From assembly GCF_000023825.1 (NCBI RefSeq), contig NC_013061.1, positions 4,774,001 to 4,838,000 on the forward strand: a stretch of DNA of 64,000 nucleotides, written 5' to 3'. The DNA comes from Pedobacter heparinus DSM 2366. GTDB taxonomy: Bacteria; Bacteroidota; Bacteroidia; Sphingobacteriales; Sphingobacteriaceae. Made by a program: the position numbers and the translations under genes. Under the pieces are notes generated by a model that ran no database searches, was not told the origin of the DNA, and saw only the letters and a list, made by a program, of their open reading frames with translations. Shown here piece by piece: positions 1 to 64,000 of the stretch (positions are counted from its first letter, which is position 1; every line of letters starts with the position of its first letter).

Positions 1-2922
1 GACTCCGTCATTGTTCAGGTCTTTATAGCGGATATATCCTGGTTTGATGACCTCTCTGGCCATCCCATTTGTCGGCACAGCATTTTTAAGGCGGTAACCG
101 CCATTGGGCAATTGATAAAAATCATCGTACTGATAAATCCCATCAAAGATGTACCCAACGAAATTACCTACTGAATGACCTATTGCTGCACTATACAATA
201 CCGGGTCAGCATATCCGGATTGCCATCTGGGTGTGATACTATTCAACAAGCGTTCCTCTTCATCAGCTAGTTGTAAAATGGTATTCCGGTTGAAGCTGAT
301 GTTAAAATTACTCCGCCAGGTAAAATCCCGCTTATTGATATTCACCGTATTCAAGGTAAATTCCAAACCCTCATTCTTTAATTTACCTACGTTTTTGTAG
401 GCACGGGCATACCCTGTGCTTGGCGACATATTGGCCAGCAGCAACAAATTGTCTGTTTTCTTTCGATATAGATCTACCACCAGCTCAATCCTGTTCTTCA
501 ATAAAGCTAAATCGTATCCTAAATTGAGCTGCGCAGTAGTTTCCCATCTTAATTTGGGATTGCCAATCGTAGGGATGGCTGCTGGTGTTGGCACCTCATT
601 CCCAAAAGAATAACCAGTAGAGTTGTCTACATTGATTGGTGAAAGCGCAGAAAAATCCCCTACTCTGTTGTTCCCGGTAAGGCCGTAACTCAAACGTAAT
701 TTGGCTTCTGTAATGGTTTCAATTCCTTTAAGAAAAGACTCTTCCTTCATTTTCCAGGCAAAAGCTCCTGATGGAAAGTAACCCCATTTGTTATTCGGAA
801 ATTTAGACGACCCGTCGGCCCTGAATGTTGCTGTGAACAGGTATCTGGATTGATACCCATAATTTACTCTGCTGAAATAAGATTGCAGGGTATTATAAGT
901 GCCGAAAGAGCCTACAGCCAGCGGCGTACCTTGCCCCAATCCGTCTATGCCCAAAGTCTCATTAGGAACTTTAATTGCTGTATAGTTATTTCCTTTGCTG
1001 CTTTCCTTTTGGAAACTAAAACCACCCAATACGTTTAAGGAATGAACCTTGTTTACCTTGCTATAGGTAAGGGTATTTTCGTTAGACCAGGTTGTGCGGC
1101 TGCTATAGGACATTGACCCCCACTGTCCATAGTTATTTCTAGGGCTTATGGGGCTACCTTCGCTCGTATTGGAGTTATAGAATGTACCCAATTGAATGGT
1201 ATTCAGGTTAATGGCACCGGTAGATTTGAAGACCAGATTATTAGTGATGTCATAATTAAAATACCCATTGGCAACCAGGTTATTGTTGTCCTTATTTCTG
1301 TAAACATTCTTTGCAGACTGCACCGGGTTGAAGCGGTAATCTGTAGTGCTGGTTACACCTTCATCAAAAAGTTCTTCTTCCAGATCTATGTCGCCTGTCA
1401 AATATCTGGCGTTAACTGGCCTGTATCCCCATACTGAATAAAGAAGCGCACTCGATGCATAGCCATCTTTTATAGAAGAAGCGATCTGGCCATAGGTCTG
1501 CGTGTGTGTATAATTTGTGCTCAGGCCAGCTTTCAATTTTTTGCTGACGTTCTGATCTGTAGTAATGCGTCCCTGTTGTTTCTTCAAACCCGTATTTACT
1601 ACCACAGAGCCGGTCTCAAACAAGGATCCTGAAATGGCATACCTGGTATCTTTATTCCCTCCCCGCAGTGATAAATTGTGAATATTGGTTACACCTTTGG
1701 TGAAGAACTGATCCTGCCAGTTGATCCCTTCCAGATTTTTATAGGAGTCATAGGTTACGCCGTCCGGGAGATACAGCGTCCTGGCAGTTACCGAATCCCG
1801 CTCAAATTCCAATTTAACAAACTCATAAGGACTTAATACCTCAACCCTTTTAGTCACATCCTGAAAACCGTAGGATCCTGAATAATTCAAATTGGGTTTA
1901 CCCACTTTACCCTTTTTTGTTTCTACAACAATGACACCATTTGCACCTCTGGAGCCGTAGATCGCAGTTCCGGAAGCATCTTTGAGCACATTTATGGATT
2001 CCACATCGTCAGGGTTCAACATAGAAAGATCAAAGTTCTCTGTTGCGAAGCCATCAATGACGTACAAAGGGGACGCATCCTGTGTGATGGAGCCCACTCC
2101 TCTGATCCGTATATTGATCCCTTCTTCTCCGGGCTGTCCCTGACTGGCAGAAACATTTAAACCAGCCACACGGCCCGCCAATGCCTGTTCTATAGAAGAC
2201 ACCGGAGCTTTAGTCATATCACGGATATTTACCTGCGCAACAGAACCTGTAAGATCAACTTTTCGTACGGATCCATATCCTACCACTAAAACCTCATCCA
2301 GTTTGCTGATCTGCGGTTTTAGTGTAACGTTAATGGTTTGTCTTCCTTCAACCCGCATTTCCCGGTCATCAAAACCGAGGTAGGTAAAAACCAGTATTGC
2401 ATTATCCGGAACCTCTATACTATAGCGTCCGTTCTTATCAGCAACTGCTTTTTTATCCCCACCTTTCATTCTTACGCCTGCGCCCTGCAATGGATTCCCC
2501 TCTTCATCATTGATCACACCTGAAACGCTGATATTTTTTCTAAGAGGTTGCATCATCACACTTGGCTTTATTTGAACAATGATAACGTTATTGTCAATCT
2601 TATAAGTTAAAGGCTGATTGGCAAATATTTGCGCTAAAACATCTTTAAAGTCGGCAGCTTTTACAGAAATGTCAACAGGCTTAGCCTGAGAGAGCGCATT
2701 GTCTGCATACACAAAATTATAGCCACTCTGAGTCCTTAGCACTTTTAGTACAGCACGTAAGTCTGCTTGTTTTTTTGAAATAGTAATTTTCTGTGCAAGG
2801 CCGGCAGCACTTACCTGCATCAGGGCAGCTATTAGTATTACGGTGGTTAATCGCATAATTAGCCAAATTTTACGGATATAAGAATTTATTATACCCAGGT
2901 TTGTGGTTATTTTTCTATACAT
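1..2922 (-). CDS. SusC-like TonB-dependent receptor with STN domain (3' end outside window)
   Basis: Outer-membrane importer of oligosaccharides or other large nutrients, powered by TonB. Only the first 974 codons lie in the window; the barrel's C-terminus is beyond the left edge. Seen in order: an extension of 22 residues, the signal sequence starting MRLTTVILIAALMQ, a secretin/TonB N-terminal (STN) domain at about residues 45-115, a carboxypeptidase-like beta-sandwich (GVINDEEGNPLQGAGV), the motif VLVVGYGSVRK, and the plug (NVLKDASGTAIYGSRGANGV). The ATG at 2922 is chosen because the other two STN-type SusC proteins here have the same 22-residue extension starting MY; the internal Met before RLTT is the alternative. 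STN domains receive FecR/sigma signalling, and those two genes lie just upstream. Substrate cannot be told from the sequence. Confidence 0.93.
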   Translation of the reverse strand, partial: MYRKITTNLGIINSYIRKIWLIMRLTTVILIAALMQVSAAGLAQKITISKKQADLRAVLKVLRTQSGYNFVYADNALSQAKPVDISVKAADFKDVLAQIFANQPLTYKIDNNVIIVQIKPSVMMQPLRKNISVSGVINDEEGNPLQGAGVRMKGGDKKAVADKNGRYSIEVPDNAILVFTYLGFDDREMRVEGRQTINVTLKPQISKLDEVLVVGYGSVRKVDLTGSVAQVNIRDMTKAPVSSIEQALAGRVAGLNVSASQGQPGEEGINIRIRGVGSITQDASPLYVIDGFATENFDLSMLNPDDVESINVLKDASGTAIYGSRGANGVIVVETKKGKVGKPNLNYSGSYGFQDVTKRVEVLSPYEFVKLEFERDSVTARTLYLPDGVTYDSYKNLEGINWQDQFFTKGVTNIHNLSLRGGNKDTRYAISGSLFETGSVVVNTGLKKQQGRITTDQNVSKKLKAGLSTNYTHTQTYGQIASSIKDGYASSALLYSVWGYRPVNARYLTGDIDLEEELFDEGVTSTTDYRFNPVQSAKNVYRNKDNNNLVANGYFNYDITNNLVFKSTGAINLNTIQLGTFYNSNTSEGSPISPRNNYGQWGSMSYSSRTTWSNENTLTYSKVNKVHSLNVLGGFSFQKESSKGNNYTAIKVPNETLGIDGLGQGTPLAVGSFGTYNTLQSYFSRVNYGYQSRYLFTATFRADGSSKFPNNKWGYFPSGAFAWKMKEESFLKGIETITEAKLRLSYGLTGNNRVGDFSALSPINVDNSTGYSFGNEVPTPAAIPTIGNPKLRWETTAQLNLGYDLALLKNRIELVVDLYRKKTDNLLLLANMSPSTGYARAYKNVGKLKNEGLEFTLNTVNINKRDFTWRSNFNISFNRNTILQLADEEERLLNSITPRWQSGYADPVLYSAAIGHSVGNFVGYIFDGIYQYDDFYQLPNGGYRLKNAVPTNGMAREVIKPGYIRYKDLNNDGV

Positions 2923-2933
2923 TTATATATTTG
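2900..2933 (+). promoter_or_regulatory. Candidate plus-strand promoter antisense to susC start
   Basis: TTTG at 2900-2903 and TATATTTG at 2926-2933, separated by 22 bases. This fits the Bacteroidota promoter pattern TTG-N17-23-TAnnTTTG. It points away from fecR's direction, so it would make RNA antisense to the susC leader. The region is AT-rich, so a chance match is possible. Confidence 0.45.
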
Positions 2934-2939
2934 GTTGTG

Positions 2940-3044
2940 CAGGAGCCTTTTGTTCTGAAGCGTCAGGCCACTGCGGGTTTAGTTTATTAAATTAAGCACC
3001 AAGTATTGACCAAGTTCCTGTTTCAGCAGGGATTTGGTTTTTTT
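2940..3044 (+). ncRNA. Candidate antisense small RNA opposite the susC leader (locus A)
   Basis: Predicted RNA of about 105 nt, from a start about 7 bases after the TATATTTG box to the end of the T-run at 3044. It lies wholly between susC (start 2922, minus) and fecR (stop 3055, minus), on the opposite strand. It would begin with a weak stem-loop at 2939-2974 (GCAG and GCC pairing with GGC and CTGC, with a two-base internal mismatch) and end with a strong terminator-like hairpin. Known: in Bacteroides, short cis-antisense RNAs such as DonS sit opposite the start of susC genes in sigma/anti-sigma controlled loci and repress them. That this is one is inference. Confidence 0.45.
3009..3044 (+). 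terminator. Rho-independent terminator-like hairpin, plus strand
   Basis: The arms ACCAAGTTCCTG (3009-3020) and CAGGGATTTGGT (3027-3038) pair over 12 bases with two G-U pairs and a six-base loop. A run of seven T follows at 3038-3044. The T-run is on the plus side only, so it would stop plus-strand RNA, yet no plus-strand gene lies upstream. That is why an antisense RNA is proposed. Confidence 0.6.
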
Positions 3045-3054
3045 GATATCCGTA

Positions 3055-4212
3055 CTATCTGCTTACCAAAATCTTCGTTCCTTCAATTTTAAATTTTACC
3101 TGTCCGGTTGATTCTAATGGCCGCAATACTTCAGACACATTGGCAAAACGGGATACCGAGCCACTAAATGTAGTTACAGGTAATTCACCCAGATATACTA
3201 TTTCTACATTATACCAGCGCGAGATCATGCGCATGATGTAGCGGATGTCATCCTGTTCAAAAACAAACTGATTGTTTTTCCAGGCTATAAACAATTCTGT
3301 GTCCACATGTTCAACTTTTATACGGGTACCATTAAGAGAGGATTGCTGGTTTGGTTTGAGTATGACCTCATTTACCTTTGCACTGCCCTCAACCAATGTA
3401 GTTTTCGTGCTATGCTCGTCCGCATAAGCATTGATGTTAAATTCAGTACCAATATCCTCTACAGTCTGCCCGGTGCTTTCCACTTTAAAAGGCATTTTTG
3501 AATTATGCACAACCACGAAATAAGCTTCACCGGTCAGTTTAACCCGCCGTTCGCCGCCCAAAAACTTACCCGGGAATTCAAGCTTACTGTCTGCATTTAA
3601 AAACACTTTGGTGCCATCAGGAAGGACAACCTGATAGGTTCCACCACGGGGAGTAGTGATGGTTGTCATTCCATTTAGCAGCCCTGGCGAAGAAGTATCC
3701 CCTTCCAAAGTAGTTCCATCACTATAGGTGATCTTACTCGCATCAATCACTACTCCGCTTTTCGCATCGCTTAGTTGCACGCTGCTGCCACCTGGTAAGG
3801 TAATTGTGGCTGTGTTTTTGCCGGGCTTAATGTCATTTTGATTCGCGATTTTTGAATTGCGATTTGCGACAGGGTTGCCGGCATAAAACCAAACGCCTGA
3901 GATTATCAAAGCTACAGCTGCCGCTATCGCCGCCAATTTTGGTAGTAACCTCAGCGTTTTAGGCTGATGGCTTGCTTGTAATAAATGATGATTGTAGATG
4001 TAGTTTAAAATAGTTTGTTTTTTTGTGGCATCCAATGCATTTTCGGGAACCTCCATTTCGTCACTAAATGCATCGGGAAAAAGCTGCATCAATTCCTGAT
4101 CGTTGTGAGAAGTAATGATATGCGACCATAGCTCTTCATTTTCCGTTTCGGTATTCAGGTTATTGAAATAGTTTTGTAGCAGGACTTGAATCCTCGCGTT
4201 TGATTTTTGCAT
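3055..4212 (-). CDS. FecR-family anti-sigma factor
   Basis: Inner-membrane regulator that holds the ECF sigma factor and releases it when the partner SusC signals through its STN domain. The 385-residue protein has a cytoplasmic N-terminal part, one transmembrane segment at about 90-110 (KLAAIAAAVALIISGVWFY), a FecR domain at about 180-275 (TTPRGGTYQVVLPDGTKV, then LTGEAYFVV) and a C-terminal DUF4974 domain (FEQDDIRYIMRMISRWYNVE). Order and length fit the family. It lies between the sigma gene upstream and susC downstream, the usual order for a trans-envelope signalling cassette. A spacer of 132 bases to susC holds the candidate antisense RNA. Confidence 0.93.
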   Translation of the reverse strand: MQKSNARIQVLLQNYFNNLNTETENEELWSHIITSHNDQELMQLFPDAFSDEMEVPENALDATKKQTILNYIYNHHLLQASHQPKTLRLLPKLAAIAAAVALIISGVWFYAGNPVANRNSKIANQNDIKPGKNTATITLPGGSSVQLSDAKSGVVIDASKITYSDGTTLEGDTSSPGLLNGMTTITTPRGGTYQVVLPDGTKVFLNADSKLEFPGKFLGGERRVKLTGEAYFVVVHNSKMPFKVESTGQTVEDIGTEFNINAYADEHSTKTTLVEGSAKVNEVILKPNQQSSLNGTRIKVEHVDTELFIAWKNNQFVFEQDDIRYIMRMISRWYNVEIVYLGELPVTTFSGSVSRFANVSEVLRPLESTGQVKFKIEGTKILVSR

Positions 4213-4333
4213 CGTTTGTTGGTTGTAGGCTTTTATACCTTTTAACTACATTGACACCTGACGCAAAAAAAATGCTTAGTGGTTAACTAAAAAATAATTG
4301 ACAAATATTTAATAGACTGATTTACAATGCTAT

Positions 4334-4924
4334 TTATTTAAATAGTACAGCAAATAGCGCCGGATAGGCTAGTGCATGTTTACTGAAGTGCTCACGTATG
4401 TGTTTTAAAGCCTGACGCATATGTGCCTGTACAGTACGGCTTGAAACGTTCATCTTTTTTGCAACTTCTTCATATTTCAATCCTTGTATATGGCAAAGGG
4501 TATATGCTGTTCGTTGCTGGGGACTTAAGTTTTCGACAGCCTGGGTCAATATCCTGTTACTTTCATTGTAATCTAGTATTTTATCTGTGGAATTGTCAGA
4601 TTCCAGAGTATTAATTTTAAGCTGTGTGGCCGATCTGGCATCTTGTGCCAATTTGCGTATCACGTTTATGGAATGGTTTCTTACTACCCGGTTTAGATAT
4701 GCCCCGAAATTTTTCACCTCGTTGAATTTTTCTCTGTTGAGCCATATTTTTAAGAATACATCTTGTACAATCTCACTCGCCTGATCTTCGGATTTAGTCA
4801 GCTTTCGGCCATAATCATATACATAACGCTGATAAAAATCAAAGATTTCCGTAAATGCACGCTGATCGCCCATGGCAATCCTGGCCAATAGTTCTTCTTC
4901 ATTTTTAAGTTGCCTGCTCTCCAT
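4334..4924 (-). CDS. ECF RNA polymerase sigma factor (locus A)
   Basis: Sigma-70 family factor of 196 residues that directs RNA polymerase to its target locus, here most likely the adjacent fecR-susC genes. Region 2 is seen at about residues 25-90 (FDFYQRYVYDYGRKL, then EIVQDVFLKIWLNREKF) and region 4 at about 130-180 (LSPQQRTAYTLCHIQGLKYEEVA, then the helix-turn-helix VSSRTVQAHMRQALK; both written here in part). It ends in a short hydrophobic tail, common in Bacteroidota members of this group. The start is an ATG at 4924. FecR follows 121 bases downstream on the same strand, which supports a sigma/anti-sigma pair. Confidence 0.93.
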   Translation of the reverse strand: MESRQLKNEEELLARIAMGDQRAFTEIFDFYQRYVYDYGRKLTKSEDQASEIVQDVFLKIWLNREKFNEVKNFGAYLNRVVRNHSINVIRKLAQDARSATQLKINTLESDNSTDKILDYNESNRILTQAVENLSPQQRTAYTLCHIQGLKYEEVAKKMNVSSRTVQAHMRQALKHIREHFSKHALAYPALFAVLFK

Positions 4925-5401
4925 CAGTTGTACCCTGGTGATAATTTTTGTTGATTATCTAAGCAGCAAGTATAATATAAATTTAACCATGTTCAAGTAT
5001 CTATTTCGATTGTTTTAAATGTAATGGCTGATTTGATGAACTTTCTTCGGAGCAAAAATGAAAGAATGTTTGTTTGAAAAAACCAGGCACAGTTCATTCG
5101 GCAATTTGCCATAAAATACGTTTCCAATTTATAAATGGGCAGAATTGTTTAACTCTATATCATATATTGATCAATAACTCAAAATTAAAGAAGAAGTATA
5201 CTGCGGATGAACGAAAATGTCTGGTTCAGGTTGGCTTTGATTACTCTGATCACTTTGGTTAAATGCCCTTCAACCGTTTTTTAGATGGCAACATGTTCAG
5301 CCTCTTTTAAAATATCTGGCCCATGATATCAATATCCGTTTATTCTGTACCGCAGTGTGCATACACAAAAATACCATTTACACCGGCCTGCAAGGTTGAA
5401 T
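4925..5401. other. Intergenic stretch with a decayed sigma-gene fragment
   Basis: A stretch of 477 bases between two ECF sigma genes. It holds the remnant listed at 5185-5280 and otherwise nothing I can support: no intact gene, no clear hairpin with a T-run, and no exact TAnnTTTG box toward the sigma gene at 4924. TATACTTG at 4969-4976 on the minus strand is one base off. Confidence 0.6.
5185..5280 (-). pseudogene. Remnant of an ECF sigma factor C-terminus
   Basis: On the minus strand, reading ends at a stop at 5185-5187 and translates to KTVEGHLTKVIRVIKANLNQ followed by about a dozen residues rich in F, I and L. This matches region 4 of the sigma gene at 5402-5992 (KTVEGHLTKGIKVIKTNLK). At base level, 5231-5282 and 5466-5517 agree at 48 of 52 positions; similarity then stops abruptly at 5283, where the remnant has an in-frame stop. 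There is no start codon and no region 2, so it is not functional. It is probably the leftover of a duplicated sigma gene. Confidence 0.75.
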
Positions 5402-5992
5402 TTAATTAATCCATAAATGACTGCTTGCAGAAACAGCAATGATCAGGATGCCGGAATCTTTCAAATTGGTTTTGATTACTTTGATCCCTTTGGTTAAATG
5501 TCCTTCAACCGTTTTTTCCGAAATATTCATCTCCTTTGCTATCTCTGGTATGGTCATACCTTCAACCCGGCTGTAATTAAATACCAGGCGGCATTTTTCT
5601 GGCAACAGCTCTACCTGCCCGTTAATATACTCCTGTAAAAACTTAGCTTCAAGCTTTTGTTCGTCATCTGCATAACTGTTCAGTTTATACTCCTTATGCT
5701 CAATATCCCTGCGCCTGCGTTCCCGCTCTATTTGCTTAAATATGGAGAACTTTACTGCCGTGGCCAGATAAGCTTTTAAGGTTTGGATCTCCAGTTTGTC
5801 CCTCCTGCTCCATACACCAACAAAAAGTTCCTGCACAATTTCCTGGGCAGCCGATTTATCTTTGGTATGGTTGTAGGCCATAGCCATCAACGTACTCCAA
5901 TAACGGTTGTAAATTTCCGTAAAAGCAGCATGATCCGCAGCCCTTAACAAAGCAATCAGTTCCTGATCGGTATATGTGCTGTAAGCACCCAT
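5402..5992 (-). CDS. ECF RNA polymerase sigma factor, orphan
   Basis: A 196-residue ECF sigma factor. Region 2 is seen early (AAFTEIYNRYWSTLMAMAY, AAQEIVQELFVGVWSRRDKL) and region 4 at the end (LLPEKCRLVFNYSRVEGMT, then ISEKTVEGHLTKGIKVIK). A hydrophobic tail follows. The ATG at 5992 is chosen over a TTG 24 bases upstream because region 2 follows at the usual distance and the bases AGGGA precede it. Unlike the other sigma factors in the window it has no FecR or SusC of its own; the next genes are a nuclease-like gene upstream and a sigma remnant downstream. Its targets may be elsewhere, or its cassette may have been lost. Confidence 0.88.
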   Translation of the reverse strand: MGAYSTYTDQELIALLRAADHAAFTEIYNRYWSTLMAMAYNHTKDKSAAQEIVQELFVGVWSRRDKLEIQTLKAYLATAVKFSIFKQIERERRRRDIEHKEYKLNSYADDEQKLEAKFLQEYINGQVELLPEKCRLVFNYSRVEGMTIPEIAKEMNISEKTVEGHLTKGIKVIKTNLKDSGILIIAVSASSHLWIN

Positions 5993-6132
5993 TTCCCTGT
6001 TGTGTTTAAACCTCAATAATAAGTTAGCTATAATTCCGAAAAAATCAAAACCGGATTATATTGTAAACTTATACATTTCAGCCAACGAAACCACACATTA
6101 TCAGATGAATAATTTAATTGTGGGTGTATGGG

Positions 6133-7086
6133 TTATAGCTTTTCTATTTCTGCTATAGGGAGCTTGGTAGTTTTAGCAATAAATTCAATAGTAAGGCCCT
6201 CTTTTTTTAGTTCCCTGGCAATTTCTAAAGCCTCCTCACGGCGGCCTTCCAGTTTTCCTTCTATTTTAGCTTCCTGTCTTTCCCACTTTTTAAAAACGTC
6301 AATAACTCCCATAGGATTTTTATCTTTAGTTAGTTCCTCGATCTGCTGATCAAATTTACGATTAATTTCTTCACTCTCAATAAAAATGAAGTTCTTAAGA
6401 AATAATATAAAACTGATAATCCGCTGGCGGTCATAACCATGACGCAGTAATGCCTTGACAATGACAAGCCTTTCATCAGCAAGTTCTTCATCCGGTATTT
6501 TACCTTCCAGCAATGCTTTCTGGCAGGCCAGAGCAATGAGGGAAAACGGGTTGTCGCTTTTTAACAGTTCATCTTCCTGATGATCGAAAACGTGGTATGC
6601 AGTATACTTAAATGAAAGTACTGTACCCAGCAATTCGTCAAGGTATTCCGTAGGCCTTAATTGCGTCTTTTTACCGGTAAATACTGCAATAGAGGCTACA
6701 GATACTTTATACTTATCTCTGATGCGGTAATTGTATTCAAATACCCGTTGGCCAAACTTACGATCATTACCACCCTCTATTTCTACATTCAATAGTACCC
6801 ACTTTTCTGTACCGTCTTTTAGATACAGTTTAGCTAAAAGATCTGCCCTGCGGCCCCCTCCTTTACGTTCCCTGTCTGGAATAATAGTGAACAGCTCATT
6901 ATTCAAAAATTCTATCTCTCTATTAAAATCCAATATTTCGTCGGCATCAGAGAATACAAAACGTAAGAAATCAGGAAAATTGTCTTCAAAAGCTCCTTTA
7001 AGAAACTCGTCATCCTTTCGGCGGGGCCTTTCTTCCTCATTGTTTAGCTCCTTTAACGGTATTACAGCTATTGTTTGCTTTTCCAT
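6133..7086 (-). CDS. Rpn-family PD-(D/E)XK nuclease / transposase-like protein
   Basis: A 317-residue protein of the Rpn (recombination-promoting nuclease) type, often annotated as a PD-(D/E)XK family transposase. The nuclease core is seen in the first 140 residues: FLKGAFEDNFPDFLRFVF, then RRADLLAKL with Asp82, then LLNVEIEGG with Glu102 and Glu104, then QRVFEYNYRIRDKY. The C-terminal third is helical, charged and rich in Lys and Glu, ending in a segment (GLTIEFIAKTTKLPIAEIEKL) that resembles a small helix-turn-helix. ATG 7086 is preferred over a TTG 27 bases upstream. Genes of this group are widespread, present in many copies and rarely flanked by inverted repeats; none were seen here. Whether it moves or cuts DNA is not shown. 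Confidence 0.8.
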   Translation of the reverse strand: MEKQTIAVIPLKELNNEEERPRRKDDEFLKGAFEDNFPDFLRFVFSDADEILDFNREIEFLNNELFTIIPDRERKGGGRRADLLAKLYLKDGTEKWVLLNVEIEGGNDRKFGQRVFEYNYRIRDKYKVSVASIAVFTGKKTQLRPTEYLDELLGTVLSFKYTAYHVFDHQEDELLKSDNPFSLIALACQKALLEGKIPDEELADERLVIVKALLRHGYDRQRIISFILFLKNFIFIESEEINRKFDQQIEELTKDKNPMGVIDVFKKWERQEAKIEGKLEGRREEALEIARELKKEGLTIEFIAKTTKLPIAEIEKL

Positions 7087-7252
7087 TTTTATTGGTCTGG
7101 TTTGTTTAAGCAAAAAAACATATCAATGGCCATGAAATCTGCATGAACACTCAACTCATTTCACTAAATTTTTGGGCTTTTGCCATATAATATTTGGCGA
7201 TGGGCATTTTGCAGGCGAAGCATTGATAAACGTTATTCCGGGCGTTTTTTTA

Positions 7253-7273
7253 AACAACCTGCCAAAGGTTGTT
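7253..7273 (-). terminator. Stem-loop just after the Omp85-like gene
   Basis: A perfect 8-base inverted repeat, AACAACCT (7253-7260) and AGGTTGTT (7266-7273), with a five-base loop, 20 bases beyond the stop at 7294. On the minus strand it is followed by an A-run, not a T-run, so it is at best a weak terminator or an RNA-end-stabilising hairpin. Confidence 0.35.
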
Positions 7274-7293
7274 AACCTTGTAGGATATCAGGT

Positions 7294-8532
7294 TTAAAAT
7301 GCTTCTCCAAGATTGAGCAAAACTGCACTGTATCCTTTACTCATGCCATAATCAATACCGATATTCGTATTTGAAGCCTTATTAAACTTAATGCGCAGAC
7401 CGGTTCCTGCTGCAGGCTTCCAGGAGGTAAATAAAGAGCCCGATCCACTAACAGTGTTTACATTTGCAAATACCACAAAACCCAATAAGCCATTTGTGGT
7501 AATGTCCCTGCGATATTCACTCTCAGCATAAAACAGCGTTCTGCCACGGTACCTGTTCTGGTCTATACCCCTTGCCGATCTGTTATAGGGGTCCCATCCG
7601 GTGCTTGGCAAATCCAGGTAAGGAGTTTTATCGTTCAGCACCGTCCAGAAGTATGACCATAGCGCGAGCGTATTTTGCTGACGGGGTTTTCCCGGATTCA
7701 TAGAAATGTATTTACGCACATCCAGATAAACGGAGCTCCAGCTGTTGTCGCTGCCTAAAAACGTCGGGTTCACCCGGTAAACTAAATTTCCATACATTCC
7801 CGGCATAGGATTTATGGAATTGCTCCGCGTATCATAAACCATGTTCAGGCTAATTCCTGAAGAAAAGGAGTTTTTGCCTGTGCCGTATCGATAGCCGGCA
7901 TACTGCTCCAGCTCCGGAGAGGGATCATCGGTATTGATGTTAAAGCGGTAATCCAGGTTGTAGCCAAGACCCGCATATAAGTACGGTTTGATCCGTTTAA
8001 GGGCATTCTGATAAAACCGGATGTATTTATAGTTCAGCAATACTTTCTCCTCATCCGCTTTCTGGTGGCCAAGCCCCCAGGTGTATTGAGGATAAACCAG
8101 GAACCGGGTATCTCCCTGAATCAGCCAGGTGTTGTCGGGAAGCCAGATGTTGGTCCTGACTGGCAATCCAAAACGGCTGCCAAGATTCCAGTAGGGTGTA
8201 AAGGTCGCCGTTGAAAGATTTGTCGTCTTTTTTGGGCCAAGATACATCGCAGCTGAAGTGCTGGTAATGAGCGCATTTCCGGTACCCCCGGGTACAGTAC
8301 CCCCGATAGGCAGAATAGAAAAATAAAGCTTTTTATCCTTTTCTTCCCGGATTTTACCTGGGCGGATGCGAAATAAGGCTTTTCCGATGTCGATCAGATC
8401 TGTTTGTCTGGCGGTATCCTGACCCTTTTTGGTCTGAATGATCGCATCACCCGCATTTTGTCCAAAAGAAAAGACCGGCCCACACATCAGCAGGTTAACC
8501 AGGCATAATCTCACTATCGTCTTCGATTGCAT
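7294..8532 (-). CDS. Omp85/BamA-TamA-like outer membrane beta-barrel protein
   Basis: A 412-residue protein with an N-terminal signal sequence (LVNLLMCGPVFSFGQ) and a body of alternating hydrophobic strands ending in Phe, as barrel proteins of the outer membrane do. The segment YRGRTLFYAESEYRRDI is the arginine-containing loop and strand typical of Omp85 'surface antigen' proteins, and the last strands (GTGLRIKF, IGIDYGM) also fit. No POTRA domains precede the barrel, so it is the short barrel-only type. It is the last gene of the rhamnose/uronate locus, 134 bases after the PL8 gene. Its role there is unknown: a pore or an exporter for surface enzymes are both possible. Confidence 0.7.
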   Translation of the reverse strand: MQSKTIVRLCLVNLLMCGPVFSFGQNAGDAIIQTKKGQDTARQTDLIDIGKALFRIRPGKIREEKDKKLYFSILPIGGTVPGGTGNALITSTSAAMYLGPKKTTNLSTATFTPYWNLGSRFGLPVRTNIWLPDNTWLIQGDTRFLVYPQYTWGLGHQKADEEKVLLNYKYIRFYQNALKRIKPYLYAGLGYNLDYRFNINTDDPSPELEQYAGYRYGTGKNSFSSGISLNMVYDTRSNSINPMPGMYGNLVYRVNPTFLGSDNSWSSVYLDVRKYISMNPGKPRQQNTLALWSYFWTVLNDKTPYLDLPSTGWDPYNRSARGIDQNRYRGRTLFYAESEYRRDITTNGLLGFVVFANVNTVSGSGSLFTSWKPAAGTGLRIKFNKASNTNIGIDYGMSKGYSAVLLNLGEAF

Positions 8533-8666
8533 ATGAGCAGTTTAGGATAGATAAAATGCAATAAGCCTGCCAGAAACTGAGGTACCGGGATTAGCAATGG
8601 ATTCATCACCAGAAGGATGGTATCGCTATTGTGGGAAATAATTCGTATTTTAGTGTACCAGAACTC

Positions 8667-11456
8667 TTACTCTTTGATGAACTGCTTCCGGATAACTTTG
8701 CCCTTATCGTAAATTCTCAGAAAATAATTGGGGCCATTTTGCAGCTCGCTTACCTCTACCGAATTCCCGGTCACCGTTTTATACTTACGGCCCCACAGGT
8801 CATAAACCTCAATTTTCGCGTCTTTAGAAACACCCTTAACTGTAAGTGTTGAAGTAGCAGGATTTGGATAAAGCATGATTTCATTGTTCTGCTGATCGGA
8901 TTTAGCCATAAGCGATCCATCGTTAACAATGTTATAAAAACCTGTATTCGTTTTCCCTTTTTCATCTCCGGAATACATAGACAGGTTGATGGCAGTTTCT
9001 CCGCCCGCATAAGATGTGCCGGCACCGGTTAAGTGCAGGTTAAGCGTAATGGTGATGTTGGAGCCGGTATACTCCGGATCTGAAACCGATATCCGGTAAT
9101 TTGTTGAATATTTCTTGACCTGCACTATCGCCTTTTTATCCGATTTGATCACCAGTCCATCTGGCATGGTTACCTGACCAGCACCATAGAAAACTGCAGC
9201 GTATTGCTTATTGGTGCCATTGTGGTAAATGGCCTGTACGGTAGAAGTGTTACTTGCAAGTTCGAATCCGTGATTGGCATAAAGTGTCGTCATGTCACCA
9301 GCAGACTTATTGGGTGCCACGATATAATAATAGGTACGGTTGGTTGGCGTAGGGCTGTGTCTTACGTAAAGGTTGAACATTTGGTTGGTAACACTGCCGG
9401 TGCCCCCGCCCAGACTTGCCCAGGTACCCGTTTGAGATTTATTTGTAAGCGAAAAGTACCCACCATTAGGAAACAGATATCCTACCTGTCCATGGTTCAC
9501 CCAGTTTAGTTTATTGGTTGTGAGCGAATCGCCCGAGAAGGTATAGGTAGAACCATCGTCCCGAATGGTAATGGCCCCGTCCAACTTGGTCTGATTGACA
9601 GTTGTTACTATTTCGTTCGATTTTGATGCGGTAATGCTATTGCCAACACACACCATCATGTTCTCCAGCAAGAAATAGGCTTTATTTGCGGTAACCCCCC
9701 TTTTGTTGTCCTGCTGAAAGGCGATGATCCCTACTTCGTTGACCGAAAGACCACCCCCATAGACATTGGAGGCAGTCACATAACCATCTACCGTTCCAAA
9801 GGTGGTTGATGCGGCTGCCTCATTCATTTCGGACGTAGTACCAGGAATACGCGACCAATTCCAACTCGGAAAAATGTTATCATATTCGTTGCCGGTAACC
9901 AGGATATTAGTTGCACCGAAAGGCAAATTCCAGCCTTTTAAATTTGTCCCCTTAATGGCCTCTGCACCTGTATTACGTGAAGAAGTAATCTTTGCGGACA
10001 TATAGAAATTCGCTCCCCGACTGACCACCATATTGGATAGCCAAAAATGTTTCGCCCTTGAAAATGGGAATGCAGCTCCAGCCAGATGCGCCTTCCAGCT
10101 CTGATAAGACGCATTGTTTACGGGATCATTTACAGCTTGTGTATCCAATAAACCTGCAGAGATCTTATTTAAAAGACTATTGGCACCACTAACCGACCTC
10201 CCAATAATTCCAAAGTCCAGCGTGTTGCGGTAGCTGAGATTGCGAAGGCCACCTAATATCACTCCCCTAAGGTTGTTTTTATAAGTTGTCGTATAAATTG
10301 AATTGAAACTGGTTCCCGCAGCGATATTGAGATACTTCACCTCATCATCTACGAATATCATTCCATAGCTGCCTGTTTGGATTTGGGTTCGATGCTGGTG
10401 GAAACTGCTATCTATCCGGATGCCCTCGGCTATGCTCATATTGGCAATATTTAACCCATTAACCATACTCTGGTAACCTTTCGTAACCGTTTTATAACTG
10501 TCCATCACCAATCCCTTTCGTATCATCGTTGTAGAAACCCAAGATCGGTTGGCACCTCTGTGATCAGGATTATCGGTTTGGTCAACTACAGTTGCCGCAT
10601 AAGTCATAAGAGAATCGTTTGGTATCGCTCCTCTCATCAGCAGCAAAGCCGACACCACATTATTCGGCGAACGTATTTCATTATCATGCCAGTTAGATGA
10701 CACGTAATTAGCATTGATAAAGTGTCTCATGGCCAACATAAATTTGGCAGGTACATCAGGATGATTATACAAAACATTGGACGGATTGCGATAAGCCTGT
10801 GCCAGGCGATTTAGCCAAAGTGTATGTCGCGGCCAATTGTCACCAGTATAATTTACACCAGGCCATTGTCCATTAGGCAACATCGTTGTAAGGAAAAAGG
10901 TAAGATCCTGCTTTTCCTGCTTCGAGTATTGGCTGATTAGCCTGCCGGCAACAGTATCCATATCTGCCTGTTGGCTACTGGTCGGATCCCCATCCCCATA
11001 AACCTTAAAATCTGAAATCCGATACCCGGCCGTATTTGCCCTGCCGCGTCCGTTAAACCTGATATACCTATACCAACCATAGGTTCCGTTTATAGTGAGC
11101 AGGGAAAGGCTGTTAGTGGGTGGAATTGTTTTTAGTGTATTCCAGGTTATTCCATTTGTTGAACCCTGGATATCAAAAGTTACGGCATATCGTCCGTCGG
11201 CAAATTGAATAACAACATGGTCTATATCCCGAATACTCCCGAGGTCTACCGTAAGTGTCTGGATATAACCATTAGAAGTTGATGACCAGTAAGTGGCCGT
11301 ATTGTTATCCACGGCGTTAGCAGCGAAGTAGGAACCTTCTGTTGTAGATGCCGATGCCGGTTTATTCAGCGACAGCAATGTTTGCGCAGCCGCGCCAAAA
11401 GCAATGCCAAAAATCGGGAGCATGGCAAGGAGCAGAGATCGTAAATTTAGTTTCAT
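8667..11456 (-). CDS. PL8 polysaccharide lyase with discoidin and type IX sorting domains
   Basis: Secreted lyase that would cleave a uronic-acid-containing polymer by beta-elimination. The 929-residue protein has a signal peptide (1-24), an F5/8 type C (discoidin) carbohydrate-binding domain at about 26-155, the alpha/alpha toroid of PL8 at about 165-480, the central beta domain (NIFPSWNWSRIPGTTSEM), and a C-terminal type IX sorting domain (MLYPNPATSTLTVKG to the final RKQFIKE). Catalytic-type residues are visible: Asn in NWHDNEIRSPNN, His353 in SSFHQH, Tyr364 in TGSYG, and Arg in FGIIGRS. PL8 includes hyaluronate, chondroitin AC and xanthan lyases; which polymer is cut here is not shown. 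The sorting domain suggests display or release outside the cell. Confidence 0.9.
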   Translation of the reverse strand: MKLNLRSLLLAMLPIFGIAFGAAAQTLLSLNKPASASTTEGSYFAANAVDNNTATYWSSTSNGYIQTLTVDLGSIRDIDHVVIQFADGRYAVTFDIQGSTNGITWNTLKTIPPTNSLSLLTINGTYGWYRYIRFNGRGRANTAGYRISDFKVYGDGDPTSSQQADMDTVAGRLISQYSKQEKQDLTFFLTTMLPNGQWPGVNYTGDNWPRHTLWLNRLAQAYRNPSNVLYNHPDVPAKFMLAMRHFINANYVSSNWHDNEIRSPNNVVSALLLMRGAIPNDSLMTYAATVVDQTDNPDHRGANRSWVSTTMIRKGLVMDSYKTVTKGYQSMVNGLNIANMSIAEGIRIDSSFHQHRTQIQTGSYGMIFVDDEVKYLNIAAGTSFNSIYTTTYKNNLRGVILGGLRNLSYRNTLDFGIIGRSVSGANSLLNKISAGLLDTQAVNDPVNNASYQSWKAHLAGAAFPFSRAKHFWLSNMVVSRGANFYMSAKITSSRNTGAEAIKGTNLKGWNLPFGATNILVTGNEYDNIFPSWNWSRIPGTTSEMNEAAASTTFGTVDGYVTASNVYGGGLSVNEVGIIAFQQDNKRGVTANKAYFLLENMMVCVGNSITASKSNEIVTTVNQTKLDGAITIRDDGSTYTFSGDSLTTNKLNWVNHGQVGYLFPNGGYFSLTNKSQTGTWASLGGGTGSVTNQMFNLYVRHSPTPTNRTYYYIVAPNKSAGDMTTLYANHGFELASNTSTVQAIYHNGTNKQYAAVFYGAGQVTMPDGLVIKSDKKAIVQVKKYSTNYRISVSDPEYTGSNITITLNLHLTGAGTSYAGGETAINLSMYSGDEKGKTNTGFYNIVNDGSLMAKSDQQNNEIMLYPNPATSTLTVKGVSKDAKIEVYDLWGRKYKTVTGNSVEVSELQNGPNYFLRIYDKGKVIRKQFIKE

Positions 11457-11472
11457 ACATGATTTGGTTAGG

Positions 11473-14400
11473 TTAATATTTAGTCACGCTTATAAACACC
11501 GGGCCTTTTAATCCTGATGGTTCGAGCATACTTTTCGGGTGATAAGGGTTGTCATTTGTCCAGGTATTCCGTTCTTCCGGCGGCAACATGCTATCGCCGA
11601 TCAGACGGTTTACCCAGGTGTTCGCCACACTTATTTCAATGGTGTTCAGTCCCGGTTTTATGGCTTTGGTGATCTCTACCCTCCATGGTGCTGTCCATGC
11701 ACCTCCTACATCAACACCGTTTACTTTTACTTTGGCTATAACCTTTACTTCTCCCAAATTCAGGTAAACGTGCTGAGCGGCAGTGGCTTTCTTTAATTCA
11801 ACAGAATTGCGATAAACAGCCGTACCGGAATAATATCTAATCTCGTTATTGGTATGCTGCGTCCAATCGAGCAGCTCATTAAATATTACCGGCTGTACAG
11901 GACCGCGCATCTTACGGTCAAAGGTTACTTTCCAGGGTTTTTCAATTGTTGCCCATGTAAGCTCCTCCGGATTATTTAGTGTTCCAGTATGCTGTACTTT
12001 GCGAGCGGTTTTTTTAAAGATAATAAATGTACTCTGCAGCTTGTCCAGCTTTAAAGGGATAGTAGTTATCCCATTTTTATGTTCGTATTGGGGCAGGGCA
12101 CGTGTTGTGCCATCAACCGGGTCCCAAAGCTCCGGCTGCTTATTGCCCACCCTGAATTCGGAAAGCACACTGACCGGCTTGTTTTTCTGGTTACTTACAT
12201 AATAGATCTCGGCCTCGGGTGTTGTCCGATGGATAAAAAGTATAGAATCGGTATGGTTTGTTTTGTAGTCAGGAACGATATTAAGCCTGTTCAATGCAGT
12301 GGAAAGATCCGTACCATAAAGTACCTGCCCCTTACCATATTTGCGTGAGGTTATGGTTGTTCCGTTAATGTTGCCCCAAAGTTCTTTTGCCATAGCAGAC
12401 ACGTGCTGATCGGCCAAAGGATAATGTTCCAGACTTGGCGAACGCTTAGGGGCAGGGCCCATAACCGCAGCACCCTGACTTACCAGGTTACGGATTTTTT
12501 CAAGTAATTCCGGCCGTATTGTTTCCAGTGCAGGCAATACCAATAAACCATAGTTCATCCCGTCAGGCAAGAACAGGCGGCCGTTTTTAACAGAGAGCCG
12601 GTTTATGATCACTTCAGCATTGATGTAATCAAAAGAATATCCGGATGGTAATGCAGGTTCGGTTATCCCGGTCATTTTAGGTGCATCTTCTCCAATAAAA
12701 TAAGCTACATCTGCCACGTACTTTCCTTGCTGGAGCATAAAATTGCATCGTTTTAAATAGGCTGTAAACAGGTCCAGATAATTGAACCAGGTATTGTGCC
12801 TGTTAAATTCGGTACTAAAGTTGGCGTTAACACCGGGCATCCTTTCATCTGGCTGCTGAATGAATACATGGAGCAGCGTATTGTTGATCCCTTCAGTAAA
12901 AAACCGGTCGCCCCGCTGTTTAATGTAAGCCGGATAGCGGATATACGGTTTGCCACCTGCGGTAAAAGACTCTGCCGATACTTTTGTTTTCCCGTATATA
13001 TGTGCTGCAGAAGAGGCCGCCCTGTTTTCGATATTCCCCAATTCCCCGGCAGCCCAGAATTCGCCCGCAACTTCGTCCGACTGGCCTCCATATTGTAAAA
13101 ATTCGCCCGGGAAGCCCCAGTGACCGTAATTTTCTAGCCATGTGCGGAGGCCGTTCTGATGGCTGATTTCGCGCAGTCCGCCCACATAATCATAGGCCAC
13201 CTTGTCTGCAATGAACCTTCTTAAATCCCATAAAAAACGATCGGACATGTCCGGGTTACCCACCACCTTTCCCTGTAAGGCAGGTAAGTAAGGCAGGGGA
13301 TCATAGCCATACCTGGCCTTAAATTTTTCGATCAATCCGTCCGTCCAGTTCTGTCCCCCCGTTTCGTAGCTATCCTGGACCACCACCTTCCAGGTCTTTC
13401 TGTCAGCGGCTGGTATGCGCCTCAAAATTTCTCCAAGAAAGGAGTCAAAATGAGACCTGAGGTGTTCCTTGCTCATTTTATCAACTTCCAGGCCCGTACC
13501 TTCTCTGGAAGCAGGACTGTTGTTTACCCCGGTCGGTGTCATCCCCATTCTCATAATAACCCAGTCTCCGGCAGGAGCATCCCAGTTAAAGTTCCCATCT
13601 GGCGACATAAACCGGGATACATCCAGGACATTTTTCGGCTCGATCAACAAATTTTTATCCCCAACTACGAGCTGCTGAGGCCATTGGTATTCATTCCAAT
13701 AAGGAAGGGGTGTTTGGACCATTTTGGCAAAAGTCTTTTCTACATACCGCTCAACCCTGGGCACAGAAGAAAGGATAAATTCCCTGATCCCATATTTAGG
13801 GAAAGACTGGCCGGCCAACATGCTTTTTTTCAAAACTAAGCGGAAGTGCTTTGAAGTACTTGCCGGAAAAGAAATCACTATGGCTGCATAGGGATCGAAA
13901 CCAACATTTAAGGCATTTCTCCTGCGGTCAATTTCAAAGGATCTTATTGTACGATAACCGCCTGCTTCCCTGATCTGAAGCTCGGCAGAAGCGGTCATCT
14001 GGTAAGCGGCCGGATAAATTGTCAGGCTTCGGGCCGTATACTCCCTCTCTGTCTGGAAGTCTATGTTCACCTGATTGGCATCTGTTATAGTAATTGCCGT
14101 TGAGGTATCGCGGTCTATCAGATTTTGTAGCTGCGGCAATTCGGGCTTAGAGGTCAGAACCGGACGAAGGTCTGTAAGCGTACTGCCATAAGCTTCAGGT
14201 GCCCTGAAAGCAACAACCCTGACATCCTGAAATTGAGGCTTGGGTTTTTCCAGCAAGACATTCACCCTGCCCCCGCCCTTAATAAGGGTTTCAGAGGAGG
14301 TCAGATACCTCATGGACTGCTCTGGCCTGATCCATGGCCCGCCAGACTGGCTCCAGCCTGGACTGTTAAAAATGCCGATCTCTATTCCGAGTTCGCCGGC

Positions 14401-14739
14401 CGTTTTTAAAGCAAGGTGGAGGATGTCCCACCATTGTTTAGAAAATAGTTTTACCTTCCCGTATGGGGTAGAATTGTATCCGATATTCCCGATAAAAGCT
14501 CTGTTGATGCCCGCAGTTTTCATCGCTTTAAGATCCCTGACCACCCCTTCTTTTGAGATGTTGTCCGACATCCAGTACCAGTATACACTGGTTTGAATCG
14601 TATCGGGTGTTACCTTGAAGCCTTTTTCCAGCGCAGACATGCCCTCATTTTGCTGACGGTGTTTTCCAGCCTGACCAAAGGTATGGATTGTACAGGCCGC
14701 CAATAAAGTCAGGCAAAAAAATGATTTAATTAGCTTCAC
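11473..14739 (-). CDS. GH106 alpha-L-rhamnosidase, lipoprotein
   Basis: Large glycoside hydrolase expected to release alpha-linked L-rhamnose. It shows the GH106 opening (YWYWMSDNISKEGVVRDL, LGIEIGIFNSPGWSQSGGP), the central segment VVVQDSYETGG with an acidic residue near 459, KVSAESFTAGG, and a C-terminal beta-sandwich (VKVIAKVKVNGVDVGGAWTAPW in part) typical of the family. Two starts are possible: TTG at 14763 and GTG at 14739. The GTG is chosen because it gives MKLIKSFFCLTLLAAC, a textbook lipoprotein signal with lipobox LAAC and Cys16; this makes 1088 residues. The protein is probably anchored to a membrane. It follows GH78 and precedes the PL8 gene by only 16 bases, as part of one operon. 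Confidence 0.87.
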   Translation of the reverse strand: MKLIKSFFCLTLLAACTIHTFGQAGKHRQQNEGMSALEKGFKVTPDTIQTSVYWYWMSDNISKEGVVRDLKAMKTAGINRAFIGNIGYNSTPYGKVKLFSKQWWDILHLALKTAGELGIEIGIFNSPGWSQSGGPWIRPEQSMRYLTSSETLIKGGGRVNVLLEKPKPQFQDVRVVAFRAPEAYGSTLTDLRPVLTSKPELPQLQNLIDRDTSTAITITDANQVNIDFQTEREYTARSLTIYPAAYQMTASAELQIREAGGYRTIRSFEIDRRRNALNVGFDPYAAIVISFPASTSKHFRLVLKKSMLAGQSFPKYGIREFILSSVPRVERYVEKTFAKMVQTPLPYWNEYQWPQQLVVGDKNLLIEPKNVLDVSRFMSPDGNFNWDAPAGDWVIMRMGMTPTGVNNSPASREGTGLEVDKMSKEHLRSHFDSFLGEILRRIPAADRKTWKVVVQDSYETGGQNWTDGLIEKFKARYGYDPLPYLPALQGKVVGNPDMSDRFLWDLRRFIADKVAYDYVGGLREISHQNGLRTWLENYGHWGFPGEFLQYGGQSDEVAGEFWAAGELGNIENRAASSAAHIYGKTKVSAESFTAGGKPYIRYPAYIKQRGDRFFTEGINNTLLHVFIQQPDERMPGVNANFSTEFNRHNTWFNYLDLFTAYLKRCNFMLQQGKYVADVAYFIGEDAPKMTGITEPALPSGYSFDYINAEVIINRLSVKNGRLFLPDGMNYGLLVLPALETIRPELLEKIRNLVSQGAAVMGPAPKRSPSLEHYPLADQHVSAMAKELWGNINGTTITSRKYGKGQVLYGTDLSTALNRLNIVPDYKTNHTDSILFIHRTTPEAEIYYVSNQKNKPVSVLSEFRVGNKQPELWDPVDGTTRALPQYEHKNGITTIPLKLDKLQSTFIIFKKTARKVQHTGTLNNPEELTWATIEKPWKVTFDRKMRGPVQPVIFNELLDWTQHTNNEIRYYSGTAVYRNSVELKKATAAQHVYLNLGEVKVIAKVKVNGVDVGGAWTAPWRVEITKAIKPGLNTIEISVANTWVNRLIGDSMLPPEERNTWTNDNPYHPKSMLEPSGLKGPVFISVTKY

Positions 14740-14776
14740 AATAATTTGGTTAATTGAAATCAACGCTCAGTTTAAA

Positions 14777-14784
14777 CAAATGTA
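14777..14784 (-). promoter_or_regulatory. Possible -7 box upstream of GH106
   Basis: On the minus strand the bases read TACATTTG, an exact TAnnTTTG match, about 38 bases before the GTG start at 14739. No TTG lies at the usual 17-23 base distance; the nearest is 31 bases away. It could give an internal promoter for the GH106-PL8-Omp85 part of the locus. Confidence 0.25.
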
Positions 14785-14894
14785 ATGGAGGAAAACAGTT
14801 ATTGCTAATACGATCCAAGCAAAATATAGTACGATTATTACATTTTATTTTTTACCCAAGCTACTGGTTATGAGCAATATGACATGATCAAAAA

Positions 14895-17096
14895 TTATTT
14901 TTTATAAACGATATGCAATGTATGCTTGCCTGAGCCTAAGTAGTCTACCAGAACTGTTTGATTTTCCCTGCTTGTTTTAACCGGACTACCATCTAACAAA
15001 ACTTCGTATCTGCTTTCATTTTTAAGCGGGAGGCTTACCTGGGCCGAAGTATTCCCCGGTATTTCAACATCCATAGTGAAACTATCTTTCCTTTGTACAT
15101 AGGCTACCTTGATCTTTCCCTTAACAGTAGGAACGGTGATACGCGCATGCTCCAGCGATCCTATTTGAGGTTTTATAGAGAACCTTGTCCAACCGGGCGT
15201 TATGGGTTCGATACCCATTAGTTTACGCGAAATGATATTTGCAGGCGCAGCACCCCATGCATGGTTCCAATCCTGATTGGGCTTATATTTATTGTCCCAG
15301 GCTTCCAGTGTAATGGTACTGCCTACTTTAATCATATTGAACCAGCTCCGGTCGGTTTTTGAAGTAAGCAGCGACAAACCATAGTCGCCATCGCAGGCAT
15401 CATAAACCCCGTCCAATAAAAACTGGCTTCCATAAACACTACAGGCCATGCCTTTTGACCTGATGAAAGCCATAACGCTGTTCTTATGCTGATCGTTTAC
15501 CAAGCCCAGGGCTAAAGCAAAGGCGTTGGCATGCAATGAAGCATGATCGGTACCAATACCGTCAACAAAAATATTCCTGGCCGGGTCAAAAAACATTTTT
15601 TGGAATGCGGCTTTAACATTGGCTGCACTTTTCCGGTACATATGGGCATCGGAAGTTTTACCCAGCTGCTTTGCGATCTGTTCCATGAGCACAAGCGCCC
15701 GATAATGAAACGCGTTGACCACCGCATTGTACTTTGTAAATACAAAACCATCTGTTTCGGTATTTCTTGGCCAATCGACGATGTCTTTTAAGGTTGCATC
15801 CTTCAGATGTATCGAAGCTTTAACATCGTCATTCAATAGTCCGTTTAACGTACTGATCAGTCCTGTTGAATCGGTTAATGAAAGGAGGGTTTTGGCCTGG
15901 AGGTCTTTGTAATAATGAGCTACAGAGCGGATATCCCCGGTATACAGGTAATCATTCCAGGCGATTAAAACAGATTGAAGGTTCCATTCCGTTGGCCAGG
16001 TAGGGTGTGTAATGAGGTATTCGTGTGAATTACGTGCTATTGTAAACTCTTTGTCTACCGCATAATGGCTGAGCTGGTTGATGTAAGCATCTGCTTCATA
16101 GGGGATACGTTCCCTGTCGCCATCTACATACATCCCTGTAAAAGACGTTGCCTTTATCGAATACTTACATAAATCCCATATGGCATTCAAAGTGGAATCA
16201 GAACTATGGAAGGATGAGCCTTCGTCATCGAATTTATAGTGGACAAACAATCTGGTTAATAACTCTTTTTGTATTTGCTGCTTATAACCTTCGATTTCAC
16301 AATATCTATATGGGGTTACCTCGCCAACGTAAGCAGGCATTTTAATGGCGGCAGGCCTGGTATTGATGTTATCTTTATAAATACTGAGTTTGTAGGTGTG
16401 TGTACCTTTTTGCAAAACCAGAACATATTGTGCATAACGGATTTTTCCAGGGGGCTTCCGGTCAATGTTGCCATCCTTATCCAAAATTTCGCCCAAACGT
16501 ACAAATACGGTATCACCTCCAAATGTTGAAGACAGCTGAAGTTTGAGCTGTGCAAAAGCATCCTTGCCGAAATCGGCCTGGTAAATTTTGCCGATTGCCT
16601 TTAATGAAACCGGCTGCTGTTCGGTAATTTGTAAGGGATAAGAGGGATTTTTATAAGCGGACAGCGTATCGCCCGTTAGAAATGATACGGCCCTGGAGTA
16701 GGGGCTCGCCGCCTTCTGGCTATCCCATATCTTAACTTTCCAATAATAGCGTGTATTTGGTTTCAGTGTGGTATTTTTTAACAAAACTCCAGCAGATAGG
16801 GAGCTCATTATTTTTCCGGAATCCCAAACCTTGCCCACATCCCGGTTTAGTTCTTCCAGATCATCAGACACCAATAGCTGATAAGCTATCTGGACCAACC
16901 CTTTCTTTTCTGCAGACAATTCCCAGCTAAAGGCAGGTGTTTTGTTAAATATAAGTACCGGCCGAACATCAACTGTTGCAGACACCAGGTCACACATCAG
17001 TCCCACTGGTGACCCGACCGGAGTGTTTTGAGCCCTTCCGGGAACCATATAGAGGATGGATAACAGAAAAGCCGATATTATTGATTTCTTTTTCAT
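14895..17096 (-). CDS. GH78-family alpha-L-rhamnosidase-like protein
   Basis: A 733-residue secreted protein (signal at 1-22, ending VPGRAQ) of the rhamnosidase type. It starts with a fibronectin-like domain at about 40-142 (KTPAFSWELSAEKKGL, PNTRYYWKVKIWDS), goes on to a beta region, and then to the six-hairpin (alpha/alpha)6 barrel from about 295. Where classical GH78 enzymes have the DCPxRxE active-site motif, this one has YVDGDRERIPYEADAYI with Asp325 and Glu329; this variant is seen in a subgroup of the family. The end (APANIISRKLMGIEPITPGW, FSIKPQIG) is typical GH78. Its stop overlaps the esterase-side neighbour by four bases (the esterase stop at 17093), showing translational coupling. 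Confidence 0.82.
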   Translation of the reverse strand: MKKKSIISAFLLSILYMVPGRAQNTPVGSPVGLMCDLVSATVDVRPVLIFNKTPAFSWELSAEKKGLVQIAYQLLVSDDLEELNRDVGKVWDSGKIMSSLSAGVLLKNTTLKPNTRYYWKVKIWDSQKAASPYSRAVSFLTGDTLSAYKNPSYPLQITEQQPVSLKAIGKIYQADFGKDAFAQLKLQLSSTFGGDTVFVRLGEILDKDGNIDRKPPGKIRYAQYVLVLQKGTHTYKLSIYKDNINTRPAAIKMPAYVGEVTPYRYCEIEGYKQQIQKELLTRLFVHYKFDDEGSSFHSSDSTLNAIWDLCKYSIKATSFTGMYVDGDRERIPYEADAYINQLSHYAVDKEFTIARNSHEYLITHPTWPTEWNLQSVLIAWNDYLYTGDIRSVAHYYKDLQAKTLLSLTDSTGLISTLNGLLNDDVKASIHLKDATLKDIVDWPRNTETDGFVFTKYNAVVNAFHYRALVLMEQIAKQLGKTSDAHMYRKSAANVKAAFQKMFFDPARNIFVDGIGTDHASLHANAFALALGLVNDQHKNSVMAFIRSKGMACSVYGSQFLLDGVYDACDGDYGLSLLTSKTDRSWFNMIKVGSTITLEAWDNKYKPNQDWNHAWGAAPANIISRKLMGIEPITPGWTRFSIKPQIGSLEHARITVPTVKGKIKVAYVQRKDSFTMDVEIPGNTSAQVSLPLKNESRYEVLLDGSPVKTSRENQTVLVDYLGSGKHTLHIVYKK

Positions 17097-17962
17097 TTCT
17101 TATAACGTTCTTTTTTGATCCATTGGATACAATCGTCTATCCACTGTACTTGTGCTTGGGTATTATTTACACCATATCCATGACGCCCTTTTTCGTACAG
17201 AAACAACTCTACCGGAATGCGATACTGCCGCAGTGCGGCGGAAAAATAAAGACTATTTCTTACGTCTACAATTTTATCATCCATTCCGGAACTAAGGTAG
17301 CTGGGCGGTGTTTGCATGGTTACCTGCAATTCATTGGAATATGCCTTGATTTCTTCTGCGGTAATCTCAGGCCCCAGCAGGTTCATCCGGGAAATTTTAT
17401 GGGTCAATGAATCTGCAAAACTTATTACCGGATAGACCAGCACCATAAAGTCGGGCCGCAATGAAGTGCCTTTCGGGTTATAGAGTTCCGATTCAGCAAA
17501 GCGGGTACCCACAGTTGACACCAGATGCCCCCCTGCAGAAAAGCCCATTATCCCCAAACGGGAAGGATCGATCTTATACTGGCCCGCATGTTCCCTCAGG
17601 TATTGGATGGCCCGTTGCGCATCTGTTAAAGGCACAATTTCCTTACGTTCCATTTTTTCTGCTTTTGGCAGCCGGTAGTCCAAAAGAAATGCAGTAATGC
17701 CTGCTTCCATCAGTTTGTTACAGGCAGGGATGCCTTCAACCCTGTTGGCCCGGCCTCCATAGGATCCTCCGGAACAAACAATAACCGCTGTACCTTTCGC
17801 CAGGTTTCGGGCAGGTTGGAAAACGGTCAGTTTTGGCATTTCTCCCCCTTCTTTGGCAAAAGGAACCTGCCCATCGGGATACAGCGGTATCACTTCCTGG
17901 GCCCTGAGTCCGATTGCCAGCAGACAAAACAATGTGGCGGTTAAATAATGTAGCTTATTCAT
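17093..17962 (-). CDS. Secreted alpha/beta-hydrolase, carbohydrate esterase-like
   Basis: A 289-residue alpha/beta-hydrolase with a signal peptide ending near residue 22 (LLAIGLRAQ). The oxyanion-hole motif CSGGSYGG is at 63-70, the nucleophile elbow GFSAGG gives Ser142, Asp228 or Asp229 lies in SSGMDDKIVDV, and His261 in GRHGYG, completing a serine-esterase triad. Enzymes of this kind in polysaccharide loci usually remove acetyl or other acyl groups from sugars, which fits a place between two rhamnosidase genes. It overlaps the following GH78 by four bases and the preceding GH78 by eight, so all three are almost certainly one transcript. The exact ester cleaved is unknown. Confidence 0.85.
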   Translation of the reverse strand: MNKLHYLTATLFCLLAIGLRAQEVIPLYPDGQVPFAKEGGEMPKLTVFQPARNLAKGTAVIVCSGGSYGGRANRVEGIPACNKLMEAGITAFLLDYRLPKAEKMERKEIVPLTDAQRAIQYLREHAGQYKIDPSRLGIMGFSAGGHLVSTVGTRFAESELYNPKGTSLRPDFMVLVYPVISFADSLTHKISRMNLLGPEITAEEIKAYSNELQVTMQTPPSYLSSGMDDKIVDVRNSLYFSAALRQYRIPVELFLYEKGRHGYGVNNTQAQVQWIDDCIQWIKKERYKK

Positions 17963-20345
17963 ATTTAAATGTGATTTCCTGCTTTCCTCCTGTTAAAATT
18001 ACTTTTTGATCCTTGGAAATAAAGATACCATTTAAATTTGCTGGCAATTCAATATGGGCTGAATATGAGCCTTCTTTTATTTTTTTGTAACTTACTTTAA
18101 TAGGTCCAAGGGGATGGGGCAGCTCTCCGGAAACTGCTTTCAGATTGCCCAGATTCGGGCTTATCCTGACGGTAGCAAAGCCAGGTGTTCCAGGCTCTAT
18201 TCCACATACTGTTGCCAGGAAATCGTAACATGGGCTGGCACTCCAGGCATGGCAATCAGAGCGTACATTAGGCGCAAGTGTTTCAGGGAAGGTACTGAAC
18301 CCTAAGTCGAGCATTTGCTTCCAGGGACGGAGTGAAGATAAATATAAGGAACCCAATCCTGCCTTTTTCATCGCCTTCGTATAATAAAATCTATAATAAA
18401 GCGACGTGGCAGTTAAAGTGCTATCGTTCATGATTCTTTCCATGGTAGCCTCCTGGTCTTTAAAGGGTATGCAGTCTGTAATTATCGACCAGATATTGGC
18501 ATGCTGACTAAAGGCTTTCCTTTCGGGTGAATCGGCCAGCAATCTGTTGTTTATATCGTAACAGCGCGCATAGACCGCCCTTTTAATTTTTTGGCCCAGG
18601 TTATGGTAGTAATCAGCCTTTTGCTGTTGTTTTGCATGTGCAAAAATTTCTGCAGCCTGCTCTAAAGCATACACATACTGCAGGGATAAAATTGATGAAT
18701 TGCCCTCCAGGCCACCAGATGGGATACCCTTTGGGCTGAACGACCAGTCTACAAAGTTCCAATATCCGGTTTTACCAAGCATCCCTGAATTGTTATCCAG
18801 CCTATACTCAAACCATTTCAGAATGGCTTCCATTGGAATGAGGTATTTTTCAATAAATTTCTCATCATCGCGATACCAATAAAAATCATGAAGCATTGCT
18901 ATCCAGAACAAAGAAAAGGGTGGGATAAATTTACCACCCCCGGCAGGATAGGCATCCATAGTCAATCCATCAGGAATTTGTGACTGATGGAATTGTTCAA
19001 TAGCGTTTCTCATTAGCCTGTCGTCTCCCGAAACATATAATGAAATCAGGGCTTGTATCCTTGTGTCGCCCACGTATTGCAACTGCTCATAATAAGGGCA
19101 GTCCATATACGTTTCGTTAGCACATAATCGGGCGGTGCGCCAGCTAACATCCCATATTTCGTGCAGAGTACTATCGTTTGACGTAAAAAATGCATGCTCT
19201 TTAAATGGATAGGCAGTGAATACCGATTGCATTTTGTCGATCACCATCGGTTCACTGCCAGTTGTGATGTCAAATTGTATGTATCGAAAAGTACGTGTCC
19301 ATAGAGGTCTAAATGTATGGGCTGTTCCGCCATCGGGCAGAAATACATCGTAATACCCTTTAATGGTTTTGTTTTTTATCTCATTTCTGTTTCCTTTCAA
19401 GTTCTCGCTATTGAATAACGATTCTGCATAAGTGATCTTCACTTTTCCATTACTTCCTTTACTAAATGTTATTTCAGGATACGCTGTGGTGAGTGTTTTT
19501 CTATCAAAAAGAATTGTTGCTTTGGTATTTGCGGGAATGGTGATTGATCCATTTTTATTAAATGAGTTTAAAATTGCCGAAGTGTCTGTTCCTAAAATGC
19601 GAACAATGCCAGTAATGGGTTCAATTTTTTCCTCCATCATCGGAATGCTGCGGGGTATCAGCGAACGCTTTTCAGTATAGTATCTTGGTTTAGTTTCAGA
19701 AACAGGGCTTAGCCAACTCTTGTCATCATAATTAATATTTTGCCATCCAAAAGGGTAATTTTTAAACACCACACTGTCACAGCTGCCAACAATATATGAA
19801 GCCAATCTTGAGGGAGGAAACGGCTCAGGAAAGTAGCCCTTATTTTGAATAATACGCCAGCTATTATTTGTATTGACCATTTGCTCGGCATTGCTGTTCC
19901 CCTGTAAAATGAACCCTGTTTGATAAGTTAACTGGGCCGCCGGAGCTCCGGACCCCATATTCCACAGCTGTACCGCAAGCACGTTTTTACCCGTTTTCAA
20001 ATATGGCGCGATATCTATAGTCTCATAGTTCCAGTTCCTTAAGTCGCCCCGGGCAGGGCCAAAGCATACTGGAGTACCGTTAGCGAATAAACGGTAACGC
20101 TGGTCACCCGAGACATGCACAACAAACTGTTTAGGCCTGGAAGTCAGTTCAAATACTTTTCGCATATGAAACACACCATAACTTTTTAAATTTACATCCG
20201 GACAGCTTATCCAGTCGGCATCAAAAGAGCCCCTGGGGTAAACAATGGTCCCGGATTTTACTTGTGCTGTTATAAAGGGGCTGCAGGAAAGAAACAACAT
20301 CAAAAAAGAAGTGATGCGTTTAGCGATACAGGAAAAATTTGTCAT
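17955..20345 (-). CDS. GH78 alpha-L-rhamnosidase
   Basis: A 796-residue enzyme with the classical GH78 layout: N-terminal beta domains (FAVHVSG-like segment with DQRYRLFANG near 81-90), a second beta-sandwich, and the six-hairpin barrel from about 380. The active-site motif is TYMDCPYYEQLQYVGDTR, with Asp415, Glu420 and Asp427; the family's general acid and base fall in such positions. The end PCYDFLATVCGIEPGTPGF is characteristic. The signal region contains LMLFLSC, a possible lipobox at Cys21, so it may be a lipoprotein; cleavage after TAQ is the alternative. It overlaps the esterase gene by eight bases and follows GH28 by 27 bases. Confidence 0.9.
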   Translation of the reverse strand: MTNFSCIAKRITSFLMLFLSCSPFITAQVKSGTIVYPRGSFDADWISCPDVNLKSYGVFHMRKVFELTSRPKQFVVHVSGDQRYRLFANGTPVCFGPARGDLRNWNYETIDIAPYLKTGKNVLAVQLWNMGSGAPAAQLTYQTGFILQGNSNAEQMVNTNNSWRIIQNKGYFPEPFPPSRLASYIVGSCDSVVFKNYPFGWQNINYDDKSWLSPVSETKPRYYTEKRSLIPRSIPMMEEKIEPITGIVRILGTDTSAILNSFNKNGSITIPANTKATILFDRKTLTTAYPEITFSKGSNGKVKITYAESLFNSENLKGNRNEIKNKTIKGYYDVFLPDGGTAHTFRPLWTRTFRYIQFDITTGSEPMVIDKMQSVFTAYPFKEHAFFTSNDSTLHEIWDVSWRTARLCANETYMDCPYYEQLQYVGDTRIQALISLYVSGDDRLMRNAIEQFHQSQIPDGLTMDAYPAGGGKFIPPFSLFWIAMLHDFYWYRDDEKFIEKYLIPMEAILKWFEYRLDNNSGMLGKTGYWNFVDWSFSPKGIPSGGLEGNSSILSLQYVYALEQAAEIFAHAKQQQKADYYHNLGQKIKRAVYARCYDINNRLLADSPERKAFSQHANIWSIITDCIPFKDQEATMERIMNDSTLTATSLYYRFYYTKAMKKAGLGSLYLSSLRPWKQMLDLGFSTFPETLAPNVRSDCHAWSASPCYDFLATVCGIEPGTPGFATVRISPNLGNLKAVSGELPHPLGPIKVSYKKIKEGSYSAHIELPANLNGIFISKDQKVILTGGKQEITFKYE

Positions 20346-20372
20346 AAGCGTATGGATAAATATTACCGTTTT

Positions 20373-22004
20373 TTATAAAGACGTTAGCCATCCTTTATAT
20401 TTTTTAAACCCGGCAATGGCAATTTCAGGTTCAGCTGTGCCATCTAGTTGTATCAATGGTTGGTTTTCAGATTTAAAAACAGGATTGATGACTTTTATAT
20501 TCTTACTGTTTTTTAAACCAATAGCAGCGGTGTTTCCTTCAGGCACCGGTAAATTTACATTGCTTATGTTAACTCCCAATACGTCATCCAAAATTATAGA
20601 TGAACGATAATCGGGTTTTCTGACACTTAATTTGATGTGATTTAAAGATAGGTTTTTTACATGCCGTATAAAAAATCCGCTTGCAGGATAGGCCAGTCCG
20701 TACATCCTGTTTTCTGGATATGCACCCGGGTTCTCTATCAATGGGGTAATGGCTTCCTGTTGGGTTCCTGCTCCCATAATGTTAAATGCAATGTTGTCTA
20801 GTGTTATATTTTCTATGTAATGGCCTGGAAATGCTGTTATAGAACTGGCCATTTTGCTATGACTTGTCGCCTTGATATTTTTAAGCTGAATATTACTTAT
20901 TTTTCCTACAGCTTGTTGTGCTGTATTGCCTGCAGAGGTATTGTAGAAATTCTTATCGCCCATTGGCTTATTACCTCTATTACCCAATACAATAAATAGG
21001 GGTGTTTGTACGTCTTTCATCGTGATATTAAAAATGCTGATGCTGTCAATTATACCTCCGTCTACAGCTTCAAGTGCAATGCCTGAAATTACCGTTATGG
21101 GTTGGTCTATAAATTTTAATGTCTTTTGCCAATGTCTGATGGGGTCAGCAGAGGCTTTCTGTATATTGCAATTTGATATGCTGACATTTTTTAATCCGGC
21201 CATAGATTTGGTGCCAAATTTAATGGCATTGCAGTTACTGGATATCTTACAGTTTCGGACCACCACATCTTCTACAATTCGTTTCGGATCATGACTTTTA
21301 AAACAAATACCATCATCATCAACATCTAAGGTACAGCCTTCTACCAGTACGTGTTTGGCGTCAATATCCATTCCATCCTGATTATAGTTTGACTGGTTAT
21401 AAATCTTTAAACCTTTTAGCTCAAGAAATTCACAGCCCAGATAGTTTTGTAGCCAGTATGCTGAGTTCTCTAAAGTCAAATCATTCAGCTTAATGTGCTT
21501 GCTGTCAATAATTAGCAACATGCAGGGTCTTGAACGGCTTATAGACGTATCGTCATTTCCAAGATTAAATTCGGGACTGTCGCCACTGCCGTTAATAGTT
21601 CCCTTACCAGTAAACGAGATGTTACTCACATTTTCCGCAAAAATAAATGCTTTATTAGCATAAAGTTTTCCGTCTTCAAAATGTGTAAAGGCATTTTTGT
21701 AGGTCACTTTGTTGTCAGGATAATCTTTAAAAGAAGCGCTGCCTTTAAGTATCGCCCCTTCCTCAATATGTAGTTCTACATTGCTTTTCATGTATAAAGT
21801 ACCTGACAGGTAAACACCTTTCGGAATTACAACCCGTCCGCCCTTTTTGCTACATTCATCTATTGCCTTTTGAATAGCGGCGGTGTTTAAGGTCTTCCCG
21901 TCCCGGACGGCTCCAAAGTCAAGTATATTAAAGTTTTTCTCAGTCCTGCAACTATAAATGAATCCAAGAAATATTATCATTAACAGTTTAAATCTATTTT
22001 TCAT
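20373..22004 (-). CDS. GH28-like pectate-superfamily glycosidase, lipoprotein
   Basis: A right-handed beta-helix enzyme of the polygalacturonase clan. The ATG at 22004 gives 543 residues and the lipoprotein signal FIYSC (Cys19); an upstream TTG-type start inside GH105 is rejected because it would bury this lipobox. Seen: FNILDFGAVRDGKTLNTAAI at the N-terminus, the helix cap ILKGS, then NYNQDGMDID with Asn208 and Asp210, and DVDDDGICFKS with Asp229-231, the two acidic sites of GH28. The usual later GHG motif is not seen; the corresponding turn reads CNAIKFGTKS. It may be an exo-acting or unusual member acting on galacturonide or rhamnogalacturonide linkages. It starts seven bases after the GH105 stop. 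Confidence 0.82.
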   Translation of the reverse strand: MKNRFKLLMIIFLGFIYSCRTEKNFNILDFGAVRDGKTLNTAAIQKAIDECSKKGGRVVIPKGVYLSGTLYMKSNVELHIEEGAILKGSASFKDYPDNKVTYKNAFTHFEDGKLYANKAFIFAENVSNISFTGKGTINGSGDSPEFNLGNDDTSISRSRPCMLLIIDSKHIKLNDLTLENSAYWLQNYLGCEFLELKGLKIYNQSNYNQDGMDIDAKHVLVEGCTLDVDDDGICFKSHDPKRIVEDVVVRNCKISSNCNAIKFGTKSMAGLKNVSISNCNIQKASADPIRHWQKTLKFIDQPITVISGIALEAVDGGIIDSISIFNITMKDVQTPLFIVLGNRGNKPMGDKNFYNTSAGNTAQQAVGKISNIQLKNIKATSHSKMASSITAFPGHYIENITLDNIAFNIMGAGTQQEAITPLIENPGAYPENRMYGLAYPASGFFIRHVKNLSLNHIKLSVRKPDYRSSIILDDVLGVNISNVNLPVPEGNTAAIGLKNSKNIKVINPVFKSENQPLIQLDGTAEPEIAIAGFKKYKGWLTSL

Positions 22005-22011
22005 CCCGTTA

Positions 22012-23118
22012 TTATCTGTATAGTTTATACAATTCAGATCCGGCAAGCAAAAAAGCACCCACACCGTAAACATCAGTGCTTTCATAGCCTGCTTTTACCG
22101 GTTTATCTCCTATGGGCTGTACATAGCCCAGCTTTCCATCAAGATGGACAGCAGAAAGCAAAGCTTCCCATGCTTTTTCTACCACTGGAAGGTACTTCTT
22201 CTTAGGCAGTAAACCCATGTTTATGCCCCATGCAAGTCCATAACAAAAAAATGCGGTACCACTGGATTCTTTAAGACTAAATGTAAGGGGGTCGTACAAA
22301 GAGGCATGCCAGCTGCCATCTGGCTGCTGTATAGTTGCTATTTTTTTTGCCATCTCTTTAAATTGCTGCTCATATTTTTTCCTGTTTTCAAAATCAACGG
22401 GCATATTGTCCATCATCCTGGCCAGGCCTGCCAGTACCCAACCATTGCCCCTCGACCAAAAAACTTTTTTACCATTGGCCTCCCTTCGTTCAAAAAATCT
22501 TGCATCGCGGTAATACAGGCTTTCTTTCCTGTCGTATAAATATCCCGAAGTTTTCCACCACAGCGTATCTGCTTTTTTAAGGTATCTCGGGTCTCCTGTT
22601 GCTTTGGAGAGCATGGCCATTCCAGGAGGGCCCATGAAGAGGGCGTCACACCAGGCCCATTCCCGGTGGTTAATTCCCGGCACGACCATTAAAGGTTCGT
22701 TAAATTGTTTATTTACAATGGTATCGGCAAGCGCCATCCATTTGGCAATCATTTTAGGCGCCCGATGTTCCATATACATTGCTGTATACATCTGGGCAAT
22801 GGCATAATCGTCGGCAAAGAGCCTGACTTTTCCAGTGTTCCACTTCAACTCTTCTCCAATATTGTACAAAAACCGATCGTAGGCCGGCCGATTGTCGATT
22901 TGTTTCAAGGCGACAAAACCTGTATACATCGCAGCATTTTCCCATTCTGTTTTAGGAAGTTTGATGATCCTGCCCTCTTCCCATTCTTTCATTTGCCAAT
23001 TGGCTACCTTACTCATCATCTTTAATACGGAATCACTGTTGGCCGGTATGTTCACCTTGGCCGCGGCAGCCACACATAAAAGGCAAGCGATCATCACTCC
23101 CGATACTTTTTTAACCAT
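22012..23118 (-). CDS. GH105 unsaturated glucuronyl/galacturonyl hydrolase
   Basis: A 368-residue enzyme that removes the unsaturated uronic acid left by a lyase at the non-reducing end. It has a signal peptide (LLCVAAAAKV) and an (alpha/alpha)6 barrel with FADDYAIAQMY (Asp103/Asp104) and WAWCDALFMGPP (Asp158). The 55-residue spacing of Asp103 and Asp158 matches that of Asp88 and Asp143 in the GH105 model YteR. Later motifs WSRGNGWVLAGL and SGTAFFCYGLAWG also fit. It lies 55 bases after PL8, which would produce its substrate, and seven bases before GH28. GH105 members act on rhamnogalacturonan, ulvan or other lyase products; the precise sugar is not shown. Confidence 0.92.
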   Translation of the reverse strand: MVKKVSGVMIACLLCVAAAAKVNIPANSDSVLKMMSKVANWQMKEWEEGRIIKLPKTEWENAAMYTGFVALKQIDNRPAYDRFLYNIGEELKWNTGKVRLFADDYAIAQMYTAMYMEHRAPKMIAKWMALADTIVNKQFNEPLMVVPGINHREWAWCDALFMGPPGMAMLSKATGDPRYLKKADTLWWKTSGYLYDRKESLYYRDARFFERREANGKKVFWSRGNGWVLAGLARMMDNMPVDFENRKKYEQQFKEMAKKIATIQQPDGSWHASLYDPLTFSLKESSGTAFFCYGLAWGINMGLLPKKKYLPVVEKAWEALLSAVHLDGKLGYVQPIGDKPVKAGYESTDVYGVGAFLLAGSELYKLYR

Positions 23119-23173
23119 TGTCTTCTATTTACTAACTAATTTACACGGGCTGCATTTAAAACCAATTGTCAAT

Positions 23174-25330
23174 TTATTTTTTATAAAATCTGTTTACGGC
23201 ACTACCCTGATCGTCACCCTGTGGAAATATAAAGTTGAGTCTTGTTGTACCATTTTCCTGAGAGGGGGTAGCTGCATCTTTTAATAAGCTGAAGGATAAG
23301 TTCGCTTCTTTTTGCTGATGGGTAGGATCTGCAAGCGACAACTGATAACCATCCTCTTTCTCTTCCATCATGAATACTGCTTTTGAATCTGAAGAAACCT
23401 GCAGATTTTTTCCGAGATCAACTGCTCCCGGTTTGTAAAATACAACAAAATAGCTATGTCCATATTTTACGGCCTGTATATTCTTGTCATTTTTAAGGAT
23501 TATAAAGCCATTTGCATGAACATGACTTTTAAAGCTTTCTAAAGAATGCTCCGGGCGCACGATATAACAGTAACTGTCTTCGGATGGAGCTGTGCCATGG
23601 TTAAGCCACAGACTAAAAACCGGTTTGCTGATGAGCTCCTCACTTCCACTTTGATTGATGGATTTCCAGGAGCCAGTCTGCACAGCGTTCTTCAGGGTAA
23701 GGTTTCCTCCGGCAGGAAAGATATAGCCCACACCGGCATGGTAAACCCAATGAAGTTCCACGCCTTTAGAGGTGCTCAGGCTATCTGTAAAGCGGGTTCC
23801 TTCTACATTGCCTTTTCCACCAGTAACCACCTCGCCATCCTGATAACATTGATTAACTGAGGTGACCACCTGCTGTGTTCTGATTGCATTGATACCTGCA
23901 CCCAGGCAAAGCATAGAGCCATCCACAAGAAAATAAGCCTTTTTTGCCTGTACGCCATTATAGCTGTGCTCATAAGCAATTACGCCTGCTTCGCCATTGC
24001 TGATCCCTCCTGCAAATTCATTTGTTCCAAATAAATACCAGGGCAGTACTGTAGCCGATTGGTTCATCACTGCAGTAGTGCCGGGAACACGTGTCCAGTC
24101 CCATATGGGAAAGATATTTTTATATTCTCCTCCTGTCTTCATGATATTGGTTGCCCCCAATGGAAGGTTATATCCTTTCAGGTTCTCAGCGTTTAACATT
24201 TCCGTTCCGTTGGTACGGGTAGAGATTACTTTTGCCGACAGATAGTAGTCTTCTCCATGGTAGGTCATGATGTCTGACTTCCAGAAATACCTGCTCCCCA
24301 GAAAAGGTTTGGGGAAAGCCGCTCCTTGTATATGGGATTTCCAATCCCGGAATGCCGACTTCCGCTGGCTGTCGATGACCATCATCTGATCTAATGTTAC
24401 CAGACTGATGGGACTTATTGAATTTGGACGGGCGATATTTCTGCCAATAGTTCCAAAGTCGACCGCCCCACGATAACTGAAAAGCTGGTGTCCGTACAAG
24501 AGCAGGTCTGAAAATATTCTTTTTTTCTCGGCAGAGAAGGTAGCATGAAAAGAGGTATTTGCAGAAAGGGCCATTAACTTTGCTGTACTTTCTGCAAAGC
24601 CCATCCCATATCCACCTGAATACAATTGTGGCCGGTGCTGGTGAAAACTATTGTCGGTTTTTATGCCCTCTATGCCTTGTTCGTTTGCGATTACCAGGGT
24701 AGCAGCTACACTTTGGAAGCCTTTGCCGACTAATAAATAGTCGTTTTCCAGGCATCCTTTGGCAATGGTAATGGCCGACACCCATATCCTGTTCATACCC
24801 CTGTGGGCAGGATTGTCTGTAAGGTCCTTTAGATAAGAAGCATAACGGATAAGGTCTGCATTTGCAATCTGGCCCTTCATCAAGATCAAGCCTGCCATAT
24901 AATCCTGCTGGGCACCTATATCATTGTACCACCAGTTTTTTGATGTTGGCTTTTTATCCAGATAGTAATTATACCCGAGCAGGATTTTTTGTCTTAGTTC
25001 TTTGTTGCGATAAAAACCACTGCCTTGCCTGGCATACGCATTGGCCATGAGCATCAGCTTTTTAAGGTGAAGCCCGGCAGGGAAATCATTTGAAACGGTA
25101 ACATAATCAATACCAGGCCAGCTGCCATCCTGTTTTAAAGATGAAACTACCGTTTCAACTTTATGGTAATCAACCCCTTCAGCCAGATAATCTTCAGCAA
25201 GGCGTTCTGTGATGGTTTTAATATCTTTTGCCCATACCTGAGGGCTGCTTTTATGCTGACCAAAAACCGATGCAACACCTGTAAGCACCAATTGTATAAG
25301 TAAGATAATTATAAAAAGTCTCCTTGCCAT
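23174..25330 (-). CDS. PL8-family polysaccharide lyase
   Basis: A second PL8 lyase, 718 residues, secreted by a normal signal peptide (FIIILLIQLVLTGVASVFGQ) but with no discoidin and no type IX sorting domain, so it probably works in the periplasm. The toroid lies at about 40-350 and carries KNWWYNDIGAQQ (Asn132, Asn136), NSFHQHRPQ (His230, His232), SGGYGMGF (Tyr241) and DFGTIGRN (Arg297). The central beta domain has GGEYKNIFPIWDWTRVPGTT. These are the Asn, His, Tyr and Arg of the PL8 active site. It starts 16 bases after the SusD stop, so it belongs to the SusCD operon. The pair of PL8 genes suggests a first cut outside and a second after import. Confidence 0.92.
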   Translation of the reverse strand: MARRLFIIILLIQLVLTGVASVFGQHKSSPQVWAKDIKTITERLAEDYLAEGVDYHKVETVVSSLKQDGSWPGIDYVTVSNDFPAGLHLKKLMLMANAYARQGSGFYRNKELRQKILLGYNYYLDKKPTSKNWWYNDIGAQQDYMAGLILMKGQIANADLIRYASYLKDLTDNPAHRGMNRIWVSAITIAKGCLENDYLLVGKGFQSVAATLVIANEQGIEGIKTDNSFHQHRPQLYSGGYGMGFAESTAKLMALSANTSFHATFSAEKKRIFSDLLLYGHQLFSYRGAVDFGTIGRNIARPNSISPISLVTLDQMMVIDSQRKSAFRDWKSHIQGAAFPKPFLGSRYFWKSDIMTYHGEDYYLSAKVISTRTNGTEMLNAENLKGYNLPLGATNIMKTGGEYKNIFPIWDWTRVPGTTAVMNQSATVLPWYLFGTNEFAGGISNGEAGVIAYEHSYNGVQAKKAYFLVDGSMLCLGAGINAIRTQQVVTSVNQCYQDGEVVTGGKGNVEGTRFTDSLSTSKGVELHWVYHAGVGYIFPAGGNLTLKNAVQTGSWKSINQSGSEELISKPVFSLWLNHGTAPSEDSYCYIVRPEHSLESFKSHVHANGFIILKNDKNIQAVKYGHSYFVVFYKPGAVDLGKNLQVSSDSKAVFMMEEKEDGYQLSLADPTHQQKEANLSFSLLKDAATPSQENGTTRLNFIFPQGDDQGSAVNRFYKK

Positions 25331-25345
25331 TTTTTAGGTTGAATG

Positions 25346-26998
25346 CTAATTGTCGTATCCTGGGTTTTGAGGAAAAGCACTTGCCCCACCAATAACCCTG
25401 TCTATCTGGGTTTGTGGAACAGGCCTCAACACATGATAGGATTTAATATTAGGTGCAGCAAGTGTATTGTATAGTTTCACGCGTTCCAATAATTTGCCTG
25501 TTCTTACCAGATCAAACCACCTCATATACTCCCCGTTAAGCTCCCTGGCCCTTTCATTCAAAATGAAATCTATGTTAAGGTCCGAAGCACTTACCTCCAT
25601 GGCCTGCCTGTTAGCGGTTGTTACAGCAGGATCGGAAGAAACAATGGCAGCTCTTTTTCTCAGTTCATTCACATAGAACACCGCATCTCCAGCCTTGCCG
25701 TCCATCAGTAATGCTTCAGCAGCAATAAGATAAGTTTCACCTAATCTAAATATAAGCACATCTTTTACACCATTTATATTGTTAACATCGGCCCTTAATC
25801 CGTCTATGTGTTTTGAAGATTGGGGAAACAGGGTATTGTGTTGCTGACTGGGTGAGATGATCGTATATTTTGCGGCATTCCTTTGTGCCTGGGTAGGTTC
25901 GTAATCTGTCATCACCACAGCAGTATCACCCAATGCCATAGCTACAGTTTTACCACTGATGGTATAACTTCCTGGCTTGTTACAATACCATACCGTTTTA
26001 AACGACTTGCTAAAACGGGAGTCATATTGTTTGTTGTACAGTCCCAACATAAAATTGGTTGGCCTGAAATGATTGTAGGGCCGCCCGTTAGCTACATCGC
26101 GTACCATGCCCGGCTGGGAAGTATAATCTGTGGTAAAAAAGAGATGTGTCTGATTTCCAAGATTTCCAGCTGTACCACCGGTGAGCTGGTTCACATCATA
26201 TTGACAGGCGAATATAACCTCGTTGTTCCTTCCTCCGGGCCCTTGTGCAAATATTGCTGCAAAATCGGGTAATAAAGAATATTTGCCAGATGCAATTACC
26301 TCTTTTGCCAGAGTTGCCGCTTTGGCATAATCTGTAGCTTCTTTAACTGCTGTACCGGCCCGGGTTAAATACACTTTAGCTAAAGCATGCTTGGCAGCAA
26401 GTGAAGTTGCCCGGCCATAGTCAGGGGTAGTTTCTGGTAAATTGGCCACAGCAAAAATCAGGTCATCAACAATTGCTTTGTAAACTTCAGCAATCGGTGT
26501 CCTGGTGGCCACACTCGAAGCACTTGTAGTTGGTGTTAAAGGCAGTGGAATCGCCCCATAGGTTTGAACGAGGAGAAAGAAATAATGAGCCCGCAAAAAT
26601 TTGAGTTCACCGATTCTGGTGTTTTTTAATTGCTCAGTCATATTCACTTTTTCTGCCGCAGCCAAAACTGCATTACAGGTATTGATGGCCGTATAGGTTT
26701 GGTTCCAGCCATCTCTGACCACTAAATAAGATGAGTTCAGACCAGAAGTATAACCATTCATTGTGGCATCGGCAGCTCCATTGGTATATTCATCCCCATA
26801 CATCGTTAACCAGGCTGACCCTTGCTTGCCATACCAGTTTCGCAGATAGCTGTAGCTGGCCTTTACCCCGTCTTCCACGCCGCTGGGTGTGGTATAATAA
26901 AGATTGGAGATTTGATTTCTAACATCTTCATCTAATAATTTCTGGCAGGAGGAAAAGAGCATTATACTGCCAATTATGGATACATATATATTTTTCAT
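25346..26998 (-). CDS. SusD/RagB-like outer membrane lipoprotein (locus B)
   Basis: Glycan-binding lid protein that sits on the SusC channel. With the ATG at 26998 it is 550 residues and begins MKNIYVSIIGSIMLFSSC, a lipoprotein signal with Cys18; another ATG lies 18 bases upstream. The tetratricopeptide-like helical core is visible (ELKFLRAHYFFLLVQTYGAI, ATSLAAKHALAKVYLTRAGT), with the SusD C-terminal segment FILNERARELNGEYMRWFDL and a final FPQNPGYDN. It lies between susC (stop 27041) and PL8 (start 25330), in the order usual for a utilization locus. Confidence 0.93.
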   Translation of the reverse strand: MKNIYVSIIGSIMLFSSCQKLLDEDVRNQISNLYYTTPSGVEDGVKASYSYLRNWYGKQGSAWLTMYGDEYTNGAADATMNGYTSGLNSSYLVVRDGWNQTYTAINTCNAVLAAAEKVNMTEQLKNTRIGELKFLRAHYFFLLVQTYGAIPLPLTPTTSASSVATRTPIAEVYKAIVDDLIFAVANLPETTPDYGRATSLAAKHALAKVYLTRAGTAVKEATDYAKAATLAKEVIASGKYSLLPDFAAIFAQGPGGRNNEVIFACQYDVNQLTGGTAGNLGNQTHLFFTTDYTSQPGMVRDVANGRPYNHFRPTNFMLGLYNKQYDSRFSKSFKTVWYCNKPGSYTISGKTVAMALGDTAVVMTDYEPTQAQRNAAKYTIISPSQQHNTLFPQSSKHIDGLRADVNNINGVKDVLIFRLGETYLIAAEALLMDGKAGDAVFYVNELRKRAAIVSSDPAVTTANRQAMEVSASDLNIDFILNERARELNGEYMRWFDLVRTGKLLERVKLYNTLAAPNIKSYHVLRPVPQTQIDRVIGGASAFPQNPGYDN

Positions 26999-27040
26999 CT
27001 GTTTATAATTATTCATTATATTTTATTGAATTTTTTCAAA

Positions 27041-30031
27041 TTAGAATTTAACATTTAATCCCAGTTGATAATTCACTGTTGCCGGATTGTCCAATATCTC
27101 AGGATCTATACCTGCATAATTTCTTACATAAGAAGAGAAAACAAAAGGGTTGGTGATGTTAAAATAAAATCTTAACGATTTTGCCCGGATTTTTGAAGCG
27201 ACACGCTCTGGCACAAGATAGCCAAAATTGATATTCCTAATTCGTACAAACGAACCATCAAAATACTTTAAGGAGCTTCCAAAGAGGAGCGAATTCACAT
27301 TTTGATCGGCAATGGGCTGCGGATAAGCATTAGTTGGGTTTGTAGGCGTCCAATAGTCAACTGCAAGCTGGTTATACCTGCCTCCAAAAGCAATGGTATT
27401 GTTAGGAACGGTATAAAGGGGACTGGTTACTGTCTTGTTCTGAACCCCAACTACAAATACTGACAGATCAAATCCTTTAAATGAAAAGTTATTGTTAAAA
27501 CCAAATGTAAACGTCGGATCAGGGGAACCAAGGATTACCCTGTCATCAGGTGTGATTTTCCCATCTCCATTTTGATCTTTTACCCTGATTTGTCCTACTT
27601 TGGATCCTTGCTGAGCAGCTAGTGTCTCTTCCCCCTTCTGCCAGATGCCTATCTTTTCGTAGTCATAATACACATTCAGCTGTTTTCCTATGAAGCGCGC
27701 ACTGCCGACATCATCTACTTTACCTAAAGACAGTTCAAGGATCTTTCCTTTATTGTAACCTGCTGTAATGTCTGTGCTCCATTGAAACCCGCTGTCAGAC
27801 ATGATGTTTTGGGTAGACAAAGAAAAATCAAGTCCCCTGTTCTGTGTTGATCCTATATTTGTGGTTACAGATTGAAAACCTGTAGATCCTGGCAGTGCAA
27901 AAGGAAGCAATAAGTCAGTGGTTTTGGTCTGGTATACCTCTATAGTTCCGCTAATTCGTTGATTTAGAAATCCGAAATCTATACCTATATTGGCCGTAGC
28001 AGAGGTTTCCCATTTAAGGTCTTTGTTGGCTATGCCATTGGGCGCATAACCAAAAGCTGCTTTCCCATCAAATTCGTAAGCTGTTTTACCTAAAAGTGCT
28101 AAAGTTTGATAAGAGTTGATCCCCTGGTTTCCGGTCAGCCCATAGCTCAGTCTCAGCTTAAGGTTACTCAGGTACGAGACATTCTTCAAAAAACTTTCCT
28201 CTGAAATGTTATAGGCAACTGCTGCCGATGGGAAAAAGCTCCATTTGTTGCCTGGTGCAAATCTTGAAGATCCATCAGCCCTTCCCGTGAGCGTTACCAG
28301 AAAGCGATTGTCAAAGCCATAGTTGATCCTTCCCATATAAGACAGGATATTCCATCTGGAGTAACCACTGCCTACGCCTCCAATAATACCTGCAGAACCC
28401 AGATTAAAATAGGTTACAGTCTCCACCGGCAAATCGCTTACACTGATATTGGTACTTTCATTTCTTCGTTCCTGAATGCTGTATAAAGCCGTTAAATTAA
28501 GCTTATGTTTTTTGTTAAATACTTTATCATAGGTCAATTGGTTGTCCAGGGTATAGGAGAACCAATAATTTTCAGAGGTACTGGCCGTTGGTAATATCCC
28601 CACGGGGATGTTTGTGGAGTTAAAATTGCCCACTCTTGCTGTACGGATATCCGGGCCAAAATTAATCCTGTATTTAAGCCCTGGTAATAACTCTGCCTCA
28701 GCAAACAGGCTGGCCAGAATCCTGGTGTCTTTTTCTATATTGATAAACTTATCCTTCTCTTTAGAGGCCAGTGGATTAAACATTGTGGGATCGTTAATGG
28801 GATAGGGTATAAATTTACCGTCACTATCATAGGGCACGCCCAAAGGTGAACTGATCAAAGAGTTAAGATATGGGTTATAACCCGCTCCATTATTTACAGC
28901 ATATGAAGTCAAAATCGACAAGCCTGTTTTTATGCGCTTACCCAGGTTTTGGTCCAGATTAACCCGTGCGGTATAGCGGCTATAATTCTGACCAACAAAA
29001 TAACCCTCATCATTAAAATAACCCAGTGACAGGTTGTATTTTGTATTTTCTGTTCCCCCAAGCATCCCTAGTTCGTGGTTTTGGGTATGGCCTTTTTTAA
29101 TCAGTAAATCCTGCCAATTGGTATAGCGCCCTAAGGCTATGGATTCCCGTTCTATCGGATCTTTAAATATTAATGTCTCATCTGTTCTCCCGATAGCTGC
29201 TGCGGCATCTCTCATGTACTTTACAAAACCCTCTCCTTCAAATACATCTGCCTTTCGCACCACGTCTGTAATGCCATAATAGGCATTGTACCTCACACTG
29301 GTTTCTCCCGCCTTGCCTCTGGCAGTGGTTACCAGAATTACCCCATTGGCCCCTCTTGAACCATAGATAGCTGTTGCAGATGCATCTTTTAGCACCTCCA
29401 TCGACACAATATCGCTCGGGTTGATGTCGCTGATACCATCATTTAAAGGCATACCATCTACCACGAACAAGGGAGCATTACCAGCACTGAAAGATCTGTT
29501 ACCGCGAATGGTAATGTTTGGAGTGGTACCTGGCTTGTTGGCACCCGTGGTTACATAGGCCCCCGGAACCCTGCCCTCTACCAATTGCGCAGCATTGGTT
29601 ACTGGAACTTCTCTCAATGTTTTTTCCTTAATAGAGGAGATGGATCCTGTAATATCCCTTCTGCTCTGGGTACCATATCCGACCACCACTATCCCGTCCA
29701 GACTGCTGTCGTCTTCCTCGAGCGTAACATTAATTACATGACGCCCCTTTACAGCTATTTCCTGGGTTTTCATTCCAATAAAAGAAAAAACAATAATGGT
29801 ATTTTCATCAGGAACATTTATGGAAAAGTCTCCTTCACTGTTGCTTAATGTACCTCCCTTAACGCCTTTTATAGTTATGCTTACACCAACCAAAGGCATC
29901 CCTTTTTCATCAATAATTCTCCCGGAAACAGAGGTGTTTTGAGCATAGCCCATAGTGTAGCAAAGCATGAAGAATATCAGTAAACTTCGCTTACACCTAT
30001 TCTCCAAAAAACTGTGTAATTTTTTTTTCAT
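27041..30031 (-). CDS. SusC-like TonB-dependent receptor without STN domain (locus B)
   Basis: A 996-residue importer for the products of the rhamnose/uronate locus. The ATG at 30031 gives MKKKLHSFLENRCKRSLLIF followed by a signal sequence ending GYAQ; further in-frame starts at 30061 and 30082 (TTG) only add non-signal residues. A carboxypeptidase-like domain (VSGRIIDEKGMPLVGVSITI), the motif IVVVGYGTQSRRD, the plug (LKDASATAIYGSRGANGVIL) and the 22-strand barrel follow. Unlike the other SusC proteins here it goes straight from the signal to the carboxypeptidase-like domain. No FecR or sigma gene is near, so it must be regulated another way. Confidence 0.93.
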   Translation of the reverse strand: MKKKLHSFLENRCKRSLLIFFMLCYTMGYAQNTSVSGRIIDEKGMPLVGVSITIKGVKGGTLSNSEGDFSINVPDENTIIVFSFIGMKTQEIAVKGRHVINVTLEEDDSSLDGIVVVGYGTQSRRDITGSISSIKEKTLREVPVTNAAQLVEGRVPGAYVTTGANKPGTTPNITIRGNRSFSAGNAPLFVVDGMPLNDGISDINPSDIVSMEVLKDASATAIYGSRGANGVILVTTARGKAGETSVRYNAYYGITDVVRKADVFEGEGFVKYMRDAAAAIGRTDETLIFKDPIERESIALGRYTNWQDLLIKKGHTQNHELGMLGGTENTKYNLSLGYFNDEGYFVGQNYSRYTARVNLDQNLGKRIKTGLSILTSYAVNNGAGYNPYLNSLISSPLGVPYDSDGKFIPYPINDPTMFNPLASKEKDKFINIEKDTRILASLFAEAELLPGLKYRINFGPDIRTARVGNFNSTNIPVGILPTASTSENYWFSYTLDNQLTYDKVFNKKHKLNLTALYSIQERRNESTNISVSDLPVETVTYFNLGSAGIIGGVGSGYSRWNILSYMGRINYGFDNRFLVTLTGRADGSSRFAPGNKWSFFPSAAVAYNISEESFLKNVSYLSNLKLRLSYGLTGNQGINSYQTLALLGKTAYEFDGKAAFGYAPNGIANKDLKWETSATANIGIDFGFLNQRISGTIEVYQTKTTDLLLPFALPGSTGFQSVTTNIGSTQNRGLDFSLSTQNIMSDSGFQWSTDITAGYNKGKILELSLGKVDDVGSARFIGKQLNVYYDYEKIGIWQKGEETLAAQQGSKVGQIRVKDQNGDGKITPDDRVILGSPDPTFTFGFNNNFSFKGFDLSVFVVGVQNKTVTSPLYTVPNNTIAFGGRYNQLAVDYWTPTNPTNAYPQPIADQNVNSLLFGSSLKYFDGSFVRIRNINFGYLVPERVASKIRAKSLRFYFNITNPFVFSSYVRNYAGIDPEILDNPATVNYQLGLNVKF

Positions 30032-30135
30032 ATCGTTATACTTGGTTATATAATAATCCATAAAGCCAGAAAAGATTGGCAAATCTGAGCTCGAGTTTTG
30101 CGCAGACCTTTTCTCTAAGATGTTATGGGATCATC

Positions 30136-30143
30136 CAAACTTA
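30136..30143 (-). promoter_or_regulatory. Possible -7 box for the locus B susC operon
   Basis: TAAGTTTG on the minus strand, an exact TAnnTTTG match, about 105 bases before the susC start at 30031. No TTG is at the expected distance upstream. The 252-base gap 30032-30283 shows nothing else I can support. Confidence 0.25.
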
Positions 30144-30283
30144 GGTAAGCTTTTAGCTAATTTGTAATACATTTTTAACGTTTTTAAGTACAAAAACATC
30201 AGTTAGCGCTATTAATTGCAATTTATAGTATCCTGATTTCATCATGGTGCAAAAGCCTATTCCTCAAAAACTGCTGAACAATA

Positions 30284-31945
30284 TTATTTTTGGAATATCT
30301 CGGGATATTTTCTAATGAAATATACCGGTGTACAACTCCAGGCATGGCAATAACTATTGATTGGAAAGAAACCATACGGAGATAGGTAATCGTCGGAAGG
30401 ATCATAAACTTCCCAAAACGTATCAGCACCCTTTTTAACCATTCCCCCCCAATAATCTAAAATTAAGTCTTTTGCCTCCCTGCCCATCCCCGATTTTATC
30501 ATCGCCTCAACAACATAATGATAAAGGTAGGCTGCGCCCGGTTTTACCACATCTTTTATAGCAGCCAACGCCTCAAATGCGCTTTGGCCCTCCTTTTTAG
30601 AAGCTACCCCACTGATGACCATCCAGGCCTGGGAAGCATAAGAAATTTGCTTTTTAGGCCCACTTTCGAATAGCCCCCTTTGTTTGTTAAATAAGTTTTT
30701 CCTGGCGGCGGCAGTCATTCTGGCAATGAGAGCTGGCAAATGGCTAACCTCGCGCTCCTTTCCTAAACGTCTTGCCAGCTCGTATGTCTGTGCCAGGGAG
30801 TATATAACGATCCCCTGAATGGAGGCCTGGCGATCTAGCGCCTTGTTCCAATCCACAAACAGCCACCAGTTGTCTTTCATTGCCTGCCGATCATCGAACA
30901 TCCCATCGCGCCTTAAATGGATTAGCGGACTCTCGGCCTGTTTCTTCACTACAGGCCACAAGTCTAAAGCCGTACCCCGGTCACCGCTAGCATCAAGATA
31001 GTCCTTAACCGCAACATTATATAACAATGCATAATCGAAAAGGAAGGAAATTCCTGCCTGTGGATGTGGTTCCGGATTTTCAAATACGCTTGGATACAGA
31101 TAACCATCGTTCCTGCTTAAACCGGCAAGCAGATACAAACAACGTTTGGTTAGATCATGCTTTTTGAAAGATTGGTTATTAGCCAGTGCCTCCAGATAAA
31201 GATCTCCGATCCATAGTCGCCTGTCCCTCTTTGGGCCATCCTCATACACTGTTTGCATACATTCTTTAAGTGTTGCAAGCCCAACGCTATCAATTTGGGC
31301 AATCATTGAATTGGTACCTGCAGCAAGCGAAACAGGCTGTATGTTGACAGAGGTGGTTGACTTCAGCTCCATGTCGGCAATTGCAAAATCAAAAAACGCT
31401 GAGCTCCCAAGCAAATCAATTTTAAGATACCTAAACGCAACACGGCGTGGAAGCGTTACTCTGGCAGGAACGTCCATAACAGTTATGATTTCATCCTGCA
31501 ACCAGGCGCGGCTTAAACCTCCCTTATACTGCTCAAACGGAGTAACAAGCTCAGAAGGTACTTCGCCGAAAGTGAACCTGAAACGCAGCGGCGCGTCTGG
31601 GGTTCCATGTATAGCTTTTATGGTGATGGTAAAATATCCTGTGAGATGTGTTTTAAAATCAACAACAATCCCTGATTGCTTTTTGAAAGATGAGCTATAC
31701 AATTCGGATACAGGCTGGTTTCCTTCGCTCCTCCAACCCTGGAAAGAACGTTCATCCTTCACTATCTTAACTATCGAAACCGGCTTTTTAACCTGCTCAA
31801 AAAGTTTTGGTTTGCTTGCCTCCGCATTTTTTAGCCAGTCTTTACGCTGCAGCATAAAAACGTCTTTTGCAAGCTCTTGTCCTGCTAAGAATTGGCCCAT
31901 GCCCAATAAAATCAAAAGTAAAAGTTGCTTTTTCAGGTTTATCAT
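30284..31945 (-). CDS. GH78-like six-hairpin glycosidase
   Basis: A 553-residue secreted protein (signal LLLLILLGMGQFLAGQ). It has a short beta domain up to about 200 (FRYLKIDLLGSSAFF) and a six-hairpin barrel with the active-site segment YEDGPKRDRRLWIGDLY (Asp236, Arg240, Asp241), a variant of the GH78 DCPxRxE motif, and the family's end SYCHAWSCTPVYFIRKYP. It is shorter than most GH78 enzymes, with fewer N-terminal domains. It starts five bases after the stop of the 2-epimerase gene, so it is co-transcribed with the mannoside operon, while lying next to locus B on the other side. Its sugar target may be rhamnose, but the variant motif leaves this open. Confidence 0.78.
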   Translation of the reverse strand: MINLKKQLLLLILLGMGQFLAGQELAKDVFMLQRKDWLKNAEASKPKLFEQVKKPVSIVKIVKDERSFQGWRSEGNQPVSELYSSSFKKQSGIVVDFKTHLTGYFTITIKAIHGTPDAPLRFRFTFGEVPSELVTPFEQYKGGLSRAWLQDEIITVMDVPARVTLPRRVAFRYLKIDLLGSSAFFDFAIADMELKSTTSVNIQPVSLAAGTNSMIAQIDSVGLATLKECMQTVYEDGPKRDRRLWIGDLYLEALANNQSFKKHDLTKRCLYLLAGLSRNDGYLYPSVFENPEPHPQAGISFLFDYALLYNVAVKDYLDASGDRGTALDLWPVVKKQAESPLIHLRRDGMFDDRQAMKDNWWLFVDWNKALDRQASIQGIVIYSLAQTYELARRLGKEREVSHLPALIARMTAAARKNLFNKQRGLFESGPKKQISYASQAWMVISGVASKKEGQSAFEALAAIKDVVKPGAAYLYHYVVEAMIKSGMGREAKDLILDYWGGMVKKGADTFWEVYDPSDDYLSPYGFFPINSYCHAWSCTPVYFIRKYPEIFQK

Positions 31946-31950
31946 GATGA

Positions 31951-33144
31951 TCAGGAAAAATCGAAATTGACACCAAGGCGGCGTATCATCTCCAAGCAGG
32001 CCCTGCCATTATGATATGGGCACTTCCATAAACCAACTTTATATTGTTCAGGCATCAAGGAAAGATCTTCATTTACACCCCAAAACCACTCTCCTTTTTG
32101 TGTATTGATAATGTGCGCTTTTGTAAACTCCCAGCATTTTAAAAATTTATCGTAGTAGGTCTGTTCTTTCGTAAGCTGAAAAGCATTAAAAAAACCTACC
32201 ATGGCTTCAGCTTGTACCCACCAATGTTTTTCTCTGCTCCAATTGGATGGTTCAAACTCATAGTTTAGCCCTCCATTTTCATCTAGCCCTTGAATAGATG
32301 CCATGGCCATCTTTACTGCTACATCTTTAAATTGCCAGATCAGGTTTTCATCTCCCAAAGATTCCGCTGCTTCCAGCAAAAGCCAGGAAGCCTCTATATC
32401 GTGTCCAAAAGAAATTGCCCGGGATTTTGAATGCCAGCTTTCGTCAAAAAAAAGCATCAGATGATGGGTATCTCTGTCAATAATCTTATCTGTAAAAACA
32501 CCAAGCAAATTACGGATCTGCCTGCCCAATCCCTCATCGGGCCAAACAGTGTAAAGACTGGTATATGCCTCTAAAACATGAAGGTGTGTATTCATAGTCT
32601 TTTTTTCGTTGGCATCCTTATCACTTAAACGTTGGTCTGTCAATTCTGACCACTGGCAGGAAAAAGCTTCAAAATATCCATTATTTATGGGGTCGAAGCT
32701 ATGTTTCTCTATATCAGCATAAAGAATTTTAGCCAGGGCCAATGCCTCTTCCTCTCTGCTAGCCTTATAAAACTCTGTTATCCCATACAGGGCAAACGCT
32801 AGTGCATACATCTGTTTTTTGGTATCTGCTGGTTTGCCCTGAAAATCTACAGACCAATATACTCCTCCAAATTGCTTGTCCACAAAGTGGTCTCTTATAT
32901 AATCATAGCTTCTTCTGGCCAGATGTAAACTTTCGGGCCAGCTCTTGTAATTATAGGCAGCAGAGAAAAACCAAAGGATGCGGGAGTTTAACACAGCACC
33001 TTTATCTGCTTTTTCAATAGCATTATTGTCATTATCAACTTGTCCATAAAAGCCTGTATGCACTTTGTCTACTGTATATGTAGCCCAGTAGTTCAGCATA
33101 CCGGCCAGTTCCTTTTCAAACTCTTGTATAAGAATTTCGCTCAT
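31951..33144 (-). CDS. AGE-family cellobiose/mannobiose 2-epimerase
   Basis: Cytoplasmic enzyme (397 residues, no signal) that inverts C2 of the reducing-end sugar of a beta-1,4 disaccharide, for example mannobiose to mannosylglucose. The (alpha/alpha)6 barrel carries the residues known from cellobiose 2-epimerases: Arg55 (LNSR), His187 (NTHLHVLEAYT), His248 and Glu251 (SFGHDIEAS), Trp308-309 (KHWWVQAEA) and His378 (WKCPYHNG). Its ATG overlaps the TGA of the GH130 gene by four bases, so translation is coupled. With the phosphorylase and symporter it makes the mannan disaccharide pathway first described in Bacteroides fragilis. Confidence 0.92.
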   Translation of the reverse strand: MSEILIQEFEKELAGMLNYWATYTVDKVHTGFYGQVDNDNNAIEKADKGAVLNSRILWFFSAAYNYKSWPESLHLARRSYDYIRDHFVDKQFGGVYWSVDFQGKPADTKKQMYALAFALYGITEFYKASREEEALALAKILYADIEKHSFDPINNGYFEAFSCQWSELTDQRLSDKDANEKKTMNTHLHVLEAYTSLYTVWPDEGLGRQIRNLLGVFTDKIIDRDTHHLMLFFDESWHSKSRAISFGHDIEASWLLLEAAESLGDENLIWQFKDVAVKMAMASIQGLDENGGLNYEFEPSNWSREKHWWVQAEAMVGFFNAFQLTKEQTYYDKFLKCWEFTKAHIINTQKGEWFWGVNEDLSLMPEQYKVGLWKCPYHNGRACLEMIRRLGVNFDFS

Positions 33145-34328
33145 ATTTTAGAAAAGCTGTGTATACTGTTTTTATCTATTAACCCAACAATATTCTTTAT
33201 AGATTTAGCGGAACTTAACCCGTCTTCCGGGGTATTCACCACGTAATCTATCAGTTGTTCAACTGTAGATGTAGCAACGTGCATCCGGGTATCAGATGAA
33301 GCGTAATATATATAAACTTTTTCATCCTGATCTGCGATCCAGCCATTACAAAAAGTAACATTAGAAACATCCCCTACTCTTTCTTCTCCTTCAGGGGCAA
33401 TAAAATAACCTCCTGGTTTATAGATTACTTTTGTCAGATCATCTAAATCGGTCATAAACATATATAACACATATCGCAACCCTGCCGCCGTATTCCTTAC
33501 GCCATGGGCTAAATGCAACCAGCCCTTGTCTGTCTTTATTGGAGCTGGCCCTTGTCCATTTTTTGCCTCGTAAACAGTATGGTATTCTTTTTTATAAAAG
33601 ATAGCTTCATGCGTTATAGTTGCATTTTCTATGTTATCTGCCAGTCCAAAACCTATTCCACCTCCTGTTCCGGCCTCTATAAAACTATCTTGCGGACGGG
33701 TATAAAAGGCATACTTTCCCCCCACAAATTCAGGATGCAGCACAACATTTCTCTGTTGAGGCGAGGGCGTTTTTAAATCCGGTAAGCGATCCCATTTTTT
33801 GAGGTCTTTTGTCCTGATGATCCCACACTGTGCCAAGGCCGAGGTTTGATCGGACTCCGGAGCTGAAGGATCTCTTTTCTCTGTACAGAACAAACCATAT
33901 ATCCATCCATCTTCGTGCTTTACGAGCCGCATATCATAAACGTTGGTATCTGCATGCTCATCGGTGTCAAAAACTATCGGAGCGTTCCAAAATTCAAAGC
34001 CATCAATACCATTTTCACTTTCAGCTATGGCAAAAAAAGATTTTCTGTCAGCCCCTTCTACACGGGCAACCAGGATGAACTTACCATTGAACTTTATTGC
34101 CCCGGCATTGAAAACAGCATTGAATCCTATGCGTTCCATGAAATACGGATTAGCTTTCGCGTCGAAGTCGTACTTCCAGGTTAAGGGTATATGTGCAGCC
34201 GTTAATACCGGATATCTATACCGGTCGAATATGCCATTCCCCCCGGTTTCAATTTGATTCTTTTGGTGGATAAGTGTCTGATGTACTTTCTGAAGTTGCT
34301 CTAAGCGATTCTTAAAAATGGATGTCAT
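33141..34328 (-). CDS. GH130 4-O-beta-D-mannosyl-D-glucose phosphorylase
   Basis: Cytoplasmic phosphorylase (395 residues, no signal) that splits beta-1,4-mannosylglucose with phosphate into mannose 1-phosphate and glucose. The five-bladed propeller shows GAIKFNGKFILVARVEGADR, TNVYDMRL with the catalytic Asp132 (Asp131 in the B. fragilis enzyme), QRNVVLHPEFV, and TGGGIGFGL. These fit subfamily GH130_1. It is followed by the 2-epimerase that would supply its substrate and preceded, 49 bases away, by the symporter. Mannose 1-phosphate could feed into the GDP-mannose pathway. Confidence 0.9.
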   Translation of the reverse strand: MTSIFKNRLEQLQKVHQTLIHQKNQIETGGNGIFDRYRYPVLTAAHIPLTWKYDFDAKANPYFMERIGFNAVFNAGAIKFNGKFILVARVEGADRKSFFAIAESENGIDGFEFWNAPIVFDTDEHADTNVYDMRLVKHEDGWIYGLFCTEKRDPSAPESDQTSALAQCGIIRTKDLKKWDRLPDLKTPSPQQRNVVLHPEFVGGKYAFYTRPQDSFIEAGTGGGIGFGLADNIENATITHEAIFYKKEYHTVYEAKNGQGPAPIKTDKGWLHLAHGVRNTAAGLRYVLYMFMTDLDDLTKVIYKPGGYFIAPEGEERVGDVSNVTFCNGWIADQDEKVYIYYASSDTRMHVATSTVEQLIDYVVNTPEDGLSSAKSIKNIVGLIDKNSIHSFSKI

Positions 34329-34377
34329 GCTTTTTTATATAATACATTTATATCTATACCTTCCCGCAGTTGACCTT

Positions 34378-35808
34378 TTAGGCTATGCGTTCGTTTTGTA
34401 TCGCGATGTTGATGTGCTGTTCCTTTGTTCTTCTTTCCTCCAGTGCGTCAATTACAGAAACCATTAAGGAATCACTTAACTTGTAAAACAGGATAAATAT
34501 GGCGGATAGTAATGCCCCGGTTGCAGGAATGAAGCTTAGCATGGTTCTTATGCCGGTTTGTGTTTCGATGGTCTGAGCAGCATTGGCTTCAAATCCATAG
34601 ATGGCGAGCAACCAGCCCGTCAGCGCCCCACCTAATGTCCAGCCCAGCTTCTGGGACATGGATGAGGAGGAGAAAATCAGTCCTGTTGCCCTGCGGCCGG
34701 TTTTCCATTCAGAATAATCGGCAATATCTGCATACATAGACCACAATAACGGAAAAATACTTCCGGCGCAGATACTTATCAAAAACTGAAAAAAGAAGAT
34801 CAAAAAGAGATCAGTTTCTTTAAAGGCATAAAATATACAGCTCAGGATGGCGGCAACCAGCATTGCAAAGAAAAAGGTATTCTTCTTGCCTATTTTGTCA
34901 GATACCGGCTTGGCCAATACGACACCAACAATATTGGCCGCCTGACCCAATACCAGGTAAAGGGTACTGTAATTAATCGGCGCATTTATCAAAGGTAGCT
35001 GAAAGGCTTCCTGGGCCTTGAAATAATACTTAAAATAATAAATAGCCGACCCATCACGTAACGAATTGAATATCAATGTAGAAACCCCCGCACCTAACAA
35101 TACAAACCATGGTTTGTTTGTTGCCAGATTTTTTAAATCTGTTTTTAGGGATGTTTTCTGTTCTTTTGGGGGGTAAATCCTTTCCCGTGTCCAGGCAAAA
35201 GTCAGATAAAACAAAACAACAGCTATAACAGCATACAGGATCATGGTTAGCGACCAGCCTTTTTGGACATCTTCAACTGTTCCTGCTTTACCAAACCAGC
35301 CCACCAGGGGCTCTGCTGTTGCCAGTACAAGAATACTCCCTGCAAAAGCAAAAATAAACCTGAACGTGGATAAAGTGGTACGGTCCTTAACATTTGAGGT
35401 CATTACGCCCATTAGTGAGGCATAAGGTACATTGATAGCAGAATATACCATCATCATTAAAGTATAGGTAAGGTATGCATAAATAATCTTGCCACTCACA
35501 TCCAGGTCGGGTGCTACAAATGTCAGTACGCCGATGATTCCAAAAGGAATGGCCATCCACAAAAGATAAGGTCTAAACTTCCCCCACCTTGAATTCGTCA
35601 TATCGGCAACAATACCGACAATAGGATCAAGAGCGGTGTCCCAGATCCTGGTAATCAGGAACATCGTACCAACAACGGCTGCCGAAATACCAAATACATC
35701 CGTATAATAATAAAGTAGGTAAACAGAAAATATTTTCCAGAACATGGATGATGCAAAATCACCGAACCCATATCCGATTTTCTCTTTTAATGTTATTTTT
35801 TCGCTCAT
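34378..35808 (-). CDS. GPH-family sugar:cation symporter (MFS)
   Basis: A 476-residue inner-membrane transporter of the glycoside-pentoside-hexuronide group, related to MelB. It has 12 predicted transmembrane segments, the N-terminal KEKIGYGFGDFASSMFWK, the family loop WDTALDPIVGIVADMTNSRWG and FRPYLLW. The later ADYSEWKTGRRATGLIFSSS is also typical. As first gene of the operon with phosphorylase and epimerase it should import the disaccharide, probably with sodium or protons. A good promoter match and a perfect inverted repeat lie upstream, between it and the divergent araC-like gene. Confidence 0.92.
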   Translation of the reverse strand: MSEKITLKEKIGYGFGDFASSMFWKIFSVYLLYYYTDVFGISAAVVGTMFLITRIWDTALDPIVGIVADMTNSRWGKFRPYLLWMAIPFGIIGVLTFVAPDLDVSGKIIYAYLTYTLMMMVYSAINVPYASLMGVMTSNVKDRTTLSTFRFIFAFAGSILVLATAEPLVGWFGKAGTVEDVQKGWSLTMILYAVIAVVLFYLTFAWTRERIYPPKEQKTSLKTDLKNLATNKPWFVLLGAGVSTLIFNSLRDGSAIYYFKYYFKAQEAFQLPLINAPINYSTLYLVLGQAANIVGVVLAKPVSDKIGKKNTFFFAMLVAAILSCIFYAFKETDLFLIFFFQFLISICAGSIFPLLWSMYADIADYSEWKTGRRATGLIFSSSSMSQKLGWTLGGALTGWLLAIYGFEANAAQTIETQTGIRTMLSFIPATGALLSAIFILFYKLSDSLMVSVIDALEERRTKEQHINIAIQNERIA

Positions 35809-35845
35809 ACTATTTATAGATCGTATTGTTTTGGCAACAACAATT

Positions 35846-35878
35846 CAAATGTAGCCCAACGAATTACATATCTATCAA
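35846..35878 (-). promoter_or_regulatory. Promoter of the mannoside operon
   Basis: On the minus strand, TTG at 35876-35878, 22 bases, then TACATTTG at 35846-35853. This matches TTG-N17-23-TAnnTTTG and would give a leader of about 30 bases before the ATG at 35808. Confidence 0.5.
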
Positions 35879-35905
35879 TACTTTTTTAACAAATTATGAT
35901 ACAAA

Positions 35906-35935
35906 AAGACAAGTCTGTGCTTAATGACTTGTCTT
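35906..35935. promoter_or_regulatory. Perfect inverted repeat, candidate AraC operator
   Basis: AAGACAAGTC (35906-35915) and GACTTGTCTT (35926-35935) are perfect inverted copies around a ten-base centre. The site lies 28 bases upstream of the -33 element of the symporter promoter and 50 bases before the araC-like gene, so a regulator bound here could control both. There is no run of T right after the stem on either strand, and it sits between two divergent starts, so a terminator is unlikely. Confidence 0.5.
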
Positions 35936-35985
35936 GATAATAATTTATTTTTAATTTACAAATACCAAACTACTCCAGTTCTCTT

Positions 35986-36855
35986 ATGAATATTCAGCGA
36001 GAAATTACCCCTTTGACGCAAAGTGATTGCTTTACCTTATTTTCAAGACGTAAAAAGCAATTTGACTTCCCTCTGCACTATCATGAAGAGTACGAGCTTA
36101 ACCTGATTCTCAATGCAAAAAATGCAAAAAGGATTGTCGGCAACCATATTCACCTCATAGATGACCTAGAACTTGTATTTGTAGGCCCCAATCTCAGTCA
36201 TGCGTGGTTTACACATGAATGTAAATCTTCGGAGATTATTGAAGTCACCATTCAGTTTCACAAGGATTTTCTGGACGAAACGATCTTGAGAAGAAATCAG
36301 TTGAGCTTTATCCGAAACCTCTTCGAAAGATCAAAAAAAGGCATTGCCTTTTCTACTGAGACCATTAAAGCCATTAAACCGAGAATACTCGATCTATGCC
36401 AGAAAAACGGCTTCGATTCGGTTCTCGAACTGCTATCGATTCTGCACGATTTGTCCATTTCCAGAAATATGGTGACTCTATCTGATGCGGCTTTTATCAA
36501 CCAGCATTCCAGTTACAATAGTAGAAGGATCGAAAAGGTATTTGAATACCTAAATGCCAACTACAGTAAGCAGATTACTTTAGCTGATGTAGCCAAAATC
36601 ACCAACATGCCTGATGTATCATTTAGCCGCTTTATCAAAAAGAGAACCGGAAAGACATTTATCGATAGCCTGAATGAAATCAGGTTAGGCCATGCCAGCA
36701 GATTACTTATAGATACCACCACTACAATATCGGAAATAGCCTATAGCTGTGGCTTCAATAATATATCCAACTTCAACCGCATTTTTAAAAGGAAAAAGAA
36801 TACAACTCCAAAGCAGTTCAGAGATAATTATTCCGGAACCAGGGTTTTTATTTAA
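35986..36855 (+). CDS. AraC-family transcriptional regulator
   Basis: A 289-residue DNA-binding regulator. The N-terminal half is a cupin-like sensor (FDFPLHYHEEYELNLILNAK, with the His and Glu pair of that fold). The C-terminal hundred residues carry two helix-turn-helix units: ITLADVAKITNMPDVSFSRF and ISEIAYSCGFNNISNFNRIF, ending with TTPKQFRDNY. It is the only plus-strand gene of its region and is divergent from the symporter operon, whose inducer it probably senses; the sugar is unknown. A 20-base arm-to-arm inverted repeat in the shared promoter region is its likely binding site. Confidence 0.9.
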   Translation: MNIQREITPLTQSDCFTLFSRRKKQFDFPLHYHEEYELNLILNAKNAKRIVGNHIHLIDDLELVFVGPNLSHAWFTHECKSSEIIEVTIQFHKDFLDETILRRNQLSFIRNLFERSKKGIAFSTETIKAIKPRILDLCQKNGFDSVLELLSILHDLSISRNMVTLSDAAFINQHSSYNSRRIEKVFEYLNANYSKQITLADVAKITNMPDVSFSRFIKKRTGKTFIDSLNEIRLGHASRLLIDTTTTISEIAYSCGFNNISNFNRIFKRKKNTTPKQFRDNYSGTRVFI

Positions 36856-36870
36856 ATCAAATTGTTCAAA

Positions 36871-38181
36871 TCACTGATCGTCACTGATCACCAGGGCTTC
36901 AATTTCCCTTTCCTGTAATGAAAAGATAAAACCATGTTTATTTAAAGCATAACTTAATTTTTTCCAGTCCTGTATGTTTGTGTCAATTTCAATATTTCCC
37001 AGTTTATCTGTAAATCCCGATTCATTTACAATGGGATAAGAAAGCCCGCTGTAATAGCCAATTCTCCCAATGAGTGCATTTAACAGCTCCTGCAAGGTAA
37101 CTGCATTTAGTTTCAACATGCCATCATTGGTGTTCAAAACCTGTGTACCCTCTTTATACGCGGTAACAGGAAATTCCGATCTGGAAACAACCAGGCAGGT
37201 TTTCTTTACTTTTTCCCGGCTAACTTTTAATTCAAAATACCGTTGCAGGTCGCTTTTCAGAATGTCTTTTAATTTCTCCGTTGAGAAAACCTTTTCGGCA
37301 GTAAACTGTATGGTATAAAAGTTTTCAGGCCTCACGGCATCATTTACTTTGTTTACCAGTTTGGTTGTATCTGCTGCCTTTAATATAACCTGGCTATAGG
37401 GTACACGCAGCTGGTTCCCAATCCTGTCGACCCCCTTGCCATAAAGCATCCTGAACATATCCACCACTGTGGTATTACTGATTACGGCATAGGATGCATT
37501 GGCGTCTTTAACTTTTCCTGCCATGAAAACCCCCATCTGGTTCAATATGTTATTCCTGATTACCGTACGGCTTAAGACATCTTCTTCCGGCCCCCCATTG
37601 CCATTTATAAACAAGGGCCTGCTCCATTTTACGGGGACCTGAACATCGTTTTTTTGACGGATATCCATTTCTTTTCCCAGGATCATATTTTCAATGGTCT
37701 CATGGTTCAGAAACTGGGCCATAGAAATATATTTAACTGTCCCAACCTGATCAATCCATACCAAATGTGGGACACTTTGATGAGGAAACATGGAATTTAC
37801 CACTTTATCCTGATAAGCAGTAGGTAGTGTCATCTGCATCTCGAAGGTCTTTGACCACCTTTTGATCAATGCCCGTATCGTAGCCTCATCATCCAGGTCA
37901 TTTACCAGCAGAATCTGGATGTTATCCTTAAATTTTTCCTGCAACTTCATCAGTTTTGGCCAGGAGTCAATACAAGAGGTACAGCCACGGTTCCAGAAAT
38001 CAAGAATCAGGATTTTACCCTTAAAATCTGTCAATCCAACGCTCGGCCTTGGGAAGTTGATGAGCCTGGTTAAGGTATGCCCCGGAATTTTTGTCCCGAT
38101 CGTAACCACTGTAGTTTGTGTAAAAGCATTGCCTCCGGCCAGTATACCTACTGCCAGGAGGATCAAAAGTTTAAATCTCAT
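36871..38181 (-). CDS. TlpA-like thioredoxin domain fused to DUF3738-like domain
   Basis: A 436-residue secreted protein (signal ending about GGNAFTQ). Residues 30-170 form a TlpA/AhpC thioredoxin fold with the active site LDFWNRGCTSCIDSWP (Cys67, Cys70). The C-terminal part looks like DUF3738: GRIGYYSGLSYPIVNESGF, then the ending of alternating strands with IEALVISDD. The CTSC sequence differs from the common CGPC or CVPC, which alters redox strength in this family. It follows the SusD gene by 36 bases, last of the locus D operon. Its stop lies 15 bases from the end of the convergent araC-like gene. Likely a periplasmic disulfide reductase; substrate unknown. Confidence 0.82.
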   Translation of the reverse strand: MRFKLLILLAVGILAGGNAFTQTTVVTIGTKIPGHTLTRLINFPRPSVGLTDFKGKILILDFWNRGCTSCIDSWPKLMKLQEKFKDNIQILLVNDLDDEATIRALIKRWSKTFEMQMTLPTAYQDKVVNSMFPHQSVPHLVWIDQVGTVKYISMAQFLNHETIENMILGKEMDIRQKNDVQVPVKWSRPLFINGNGGPEEDVLSRTVIRNNILNQMGVFMAGKVKDANASYAVISNTTVVDMFRMLYGKGVDRIGNQLRVPYSQVILKAADTTKLVNKVNDAVRPENFYTIQFTAEKVFSTEKLKDILKSDLQRYFELKVSREKVKKTCLVVSRSEFPVTAYKEGTQVLNTNDGMLKLNAVTLQELLNALIGRIGYYSGLSYPIVNESGFTDKLGNIEIDTNIQDWKKLSYALNKHGFIFSLQEREIEALVISDDQ

Positions 38182-38217
38182 GATATTTTATATGATAGAA
38201 TAAGACGTTCCTGTTAT

Positions 38218-39654
38218 TTACTGGTATCCCTTGTTTTGCACCAGGTTTGGGTTGTTTGCCAGTTCCGTTTTTGGAATGGGATAAAATACATCTGTACTTT
38301 GCCAGTTACTCCCTCTTAATGCGCCCATTACCGACTCAGCCTTATGGGTCCTTTTCAGGTCTAACCAGCGGTGCCCCCATTCAGCAAACAGCTCATATTT
38401 TCTTTCCTTTTCTACTGCAAGCAGCGCATCGGTCTGACTTAATGTCGGCAAAATATCAGGCAGTGGATTAGGGCCTGCAACACCGGGAAGGGGCCTGGCA
38501 CGTTTGCGCAAAACATTCAGGTCCTGGACTCCAGTTTCCACATTACCCTGGTTAATACGGGCTTCGGCCCTGATGAGGTATTGTTCGGCTAAGCGCAGTA
38601 CCATCGAATATTCCGTTACCACAGTAGCTCCTGTTTTAACCTTGTATTTGAATGCATATTTCCAGCTGCCAGCTGCATTGGTAAAGGTTCCGATCCATTT
38701 TTGTGCACGCTGGTCATTCGGATCAAAGGAACTGGTTAAATTGCTGCTCAATATTACAGCGGTACTGGCACCCGGCGCAGCAGTTAAAATAAAAAGCTGG
38801 CCCTCTCTGGTATTTACCCCGGTACTGGCTGGTGCAGCAAACTGTAAGATCGCTTCTTCACTATTCTTTAGAAATGCCTGGTTCAGGTCGGACTGTATTT
38901 TGTACAGATTTGTTTTTTGGATCACCTCGGTAGCTTGCTTTTCTGCATTTACCCAGTCTTCCTGGTATAAATAGACCCTGGCCAGCAGGGCTGTCGCCGC
39001 CCATTTGTTCGGCCTTGTTCTTTCAGCAGCCGGGTAACTCTCGGGCAATAATGCTTTAGACTTCAACAGGTCTTTAACCATACAGGTATAGATCTCTGTT
39101 TTGGAACTTGCCCGGGCAATGGCATTGACTCTGTAATCCGTGGTTAAAATAACAGGCACCTCACCAAAAAGGTTACTCAGATAAAAATGGCAAAATGCAC
39201 GGATAAACAAAGCTTCGCCTTCAAGCTGGCTTTTCATGTCCGCAGAAACCAGGTCAGACTTTTGCAGGTTCTCCAATACAGCATTTGCATAATAAATGTA
39301 CTTATAAGGCTCCTGCCATAATCCGGTCCGTAAAATACCATTATCCGGCAATAAATTATTGCTTGCAAACTGGACGTCCATCATACTGGAGGTATTGTAG
39401 TTTATAAATTCATCTGATGATTTCCCGGCCAATAAAGTTACACTGCTAACATAACCGCTTGCGAAACCATTTGCGATCATCATCCGCGCATATATGCCCC
39501 TTATGGTAGAAGAAGCCATATCATCACTTGTAAATACAGTCTCACTCACAATCTGGTCGACAGGGGGATCAATCTCCACAAATCCTTTACATCCGGCTAT
39601 CAGCATGATCAGACCCATCACCATTGGTCTGATCAGTAGGTTTAAATTTTTCAT
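38218..39654 (-). CDS. SusD/RagB-like lipoprotein (locus D)
   Basis: A 478-residue outer-membrane binding protein, partner of the SusC gene 47 bases upstream. The lipoprotein signal is MVMGLIMLIAGC with Cys22. The SusD helical core is seen (LEGEALFIRAFCHFYLSNLF, NKWAATALLARVYLYQEDW) and the C-terminal segment ALLAVEKERKYELFAEWGHR followed by WLDLKRT. No glycosidase is linked to it; the next gene is a thioredoxin-fold protein, so its ligand may not be a plain glycan. Confidence 0.92.
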   Translation of the reverse strand: MKNLNLLIRPMVMGLIMLIAGCKGFVEIDPPVDQIVSETVFTSDDMASSTIRGIYARMMIANGFASGYVSSVTLLAGKSSDEFINYNTSSMMDVQFASNNLLPDNGILRTGLWQEPYKYIYYANAVLENLQKSDLVSADMKSQLEGEALFIRAFCHFYLSNLFGEVPVILTTDYRVNAIARASSKTEIYTCMVKDLLKSKALLPESYPAAERTRPNKWAATALLARVYLYQEDWVNAEKQATEVIQKTNLYKIQSDLNQAFLKNSEEAILQFAAPASTGVNTREGQLFILTAAPGASTAVILSSNLTSSFDPNDQRAQKWIGTFTNAAGSWKYAFKYKVKTGATVVTEYSMVLRLAEQYLIRAEARINQGNVETGVQDLNVLRKRARPLPGVAGPNPLPDILPTLSQTDALLAVEKERKYELFAEWGHRWLDLKRTHKAESVMGALRGSNWQSTDVFYPIPKTELANNPNLVQNKGYQ

Positions 39655-39701
39655 TGGAATATAAATTTATTTTTAATGGTAATCGTTAAATGGATCAATC
39701 G

Positions 39702-42700
39702 TTACAGGCTTACCTGGATACCAGCCGTTAAAGTGGTTAAACTGGGTAAGCTTTTGATATTTAGTACTTCAGGGTCTCCTTTGTATTTGGTAAGGGTAAA
39801 CAGGTTTTGCCCCTGCAGGTATAATTTAAGCCCCTTTAGCCGCAATCGCCGGCTCCAGTCTGCGGGCACATTCCAGGAGAACGATACATTCTTCAGCCTG
39901 ATGAACGATGCATCGCTGAAATAATCTGAACTCAGCGTGTAATAGAACCTTAATCCGGGACCATCAGCGACGAGCGACTGGCTAAACTTCTGGACACTGC
40001 GCTCATCACCCTGCTTTTGCCACCTTTCCATAACTTCAGCCGATTGGTTACCCATAGCACCCGGAATGCCGTACAGGCTTATTGGATTCCTTGCCGTTTT
40101 GCTTACAAATTGAAAGAAAACATCCAGCTGGAAGCTTTTATAGGTAAAACTGTTTTGCAGACCACCAAAAGCATGACTTTCCAGCCCTTTATCTGCTGTT
40201 TTTTTATCTGCTTCATCCAGGTCGTTCCCGTTTCCGTCCAGATCTTCAAAAGTATACAAACCATTTTGCGGGTCAACCCCTAAATAGTGATAGCCTATAG
40301 GGGTATACAAAGACTGCCCAACAGTATAAGCACTTGCATAAGCGGAGCCTGCAATATTGGGATACGAAACCAGTTCATTGCGGGGAACTGTTAAATTAAA
40401 TGCAGTTTTCCAGGTAAAGTTTCTTCCTGAAACATTGCTGGTGTTTAGCTCAAACTCCAGCCCCGTGTTTTGCACAACTGCCGGCAGGTTATATTGTATG
40501 CTTGTGAAGCCTGTAATATCCGGGAGTGAATAACCGACCAGTTGGTTGGATGACAGGTTTCGGTACCAGCTTATCGTAAAAAAGAGCTTGTCGCGAAGAA
40601 AACCCATGTCAACTGCGGCTTCAAGCTTCTTGTTATTTTCCCAGGCGTAATCGGGATTCGCCAGTCTGGTTGGGGTAAGCCCGGCTCCGCCCTGATAAGG
40701 CTGGGAAGCTGAATACGTATCCAGGAAGCCATAATCGCCGATCTTATCACTTCCCGTGAGACCGTAACTTGCCCTGAACTTTCCAAAGGAAAGAAAGGGC
40801 AGGCTGGATCTAAATGCCTTTTCTTCCGAAAATATCCAGGCAGCACCTACAGCACCAAAGTTTGCAAACTGTTTTCCGGGGCCAAACCTGCTCGACCCAT
40901 CCCTTCTGGCAGTAAGGTTTAGAATATATTTGTCCTGATGGTTGTAGTTTAAGCGTGCAAACAGTGCATTGTACTTATACTGACTGCCTGAAGATGTGCC
41001 TGTTTTGGTCGGTGCAGCAGAGATGCTTTTCAAAAGCAGGTCGTTGGTGTACCCCGTACCGACAACCGCCTCTGTTTTTTGATCGTCCTTCTGAAAAGTA
41101 CTGCCCAGTAATATTTCCAGACGCCCCTTAAAAACCTTAGGGTTCCAGATCAGCTGGGGTTCAGCAATCCAGGTTTCAATGGTATTATTTGACAGGTAAT
41201 TAGAACCCAGCGAGGCTGTTGCCGGATTACCCGCCTTAACCGGATTTAGCAGGTTTTCCCTTAACCTGATATTGGTATAGCCCAAATTACTTTTAATGAT
41301 CAAACCTCGGACGGGTTCATAACTCAGTACAGCACTCGACATGAAACTGACCGACCTGCCCTGGTAAACATTTCTTATTGCGGCCATCGGGTTTGTCCAT
41401 GTTGCGGCACCGGTGCTGTTATAGGCCCAGTTTAAATCACCATTGTCTGTATAGGGTTCAGGTGCATTGGGGGCTAACAGGATATGATTGGTCAGATCAA
41501 CCCTCGGTAGATTATTGTTATCCAGCAAATAAGATGATGAAAAATTTGCTTTAAACTTTTTATTCAATGAAGCGTGACCCGCGGTTAAACTTGCCGATCC
41601 TTTCTGATCCGCAAAATTGCCCGGAAAAACGGTCGATTGCCTGTTGTAATTGCTTCTGAAGGCAACCTGGGTAAATTCATTGCCGCCATTTATGGAGGCC
41701 GAGATATTGGTAAGCTGTGCCGTACCACCGATAAGTACATCCTGCCAGTCGGTATAACGATGCTGGTCCCAGCTGCCATTCAGGTCGTAATCTGTTAAGC
41801 CTGGACTTATCCCGTCATTTTTAAATGCCTCATTACGCATTTCAAGGTATTGCGAAGTATTTAAAAGATCGAGTATCGTACTGACTTTCGAAATGCCGGT
41901 ATAAATATTGAAGCCTACTTCCGTTTTTCCGTTCCTGGCAGATTTTGTTTTGATCAGCACCACCCCATTGGCACCCCTTGAGCCATAAATGGCAGTTGCA
42001 TCTGCATCTTTCAACACCTCGATACTTTCAATGTCGAGGGGGTTCAGGTAGTTTAAGGGGCTGCTGCCTGCTAAAATTGAAACACCCATACTGTTGTTGG
42101 TGAGCGGGGCAGAGGGATAAGGTACGCCATCAACCAGGTATAAGGGGTCCCTGGCATCCGATCTTAAGCTATTCCTCCCCCTTATTTCTACATTGACGTT
42201 TCCTCCGGCTACGCCGGAACTCTGTGCTATATTTACCCCGGCCATCCTGCCTGTTAACGCAGTCAGCGGATTACCAACCGGCTGTGCGGCAATTATTTCG
42301 TCAGACACACGGGATATTGCACCGGTACGTACTTTATTTTTAACCGTATAATAGCCGGCATTGATCTCCACCTCTTTTAAATCGTCAATAGCCAGAATCA
42401 GCTTAATGGTGCCCAGACTTTTCTCAGCTTTGATTTCTTTGGTCTCAAAGCCAAGATAGGAAACGAGCAGGATAGCATTTTCGGGCACCTGTTTCAGTTC
42501 AAAATTCCCCACTGCATTTGTTGAAGTGGCCATAGTGCTCCCTTTAACTTTAACAATTGCACCCAACAGGGGTTCATCCCGGTCGTCCACCACACGCCCC
42601 TGTACATCAATGCTAAGAAAAAAGTCATGGACCGAATCCAAGATGAGCTTCGCCTTATCTATAAGGGATGGGTTTATCGCTTTAATTACGATGGTCCTGC

Positions 42701-43031
42701 CCCTGATGGCATACGTTAAATTTAATCCTCTCAGGCTTTGGTTTAGCACTTCGGTTACCGGCACATTTCTAAAATTAGCGGTAATCACTGTATGGGTATT
42801 GATGTCCTGTTCCGGCCATACTACATGATAGCCCGTCTGGGCCTTTATTTCCTTAAACAGCTGGAGTAATGTGGTGCTTTTACGAACGTAATTCAGCTTC
42901 TGACCAAAACCGGAAGCACTTACCTGAAGCATCGATGCGATTAAAATTACGGTGGTCAGTCGCATAATCAATAGAATCTTATAGATATGCCTTTTCCGCA
43001 TATCCGGATTATTGGTATAAAATATATACAT
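39702..43031 (-). CDS. SusC-like TonB-dependent receptor with STN domain (locus D)
   Basis: A 1109-residue outer-membrane importer. It has the 22-residue extension beginning MYIFYTNN, then the signal MRLTTVILIASMLQVSASGF, an STN domain at about 48-120 (LLQLFKEIKAQTGYHVVWPE), a carboxypeptidase-like domain (GRVVDDRDEPLLGAIVKVKG), a variant of the VGYG segment (EINAGYYTVKNKVRTGAI), the plug (VLKDADATAIYGSRGANGVV) and the barrel. The STN domain and the upstream FecR and sigma genes make it a signalling receptor. In the usual SusC position the motif GYG is replaced by GYYTVK. A later Met (residue 11 or 23) could also be the start. Confidence 0.93.
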   Translation of the reverse strand: MYIFYTNNPDMRKRHIYKILLIMRLTTVILIASMLQVSASGFGQKLNYVRKSTTLLQLFKEIKAQTGYHVVWPEQDINTHTVITANFRNVPVTEVLNQSLRGLNLTYAIRGRTIVIKAINPSLIDKAKLILDSVHDFFLSIDVQGRVVDDRDEPLLGAIVKVKGSTMATSTNAVGNFELKQVPENAILLVSYLGFETKEIKAEKSLGTIKLILAIDDLKEVEINAGYYTVKNKVRTGAISRVSDEIIAAQPVGNPLTALTGRMAGVNIAQSSGVAGGNVNVEIRGRNSLRSDARDPLYLVDGVPYPSAPLTNNSMGVSILAGSSPLNYLNPLDIESIEVLKDADATAIYGSRGANGVVLIKTKSARNGKTEVGFNIYTGISKVSTILDLLNTSQYLEMRNEAFKNDGISPGLTDYDLNGSWDQHRYTDWQDVLIGGTAQLTNISASINGGNEFTQVAFRSNYNRQSTVFPGNFADQKGSASLTAGHASLNKKFKANFSSSYLLDNNNLPRVDLTNHILLAPNAPEPYTDNGDLNWAYNSTGAATWTNPMAAIRNVYQGRSVSFMSSAVLSYEPVRGLIIKSNLGYTNIRLRENLLNPVKAGNPATASLGSNYLSNNTIETWIAEPQLIWNPKVFKGRLEILLGSTFQKDDQKTEAVVGTGYTNDLLLKSISAAPTKTGTSSGSQYKYNALFARLNYNHQDKYILNLTARRDGSSRFGPGKQFANFGAVGAAWIFSEEKAFRSSLPFLSFGKFRASYGLTGSDKIGDYGFLDTYSASQPYQGGAGLTPTRLANPDYAWENNKKLEAAVDMGFLRDKLFFTISWYRNLSSNQLVGYSLPDITGFTSIQYNLPAVVQNTGLEFELNTSNVSGRNFTWKTAFNLTVPRNELVSYPNIAGSAYASAYTVGQSLYTPIGYHYLGVDPQNGLYTFEDLDGNGNDLDEADKKTADKGLESHAFGGLQNSFTYKSFQLDVFFQFVSKTARNPISLYGIPGAMGNQSAEVMERWQKQGDERSVQKFSQSLVADGPGLRFYYTLSSDYFSDASFIRLKNVSFSWNVPADWSRRLRLKGLKLYLQGQNLFTLTKYKGDPEVLNIKSLPSLTTLTAGIQVSL

Positions 43032-43051
43032 TTGTTTAGTCTGTAAATTTG
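43027..43051 (+). promoter_or_regulatory. Plus-strand TAnnTTTG boxes at the start of susC (locus D)
   Basis: TACATTTG at 43027-43034 and TAAATTTG at 43044-43051 are both exact TAnnTTTG matches on the plus strand. No TTG is at the ideal distance; one at 43012-43014 is 12 bases from the first box and 29 from the second. The first box contains the reverse of the susC start codon. Confidence 0.3.
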
Positions 43052-43098
43052 TAAATTGATGTAATAGATTCGCTTTTATTTCATAGCAATACAGGCAT

Positions 43099-43126
43099 GA
43101 GCCAGAAGAGTCGAGACTTCTGGCTC
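43099..43126. other. Hairpin in the fecR-susC spacer (locus D)
   Basis: GAGCCAGAAG (43099-43108) pairs perfectly with CTTCTGGCTC (43117-43126) around an eight-base loop. It lies in the same place as the terminator-like hairpins of loci A and E but has no direct T-run on either strand. It could end an antisense RNA inefficiently, or be a feature of the susC leader. Confidence 0.45.
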
Positions 43127-43154
43127 TGTTGTGTATTACCGTTTTTATGTCTGT

Positions 43155-44258
43155 TTAATTCACGGTAATCCTCCTTCCTTCTACTTTAAATTTCACTTTC
43201 CCTGTTAATTCGAGCATATCCAGCACTTCTGAGACCTTGCCAAACCTGGATATGCTGCCACCGAATGGTACGTTACCGACGTTTTTATTTTCATAAACAA
43301 CGGTAACATCATACCAGCGTGCAATTTTGCGCATGATACTTTCCAGTCTTTCATTGCTGAATGCAAATTCCCCGTTTTTCCATGCAATAACTTCCTCTGC
43401 CTCCACTTTGCTAACCTCAATCCTTTGCCCCTCATTAAATCCCTGTTCGCCTGGTTTAAGAATTGTCCCCCCGTTCTGCAATAGCGGGACAGAGAGGCGC
43501 ACTGAACCCTCAAGCAGCGTTGTTTTGGTATTGGGCTCATCTGCGTAACTGTTGATGTTAAAATGGGTACCCAGCACGCTTACTTCCTGCTGAGCTGTTT
43601 TTACTATAAATTTTATGCCCTGCGGAGATTTGATCCGGGCCACTTCGAAATAAGCTTCACCGGATAAACGGACGATTCTTTCCTTAAGATCTGCAAAGCT
43701 TGAAGGAAATTTAAGTGTAGAACCCGCATTGAGCCATACCCGGGTACCATCAGGCAGGCTAACCTGATAAGTACCGCCCAGCGGTGTACTTACCTGTACT
43801 TCATTTAATACCATGTTTTGGGGCGATGCCAGCACAGTACCATCATTATAGGTTAAATGATCCCCCTCAATTACGACACCTGTTTTTGTACTGCTCAATG
43901 GAATAACTTTTCCATTGCTTAAGGTAAGCGTGGCTTTATTACCACCAGGGCCGATGTCATTACGGTAAGCTTTTGACAAGGGCCCTTCTCTAAACAGCAG
44001 CACAGATATGCCAAGCAGCAATAATATGGCCGCAGCAATACCGGCCAACTGCCGGTTTCTGTTGATCTTTTTTACAGGTACTTCAGCCAGAATGGAGCGC
44101 ATAACTTCTCTATTGGCCCGCTCAATCCTTGCCGCGGAAGGGCTAACGCCATCTGCTTTCCAGTGCAGAAACCAGCTTTCTACCAATGCTTTTTCTTCAG
44201 CAGTGCAAACACCCTGGCTGTATTTATCGAGTAAATCTTCTGTTGGCTCCCTTTTCAT
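43155..44258 (-). CDS. FecR-family anti-sigma factor (locus D)
   Basis: Anti-sigma factor of 367 residues with a transmembrane segment near 70-90 (LAGIAAAILLLLGISVLLF), a FecR domain (STPLGGTYQVSLPDGTRVWL, LSGEAYFEVA) and a C-terminal DUF4974 domain (NERLESIMRKIARWYDVTVV). ATG 44258 is chosen over a TTG six bases upstream. The sigma gene is 68 bases upstream and the partner susC is 123 bases downstream, all on the minus strand, giving the compact sigma-FecR-SusC order. Confidence 0.93.
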   Translation of the reverse strand: MKREPTEDLLDKYSQGVCTAEEKALVESWFLHWKADGVSPSAARIERANREVMRSILAEVPVKKINRNRQLAGIAAAILLLLGISVLLFREGPLSKAYRNDIGPGGNKATLTLSNGKVIPLSSTKTGVVIEGDHLTYNDGTVLASPQNMVLNEVQVSTPLGGTYQVSLPDGTRVWLNAGSTLKFPSSFADLKERIVRLSGEAYFEVARIKSPQGIKFIVKTAQQEVSVLGTHFNINSYADEPNTKTTLLEGSVRLSVPLLQNGGTILKPGEQGFNEGQRIEVSKVEAEEVIAWKNGEFAFSNERLESIMRKIARWYDVTVVYENKNVGNVPFGGSISRFGKVSEVLDMLELTGKVKFKVEGRRITVN

Positions 44259-44326
44259 TGTCAATTATAAACTATGCCTTTTATAACAATGACGAAGAAC
44301 CGGGGGGCAGGGGGGCAATTAGCAGA

Positions 44327-44857
44327 TTAAAATTTTAAGCGTAGAATTTTCAGGGCACGTTTAATATGTGACCTGACGGTTTGCTTTTGGAGGCCAAGCT
44401 GATCTGAAATCTCCTGATGCGATAAATCTGAGCTTCGGCTCAACAGGAATACTTCCCGCATCTTTATAGGAAGGGCATCGATTTCCTTTTCAATTAAGGC
44501 CGCAAGTTGTTTCTCCCTAACCAGGTGATCTGCCATGATATTGTCTGCTTCAAAAGTATCCAGTTTCTCAAGGTATTTTTTATGTAAACCATTGCGTCTT
44601 GTTAAATCGATCATTTTATTGCGCACCGAAGCATATAAATAGGACGAAACGGAAGTGGTAATGTTCAGGGATTCCCTCGAATTCCAGAGCTGGGCAAACA
44701 CCTCCTGCACAATATCCTGCGCATCGTCCTGATCGTGCAGGCTTTTTGAGATGTAGACAAACAACAAATTGCCATATCTGTTATACAGCGCTTTAAAAGC
44801 AAAAACATTTCCCTCCCTTATAAGGCCGGTAAGCTGTTCGTCTGTTTGACAATCCAT
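44327..44857 (-). CDS. ECF RNA polymerase sigma factor (locus D)
   Basis: A 176-residue ECF sigma factor. Region 2: FKALYNRYGNLLFVYISKSL and DIVQEVFAQLWNSRESLN. Region 4: LPIKMREVFLLSRSSDLSHQ and GLQKQTVRSHIKRALKILR. It ends right after region 4 and lacks the hydrophobic tail of the other sigma factors here. ATG at 44857. A terminator separates it from the preceding operon at 45046. FecR follows closely, so it should control the locus D genes. Confidence 0.92.
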   Translation of the reverse strand: MDCQTDEQLTGLIREGNVFAFKALYNRYGNLLFVYISKSLHDQDDAQDIVQEVFAQLWNSRESLNITTSVSSYLYASVRNKMIDLTRRNGLHKKYLEKLDTFEADNIMADHLVREKQLAALIEKEIDALPIKMREVFLLSRSSDLSHQEISDQLGLQKQTVRSHIKRALKILRLKF

Positions 44858-44969
44858 ATTGTGCTTGTAATGATCTCCCTTTTTGTGAAGCTATACAAAA
44901 TCAACAATACAAACCAAAAAACCCGGGCTTTATTTTTAATTCCGGTTTAACCTGGGCCTGTACTTCGCA

Positions 44970-45018
44970 AAAAAAAACCTTATTTAAAAAGACACAGATT
45001 ACGTCTTTTTAAATAAGG
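44970..45018 (-). terminator. Strong rho-independent terminator after locus E
   Basis: The arms CCTTATTTAAAAAGAC (44978-44993) and GTCTTTTTAAATAAGG (45003-45018) are perfect 16-base complements with a nine-base loop. On the minus strand a run of eight T follows (plus-strand A at 44970-44977). It begins 28 bases after the stop of the TlpA gene at 45046, ending the locus E transcript. Confidence 0.88.
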
Positions 45019-45045
45019 GTCTAATGCTTATACTGATTTTATCTG

Positions 45046-46176
45046 CTAACGGATCAGCTTCGCAAGCTGCTCATTTACATCTTCACCCCTTAGGTTCTTC
45101 GCTATGATAACGCCTTGTGGGTCGATCAGAAAGTTTTGAGGAATGGCAGAGATACCATATTGAACTGCAATTTCACTCTTAAAGCCCTTCAGGTCACTCA
45201 CCTGTATCCAGGGCATGCCATCATGCTTTACAGCATTAAGCCAGGCGGCTTTGGTTTCATCCAGAGAAATCCCTACAATTTCAAATCCCTTATCTTTTAA
45301 CTGGTTATAAGCTTTTAGCAAATGTGGATTTTCTGCACGGCAAGGCACGCACCAGCTGGCCCAGAAATCGACCAGTACGTATTTTCCTTTTAATGAAGAA
45401 AGCTTGAATTCATTGCCTTTATCGTCTGTTTGCGTAAAGTCTACAGTTTTACCAATGGATATTTTCTTTGCCTTTTCAAATTTGGCAGTTAATTTCTGAC
45501 CAGTAAAACTGGCCAGTACTCTTTTGCTTAGTGGATTGTAATAAGCCCCAAAAACCTGGGGATCGATTACTGCGGTCTTTTCTGAAGCAATCAGATCAAG
45601 CGCCACATAGGAATCCGGGTGACTAAAAATAAAGGAATCCAATGCCGCTTCGATTTTGGCATGTACTGGTCTTGCTTCGGCCTGAATCTTTTTGATCGTT
45701 ACCGTATCTTTCACTTTCGCATAATAAACCTTGGTAAACCGCTGGGTGATCTCTCTGAACTGGGCCAACAGGGCCTGTGATTTAGACTTCCATAATAAAA
45801 AATCCTTTTGCGCCTGCGCTCCCGTTATGCTTGCTTTGGCCAGGCTATCTGTACCCGTTACTTTATACATGCCCTTTTCCAGGTAAAACTCCTGGTAATC
45901 AGATTGACCGACACGTCGGATAGTATCCTTTTTTACAGGCATTAGTGTCAGATACGCTTTATTACCAAAAGCTGTAGTACCGCTGATCAGGAATTTACCG
46001 TTTTTTACCAGGGCGCTGTCTTTGGTGTCTTTACCCTCGCTGTTTTTGTAGCTGAGCATTACCATCATATCCTTACCTGCTTGGGAAAGCTGGCCCGATA
46101 TTTCAAATTTATCCTGCGCCAGGCAAAAACTTGCTGGCAGTAGCAGGAGCGCAACAATAATTATTTTAATATTCAT
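45046..46176 (-). CDS. TlpA-like thioredoxin protein with DUF4369-like domain
   Basis: A 376-residue secreted protein (signal IIIVALLLLPASFCLAQ). An N-terminal beta-rich domain (about 22-130, FEISGQLSQAGKDMMVMLSY) of the DUF4369 type is followed by a helical linker and a thioredoxin fold from about 263, with VDFWASWCVPCRAENP (Cys276, Cys279) and the cis-proline segment SAIPQNFLIDPQG. It would reduce disulfides in the periplasm. It is a tandem duplicate of the next gene upstream (46214-47350), with the same domains and cysteines at the same positions. Last gene of the locus E operon, before the terminator. Confidence 0.88.
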   Translation of the reverse strand: MNIKIIIVALLLLPASFCLAQDKFEISGQLSQAGKDMMVMLSYKNSEGKDTKDSALVKNGKFLISGTTAFGNKAYLTLMPVKKDTIRRVGQSDYQEFYLEKGMYKVTGTDSLAKASITGAQAQKDFLLWKSKSQALLAQFREITQRFTKVYYAKVKDTVTIKKIQAEARPVHAKIEAALDSFIFSHPDSYVALDLIASEKTAVIDPQVFGAYYNPLSKRVLASFTGQKLTAKFEKAKKISIGKTVDFTQTDDKGNEFKLSSLKGKYVLVDFWASWCVPCRAENPHLLKAYNQLKDKGFEIVGISLDETKAAWLNAVKHDGMPWIQVSDLKGFKSEIAVQYGISAIPQNFLIDPQGVIIAKNLRGEDVNEQLAKLIR

Positions 46177-46213
46177 AAGTAGTTTTTTTATATGTTAGAA
46201 GGTCAAAATGAAT

Positions 46214-47350
46214 TTATTTAATCAATTCCTTCAATTTATCTGTAAGCGCCTCGCCCCTCAGATTTTTAGCAATGATTACCCCCTGCGGATCAATCAGCAG
46301 ATTTTGTGGTACTGAATTGATGCCGTACATCAGGGCCACCTCATTTTTCCAGCCTTTCAGGTCGCTCACCTGGATCCAGGGTAAACCGTCTTTTTTAACC
46401 GCTTCTGCCCAGGCCGCTTTACCACCCGGGTAATCAAGCGATACGCCTACAATCTCAAAGTTCTTTCCTTTTAGTTCATTATATGCCTTTACCACATTAG
46501 GGTTTTCTGCACGACATGGGCCACACCAACTGGCCCAAAAATCTACCAGTACATATTTTCCTCTTAAAGAAGAAAGCGTAAATGGTTTACCGTTAAGGTC
46601 ATTTTGTGTAAAATCTGTTGCTTTAGCACCGGTCTGGCGCCGCTTACCAATTTCTAATTTCTCTATGGTACGTTTACCAAGTGGAGAGGATTTTAAAACA
46701 GTTGAAAAACGGTTAAATAAGGGTTCTTCCTTCGCCGGATCAAATTTATTGTCGAGCACATACATATTGAAGGTGTAAAGTCCCATGAAAGAATTTAAAT
46801 GCGTTTCTGCAAACCTATGGTTGATGTCCTTATTCATTGCCACCAATTTTTGAATGCTGTCTCCCGCTTTTTTACGTTCTTCCAATGATTTAATATAAGA
46901 TCCGTCTGCGGCTTTTTTTCCAAATTCATCTTGCAGTTTTATGATCTTAGCGGTAACTGGCTTTATCATGGCTTCTCGCTCTTCATTTTCACGATTAGCA
47001 ACCGAGCCGGTAATTTTAGCATTGCTGATTAAATCTGTTCCAACTATTTCAATTTTGGAGTTCTCAATGAAAAAGCCCAGCGCATCACGTTGTCTTCCTG
47101 AATCTGCTGCACCATTACGCCTGACGGCCAGGATTGCATTCTGAGGTTCATTCACACTCCCGGTAAACTGGAACTTACCATCTTTGATTTCAGCAGAGTC
47201 TGTTTCCTTCCACGCATTGTTTTTTAAAAGAACAAGATAAGCTTTGGCCTGGCCTTTAACAGCCGGCAATTTTCCTGTTATGGTATAGTTTTTTTGAGCT
47301 GCTGCCATAAAAGGCAGCAGTATCAAAACTGAAAATATTGTTTTTTTCAT
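46214..47350 (-). CDS. TlpA-like thioredoxin protein with DUF4369-like domain
   Basis: A 378-residue secreted protein (signal LILLPFMAAAQ) with the same build as its downstream duplicate: beta-rich DUF4369-like domain (NYTITGKLPAVKGQAKAYLV), linker, and a thioredoxin fold with VDFWASWCGPCRAENP (Cys276, Cys279) and SVPQNLLIDPQG. Its active site is CGPC, while the duplicate has CVPC, which suggests different redox tuning. It lies 33 bases after the discoidin lipoprotein gene and 37 bases before its duplicate. The role in a SusCD locus without glycosidases is unknown. Confidence 0.88.
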   Translation of the reverse strand: MKKTIFSVLILLPFMAAAQKNYTITGKLPAVKGQAKAYLVLLKNNAWKETDSAEIKDGKFQFTGSVNEPQNAILAVRRNGAADSGRQRDALGFFIENSKIEIVGTDLISNAKITGSVANRENEEREAMIKPVTAKIIKLQDEFGKKAADGSYIKSLEERKKAGDSIQKLVAMNKDINHRFAETHLNSFMGLYTFNMYVLDNKFDPAKEEPLFNRFSTVLKSSPLGKRTIEKLEIGKRRQTGAKATDFTQNDLNGKPFTLSSLRGKYVLVDFWASWCGPCRAENPNVVKAYNELKGKNFEIVGVSLDYPGGKAAWAEAVKKDGLPWIQVSDLKGWKNEVALMYGINSVPQNLLIDPQGVIIAKNLRGEALTDKLKELIK

Positions 47351-47383
47351 TTTTCTATTTTTATAGATTAAGAGTTATCTTTT

Positions 47384-48355
47384 TTAATTTAACAGTAAAA
47401 TGCCGCCCACAAAACCTATGTTATAAGTGATTGTTGCTGATGCTACATATGGATTTGCTGCCAAAATGGTAAAGCGTAAGTATCTGGCTGTTGTTAATGA
47501 AGGCAAAGTTATAGTGTGCATTCTAGCAGTATTGTTGACATTGATTGCATACGTACCCTTATCTGTCCAGGTTATGTTATCTATACTTGTTTCCACTTTA
47601 GCAGAGGTTGTCTGAGCTCCATTGGCAGCGGTTAAGGCCGTCGGAAAAAAATAGTCTAATCCAGGAAAGGTAACATTTCGTCCATAATCAATGGTCAGGA
47701 ATTGCGGCAGCGGCACGGTGTTAGAACTTGCCCAAAATGTTGTACCTGTAGCTGCATCAATTGCTCTGCTTGCTACGTTGGTTCCAAATGTAGAAGATGC
47801 AGTAGCAGTAGGAGTATATCCGGCATGGCTCATATAACGTGGTTCTTTTGTATTAAAAACATAATAAACCACTTTGCGTGTCTTTGGATCCTGTGGTATG
47901 CCATCTATAGATGCAATGGTTAGCGGCAGCACATAAGTGCTGAAAGGCTGTAGTGTAGTCTGAAAACTAAGATTCAGTACCGCTGCTTCTGAAAGGTTGG
48001 TGCCCGGAGCAATGGCTACCGTTGGCTTATAATAAAGATAGCTTTTTGTAGGAAGTAAAAGGGCGGTATTGCCATATTTTAGCTTATAATCTGCTATTTT
48101 AGTCGTATCAGTAGCAAAGGTCACATAATGAACATCCGAAGACGAGCTACCTTGTAGCGCCGCTTTCATTTCCACGCTAACTACGGACACATTTCTGATA
48201 TCGAAATCTCTCGCCACTACATCTGTTGAAGCCGGCACATCAAAAGTTACCCTACCTTCTGGCAAGGGTTCGCGGCCAGTTTTGTCTTTTTTGCAAGCCA
48301 TAAACAATAGCACTACCGTGCATATTGCCAATAAATTTAATTTGTATGTCTTCAT
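47384..48355 (-). CDS. Surface lipoprotein with DUF1735 (BT_3987-like) and discoidin domains
   Basis: A 323-residue lipoprotein (lipobox LFMAC, Cys21). The N-terminal half, about 35-170, is a DUF1735-type beta domain with KYGNTALLLPTKSYLYYKPT and FSTYVLPLTIASIDG. The C-terminal half, about 175-315, is an F5/8 type C (discoidin) domain with ASRAIDAATGTTFWASS and ARYLRFTILAANPY. Such proteins sit next to SusD genes and bind ligands at the cell surface. It starts 16 bases after the SusD stop, so it is probably the accessory binding protein of this transporter. No enzymatic site is seen. Confidence 0.85.
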   Translation of the reverse strand: MKTYKLNLLAICTVVLLFMACKKDKTGREPLPEGRVTFDVPASTDVVARDFDIRNVSVVSVEMKAALQGSSSSDVHYVTFATDTTKIADYKLKYGNTALLLPTKSYLYYKPTVAIAPGTNLSEAAVLNLSFQTTLQPFSTYVLPLTIASIDGIPQDPKTRKVVYYVFNTKEPRYMSHAGYTPTATASSTFGTNVASRAIDAATGTTFWASSNTVPLPQFLTIDYGRNVTFPGLDYFFPTALTAANGAQTTSAKVETSIDNITWTDKGTYAINVNNTARMHTITLPSLTTARYLRFTILAANPYVASATITYNIGFVGGILLLN

Positions 48356-48371
48356 CTCTTAAATTTTATAG

Positions 48372-49751
48372 TTATGGATTTTGGGGCATATCCGGGTTAA
48401 AGGCAATCACCTGAATAGGGATTTGCAGCGTGTATCTTGGGCTGTTCGGCTCAAGCGTGGCAACTACTGTGTTCTGTGCATTGGTGCGGATTACTGCTGA
48501 CATCCTGTTCTCCATATCAAATCTCCGCATATCAAACCAGCGTAAGCTATGGAAAGGTAATTCACGTCTTCTTTCGGCCAGCACTTCGTTAAACACAACA
48601 CTCTGACTTGATGAAGTAAAATCCCTGCTCTCAATTGGCGTACCCGTATACCTGTTCCTGCGCACCTGATTCAGGTGGCCAAGTGCCGTAGCCAGGCCAT
48701 TCGGGGCAGTACTTCGCGCCGCACATTCTGCCGCAATTAAGTGCATTTCCTGAACAGTTGTACCGGAATTGGTTAGCTGGAAAGTTGGTGTAACTGCAGC
48801 TGCGTAAAACGCAGTCGCCCCTCTTACGGTACTGGTCCAGCTCGAATAAAAAATTGTTCTCCTTGTGTCGTTGCCCGCAAACGAGCCTTTCAAATCTAAG
48901 GTTATCGGGATACCAGCAGCAGCATATCCCTTACCATAAATTGCGTCCGGATGAGACACTACATTTTGCGTGGTGGGAAAGGAAGCAGGGGTGGTATAAT
49001 CAATCATTGTGGCACGGGTATTGGCCAGCGCCAGCTCAGCATAACGCAGCGCTTCACTATATTCCCTTCTGTATAAATAAATGCGTGCCAATACACTATA
49101 TGCGGCAGCCTTAGAGCCACGAAACCTAGCGCCACTGTTGTCAGCAGGAAGGTTCGGGATAGCCACATTGATATCATCCAGGATGTGTTGATAAATTTCA
49201 GCCGTTGTAGCTCTTGGGGGTGCTTTTTGACTTACATTGTCTGAAGTGACAAAAGGCACAGCCAAATCGGTGGATGCGGTTGCCGCATCGTAGGGCTTGG
49301 CATATTCATTCACCAGGTAAAAATACGAAAATGCACGGCCAAGTAAGGCTTCCGCCTTAAGGCTGTTCTTCTGTGATGCAGTCCCACCCTCAGCAGCGTC
49401 AATACCTAACAACACGGTATTATACAGACTAATGCGTTGATAGTGGTCAGCCCATAAATATGCCGGTGCTGTTACATCATTTGTAAACTGTGGCGCCCAG
49501 GTATAAACAAAGTCGGCAAGGCTAATTGGCGGAGTATTGACGCTTAGGTAATCTATATTGTCTGTCATATAATCCAAATAAGGACTACTCATCTCAGTTG
49601 TAAACGTTTGTGCGTTCAACCAAAGATCAAAGTCACCCGTTGTTTTCAGCAATTGCTTGCCCTTTGGTTCAACATCCAGATATTTATCGCAACCGCTAAA
49701 AACCATGCAGCAAACAAGCAATTGGGCGGCTATATATTTAAATTTCTTCAT
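48372..49751 (-). CDS. SusD/RagB-like lipoprotein (locus E)
   Basis: A 459-residue outer-membrane lipoprotein (lipobox MVFSGC, Cys21), partner of the SusC 12 bases upstream. It shows the SusD pattern: LKAEALLGRAFSYFYLVNEY, GSKAAAYSVLARIYLYRREY, and the end EVLAERRRELPFHSLRWFDM. It is of the group that begins with a DFDLWLN segment after the lipid anchor. The neighbours are a discoidin lipoprotein and two thioredoxin-fold proteins, not glycosidases. Confidence 0.92.
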   Translation of the reverse strand: MKKFKYIAAQLLVCCMVFSGCDKYLDVEPKGKQLLKTTGDFDLWLNAQTFTTEMSSPYLDYMTDNIDYLSVNTPPISLADFVYTWAPQFTNDVTAPAYLWADHYQRISLYNTVLLGIDAAEGGTASQKNSLKAEALLGRAFSYFYLVNEYAKPYDAATASTDLAVPFVTSDNVSQKAPPRATTAEIYQHILDDINVAIPNLPADNSGARFRGSKAAAYSVLARIYLYRREYSEALRYAELALANTRATMIDYTTPASFPTTQNVVSHPDAIYGKGYAAAGIPITLDLKGSFAGNDTRRTIFYSSWTSTVRGATAFYAAAVTPTFQLTNSGTTVQEMHLIAAECAARSTAPNGLATALGHLNQVRRNRYTGTPIESRDFTSSSQSVVFNEVLAERRRELPFHSLRWFDMRRFDMENRMSAVIRTNAQNTVVATLEPNSPRYTLQIPIQVIAFNPDMPQNP

Positions 49752-49763
49752 CAGTATAAAATT

Positions 49764-52700
49764 TTAAAAGTTGGTGAACAAACCAAGCGTATACGTAGGG
49801 GTTAAATACGATTTGGCATAGCTTCCTGTAGCCATGCTAAAGTTATAGCGGTTAAATCCGACGGAGTACAGGTTTGAAGCCTGGGCTTTGAGCTCAAAGT
49901 TCTTGAATCCGACATTTTTCATGAATTTAAGGTCATTTAAGCGGTAGGAAACTGTAACATCGCCCAGCGTCATGTAATCACCATGAACCACATAGTTGCT
50001 ATTATAACGGTAAGCCAGTCCCGGAGCAGAGCTATTCAAATCAGTCAGGTTTGGAATGTTTGTTTTCAGCTCGTCACCGGCAACCCTCCAATAGTCGTTC
50101 GACCCTGGCAAAGGTCTGTTCTCTGCCGGAGTAGGTCTTGGCACCCGTACTTTAAAACCACCATAATAGTTGATCATGGCGAAGAAATAAAAATTACCAA
50201 CGTCAACGCGGTTACTTAATCCACCGCTAATAGTTGGAACAGATGTTCCCGAATACTGTACCAGTCCTGAATTCTTATCTGACATTGCAGTAACCAGAGG
50301 TGTACCCGTGGAACTTGTATTTACAACATACGATGCCCCGTTCTGATCGTAAATAATAGGGTGGCCTTCATTATTGAGCCCGCGCGTATCATAGGAGAAC
50401 ATAGCACCTACCGGATAGCCACTTACATAACCCAGCACATCAAGTACCTGCGGATTGTACTGGCCTGTCCTGTAGACATCTAATACTTTGCTGCTATTTT
50501 TTGCCACCACTATACCTGTGTTCCAGTTAAAGTCTCTGGTAGAAATCCAGTCTGCTTTCAGGCTAAACTCTAAGCCATTATTTCTGATGCTGGCATAATT
50601 GATTAAGGCAGAGTTTGCACCAAGTGTTGGATCAATACTGGAATTACCCATCACATCGGTTGTTTTTTTGGTGTAATATTCAAAACTACCTGTGATATTT
50701 TTGAAAACATTAAAATCGAGCCCAAGGTTTAAGTTCTCGGTCTGTTCCCAGCGAAGGCCCGTATTGGCATTGGAGAACAGGACGAGAGAAGGAAGTGTTG
50801 GTGTATTGGCGTTATTGTTCCGGGATTGGGCAATGACCTGCGGAAGCGAAAGTTTAGCTACATTTCCATTAAATCCGTAAGCACCACGCAGTTTTAACTG
50901 GTGAAGCCAGTTAAAATTACTCATGAAATCTTCCTTATGTATGTTCCAGGCAGCACCTAATGACCACAGGGGCTTGTATTTATATTTTGGATCACTACCA
51001 AAAAGGTTTGATTGGTCGATACGGATACTTCCTGATAAGGAATAGGTATCTTTAAAGGAGTATACAACATTAGAAAAAGCCGATACATACCGGTCATCAT
51101 CATAACCCTGGTTGAAATAATTCTCCAAAAGGCCAAGGCCATTTCCCGTGACAAGTGTACCACTGGTTCCCGTTACACCGTTAAATATCGAAGCGTAATC
51201 TACAGGCTGATGCAGCAAACTCTGATCGTTATAGCCAAAATAAGAGGCTAAATTACTTTTATTTAATACTCGGCGTATTTCAGCTCCTGCTATACCGTTA
51301 AGGGAATGGTTACCCATTCTTTTATTGTAATTCAATTGCGTACGTGCCGTATAGCCAGTTGAGGTGGCATTCTGCTGGCGTAGGAAATCTCCATCAGGAA
51401 GATTCCTTTTGAATGCCAGTGCAGGGTTAGCTGCAGTAGGTGTTACAGTATAATTGTTTACAAATGAATTCACTTCATTCGAACCCTGAGCGGCCAGGTG
51501 CCTGAACTCTGTACGGGAAGTTTCATATACCCCACCGAACAGCAAGTTAAACCCTTTTCCAATATCATAATTAAAATTGGCAATGGTCTTGTTGTTTAGC
51601 GTCCGCGTTTTATTGCTTACTTTATTCGCTTCAATCAAAGGGTAATAATTTTGATCCAACAAACCCTGTGACAGGATGAAACTATTGTAAACAGGCGCAT
51701 AGCTTTGTGAAATGATGGCGGCAGGGTTGCCGTTTACATCTTCATAACGCTCATACCCCGCATAGGAAGCCGCACCTGGTACCGGAGCCCCGTTAACACG
51801 GTTTTCCTGATATTCAGTGGTCAGTTCCAGGCTCAGTCGTTTTGCGAGTTTAAGGGTAGTGCGGCCCGTAAGTTGAAATCTATTGTTGTCATTCAGGACT
51901 GCATTACTACGGTTACCCGTATAATTGGCCGTGATGTAATATAACGCGTTTGGCACACCGCCTGAAATGTTCAGGGTATTGGTTTGCGCAATTGCCGTCC
52001 GCTGGAATAAGCGACTGTAATCATCAAGATTATCATAATTAGCCAGTTCTGCAAAAGAGCTTTCAGCCTGTGCAGGTGTAATGATACCGGCGGCAAGCTG
52101 AGCCTGGATATAGAAAGGGATGGAACGTCGTACGTTACCTCCATTTGGTATTCCTGGTGCAAATAACAATCCCCAGCTACCAGGTGTAATAATTAATGAT
52201 TGTCTTTCCCGTACGTAATTGGCATTGATGCCTGATGCCTCTGGATCCCAACGGTAGCGGCTGTAATTTTCCTCTGGTGTAATGCCCAATGTAGTCCTGA
52301 AATTGAACTGTGCCGCACCGGGTGTAGCTTGTTTTCTTTCGATTATGATGACACCGTTGGAGGCTCTTACTCCATATACGGTGGCAGAAGCGGCATCTTT
52401 AAGGATCGTAACTGATTTGATCTCATTTGGATCAATCATATCTAAAGTCAACTCCGTCGGATAGCCATCAACTACAATCAGTGGACTTTGGTTGGCCGAC
52501 ATGGTTGAAATACCACGAATGTTGAACAAAGGCCTCGAAGTGGAACTTATAGCACCTGGAGCTGTACTGGTAAACTGCACACTATTATTAATTAACAATC
52601 CAGGTAACCTGTTTACTAATCCATCAAGGAAATTGGAGCTCACCCTGGATTCGTACTCCTTTGTGCCTATTTGCGAAACTGCACCAGTACTTTGCTCTGG

Positions 52701-53378
52701 TTTGATTTTTTGGTAGCCCGTGTTGACTGTTACCGCAACTTCTTCCAGGTTTGCAACGGCAATATCCATCCTTATTGTTCCAAGGTCTTTTGAGGCTACA
52801 ATCTCCCTGGTTTTATACCCGGTGTAACTAATGACCAGTATTGTCCCTTCTTCAACATTTTGCAAAAGAAACGTACCATCTGTACCGGCCCTGGCAATTT
52901 GTCTTTTTCCTTTGACCATTACACTAGCTCCCGGTAAGGCATGACCGGTACTGTCTACCACGCGGCCACGTACATCAATATTCGCAAACGCAGCCCTGAT
53001 GTTATCCATAAAAGAAGGTTTTACCGGTTCTATTACGATGATCTTTCCTTCAATGGTATACTTCAGATTTAGACCCTTAAGTACAATGTCCATGGTTTCT
53101 TCAAGAGTAGCGTTCTGTACAGAAACATCGATAGATTTCGTTTTGTCCATTAGCTTTCTTTCCATAATCACGTCATAGCCGCTTTGCGTGCGGATAGCTT
53201 TTAAGATCTTTTCGAGTGGTGCTTTACGCTCATTTAAAATAATCCGTTGAGCAAAACCTGCAGCACTTACCTGCATTAAGGATGCTATTAAAATTATGGT
53301 GGTTAACCGCATAATAAATAATATTCTATCGACATACCGCAAGGGTACACCAAGTTTGTTAGTATAAATTTTATACAT
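49764..53378 (-). CDS. SusC-like TonB-dependent receptor with STN domain (locus E)
   Basis: A 1204-residue importer, the largest complete SusC in the window. It has the 22-residue extension beginning MYKIYTNK, the signal MRLTTIILIASLMQVSAAGF, an STN domain at about 50-125 (EKILKAIRTQSGYDVIMERK), a carboxypeptidase-like domain (GRVVDSTGHALPGASVMVKG), then a plug that differs in detail (ILKDAASATVYGVRASNGVI, with GVRASNG for the more usual GSRGANG), and the barrel. Signalling type, with FecR upstream and its sigma gene divergent. Confidence 0.93.
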   Translation of the reverse strand: MYKIYTNKLGVPLRYVDRILFIMRLTTIILIASLMQVSAAGFAQRIILNERKAPLEKILKAIRTQSGYDVIMERKLMDKTKSIDVSVQNATLEETMDIVLKGLNLKYTIEGKIIVIEPVKPSFMDNIRAAFANIDVRGRVVDSTGHALPGASVMVKGKRQIARAGTDGTFLLQNVEEGTILVISYTGYKTREIVASKDLGTIRMDIAVANLEEVAVTVNTGYQKIKPEQSTGAVSQIGTKEYESRVSSNFLDGLVNRLPGLLINNSVQFTSTAPGAISSTSRPLFNIRGISTMSANQSPLIVVDGYPTELTLDMIDPNEIKSVTILKDAASATVYGVRASNGVIIIERKQATPGAAQFNFRTTLGITPEENYSRYRWDPEASGINANYVRERQSLIITPGSWGLLFAPGIPNGGNVRRSIPFYIQAQLAAGIITPAQAESSFAELANYDNLDDYSRLFQRTAIAQTNTLNISGGVPNALYYITANYTGNRSNAVLNDNNRFQLTGRTTLKLAKRLSLELTTEYQENRVNGAPVPGAASYAGYERYEDVNGNPAAIISQSYAPVYNSFILSQGLLDQNYYPLIEANKVSNKTRTLNNKTIANFNYDIGKGFNLLFGGVYETSRTEFRHLAAQGSNEVNSFVNNYTVTPTAANPALAFKRNLPDGDFLRQQNATSTGYTARTQLNYNKRMGNHSLNGIAGAEIRRVLNKSNLASYFGYNDQSLLHQPVDYASIFNGVTGTSGTLVTGNGLGLLENYFNQGYDDDRYVSAFSNVVYSFKDTYSLSGSIRIDQSNLFGSDPKYKYKPLWSLGAAWNIHKEDFMSNFNWLHQLKLRGAYGFNGNVAKLSLPQVIAQSRNNNANTPTLPSLVLFSNANTGLRWEQTENLNLGLDFNVFKNITGSFEYYTKKTTDVMGNSSIDPTLGANSALINYASIRNNGLEFSLKADWISTRDFNWNTGIVVAKNSSKVLDVYRTGQYNPQVLDVLGYVSGYPVGAMFSYDTRGLNNEGHPIIYDQNGASYVVNTSSTGTPLVTAMSDKNSGLVQYSGTSVPTISGGLSNRVDVGNFYFFAMINYYGGFKVRVPRPTPAENRPLPGSNDYWRVAGDELKTNIPNLTDLNSSAPGLAYRYNSNYVVHGDYMTLGDVTVSYRLNDLKFMKNVGFKNFELKAQASNLYSVGFNRYNFSMATGSYAKSYLTPTYTLGLFTNF

Positions 53379-53381
53379 TTG
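53374..53381 (+). promoter_or_regulatory. Candidate plus-strand promoter box antisense to susC start (locus E)
   Basis: TACATTTG on the plus strand, an exact TAnnTTTG match, with TTTG at 53355-53358 only 15 bases upstream (slightly short). The 17 bases 53374-53390 differ at one position from 43027-43043 in locus D, so the box sits in a conserved stretch. Confidence 0.4.
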
Positions 53382-53387
53382 TTAAGT

Positions 53388-53476
53388 CTGGTTATTAAGT
53401 TGATACACTGAAAATTTTATTGACGTAATGCCTGATATGAGCCGGGAGTGTAGCGAGCACCCTGGCTTTCTTTTTT
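53388..53476 (+). ncRNA. Candidate antisense small RNA opposite the susC leader (locus E)
   Basis: Predicted RNA of about 90 nt, from just after the TACATTTG box to the T-run at 53476. It lies in the 122-base spacer between susC and fecR, on the opposite strand, like the candidate of locus A. No plus-strand reading frame of note lies in it. It is a prediction from promoter box and terminator alone. Confidence 0.42.
53440..53476 (+). terminator. Rho-independent terminator-like hairpin, plus strand (locus E)
   Basis: AGCCGGGAGTG (53440-53450) pairs with CACCCTGGCT (53458-53467): ten pairs including one G-U, with one bulged A and a seven-base loop. The bases TTTCTTTTTT follow at 53467-53476. 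The T-run is on the plus strand, so it would stop plus-strand, antisense RNA. Confidence 0.55.
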
Positions 53477-53500
53477 GCATTACCGGAGTTTAGTATAAAT

Positions 53501-54634
53501 TTACTTCATTACGGTAATCCTCCTTCCTTCAACGTTAAATTTTATTTTACCGGCCTGTTCAATTCGCTTCAATACCATTGAAAGCTGGCTGTCTCTTGAA
53601 ATCCAACCTGCAAGTTCAATATCGTCAGGTACTGAAGGATCATAGCTGATCTCTACATTATACCAGCGGGCAATTTTGCGCATGGTGGTTTTAAAATCTT
53701 CCCCCTTAAATATAAAATCTCCGTTTTTCCAGGCTATAACATTTTCCAGGTCTACATCGGTCTCTATTTTAACCCCTCCATTCATTACCATTGCCTGTTC
53801 GCCTGGTTTCAGCACTTTCTCTTGCTTGCCCGCAGCAATTTTCACAGCACCTTCCAGCAGTGTTGTTTTGGTCTGGGCTTCATCACGGTAAGCCATGATG
53901 TTAAATTTAGTACCTAAAACTTCTACTGTTTGCCCGGTACTTTCTACACGAAAAGGCAGTACTTTATTGTGAACCACTTCAAAATAAGCTTCCCCATCAA
54001 TTTTTACTTTTCTTTCCGAACCTATAAATGCAGTGGGGAAAGTGATGCTGGACAACGCATTTAACCATACACGGGTACCATCGGGTAATACGACCTGCCA
54101 TTGGCCACCAGCTGGTGCTTCTATTGTGTTATACGTTGCAGCGGCGCCTGCCGAACCTTCGGGCACAATGTAAACCGGTTTGCCATTTACATCGCTCAAT
54201 TGTACTTTACTACCATTTGCCAATGTTAATATTGCCTGGTTTCTCCCTGGCTTGATCTGAGCTGCCGCAATCTGCTCCTCAAGGTTGTCAAACGAATGTT
54301 TCCCATTATAATAAAACAAAGTTGCAGAAATAATGACAAGGATAGCAGCAACAGCAGCCACTCGTGGCCACAACCTGGCGAACAATGGTCGTTTAACCAC
54401 CATAGTGTTTTGGATATGTTCATTTACCCTGAGATGAATGGCTGCTATCCTTTCATTCAGGTCGTCGGGTATAGCTTTTATCTCAGCCTGCCTTTCCAGC
54501 CCTGATAAAATAACTTCTTTTAACAGCGTTTTATTTTCGGGCAATTTAAAATGCTCCAGCAATAACTTAATTTCTGCTGAGCTGCATTGATCGTCCAGAT
54601 ATTTCGCAAATAAGGTATCGATTGGTTCTTTCAT
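53501..54634 (-). CDS. FecR-family anti-sigma factor (locus E)
   Basis: Anti-sigma factor of 377 residues. A transmembrane segment lies near 90-110 (RVAAVAAILVIISATLFYY), followed by the FecR domain (EAPAGGQWQVVLPDGTRVWL, IDGEAYFEVV) and a C-terminal DUF4974 domain (GEDFKTTMRKIARWYNVEIS). ATG 54634 is chosen over a TTG 30 bases upstream. It is divergent from its probable partner sigma gene at 54752, whereas in loci A and D sigma and FecR run the same way. Confidence 0.92.
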   Translation of the reverse strand: MKEPIDTLFAKYLDDQCSSAEIKLLLEHFKLPENKTLLKEVILSGLERQAEIKAIPDDLNERIAAIHLRVNEHIQNTMVVKRPLFARLWPRVAAVAAILVIISATLFYYNGKHSFDNLEEQIAAAQIKPGRNQAILTLANGSKVQLSDVNGKPVYIVPEGSAGAAATYNTIEAPAGGQWQVVLPDGTRVWLNALSSITFPTAFIGSERKVKIDGEAYFEVVHNKVLPFRVESTGQTVEVLGTKFNIMAYRDEAQTKTTLLEGAVKIAAGKQEKVLKPGEQAMVMNGGVKIETDVDLENVIAWKNGDFIFKGEDFKTTMRKIARWYNVEISYDPSVPDDIELAGWISRDSQLSMVLKRIEQAGKIKFNVEGRRITVMK

Positions 54635-54699
54635 TTCCTGCAATTCGCTACTAATACACAGCAAACAGGAAAAGCAATGACTGTAAAATGGAATATTTC

Positions 54700-54728
54700 G
54701 TAACTATTTTTTAAAATCGTTAGATTTG
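54700..54728 (+). promoter_or_regulatory. Promoter of the divergent sigma gene
   Basis: TAGATTTG at 54721-54728 is an exact TAnnTTTG match, with the weak upstream element TTTCG ending at 54700 and 20 bases between. It points to the sigma gene and leaves a leader of about 17 bases, with AAAAGG at 54735-54740 as a possible ribosome binding site. Confidence 0.4.
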
Positions 54729-54751
54729 AATGTTAAAAGGCCTGTTGTACA

Positions 54752-55360
54752 TTGATCATTTTAGAAGATTCTTATCAAAATAACTTACTTGTCCGTCTTA
54801 AAACGGGTGATGAGACTGCCTTTAATGGGATTTATGAGGCTTACAGCAAACCCATGTACCTTAAAATCCTGAGCATGACCAAGGATAAGGACGTTGCCGA
54901 TGAGTTGTTACAGGAACTTTTTATCCGGCTGTGGGATAATAAGGAAAAAATTATTCCCGGCAAATCCTTTCAATCCTACCTCTATACCATCACCAGGAAC
55001 CTGGTTTACAATTATTTCAGGAAGGTAGCATCCGACAATTCATTGATTGAGCAGATGCTGCTCCGGGGCACTGACCATTACCTTAATGCTGAAGAAGTTT
55101 TATTGAGCAAAGAGAGTGCAGCACTTCTGAAAAATGCAATCGACCAGCTTTCTCCTCAAAGAAAAATGGTATTCGAGCTCTGCAAAATCGACGGTAAAAG
55201 TTATGATGAGGTTAGCAAGCTCCTTGGCATCTCTGTTGCCACCGTAAATAGCCATATCACTAAATCTATGCAATTGATCAAAGCATACCTTATCAAACAT
55301 CAGGATACAGGCCTCTTGTTTATTGGCCTGTACCTGGCTTCAGATCTGATTGGCAAATAA
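54752..55360 (+). CDS. ECF RNA polymerase sigma factor (locus E), TTG start
   Basis: A 202-residue ECF sigma factor. Region 2: FNGIYEAYSKPMYLKILSMT and ELLQELFIRLWDNKEKI. Region 4: LSPQRKMVFELCKIDGKSYD and GISVATVNSHITKSMQLIK. A hydrophobic tail (GLLFIGLYLASDL) follows. The start is TTG: an in-frame stop lies at 54734-54736, no ATG comes before region 2, and AAAAGG lies 11 bases before the TTG. The ATG at 54730 is in another frame and soon hits a stop. It is divergent from fecR of the same locus and convergent with purU. Confidence 0.88.
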   Translation: MIILEDSYQNNLLVRLKTGDETAFNGIYEAYSKPMYLKILSMTKDKDVADELLQELFIRLWDNKEKIIPGKSFQSYLYTITRNLVYNYFRKVASDNSLIEQMLLRGTDHYLNAEEVLLSKESAALLKNAIDQLSPQRKMVFELCKIDGKSYDEVSKLLGISVATVNSHITKSMQLIKAYLIKHQDTGLLFIGLYLASDLIGK

Positions 55361-55426
55361 TGCCAAACTTTACTTTTCCTGCATCTCCGGTTTCCTAAGT
55401 GGAAAAATCATCCATAAAATGCGCGC

Positions 55427-56251
55427 TTACTCAAATACAACTGTTTTATTGCGGTAAACGAACACTCTGTCGTTCAACACCAACCTTAAGGCTTTTGCCA
55501 ATACCGCTGTTTCAATCTCCTGCCCCGATTTTACCATATCGGCTACAGTAAATGAATGGTTAACCGGAATGATCTGCTGGGCAATAATCGGCCCTTCATC
55601 CAGATCGTCCGTTACAAAATGTGCAGTAGCCCCAATTAATTTCACCCCTCTTTCAAAGGCTTTTTTATAAGGGTTAGCCCCTGCAAATGCAGGTAAAAAG
55701 GAATGATGGATATTGATCACCTTATTGGGAAAATTAGCCACAAAAGCAGGCGAAAGGATACGCATAAATTTAGCCAGCACCACATAGTCCGGATCATAGG
55801 ACCGGATCTTTGCAATGATCTCCCTTTCTGAAACTTCCTTATCTTCATGATAAGGGATCAGGAAAAAAGGAACGGCAAAACGTTCACAGATTTTTTGCAG
55901 TACATCATGGTTTCCGATTACACAAAGTACCTGAGCACCCAATGTATTAAAATTATTGCGGATCAGGATATCGGCCAGGCAATGGTATTCTTTCGTAACC
56001 ATTACTACTACTTTTTTATCCGGAACCGGGTTTACCTGTATAACAGCTCCTGATGGGAGCACCTGCCGCATTTGCGCTTCCAGCAATACTTCATCCGAGA
56101 CACCGTCTACTTCCAGGCGCATAAAAAAACGATTTTCTGCTTTATCAACATGCTCGCGCATAGAAATGATATTCAATTGTGCTGCTGCCAGTATTCCTGA
56201 AATGTCGGCCACCAGTCCCACCTGGTCCCTGCATTGTATAATGATAATCAT
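55427..56251 (-). CDS. purU: Formyltetrahydrofolate deformylase
   Basis: Cytoplasmic enzyme (274 residues) that hydrolyses 10-formyltetrahydrofolate to formate and tetrahydrofolate, balancing one-carbon pools for purine synthesis. An ACT domain is at 1-80 (IIIIQCRDQVGLVADISGIL, NRFFMRLEVDG) and the formyltransferase domain at about 85-274, with VIGNHDVL, VLAKFMRIL, NIHHSFLPAFAGANPY and GATAHFVTDDLDEGPIIAQ. The Asn, His and Asp of the hydrolase site are all present. ATG 56251 is chosen over a TTG 30 bases upstream. It is a housekeeping gene, unrelated to the loci on both sides, divergent from the EamA transporter. Confidence 0.95.
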   Translation of the reverse strand: MIIIIQCRDQVGLVADISGILAAAQLNIISMREHVDKAENRFFMRLEVDGVSDEVLLEAQMRQVLPSGAVIQVNPVPDKKVVVMVTKEYHCLADILIRNNFNTLGAQVLCVIGNHDVLQKICERFAVPFFLIPYHEDKEVSEREIIAKIRSYDPDYVVLAKFMRILSPAFVANFPNKVINIHHSFLPAFAGANPYKKAFERGVKLIGATAHFVTDDLDEGPIIAQQIIPVNHSFTVADMVKSGQEIETAVLAKALRLVLNDRVFVYRNKTVVFE

Positions 56252-56320
56252 GGGAGAGTATTTTTTTAAATTAAAAGGCAAGATAGCAATATCCGGGCTG
56301 CCCGGGATAAAGAATTTACA

Positions 56321-56328
56321 TACTTTTG
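56321..56328 (+). promoter_or_regulatory. Possible -7 box of the EamA gene
   Basis: TACTTTTG, an exact TAnnTTTG match, 37 bases before the ATG at 56365. No TTG at the proper distance upstream is seen; instead CCGGG and CCCGG at 56292-56304 form a short palindrome. Confidence 0.25.
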
Positions 56329-56364
56329 TATTTCCAGTTGGTAATACCTGAAAAACTATACATC

Positions 56365-57330
56365 ATGCCCTCACAATTAAACAAAAAAGCCTCTCCCTTA
56401 ATCGTTATCCTGGCCTTTGCCATAGTATATATCGTTTGGGGCTCTACTTACTTTTTTATCCAGAAAGCCCTCGCCGGCTTTCCTCCTTTTATCCTTGGTG
56501 CCTTCAGGTTCCTTGCGGCCGGACTGTTGTTAATAACATGGTGCAGCATTAAAGGGGAAAAGATTTTTGATAAAAAAAGTATCAGACAGGCTGCCATAGC
56601 GGGCATACTGATGCTTGGGATAGGCAACGGACTGGTGATCTGGGTAGAACAATCTATACCAAGCGGATTGGTTGCCATCCTGGTTTCATCTGCAGCCATG
56701 TGGTTCGTAATTCTGGACAAACCGAAATGGAAAGAAAACCTGCAAAGTACCTCTACAGTAATGGGATTGATTATAGGGTTTATAGGTGTTATCCTACTAT
56801 TTGCAGAACAGGTAATGCATACGCTGAACAACAACCAGAGCAACACTCAAATTGTAGGTATTGTACTTTTACTGCTGGCACCAATAGGATGGGCAGCGGG
56901 TTCCCTGTATTCAAAATACAATACGACCACTACCGTTTCGGTATCTGTAAATACCTCCTGGCAAATGCTGGCCGCCGGTATCGCTTTTATGCCGGGTATC
57001 CTGTTCAATTCAGAACTTAAAGATTTCGATTGGCATATGGTATCAGCTGATGCCTGGTTATCAGTTGGCTATCTGGTCATATTTGGCTCTATTGCTGCTT
57101 TTAGTGCGTACGTATGGCTATTAAGTGTACGCCCGGCAACACAGGTGAGCACGTATGCCTATGTAAACCCCGTAGTAGCTGTTTTGCTGAGTATACTTTT
57201 TACCAGCGAAAAGGTCACTATAATCCAGGTTGCCGGATTGGTGGTCATACTGGGCAGTGTATTGCTCATCAACCTGGCTAAATACAGAAAAGAGCACCAG
57301 CTTAAACAAAAAACTGCCTACTCGAAATAA
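56365..57330 (+). CDS. EamA-family (DMT) permease
   Basis: A 321-residue inner-membrane protein with ten predicted transmembrane helices in two EamA repeats. Visible signs: [20 protein letters not shown] at the start, [16 protein letters not shown], and in the second half [18 protein letters not shown] and [16 protein letters not shown]. Such proteins export amino acids, purines or other metabolites; the substrate here is unknown. ATG 56365 is chosen over a TTG 39 bases upstream. It ends inside the last codons of the convergent gmd gene: the two reading frames overlap tail to tail by 13 bases. Confidence 0.9.
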
Positions 57331-58454
57331 TTAAGTGTTTTAAACCCACCTTGTTTCAGGTATTCATCTTTTTTCATCAGTTGCAGATCTGACTGGATCA
57401 TGTCTTCCACCAAAAGTGGTAAATCGTACTTAGGTTTCCAACCCAGTTTCGTATTGGCCTTGGTCGGGTCGCCCAACAGCAGGTCAACCTCAGTAGGGCG
57501 GAAATATTTTTCATCTACCTGCACCACAACAGTGCCCGGTTTCAGATTGGCATCATTTAAACCTAGCTTTACAACCATTTCCTGGTCTACATCAATAATT
57601 ACACCCCTTTCGTACTGGTCCTTGCCACTAAATTCAACTTCTATACCCAGTTCAGCAAAACTCATTTTCACAAAATCCCTTACTGTTGTGGTTATTCCGG
57701 TAGCAATTACGTAATCTTCTGGCTTTTCCTGCTGGAGGATCAGCCACATGGCCTCAATGTAATCCTTGGCATGGCCCCAGTCGCGCTGCGCCGACAGGTT
57801 GCCGAGATATAAACAGCTTTGCAGGCCCAATGCGATCTTACAGGCCGCGCGGGTAATTTTACGTGTAACAAAAGTTTCCCCTCTTAAGGGACTTTCATGG
57901 TTAAAAAGAATACCGTTACAAGCATACATCTGATAAGCTTCCCTGTAATTTACTGTAATCCAGTAGGCATACATCTTTGCTACAGCATAAGGTGAACGCG
58001 GATAAAATGGGGTACTTTCACTTTGGGGTACCGCCTGGACCAAACCATACAGTTCCGAAGTAGAGGCCTGGTATATTTTGGTCTTTTTTTCCATACCTAG
58101 AATACGTACAGCTTCCAATAGCCTTAATGTACCTATACCATCGGCATTCGCAGTATATTCAGGCATTTCAAAACTTACCTTTACATGGCTCATAGCTGCC
58201 AGGTTATAGATTTCATCAGGCTGCGTTTCCTGAATGATACGGATCAGATTGGTGGAGTCGGTTAAATCACCGTAATGCAATTTAAAATTTACACCTTTCT
58301 CATGCTGGTCCTGGTACAAATGATCAATCCGGTCCGTATTAAACGATGAGGACCGTCTTTTTAAACCGTGGACAAAATATCCTTTTTTAAGTAAAAACTC
58401 TGCCAGATATGCTCCATCCTGTCCGGTAACACCGGTTATTAACGCAACTTTCAT
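57318..58454 (-). CDS. gmd: GDP-mannose 4,6-dehydratase
   Basis: Converts GDP-D-mannose to GDP-4-keto-6-deoxy-D-mannose, the first step to GDP-fucose or GDP-rhamnose for surface glycans. The 378-residue NADP-dependent short-chain fold shows [17 protein letters not shown] (dinucleotide motif), [10 protein letters not shown] (Thr132, Glu134) and [16 protein letters not shown] with Tyr156 and Lys160 of the YxxxK motif, all standard. Length is typical. No fucose synthase (fcl) gene is next to it in the window, so the pathway must be completed elsewhere. Its stop overlaps the EamA gene. Confidence 0.96.
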
Positions 58455-58491
58455 TAATTTCTTTTATTTAGTTTTCAGCCTGTAAACATAC

Positions 58492-60228
58492 TTAAATTTT
58501 GTTATAATTATAATCCACCACTACGCCGTCAATCCACATTTGTTTATCTTTAATCTGCATCTTCAGCCCCGCAGGCACACAAACAAGCACCACAGATTGT
58601 AATGCCGGAATAGTTACTTTAGCTCCTGCCAGCAGGTTCCGCGCCACAAAACGCTGGCTCAGCAAATCGTACACGTCTCTCTTCCCTTTAAGCCCTTTTG
58701 GTAACTTAAAATTTATTGTCTTAGCACTGCGATAAGGATTGTAGAACAGGTAACTCGGGTAAGCCTTTGCTGCATAAAAATCAGTCGCCAGCAAATCCAG
58801 TCCCAATATTCCTTTTACATCGGTTTCCTTCACAATGCCCCCAAAAATACCGGCATGTGCACTGCCATATACACTAAACTGCGATACCTCCGGATTTTTA
58901 CCCGGCACCCATTTCGGTCCATCACCCTGTGCTACTGGCGCTTTTAACGATTGGTATAGGGTATCAAAAGTAGAAGCTTTTGCAAAGCCTTCGTAAGCAA
59001 TTACCCCCTTGGTTACGGCAGCAAGCTCAGGTATGGTTTGATGTGAAACAGGCATATATTGCGGATAAAACAACCGCGAAGCATTTACCGCATTCAGCAT
59101 CCATTTTCCGATCGCAGTGGCGTATTCGGGTTTATACCTCACCAATGGAACCAAAGGCCAGGCCGCATCAAAAGTGTTCATTAAAAAAGCATAACCGCCA
59201 TGATCGACCGTACTGCCCACAGTGCCCGAAATGTCGAAACCATTCCAGTTACCTACCAGAAAACCCCAGCCTTTCCTACATACTGCAGTACCGTCAAATG
59301 TCCAATCCAGCATTTTTGCCAGGTTAAAAGAAGTACCCTGCTCTGCATTCATCCTGGCGGCAAGGTAGGCACCAAAAGGCATCAGCAACTCGTAAGTAGG
59401 ATTTATTCCCTGGCTTTCCAGCGCTTTCATTGCGCTGACCGCGCCTTTCAGGTAGCGCGGATCACCAAACTTTTTATAAGCGGCATACAACACATAAGCG
59501 TGCCCGGCCGCCGCATCGGGTTGTGCACAGATCTGGTTGGTCATTGGCTTCATCTTCCCATAGTCGAAATAAGAATAGTGGTAATTGCCGTTCAATACCG
59601 AATCTGCCTGATAAAACTGCTCGGCAATACGCCTGGCCATCACCTCAAAACCCGGCTCCAAAGGATATTTGTCATAAATCGCATAGAACAATACGTTCGG
59701 GTAAACATCATACCACCAGTCGCGGCCATAGCCCCCACCCAGTAAAGCCACCTCTGGCGCCGTATTGTTCATCATAATATCCCAACCGGTATCCTTATTG
59801 AAATAGTTTTTCAGCATCCCCACATAATTCAGCCCCTGCTGTTTACTTTTATCCAAACCTACCAGGCTGGCACCCAAAACAGCTCCCATATTGGCCAGGG
59901 CCTCATGAAACATACCTTTGTTATTTTGTAAACCCTGTCTTACATCGCCCACAGCTGTATACATACCCAGTGCCGGTTGTTTAAAGTTCTTACCTGTACT
60001 GTCCATCCAAACCATTGGCCAGTATTCGCCTTTGGCCTTAAAGTCATACACCGTTCGGTCAAAATTAAGCGCCATCTGTTTCCAGTCTATAATCTGGAGT
60101 GGCCTGGGCAGGTTGGACATAGCATCTACCCGGTTAATCGCTATTTGTTTAACCTGAGCAAAGCAAAGTGTAAAAGCAAATAAAAGAATTAGCGTAAATG
60201 GTGTAATCAGTTTAAATCTCATCTTCAT
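58492..60228 (-). CDS. Unrecognised secreted alpha-helical protein of a GH130 locus
   Basis: A 578-residue protein I do not recognise. It has a signal peptide (LITPFTLILLFAFTLCFAQ; ATG 60222 two codons later is also possible). The body looks all-helical and repeats like the (alpha/alpha) barrels of glycosidases and lyases: MMNNTAPEVALLGGGYGRDW, QICAQPDAAAGHAYVLYAAY, GINPTYELLMPFGAYLAARM. The last hundred residues look like the beta-sandwich that ends many such enzymes (YNPYRSAKTINFKLPKG, then ALQSVVLVCVPAG). Candidate active residues would be among Asp and Tyr in these segments, but none can be assigned. It is co-directional with MFS, GH130 and SusD genes, 48 bases after the MFS stop. It may be a new glycoside hydrolase or lyase. 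Confidence 0.6.
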   Translation of the reverse strand: MKMRFKLITPFTLILLFAFTLCFAQVKQIAINRVDAMSNLPRPLQIIDWKQMALNFDRTVYDFKAKGEYWPMVWMDSTGKNFKQPALGMYTAVGDVRQGLQNNKGMFHEALANMGAVLGASLVGLDKSKQQGLNYVGMLKNYFNKDTGWDIMMNNTAPEVALLGGGYGRDWWYDVYPNVLFYAIYDKYPLEPGFEVMARRIAEQFYQADSVLNGNYHYSYFDYGKMKPMTNQICAQPDAAAGHAYVLYAAYKKFGDPRYLKGAVSAMKALESQGINPTYELLMPFGAYLAARMNAEQGTSFNLAKMLDWTFDGTAVCRKGWGFLVGNWNGFDISGTVGSTVDHGGYAFLMNTFDAAWPLVPLVRYKPEYATAIGKWMLNAVNASRLFYPQYMPVSHQTIPELAAVTKGVIAYEGFAKASTFDTLYQSLKAPVAQGDGPKWVPGKNPEVSQFSVYGSAHAGIFGGIVKETDVKGILGLDLLATDFYAAKAYPSYLFYNPYRSAKTINFKLPKGLKGKRDVYDLLSQRFVARNLLAGAKVTIPALQSVVLVCVPAGLKMQIKDKQMWIDGVVVDYNYNKI

Positions 60229-60276
60229 TGGTGATCATCTAAATATATTAAAAATAACAGGTAGCACTTTAAAATA

Positions 60277-61572
60277 CTAAGCAATGGAATGGCTTGGGTT
60301 AACTGTTTCTGCAAGGCTCTTTTCGCCCAGTTCCAAGCCTTCATTCATAATTTTACCCTTTTTAATGATGCCCCTTGCCACCCAGTAAGAACTGAGCTGC
60401 AATACCGCCACAATAATGATGGCATAACGCAGTGCAACCTCATTCGAAAAATAATAGGCCAGTAACAAAAAAGTACCCGCTCCAGTTAGCCTGCCAATAT
60501 AAAGGCCCGCCTCATGGTTTAGGATATAGGCAAATTCACTTCTCTTTTCCTTTTTAGTCAGAATGTCGATCACACTAAATTGTATAGGAAAATAAGCCAG
60601 GTCCAGCAAAGGTTTAGCCAGCAAAAGGAACAGCATAAACAGGATTACACCAGTTTCATTAAACAGGATCCCGTTAATCAGTGCGGCAATGGTAAACAAT
60701 ACCAGTCCGGTGCCAAATACATATATACGGTGCTGCGGACCGGTTTTACGACCAATAATGTACATCAATATGGCTGCAAAAACAGCCCCTACCGATTGTG
60801 CCGTGCCCAGTGCCCCCTCTTTTCCAAGCAGCAGCATAATCAGCATTGCTGGTGCAGTAACCAAAAAGCCCTGGACCAGCCCTTTTAATACCGCCAGAAA
60901 CATCAGCCTGTACCAGTAAGGATCAAACTTAAAATAGATGAATTTCTTACTGATGGGATTGGTAAACCTTCCCGTAAAACACATCACCGAAGCCGCGAGT
61001 GTAATCACAAACACAATGCCCGTAACAATTTTATAAGCCAGCTTTGCATCACCCGTACCTGCCAGGCCTTCTATGAACCAACCGATCATCACCGGGATCA
61101 CTACCGCAATAATGGTATAAAAAAAGGTCTCCAGCCCATAATAATAATTACGGTTACCGTCATTTGTGGTAGCCAGGGCCAGAAAATCCCGGTTTGCCCA
61201 GTAAAAACCAAAAGACATCCCCATTACAATGCCTGCAATACCGATCCCCGTAATATCAAGAGTGGTCAGCGACATCATGATCATCATCGAAATGGCGCTG
61301 AGCACCATTCCCAATGAATACAGTACTTTAATGGGGAAGCGGTTCAGCAGCCAGCCATTGATCAGGAAGGTTAAAGGGATGCCAGTATAAATGGTAAGCT
61401 GATATACCACCACTTTTACCGGGTCATTAGAACTGCGCATTACATAAGCCGCCACAAAAATATCTATCACAGGCAAAACAATGCTATAGATCAGATTGGT
61501 TAAGGTGAGCACTTTAAAGTTGTGCGATTGTGCCTTAAAATGAGCGATCTCGGATTTTAATTTATGAATCAT
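60277..61572 (-). CDS. MFS sugar transporter
   Basis: A 431-residue inner-membrane transporter with 12 predicted helices. Visible: LTNLIYSIVLPVIDIFVAAY, NGWLLNRFPIKVLYSLGMVL (the helix 2-3 loop), GMSFGFYWANRDFLAL and YYYGLETFFYTIIAVVIPVM. It is of the major facilitator group but not the GPH kind found at 34378. Its ATG lies inside the end of the GH130 gene (11-base overlap), so the two are translated together and should serve the same disaccharide. The exact sugar is not shown. Confidence 0.87.
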   Translation of the reverse strand: MIHKLKSEIAHFKAQSHNFKVLTLTNLIYSIVLPVIDIFVAAYVMRSSNDPVKVVVYQLTIYTGIPLTFLINGWLLNRFPIKVLYSLGMVLSAISMMIMMSLTTLDITGIGIAGIVMGMSFGFYWANRDFLALATTNDGNRNYYYGLETFFYTIIAVVIPVMIGWFIEGLAGTGDAKLAYKIVTGIVFVITLAASVMCFTGRFTNPISKKFIYFKFDPYWYRLMFLAVLKGLVQGFLVTAPAMLIMLLLGKEGALGTAQSVGAVFAAILMYIIGRKTGPQHRIYVFGTGLVLFTIAALINGILFNETGVILFMLFLLLAKPLLDLAYFPIQFSVIDILTKKEKRSEFAYILNHEAGLYIGRLTGAGTFLLLAYYFSNEVALRYAIIIVAVLQLSSYWVARGIIKKGKIMNEGLELGEKSLAETVNPSHSIA

Positions 61573-62620
61573 GATAGTAAGTTAGGGAGGTTAATATTTC
61601 ATTAATAGAGAATTTAGCCCCGCAAACAAACTCATCTGCAGCACCATAATAAATGGTCAGCTCATCGCCCTGCACTACATGGCCGTTCGTAAACACCACA
61701 TGTCCGAAAAAGCCAGTCAGCTCATAAGTAGCCGTAGGTACCATAATAGGTTCTGTACTGCGTGCCAGCACAAGAGAAGGGTCATCAAGATCCAGCAAAA
61801 AAGCACCCAGACAATACCGGTGGGCGGTATCTGCACCATGATAAATTTCCAGCCAGCCCAGTGACGTCTTTATGGGCGCAGCCCCGGCGCCTACCCTTGC
61901 ACTGTCCCAGCTATCTTTTCTGGTGGTAACAATACATTTATGCCCTCCCCAATGTATGCCATCAGGCGATTGAGCAATCCAGATGTAGTTTCCACCGATA
62001 TCAACACTGCTCGGTCGATGCAGCGCATAAAACTTACCATTGATCTTTTCTTCAAAAATGGCACAGTCCTTATTGTGCGGTGGAATGATCATTCCTTCGG
62101 AAACAAAAGTTTTCCAGTCCTTGGTCTTACGCAGGCCAACCCCTACACCCTGCCCGGAAACAGCGGTATAAGTCAGGTAATACATCCCCTCAATCAATGC
62201 TACCCTGCAATCCTCTACCCCAAAAGCTTCCTGTAAAGTCTCCCCCTGCAAAAGGGGATAGCCTTCCGGCTCATAAAAATGAACACCATCGTCACTGCAA
62301 AGCAGGCGTAAATGCGATAGGGTGGTCAGGTAATCCTGCCCTTTATACCTGATGACCCGCGGGTCATCCGCATTCAGGTACGGATCACCCGACGCGATCT
62401 CAATAATTTCAATCCCCCCTCCTTTCAGTACCGGAAAAGAAATAAAACCCTCCTGTTGTTTCGGTCTCTCCGCCACACGTACCAGCAACCAGGTTTTGCC
62501 TTCAAAAGTAAAAACACCGGGGTTCAGCAGACAGGTGATCTCCAGTCCAGGCCTGCTTGGCTTCAATTCTTTTGGCGATAATAAAGGGTTTTGTATAAAT
62601 CTTTGCGCTTGATCTTTCAT
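61562..62620 (-). CDS. GH130 beta-mannoside phosphorylase or beta-1,2-mannosidase
   Basis: A 352-residue five-bladed propeller enzyme without signal peptide, so cytoplasmic. Motifs: LLVRVAERP, NADDPRVI, FGVEDCRV (Asp137, in the position of the GH130 general acid), HNKDCAIFEEKINGKFYALHRP and SWDSARVGAGAAPIKT. The family contains phosphorylases acting on mannosyl-glucose or mannosyl-GlcNAc and hydrolases acting on beta-1,2-mannosides; the subgroup cannot be decided by eye, but it is clearly different from the GH130 at 33141. It lies 14 bases after the SusD stop and overlaps the MFS gene. Confidence 0.87.
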   Translation of the reverse strand: MKDQAQRFIQNPLLSPKELKPSRPGLEITCLLNPGVFTFEGKTWLLVRVAERPKQQEGFISFPVLKGGGIEIIEIASGDPYLNADDPRVIRYKGQDYLTTLSHLRLLCSDDGVHFYEPEGYPLLQGETLQEAFGVEDCRVALIEGMYYLTYTAVSGQGVGVGLRKTKDWKTFVSEGMIIPPHNKDCAIFEEKINGKFYALHRPSSVDIGGNYIWIAQSPDGIHWGGHKCIVTTRKDSWDSARVGAGAAPIKTSLGWLEIYHGADTAHRYCLGAFLLDLDDPSLVLARSTEPIMVPTATYELTGFFGHVVFTNGHVVQGDELTIYYGAADEFVCGAKFSINEILTSLTYYHDS

Positions 62621-62634
62621 ATATTACTTCTCTT

Positions 62635-64000
62635 TTAATAATCTGGATTCTGAACAATAGTTCCTCCCGATTTATCCACCTCTCCCTGAGGGATTGGATA
62701 TACATAATTGCGGTCCTGGAAGTTTACACCTACGGATTTCAAAAAGTCTTTTGCCATGCCCCACCTTTTCAGGTCATTAAATCTCTGCGATTCAAAGCCC
62801 AGCTCTACCCTGCGCTCTTTTACCAGCCAGTCTTTAATCTGTGCTTTATCTGTCGAAGCTACATTTCTGTCAGGTAGCGTGCCAGCAGGGGGTAAACTGC
62901 CATTCGCAGCTACACTGGTCCTTGCCCGGGCCCTGATGCTATTGATCACTCCTATGGCCGCAGGATAAGAAGCTGTCTCCAGCAAAGCCTCTGCCTTCCA
63001 AAGTAAAACATCGGCCCATCTGATGTATATTTTATTACTGGCCGCATCCTCATTCCCTTTATTGCCATCGTTTAAGGCCCCGAATACTTTGTATACACTC
63101 TGACTTTGCACATTTACAGTATAACCCAACCGCGGGTCATTGGCCTCAAAAGCATTGATAAAATTGGTGGTAGGCGCAATAAATCCCCAGCCGGCCAGGG
63201 CACACAGGCCGTTGCCCATGGGTGGGGTTTTGGCCGACTGGTGGTCGTAGGCAAAAATCACCTCATTATCGGCAAATTCCTTTGCCATGTCAAAACTATC
63301 GAAGTAATTGCTGTTCAAACTGTAAAACCTTAAAGTCTCCAGCTCTGTAATGCTGCTCAGCACATCCGTCCATCTTTTATTATAAAGCGCCACTTTAGCT
63401 TGTAAAGCAATTACCGCCCCTTTAGAGGCCCGCCATTTCTCCACATTATCAATGTATTTGGTAGCCGGAAGCAAAGGCTTGGCTAAGGCAAGGTCGGCAC
63501 TGATCTGTGCCCACACTTGTTCTTTTGGCACCCGTTTGGCAACTTCATAAGCTTCCGAAAAATCTTTAAGTGGTTTTAACAACAATGGCACATCCCCAAA
63601 ATTGTTTACCAGGTCAAAATAATAGAATGCCCTTAAAAAATAAACCTCACCCAGCAATCTGTTTTTCAGCGTTTCGTCTATCCCGATTTTTGCAACCACC
63701 ACCGGGTCGGTCAAATAATTGATAGACCTGTTGCAGCGCGAAATCCCTTCAAAGTCGTAACTCCACTGGCCATTAAAACCACCATTCGATGCAGTAAAAT
63801 TAAATTTAGAGAACTGGTCCATCCAGGCCTGGTCGCCATCAGGGTTCCATTTTTTCTGCATATCGCCCGATGCAATGTCCTGTAAAATAAAGTCATTTCT
63901 CAAAACGGTACCATCATCCCAGCCCCACTGACCAATGATGTTCAGCGTGCTGGACAGTAAGCGATAGGATGAGGTTACGGATGACACCACAATATTGAGT
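62635..64000 (-). CDS. SusD/RagB-like lipoprotein (5' end outside window)
   Basis: SusD-type glycan-binding lipoprotein of locus G; about 455 codons are seen and the signal peptide with its lipid-attachment Cys lies beyond the right edge, since the reading frame stays open to base 64000. The SusD pattern is clear: LLGEVYFLRAFYYFDLVNNF, SKGAVIALQAKVALYNKRWT, YIRWADVLLWKAEALLE, LVKERRVELGFESQRFNDL and the end GGTIVQNPDY. A SusC gene is expected just outside the window. It is followed by GH130, MFS and the unrecognised protein. Confidence 0.92.
   Translation of the reverse strand, partial: LNIVVSSVTSSYRLLSSTLNIIGQWGWDDGTVLRNDFILQDIASGDMQKKWNPDGDQAWMDQFSKFNFTASNGGFNGQWSYDFEGISRCNRSINYLTDPVVVAKIGIDETLKNRLLGEVYFLRAFYYFDLVNNFGDVPLLLKPLKDFSEAYEVAKRVPKEQVWAQISADLALAKPLLPATKYIDNVEKWRASKGAVIALQAKVALYNKRWTDVLSSITELETLRFYSLNSNYFDSFDMAKEFADNEVIFAYDHQSAKTPPMGNGLCALAGWGFIAPTTNFINAFEANDPRLGYTVNVQSQSVYKVFGALNDGNKGNEDAASNKIYIRWADVLLWKAEALLETASYPAAIGVINSIRARARTSVAANGSLPPAGTLPDRNVASTDKAQIKDWLVKERRVELGFESQRFNDLKRWGMAKDFLKSVGVNFQDRNYVYPIPQGEVDKSGGTIVQNPDY

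Follow-up and report, generated by a model that had tools for sequence, protein, structure and literature searches.

What does the plus strand encode between fecR and susC in a sugar-uptake locus of Pedobacter heparinus DSM 2366? We analysed a window of 64 kb (the whole stretch of DNA considered here, positions 4774001-4838000 of the contig), which begins within a susC gene that is preceded by genes coding for an anti-sigma factor and a sigma factor:

1-2922, extending past the window edge, minus strand: SusC/RagA family outer-membrane receptor, the target gene (open reading frame; start codon 2922-2920)
3055-4212, minus strand: FecR-type anti-sigma factor (Pfam FecR and FecR_C; stop codon 3055-3057)
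4334-4924, minus strand: ECF sigma factor of the FecI type (Pfam Sigma70_r2, Sigma70_r4_2 and Sigma70_ECF)

The target SusC protein matches Pfam STN, CarbopepD_reg_2 and Plug as well as TIGR04056, and a spacer of 132 nt separates fecR from susC. The initial annotation had interpreted the plus strand of this spacer as an antisense RNA gene, and we find this reading to be largely right, with its observation confirmed and its interpretation supported. TTTG at 2900-2903, 22 bases, TATATTTG at 2926-2933, another 76 bases, a hairpin and seven T are all present letter for letter, and it also holds that no protein gene on the plus strand explains these signals, as the list of open reading frames contains none of more than 30 codons overlapping 2900-3044 on that strand. 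The locus very probably encodes a short RNA from the strand opposite susC. Further along the minus strand lie a second ECF sigma factor gene (5402-6016), which is located about 480 bases upstream of fecI and has no adjoining FecR gene, a 326-aa open reading frame without a Pfam match (6133-7113) between this sigma factor gene and the lyase region, and a gene for a polysaccharide lyase family 8 protein with an F5/8 C domain and a Por secretion tail (8667-11456). The nearby lyase gene is a hint to the substrate of the locus, a clue rather than evidence.

The predicted gene and its signals are as follows, with the model and alignments (R1, A2 and A4) described below:

2929-3044, plus strand: predicted antisense RNA gene of about 115 nt, start at 2929-2930 (R1 match, A2 and A4, covariation)
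2918-2925, plus strand: likely -7 box TACATTTA, aligning with TACATTTG of relatives and overlapping the complement of the susC start codon
2926-2933, plus strand: alternative -7 box TATATTTG, the box of the initial annotation, overlapping the 5' strand of the closing stem P1
2900-2903, plus strand: TTTG, initially proposed as the -33 element, probably incidental and not conserved
3008-3039 (hairpin) and 3038-3044 (run of seven T), plus strand: intrinsic terminator (RNAfold, shuffles; helices 3 and 4 of A4)

The terminator hairpin contains 14 pairs in RNAfold, which is compatible with the 12 pairs and six-base loop described initially, and no plus-strand site of this kind in the window is stronger. 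Among 1000 dinucleotide-shuffled spacers, nine contained a terminator of -15 kcal/mol or lower and none reached -18.5 kcal/mol, and the RNA from 2940 to 3044 (105 nt) folds with a z-score of -4.8. The promoter box at the locus is weak when taken alone, as such boxes are frequent in shuffled sequences: TAnnTTTG was found in 250 of 1000 shuffles and TTTG-N18-23-TAnnTTTG in 23 of 1000 (2.3%). A scan for sigma-70 promoters performed at chance level, the sigma-70 consensus being wrong for this phylum. The occurrence of the box in 25% of shuffles could be taken to mean that the whole arrangement arose by chance and has no function, but the family, control and covariation results presented below, which also rescue the box, argue so strongly against this that we regard a chance arrangement as practically negligible.

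To place the locus among its paralogues, the surroundings of the 47 FecR genes outside SusC that a FecR_C search retrieved from the same genome were compared, and the 38 spacers of 40-320 nt between fecR and the next large open reading frame were counted. An antisense terminator is present in 34 of these 38 fecR-susC spacers and a sense terminator in one, and 29 of the 38 carry TAnnTTTG on the antisense strand near the susC start. Control susC genes of the same genome without an annotated fecR partner have antisense terminators in 5, sense terminators in 2 and boxes in 3 of 36 cases (antisense terminators 34/38 versus 5/36, Fisher p 3e-11). One of the five control terminators belongs to L123, whose SusC has an STN-type start and whose RNA falls into the sub-family of the locus studied here, and strong antisense terminators also occur at L097 and L121, where susC has an MQNF-type start and no annotated fecR. 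The feature is mostly missing where the spacer is below about 60 nt. At L080 and L055, where the first ATG was taken as the susC start, the antisense terminator is unusually near it; the actual start codon is probably another one.

Most of the boxes overlap the complement of the susC start codon or are located 2-3 bases beside it, and part of the -7 box is also constrained by the start codon and early codons of susC. However, the offset of the box from the start codon differs between loci (-2, +2, +6), as do the two bases in its middle, and the start-codon context alone is therefore insufficient to explain it. In alignment A2, TACATT (columns 12-17) is invariant in all 23 sequences, and at our locus the conserved box is lacking its final G. 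According to the family alignment, the likely box is TACATTTA, 8 bases upstream of the initially proposed TATATTTG; a matching TATATTTG is also found in the aligned loci L011, L012, L013 and L015. The proposed role of TTTG as a -33 promoter element did not hold up, since it is not conserved among the paralogues, and no conserved -33 element was detected in 26 aligned promoters of the same genome. When words were searched for signs of a susC promoter on the sense strand, TTAACCAA and TATCAACT proved enriched, but no promoter could be assigned.

With a mean identity of 34%, the RNAs of this genome were too divergent for a single alignment, and the sub-family of the locus was therefore modelled instead. 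It aligns along the whole RNA and consists of L043, L044, L054, L058, L060, L073, L123 and the locus itself; together with relatives from other Pedobacter genomes, it gave the 23 sequences of alignment A2 and of covariance model R1. At the locus, R1 matches positions 2907-3047 with 86.6 bits and an E-value of 5.4e-13, a score that is partly obtained by construction, since the locus itself is among the 23 sequences. R1 matches all three fecR-susC spacers of the window, the other two being:

53363-53475, plus strand: paralogous antisense RNA gene, promoter included (R1 61.2 bits, E 1.1e-8; fecR-susC spacer L069)
43016-43133, plus strand: paralogous antisense RNA gene, promoter included, with a weak T-tail (R1 44.8 bits, E 6.7e-6; third fecR-susC spacer, L040)

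Matches to R1 were obtained at 29 of 48 fecR-associated loci of the genome, with loci devoid of a susC spacer among the non-matching ones, and 15 copies reach E <= 0.001, while none of the 35 upstream regions of fecR-less susC genes is matched. At the same cut-off, 57 of 79 Pedobacter genomes contain matches to R1, and a single genome can have as many as 20. The matches elsewhere are located opposite a susC start in 29 of 29 loci checked, and a FecR-sized open reading frame ends 122-266 nt upstream in all of these except one, which lies at a contig edge. The sequence family was detected in Pedobacter and, with weak signals, in near relatives; a search over 198 genomes of the phylum with strict filters and 15 candidates scored per genome retrieved only the P. 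heparinus genome, which is weak evidence of absence. No Rfam 15 family matches the window at its gathering cut-off, and at the locus only sub-threshold chance matches were seen.

The predicted RNA folds into two helices ahead of the terminator:

2929-2934, plus strand: 5' arm of the closing stem P1, AUUUGG (paired to 2999-3004; helix 1 of A4)
2999-3004, plus strand: P1 closing stem, 3' arm CCAAGU (fold and covariation)
2939-2974, plus strand: P2 stem-loop (GCAG 2939-2942 with CUGC 2971-2974, GCC 2945-2947 with GGC 2966-2968)

Alignment A4, an independent MAFFT alignment of 41 RNAs that each start after the box, supports P1 (GUUUGG at the 5' end with CCAAAC just before the terminator), P2 (GCAG/CUGC and the inner GCC/GGC) and the terminator. 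In this alignment, 91.8% of cells are paired and 16 of 23 pairs have changed on both sides, among them three of the six pairs of P1 and four of the seven pairs of P2 (helix 2), which is also part of the minimum free energy fold. None of 500 shuffles reached any of the covariation measures, and slid controls were 34-49% paired. The palindromic UUCGAA loop of P2, considered as a possible kissing site, is found in 19 of the 41 sequences, is absent at this locus and was discarded.

Which strand carries the structured product can be judged from the type of mismatch tolerated. The count of G-U versus A-C among pairs predicted from both strands is 63 to 17, with consensus energies of -39.3 for the antisense strand and -26.8 for the sense strand. 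A strand-symmetric hairpin search gave a G-U to A-C ratio of 72:5 in terminator stems overall (39:3 in the same genome, 20:1 in other Sphingobacteriaceae and 13:1 in Bacteroides), and it found T-rich tails only on the antisense side, with T at 182 of 270 flanking positions there versus A at 82 of 270 on the other flank. The G-U bias, the energies and the T-tails indicate that the structured product is the plus-strand, antisense RNA. They also bear on the idea that the hairpin is a sense-strand structure of the susC leader or the fecR end, transcribed from the minus strand. The stem can form in the complementary strand too, and it adjoins the fecR stop codon; with 34 antisense terminators to a single sense one, in addition to the tails, wobbles and energies, we consider this very unlikely.

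The fold also informs the position of the RNA start. Most often, and in 16 of the loci of this genome and other Sphingobacteriaceae for which a closing stem was scored, the stem begins 4-5 nt past the -7 box, even though sequence upstream of the expected start was also offered to the fold. As the -7 box spans positions -12 to -5 relative to the transcription start (PMC9723704), the stem begins where transcription should start. Single-locus shuffles produce such closing stems by chance in about 40% of cases, and it is therefore only the family-level signal that is strong. At our locus, P1 begins inside TATATTTG and the conserved box is aligned to TACATTTA, from which we place the start probably at 2929-2930, giving an RNA of about 115 nt. 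Use of TATATTTG, the remaining alternative, would move the start to about 2938 and shorten the RNA to about 107 nt, so that box and terminator together predict a length of about 107-116 nt. The initially proposed RNA of about 105 nt at 2940-3044 is hence correct in size and strand, but judged by the family alignment and P1, its start is probably 8 bases earlier.

Given the layout, the terminator, the conserved promoter box, the antisense-strand structure and the near-exclusive link to fecR-susC pairs, all of which are features of the sequence itself, it is likely that the locus is a structured antisense RNA gene of about 115 nt, predicted to act as a DonS-like cis repressor of susC. We infer transcription of the RNA, its pairing with the mRNA and the repression of susC, as well as a susC mRNA that covers the region. 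A housekeeping promoter, the -7 box of which overlaps the susC start codon, would read away from susC, and transcription would end at the intrinsic terminator shortly before it reaches the fecR stop codon. The resulting RNA would be exactly complementary to its own susC leader from about -8 to -122 relative to the start codon; as initially claimed, it would thus be antisense to the leader upstream of the start codon, but it would not cover the start codon itself. Pairing would require the susC or fecR-susC mRNA to span this region, and a susC mRNA with a start on the downstream side of the RNA gene would offer little to pair with. Most likely, pairing with the leader would block translation start or destabilise the mRNA, and the uptake operon would be held off until sense transcription becomes sufficient, driven by the ECF sigma factor that FecR releases upon signalling through the SusC STN domain.

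One might speculate that the RNA product is irrelevant and that susC transcription is instead disturbed by divergent housekeeping transcription or by a promoter occupied over the susC start, through collision of promoters and polymerases. The location of the box on the susC start codon and the occupation of the whole spacer by the RNA gene would suit such a mechanism, and the mechanism of DonS itself is given as unknown in PMC11697453. However, the compensatory changes in all helices and the G-U wobbles on the antisense strand argue that the RNA product is under selection, which makes transcriptional interference on its own unlikely. A point against our main reading is the extensive structure of the RNA, which includes the 5' end and sets it apart from sRNAs that have an open seed. 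This same property weighs on a further idea, namely that the RNAs form a trans-acting, FopS-like family in which each member represses several susC genes via shared sequences. FopS represses several SusC genes in B. thetaiotaomicron (PMC11697453), the 15 copies found with R1 would provide such a family, and a TTAACCAAAC-type sequence near the start is common to susC leaders. Yet each RNA is fully complementary to its own leader only, and the 5' part is base-paired, whereas the 5' seed of FopS is single-stranded; we therefore give a trans-acting family little credence, though a trans role and a cis role would be compatible with each other.

Orthologous SusC proteins with 81% and 77% identity are encoded in two other genera, Paradesertivirga and Parapedobacter (L124 and L125), and no close SusC besides the protein itself was found in 145 genomes of the same genus at E 1e-290 among the five candidates scored per genome. 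Conservation of box and hairpin in relatives that keep susC was the observation on which the initial annotation had staked its reading, and both of these relatives keep a start box and an antisense terminator, the hairpin letters of which differ from those of our locus. In comparison to both relatives, SusC identity is about 15-60% per 25-residue block before residue 222-225 or so and about 90% thereafter, a jump that coincides with the beginning of the Plug domain. FecR is only 38-39% identical to its counterparts in the two relatives, and like SusC residues 1-220 and the RNA, it is similar to Pedobacter cassettes. The ECF sigma factor, FecR, the antisense RNA and the STN end may accordingly constitute a unit distinct from the SusC transporter body. 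Tentatively, and with somewhat more doubt than confidence, we raise the possibility that the antisense RNA gene belongs permanently to a regulatory cassette which different SusC bodies acquire or exchange, in which case each cassette would bring its own RNA brake. Fast divergence of the same unit would give a similar identity pattern.

Antisense RNAs of polysaccharide utilization loci (PULs) have been described in Bacteroides, and this layer seems to be standard in the soil relative Pedobacter too. If the RNAs are transcribed, nearly every susC gene under sigma/anti-sigma control in soil Pedobacter would be subject to the same brake, a single covarying RNA family without an Rfam entry would be present in those 57 Pedobacter genomes, and a general layer of glycan-uptake control would exist in a large part of the phylum. 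R1 is a model with which these RNAs can be annotated, and the occurrence of an antisense RNA at fecR-susC pairs would represent a clear genome-wide rule, which raises the question why ECF-controlled susC genes bear the brake and others do not.

The same layout is found beyond Pedobacter. With one FecR examined per genome, other Sphingobacteriaceae have antisense terminators in 20 and a sense terminator in 1 of 27 cases, and the fecR-susC spacers of three Bacteroides species have them in 14 and 1 of 22 cases, respectively, with TATCTTTG or TATATTTG immediately beside the start codon. In other families of the class, where most fecR genes abut the next gene, antisense terminators are present in 5 of 11 cases versus sense terminators in 3 of 11, and the layout is rare or absent there. 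We found no description of such RNAs in Pedobacter in the literature searched, mostly open-access papers.

Among known systems, FopS and GibS (PMC11697453) share with the RNA described here that they are short RNAs with terminators and many paralogues per genome, and FopS represses susC-led operons. However, FopS and GibS are trans-acting, 65-70 nt long and mostly intergenic with a single-stranded 5' seed, whereas the RNA of our locus is about 115 nt long and cis-antisense, with a 5' end that is paired and supported by covariation, and we do not assign it to this group. The DonS-like RNAs of Bacteroides, attributed to Cao et al. 2016 in PMC7366714, PMC10994844 and PMC11697453, are a closer parallel. 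According to PMC7366714 and PMC10994844, they are cis-antisense RNAs of 78-128 nt that are divergent to susC and lower its expression, and 10, later 32, PUL-associated antisense RNAs are reported for B. thetaiotaomicron. The DonS-like place and direction suggested initially are borne out, and size and neighbours match too: the predicted RNA lies on the opposite strand, divergent to susC and over or next to its 5' end, and its length of 107-116 nt falls within the range given in PMC7366714. Like the DonS-like RNAs, it would have its own housekeeping-type TAnnTTTG promoter, with the box present at the family level and as TACATTTA or TATATTTG at the locus, and it ends in an intrinsic terminator, which is strong here. 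At the sequence level, R1 gave one marginal and unconvincing match in the Bacteroides loci (E 0.7). The Pedobacter RNAs come from a different order, the Sphingobacteriales, and their sub-family has its own conserved P1/P2 structure, whereas the arrangement of a box at the susC start followed by a terminator is the same in the fecR-susC spacers of Bacteroides.
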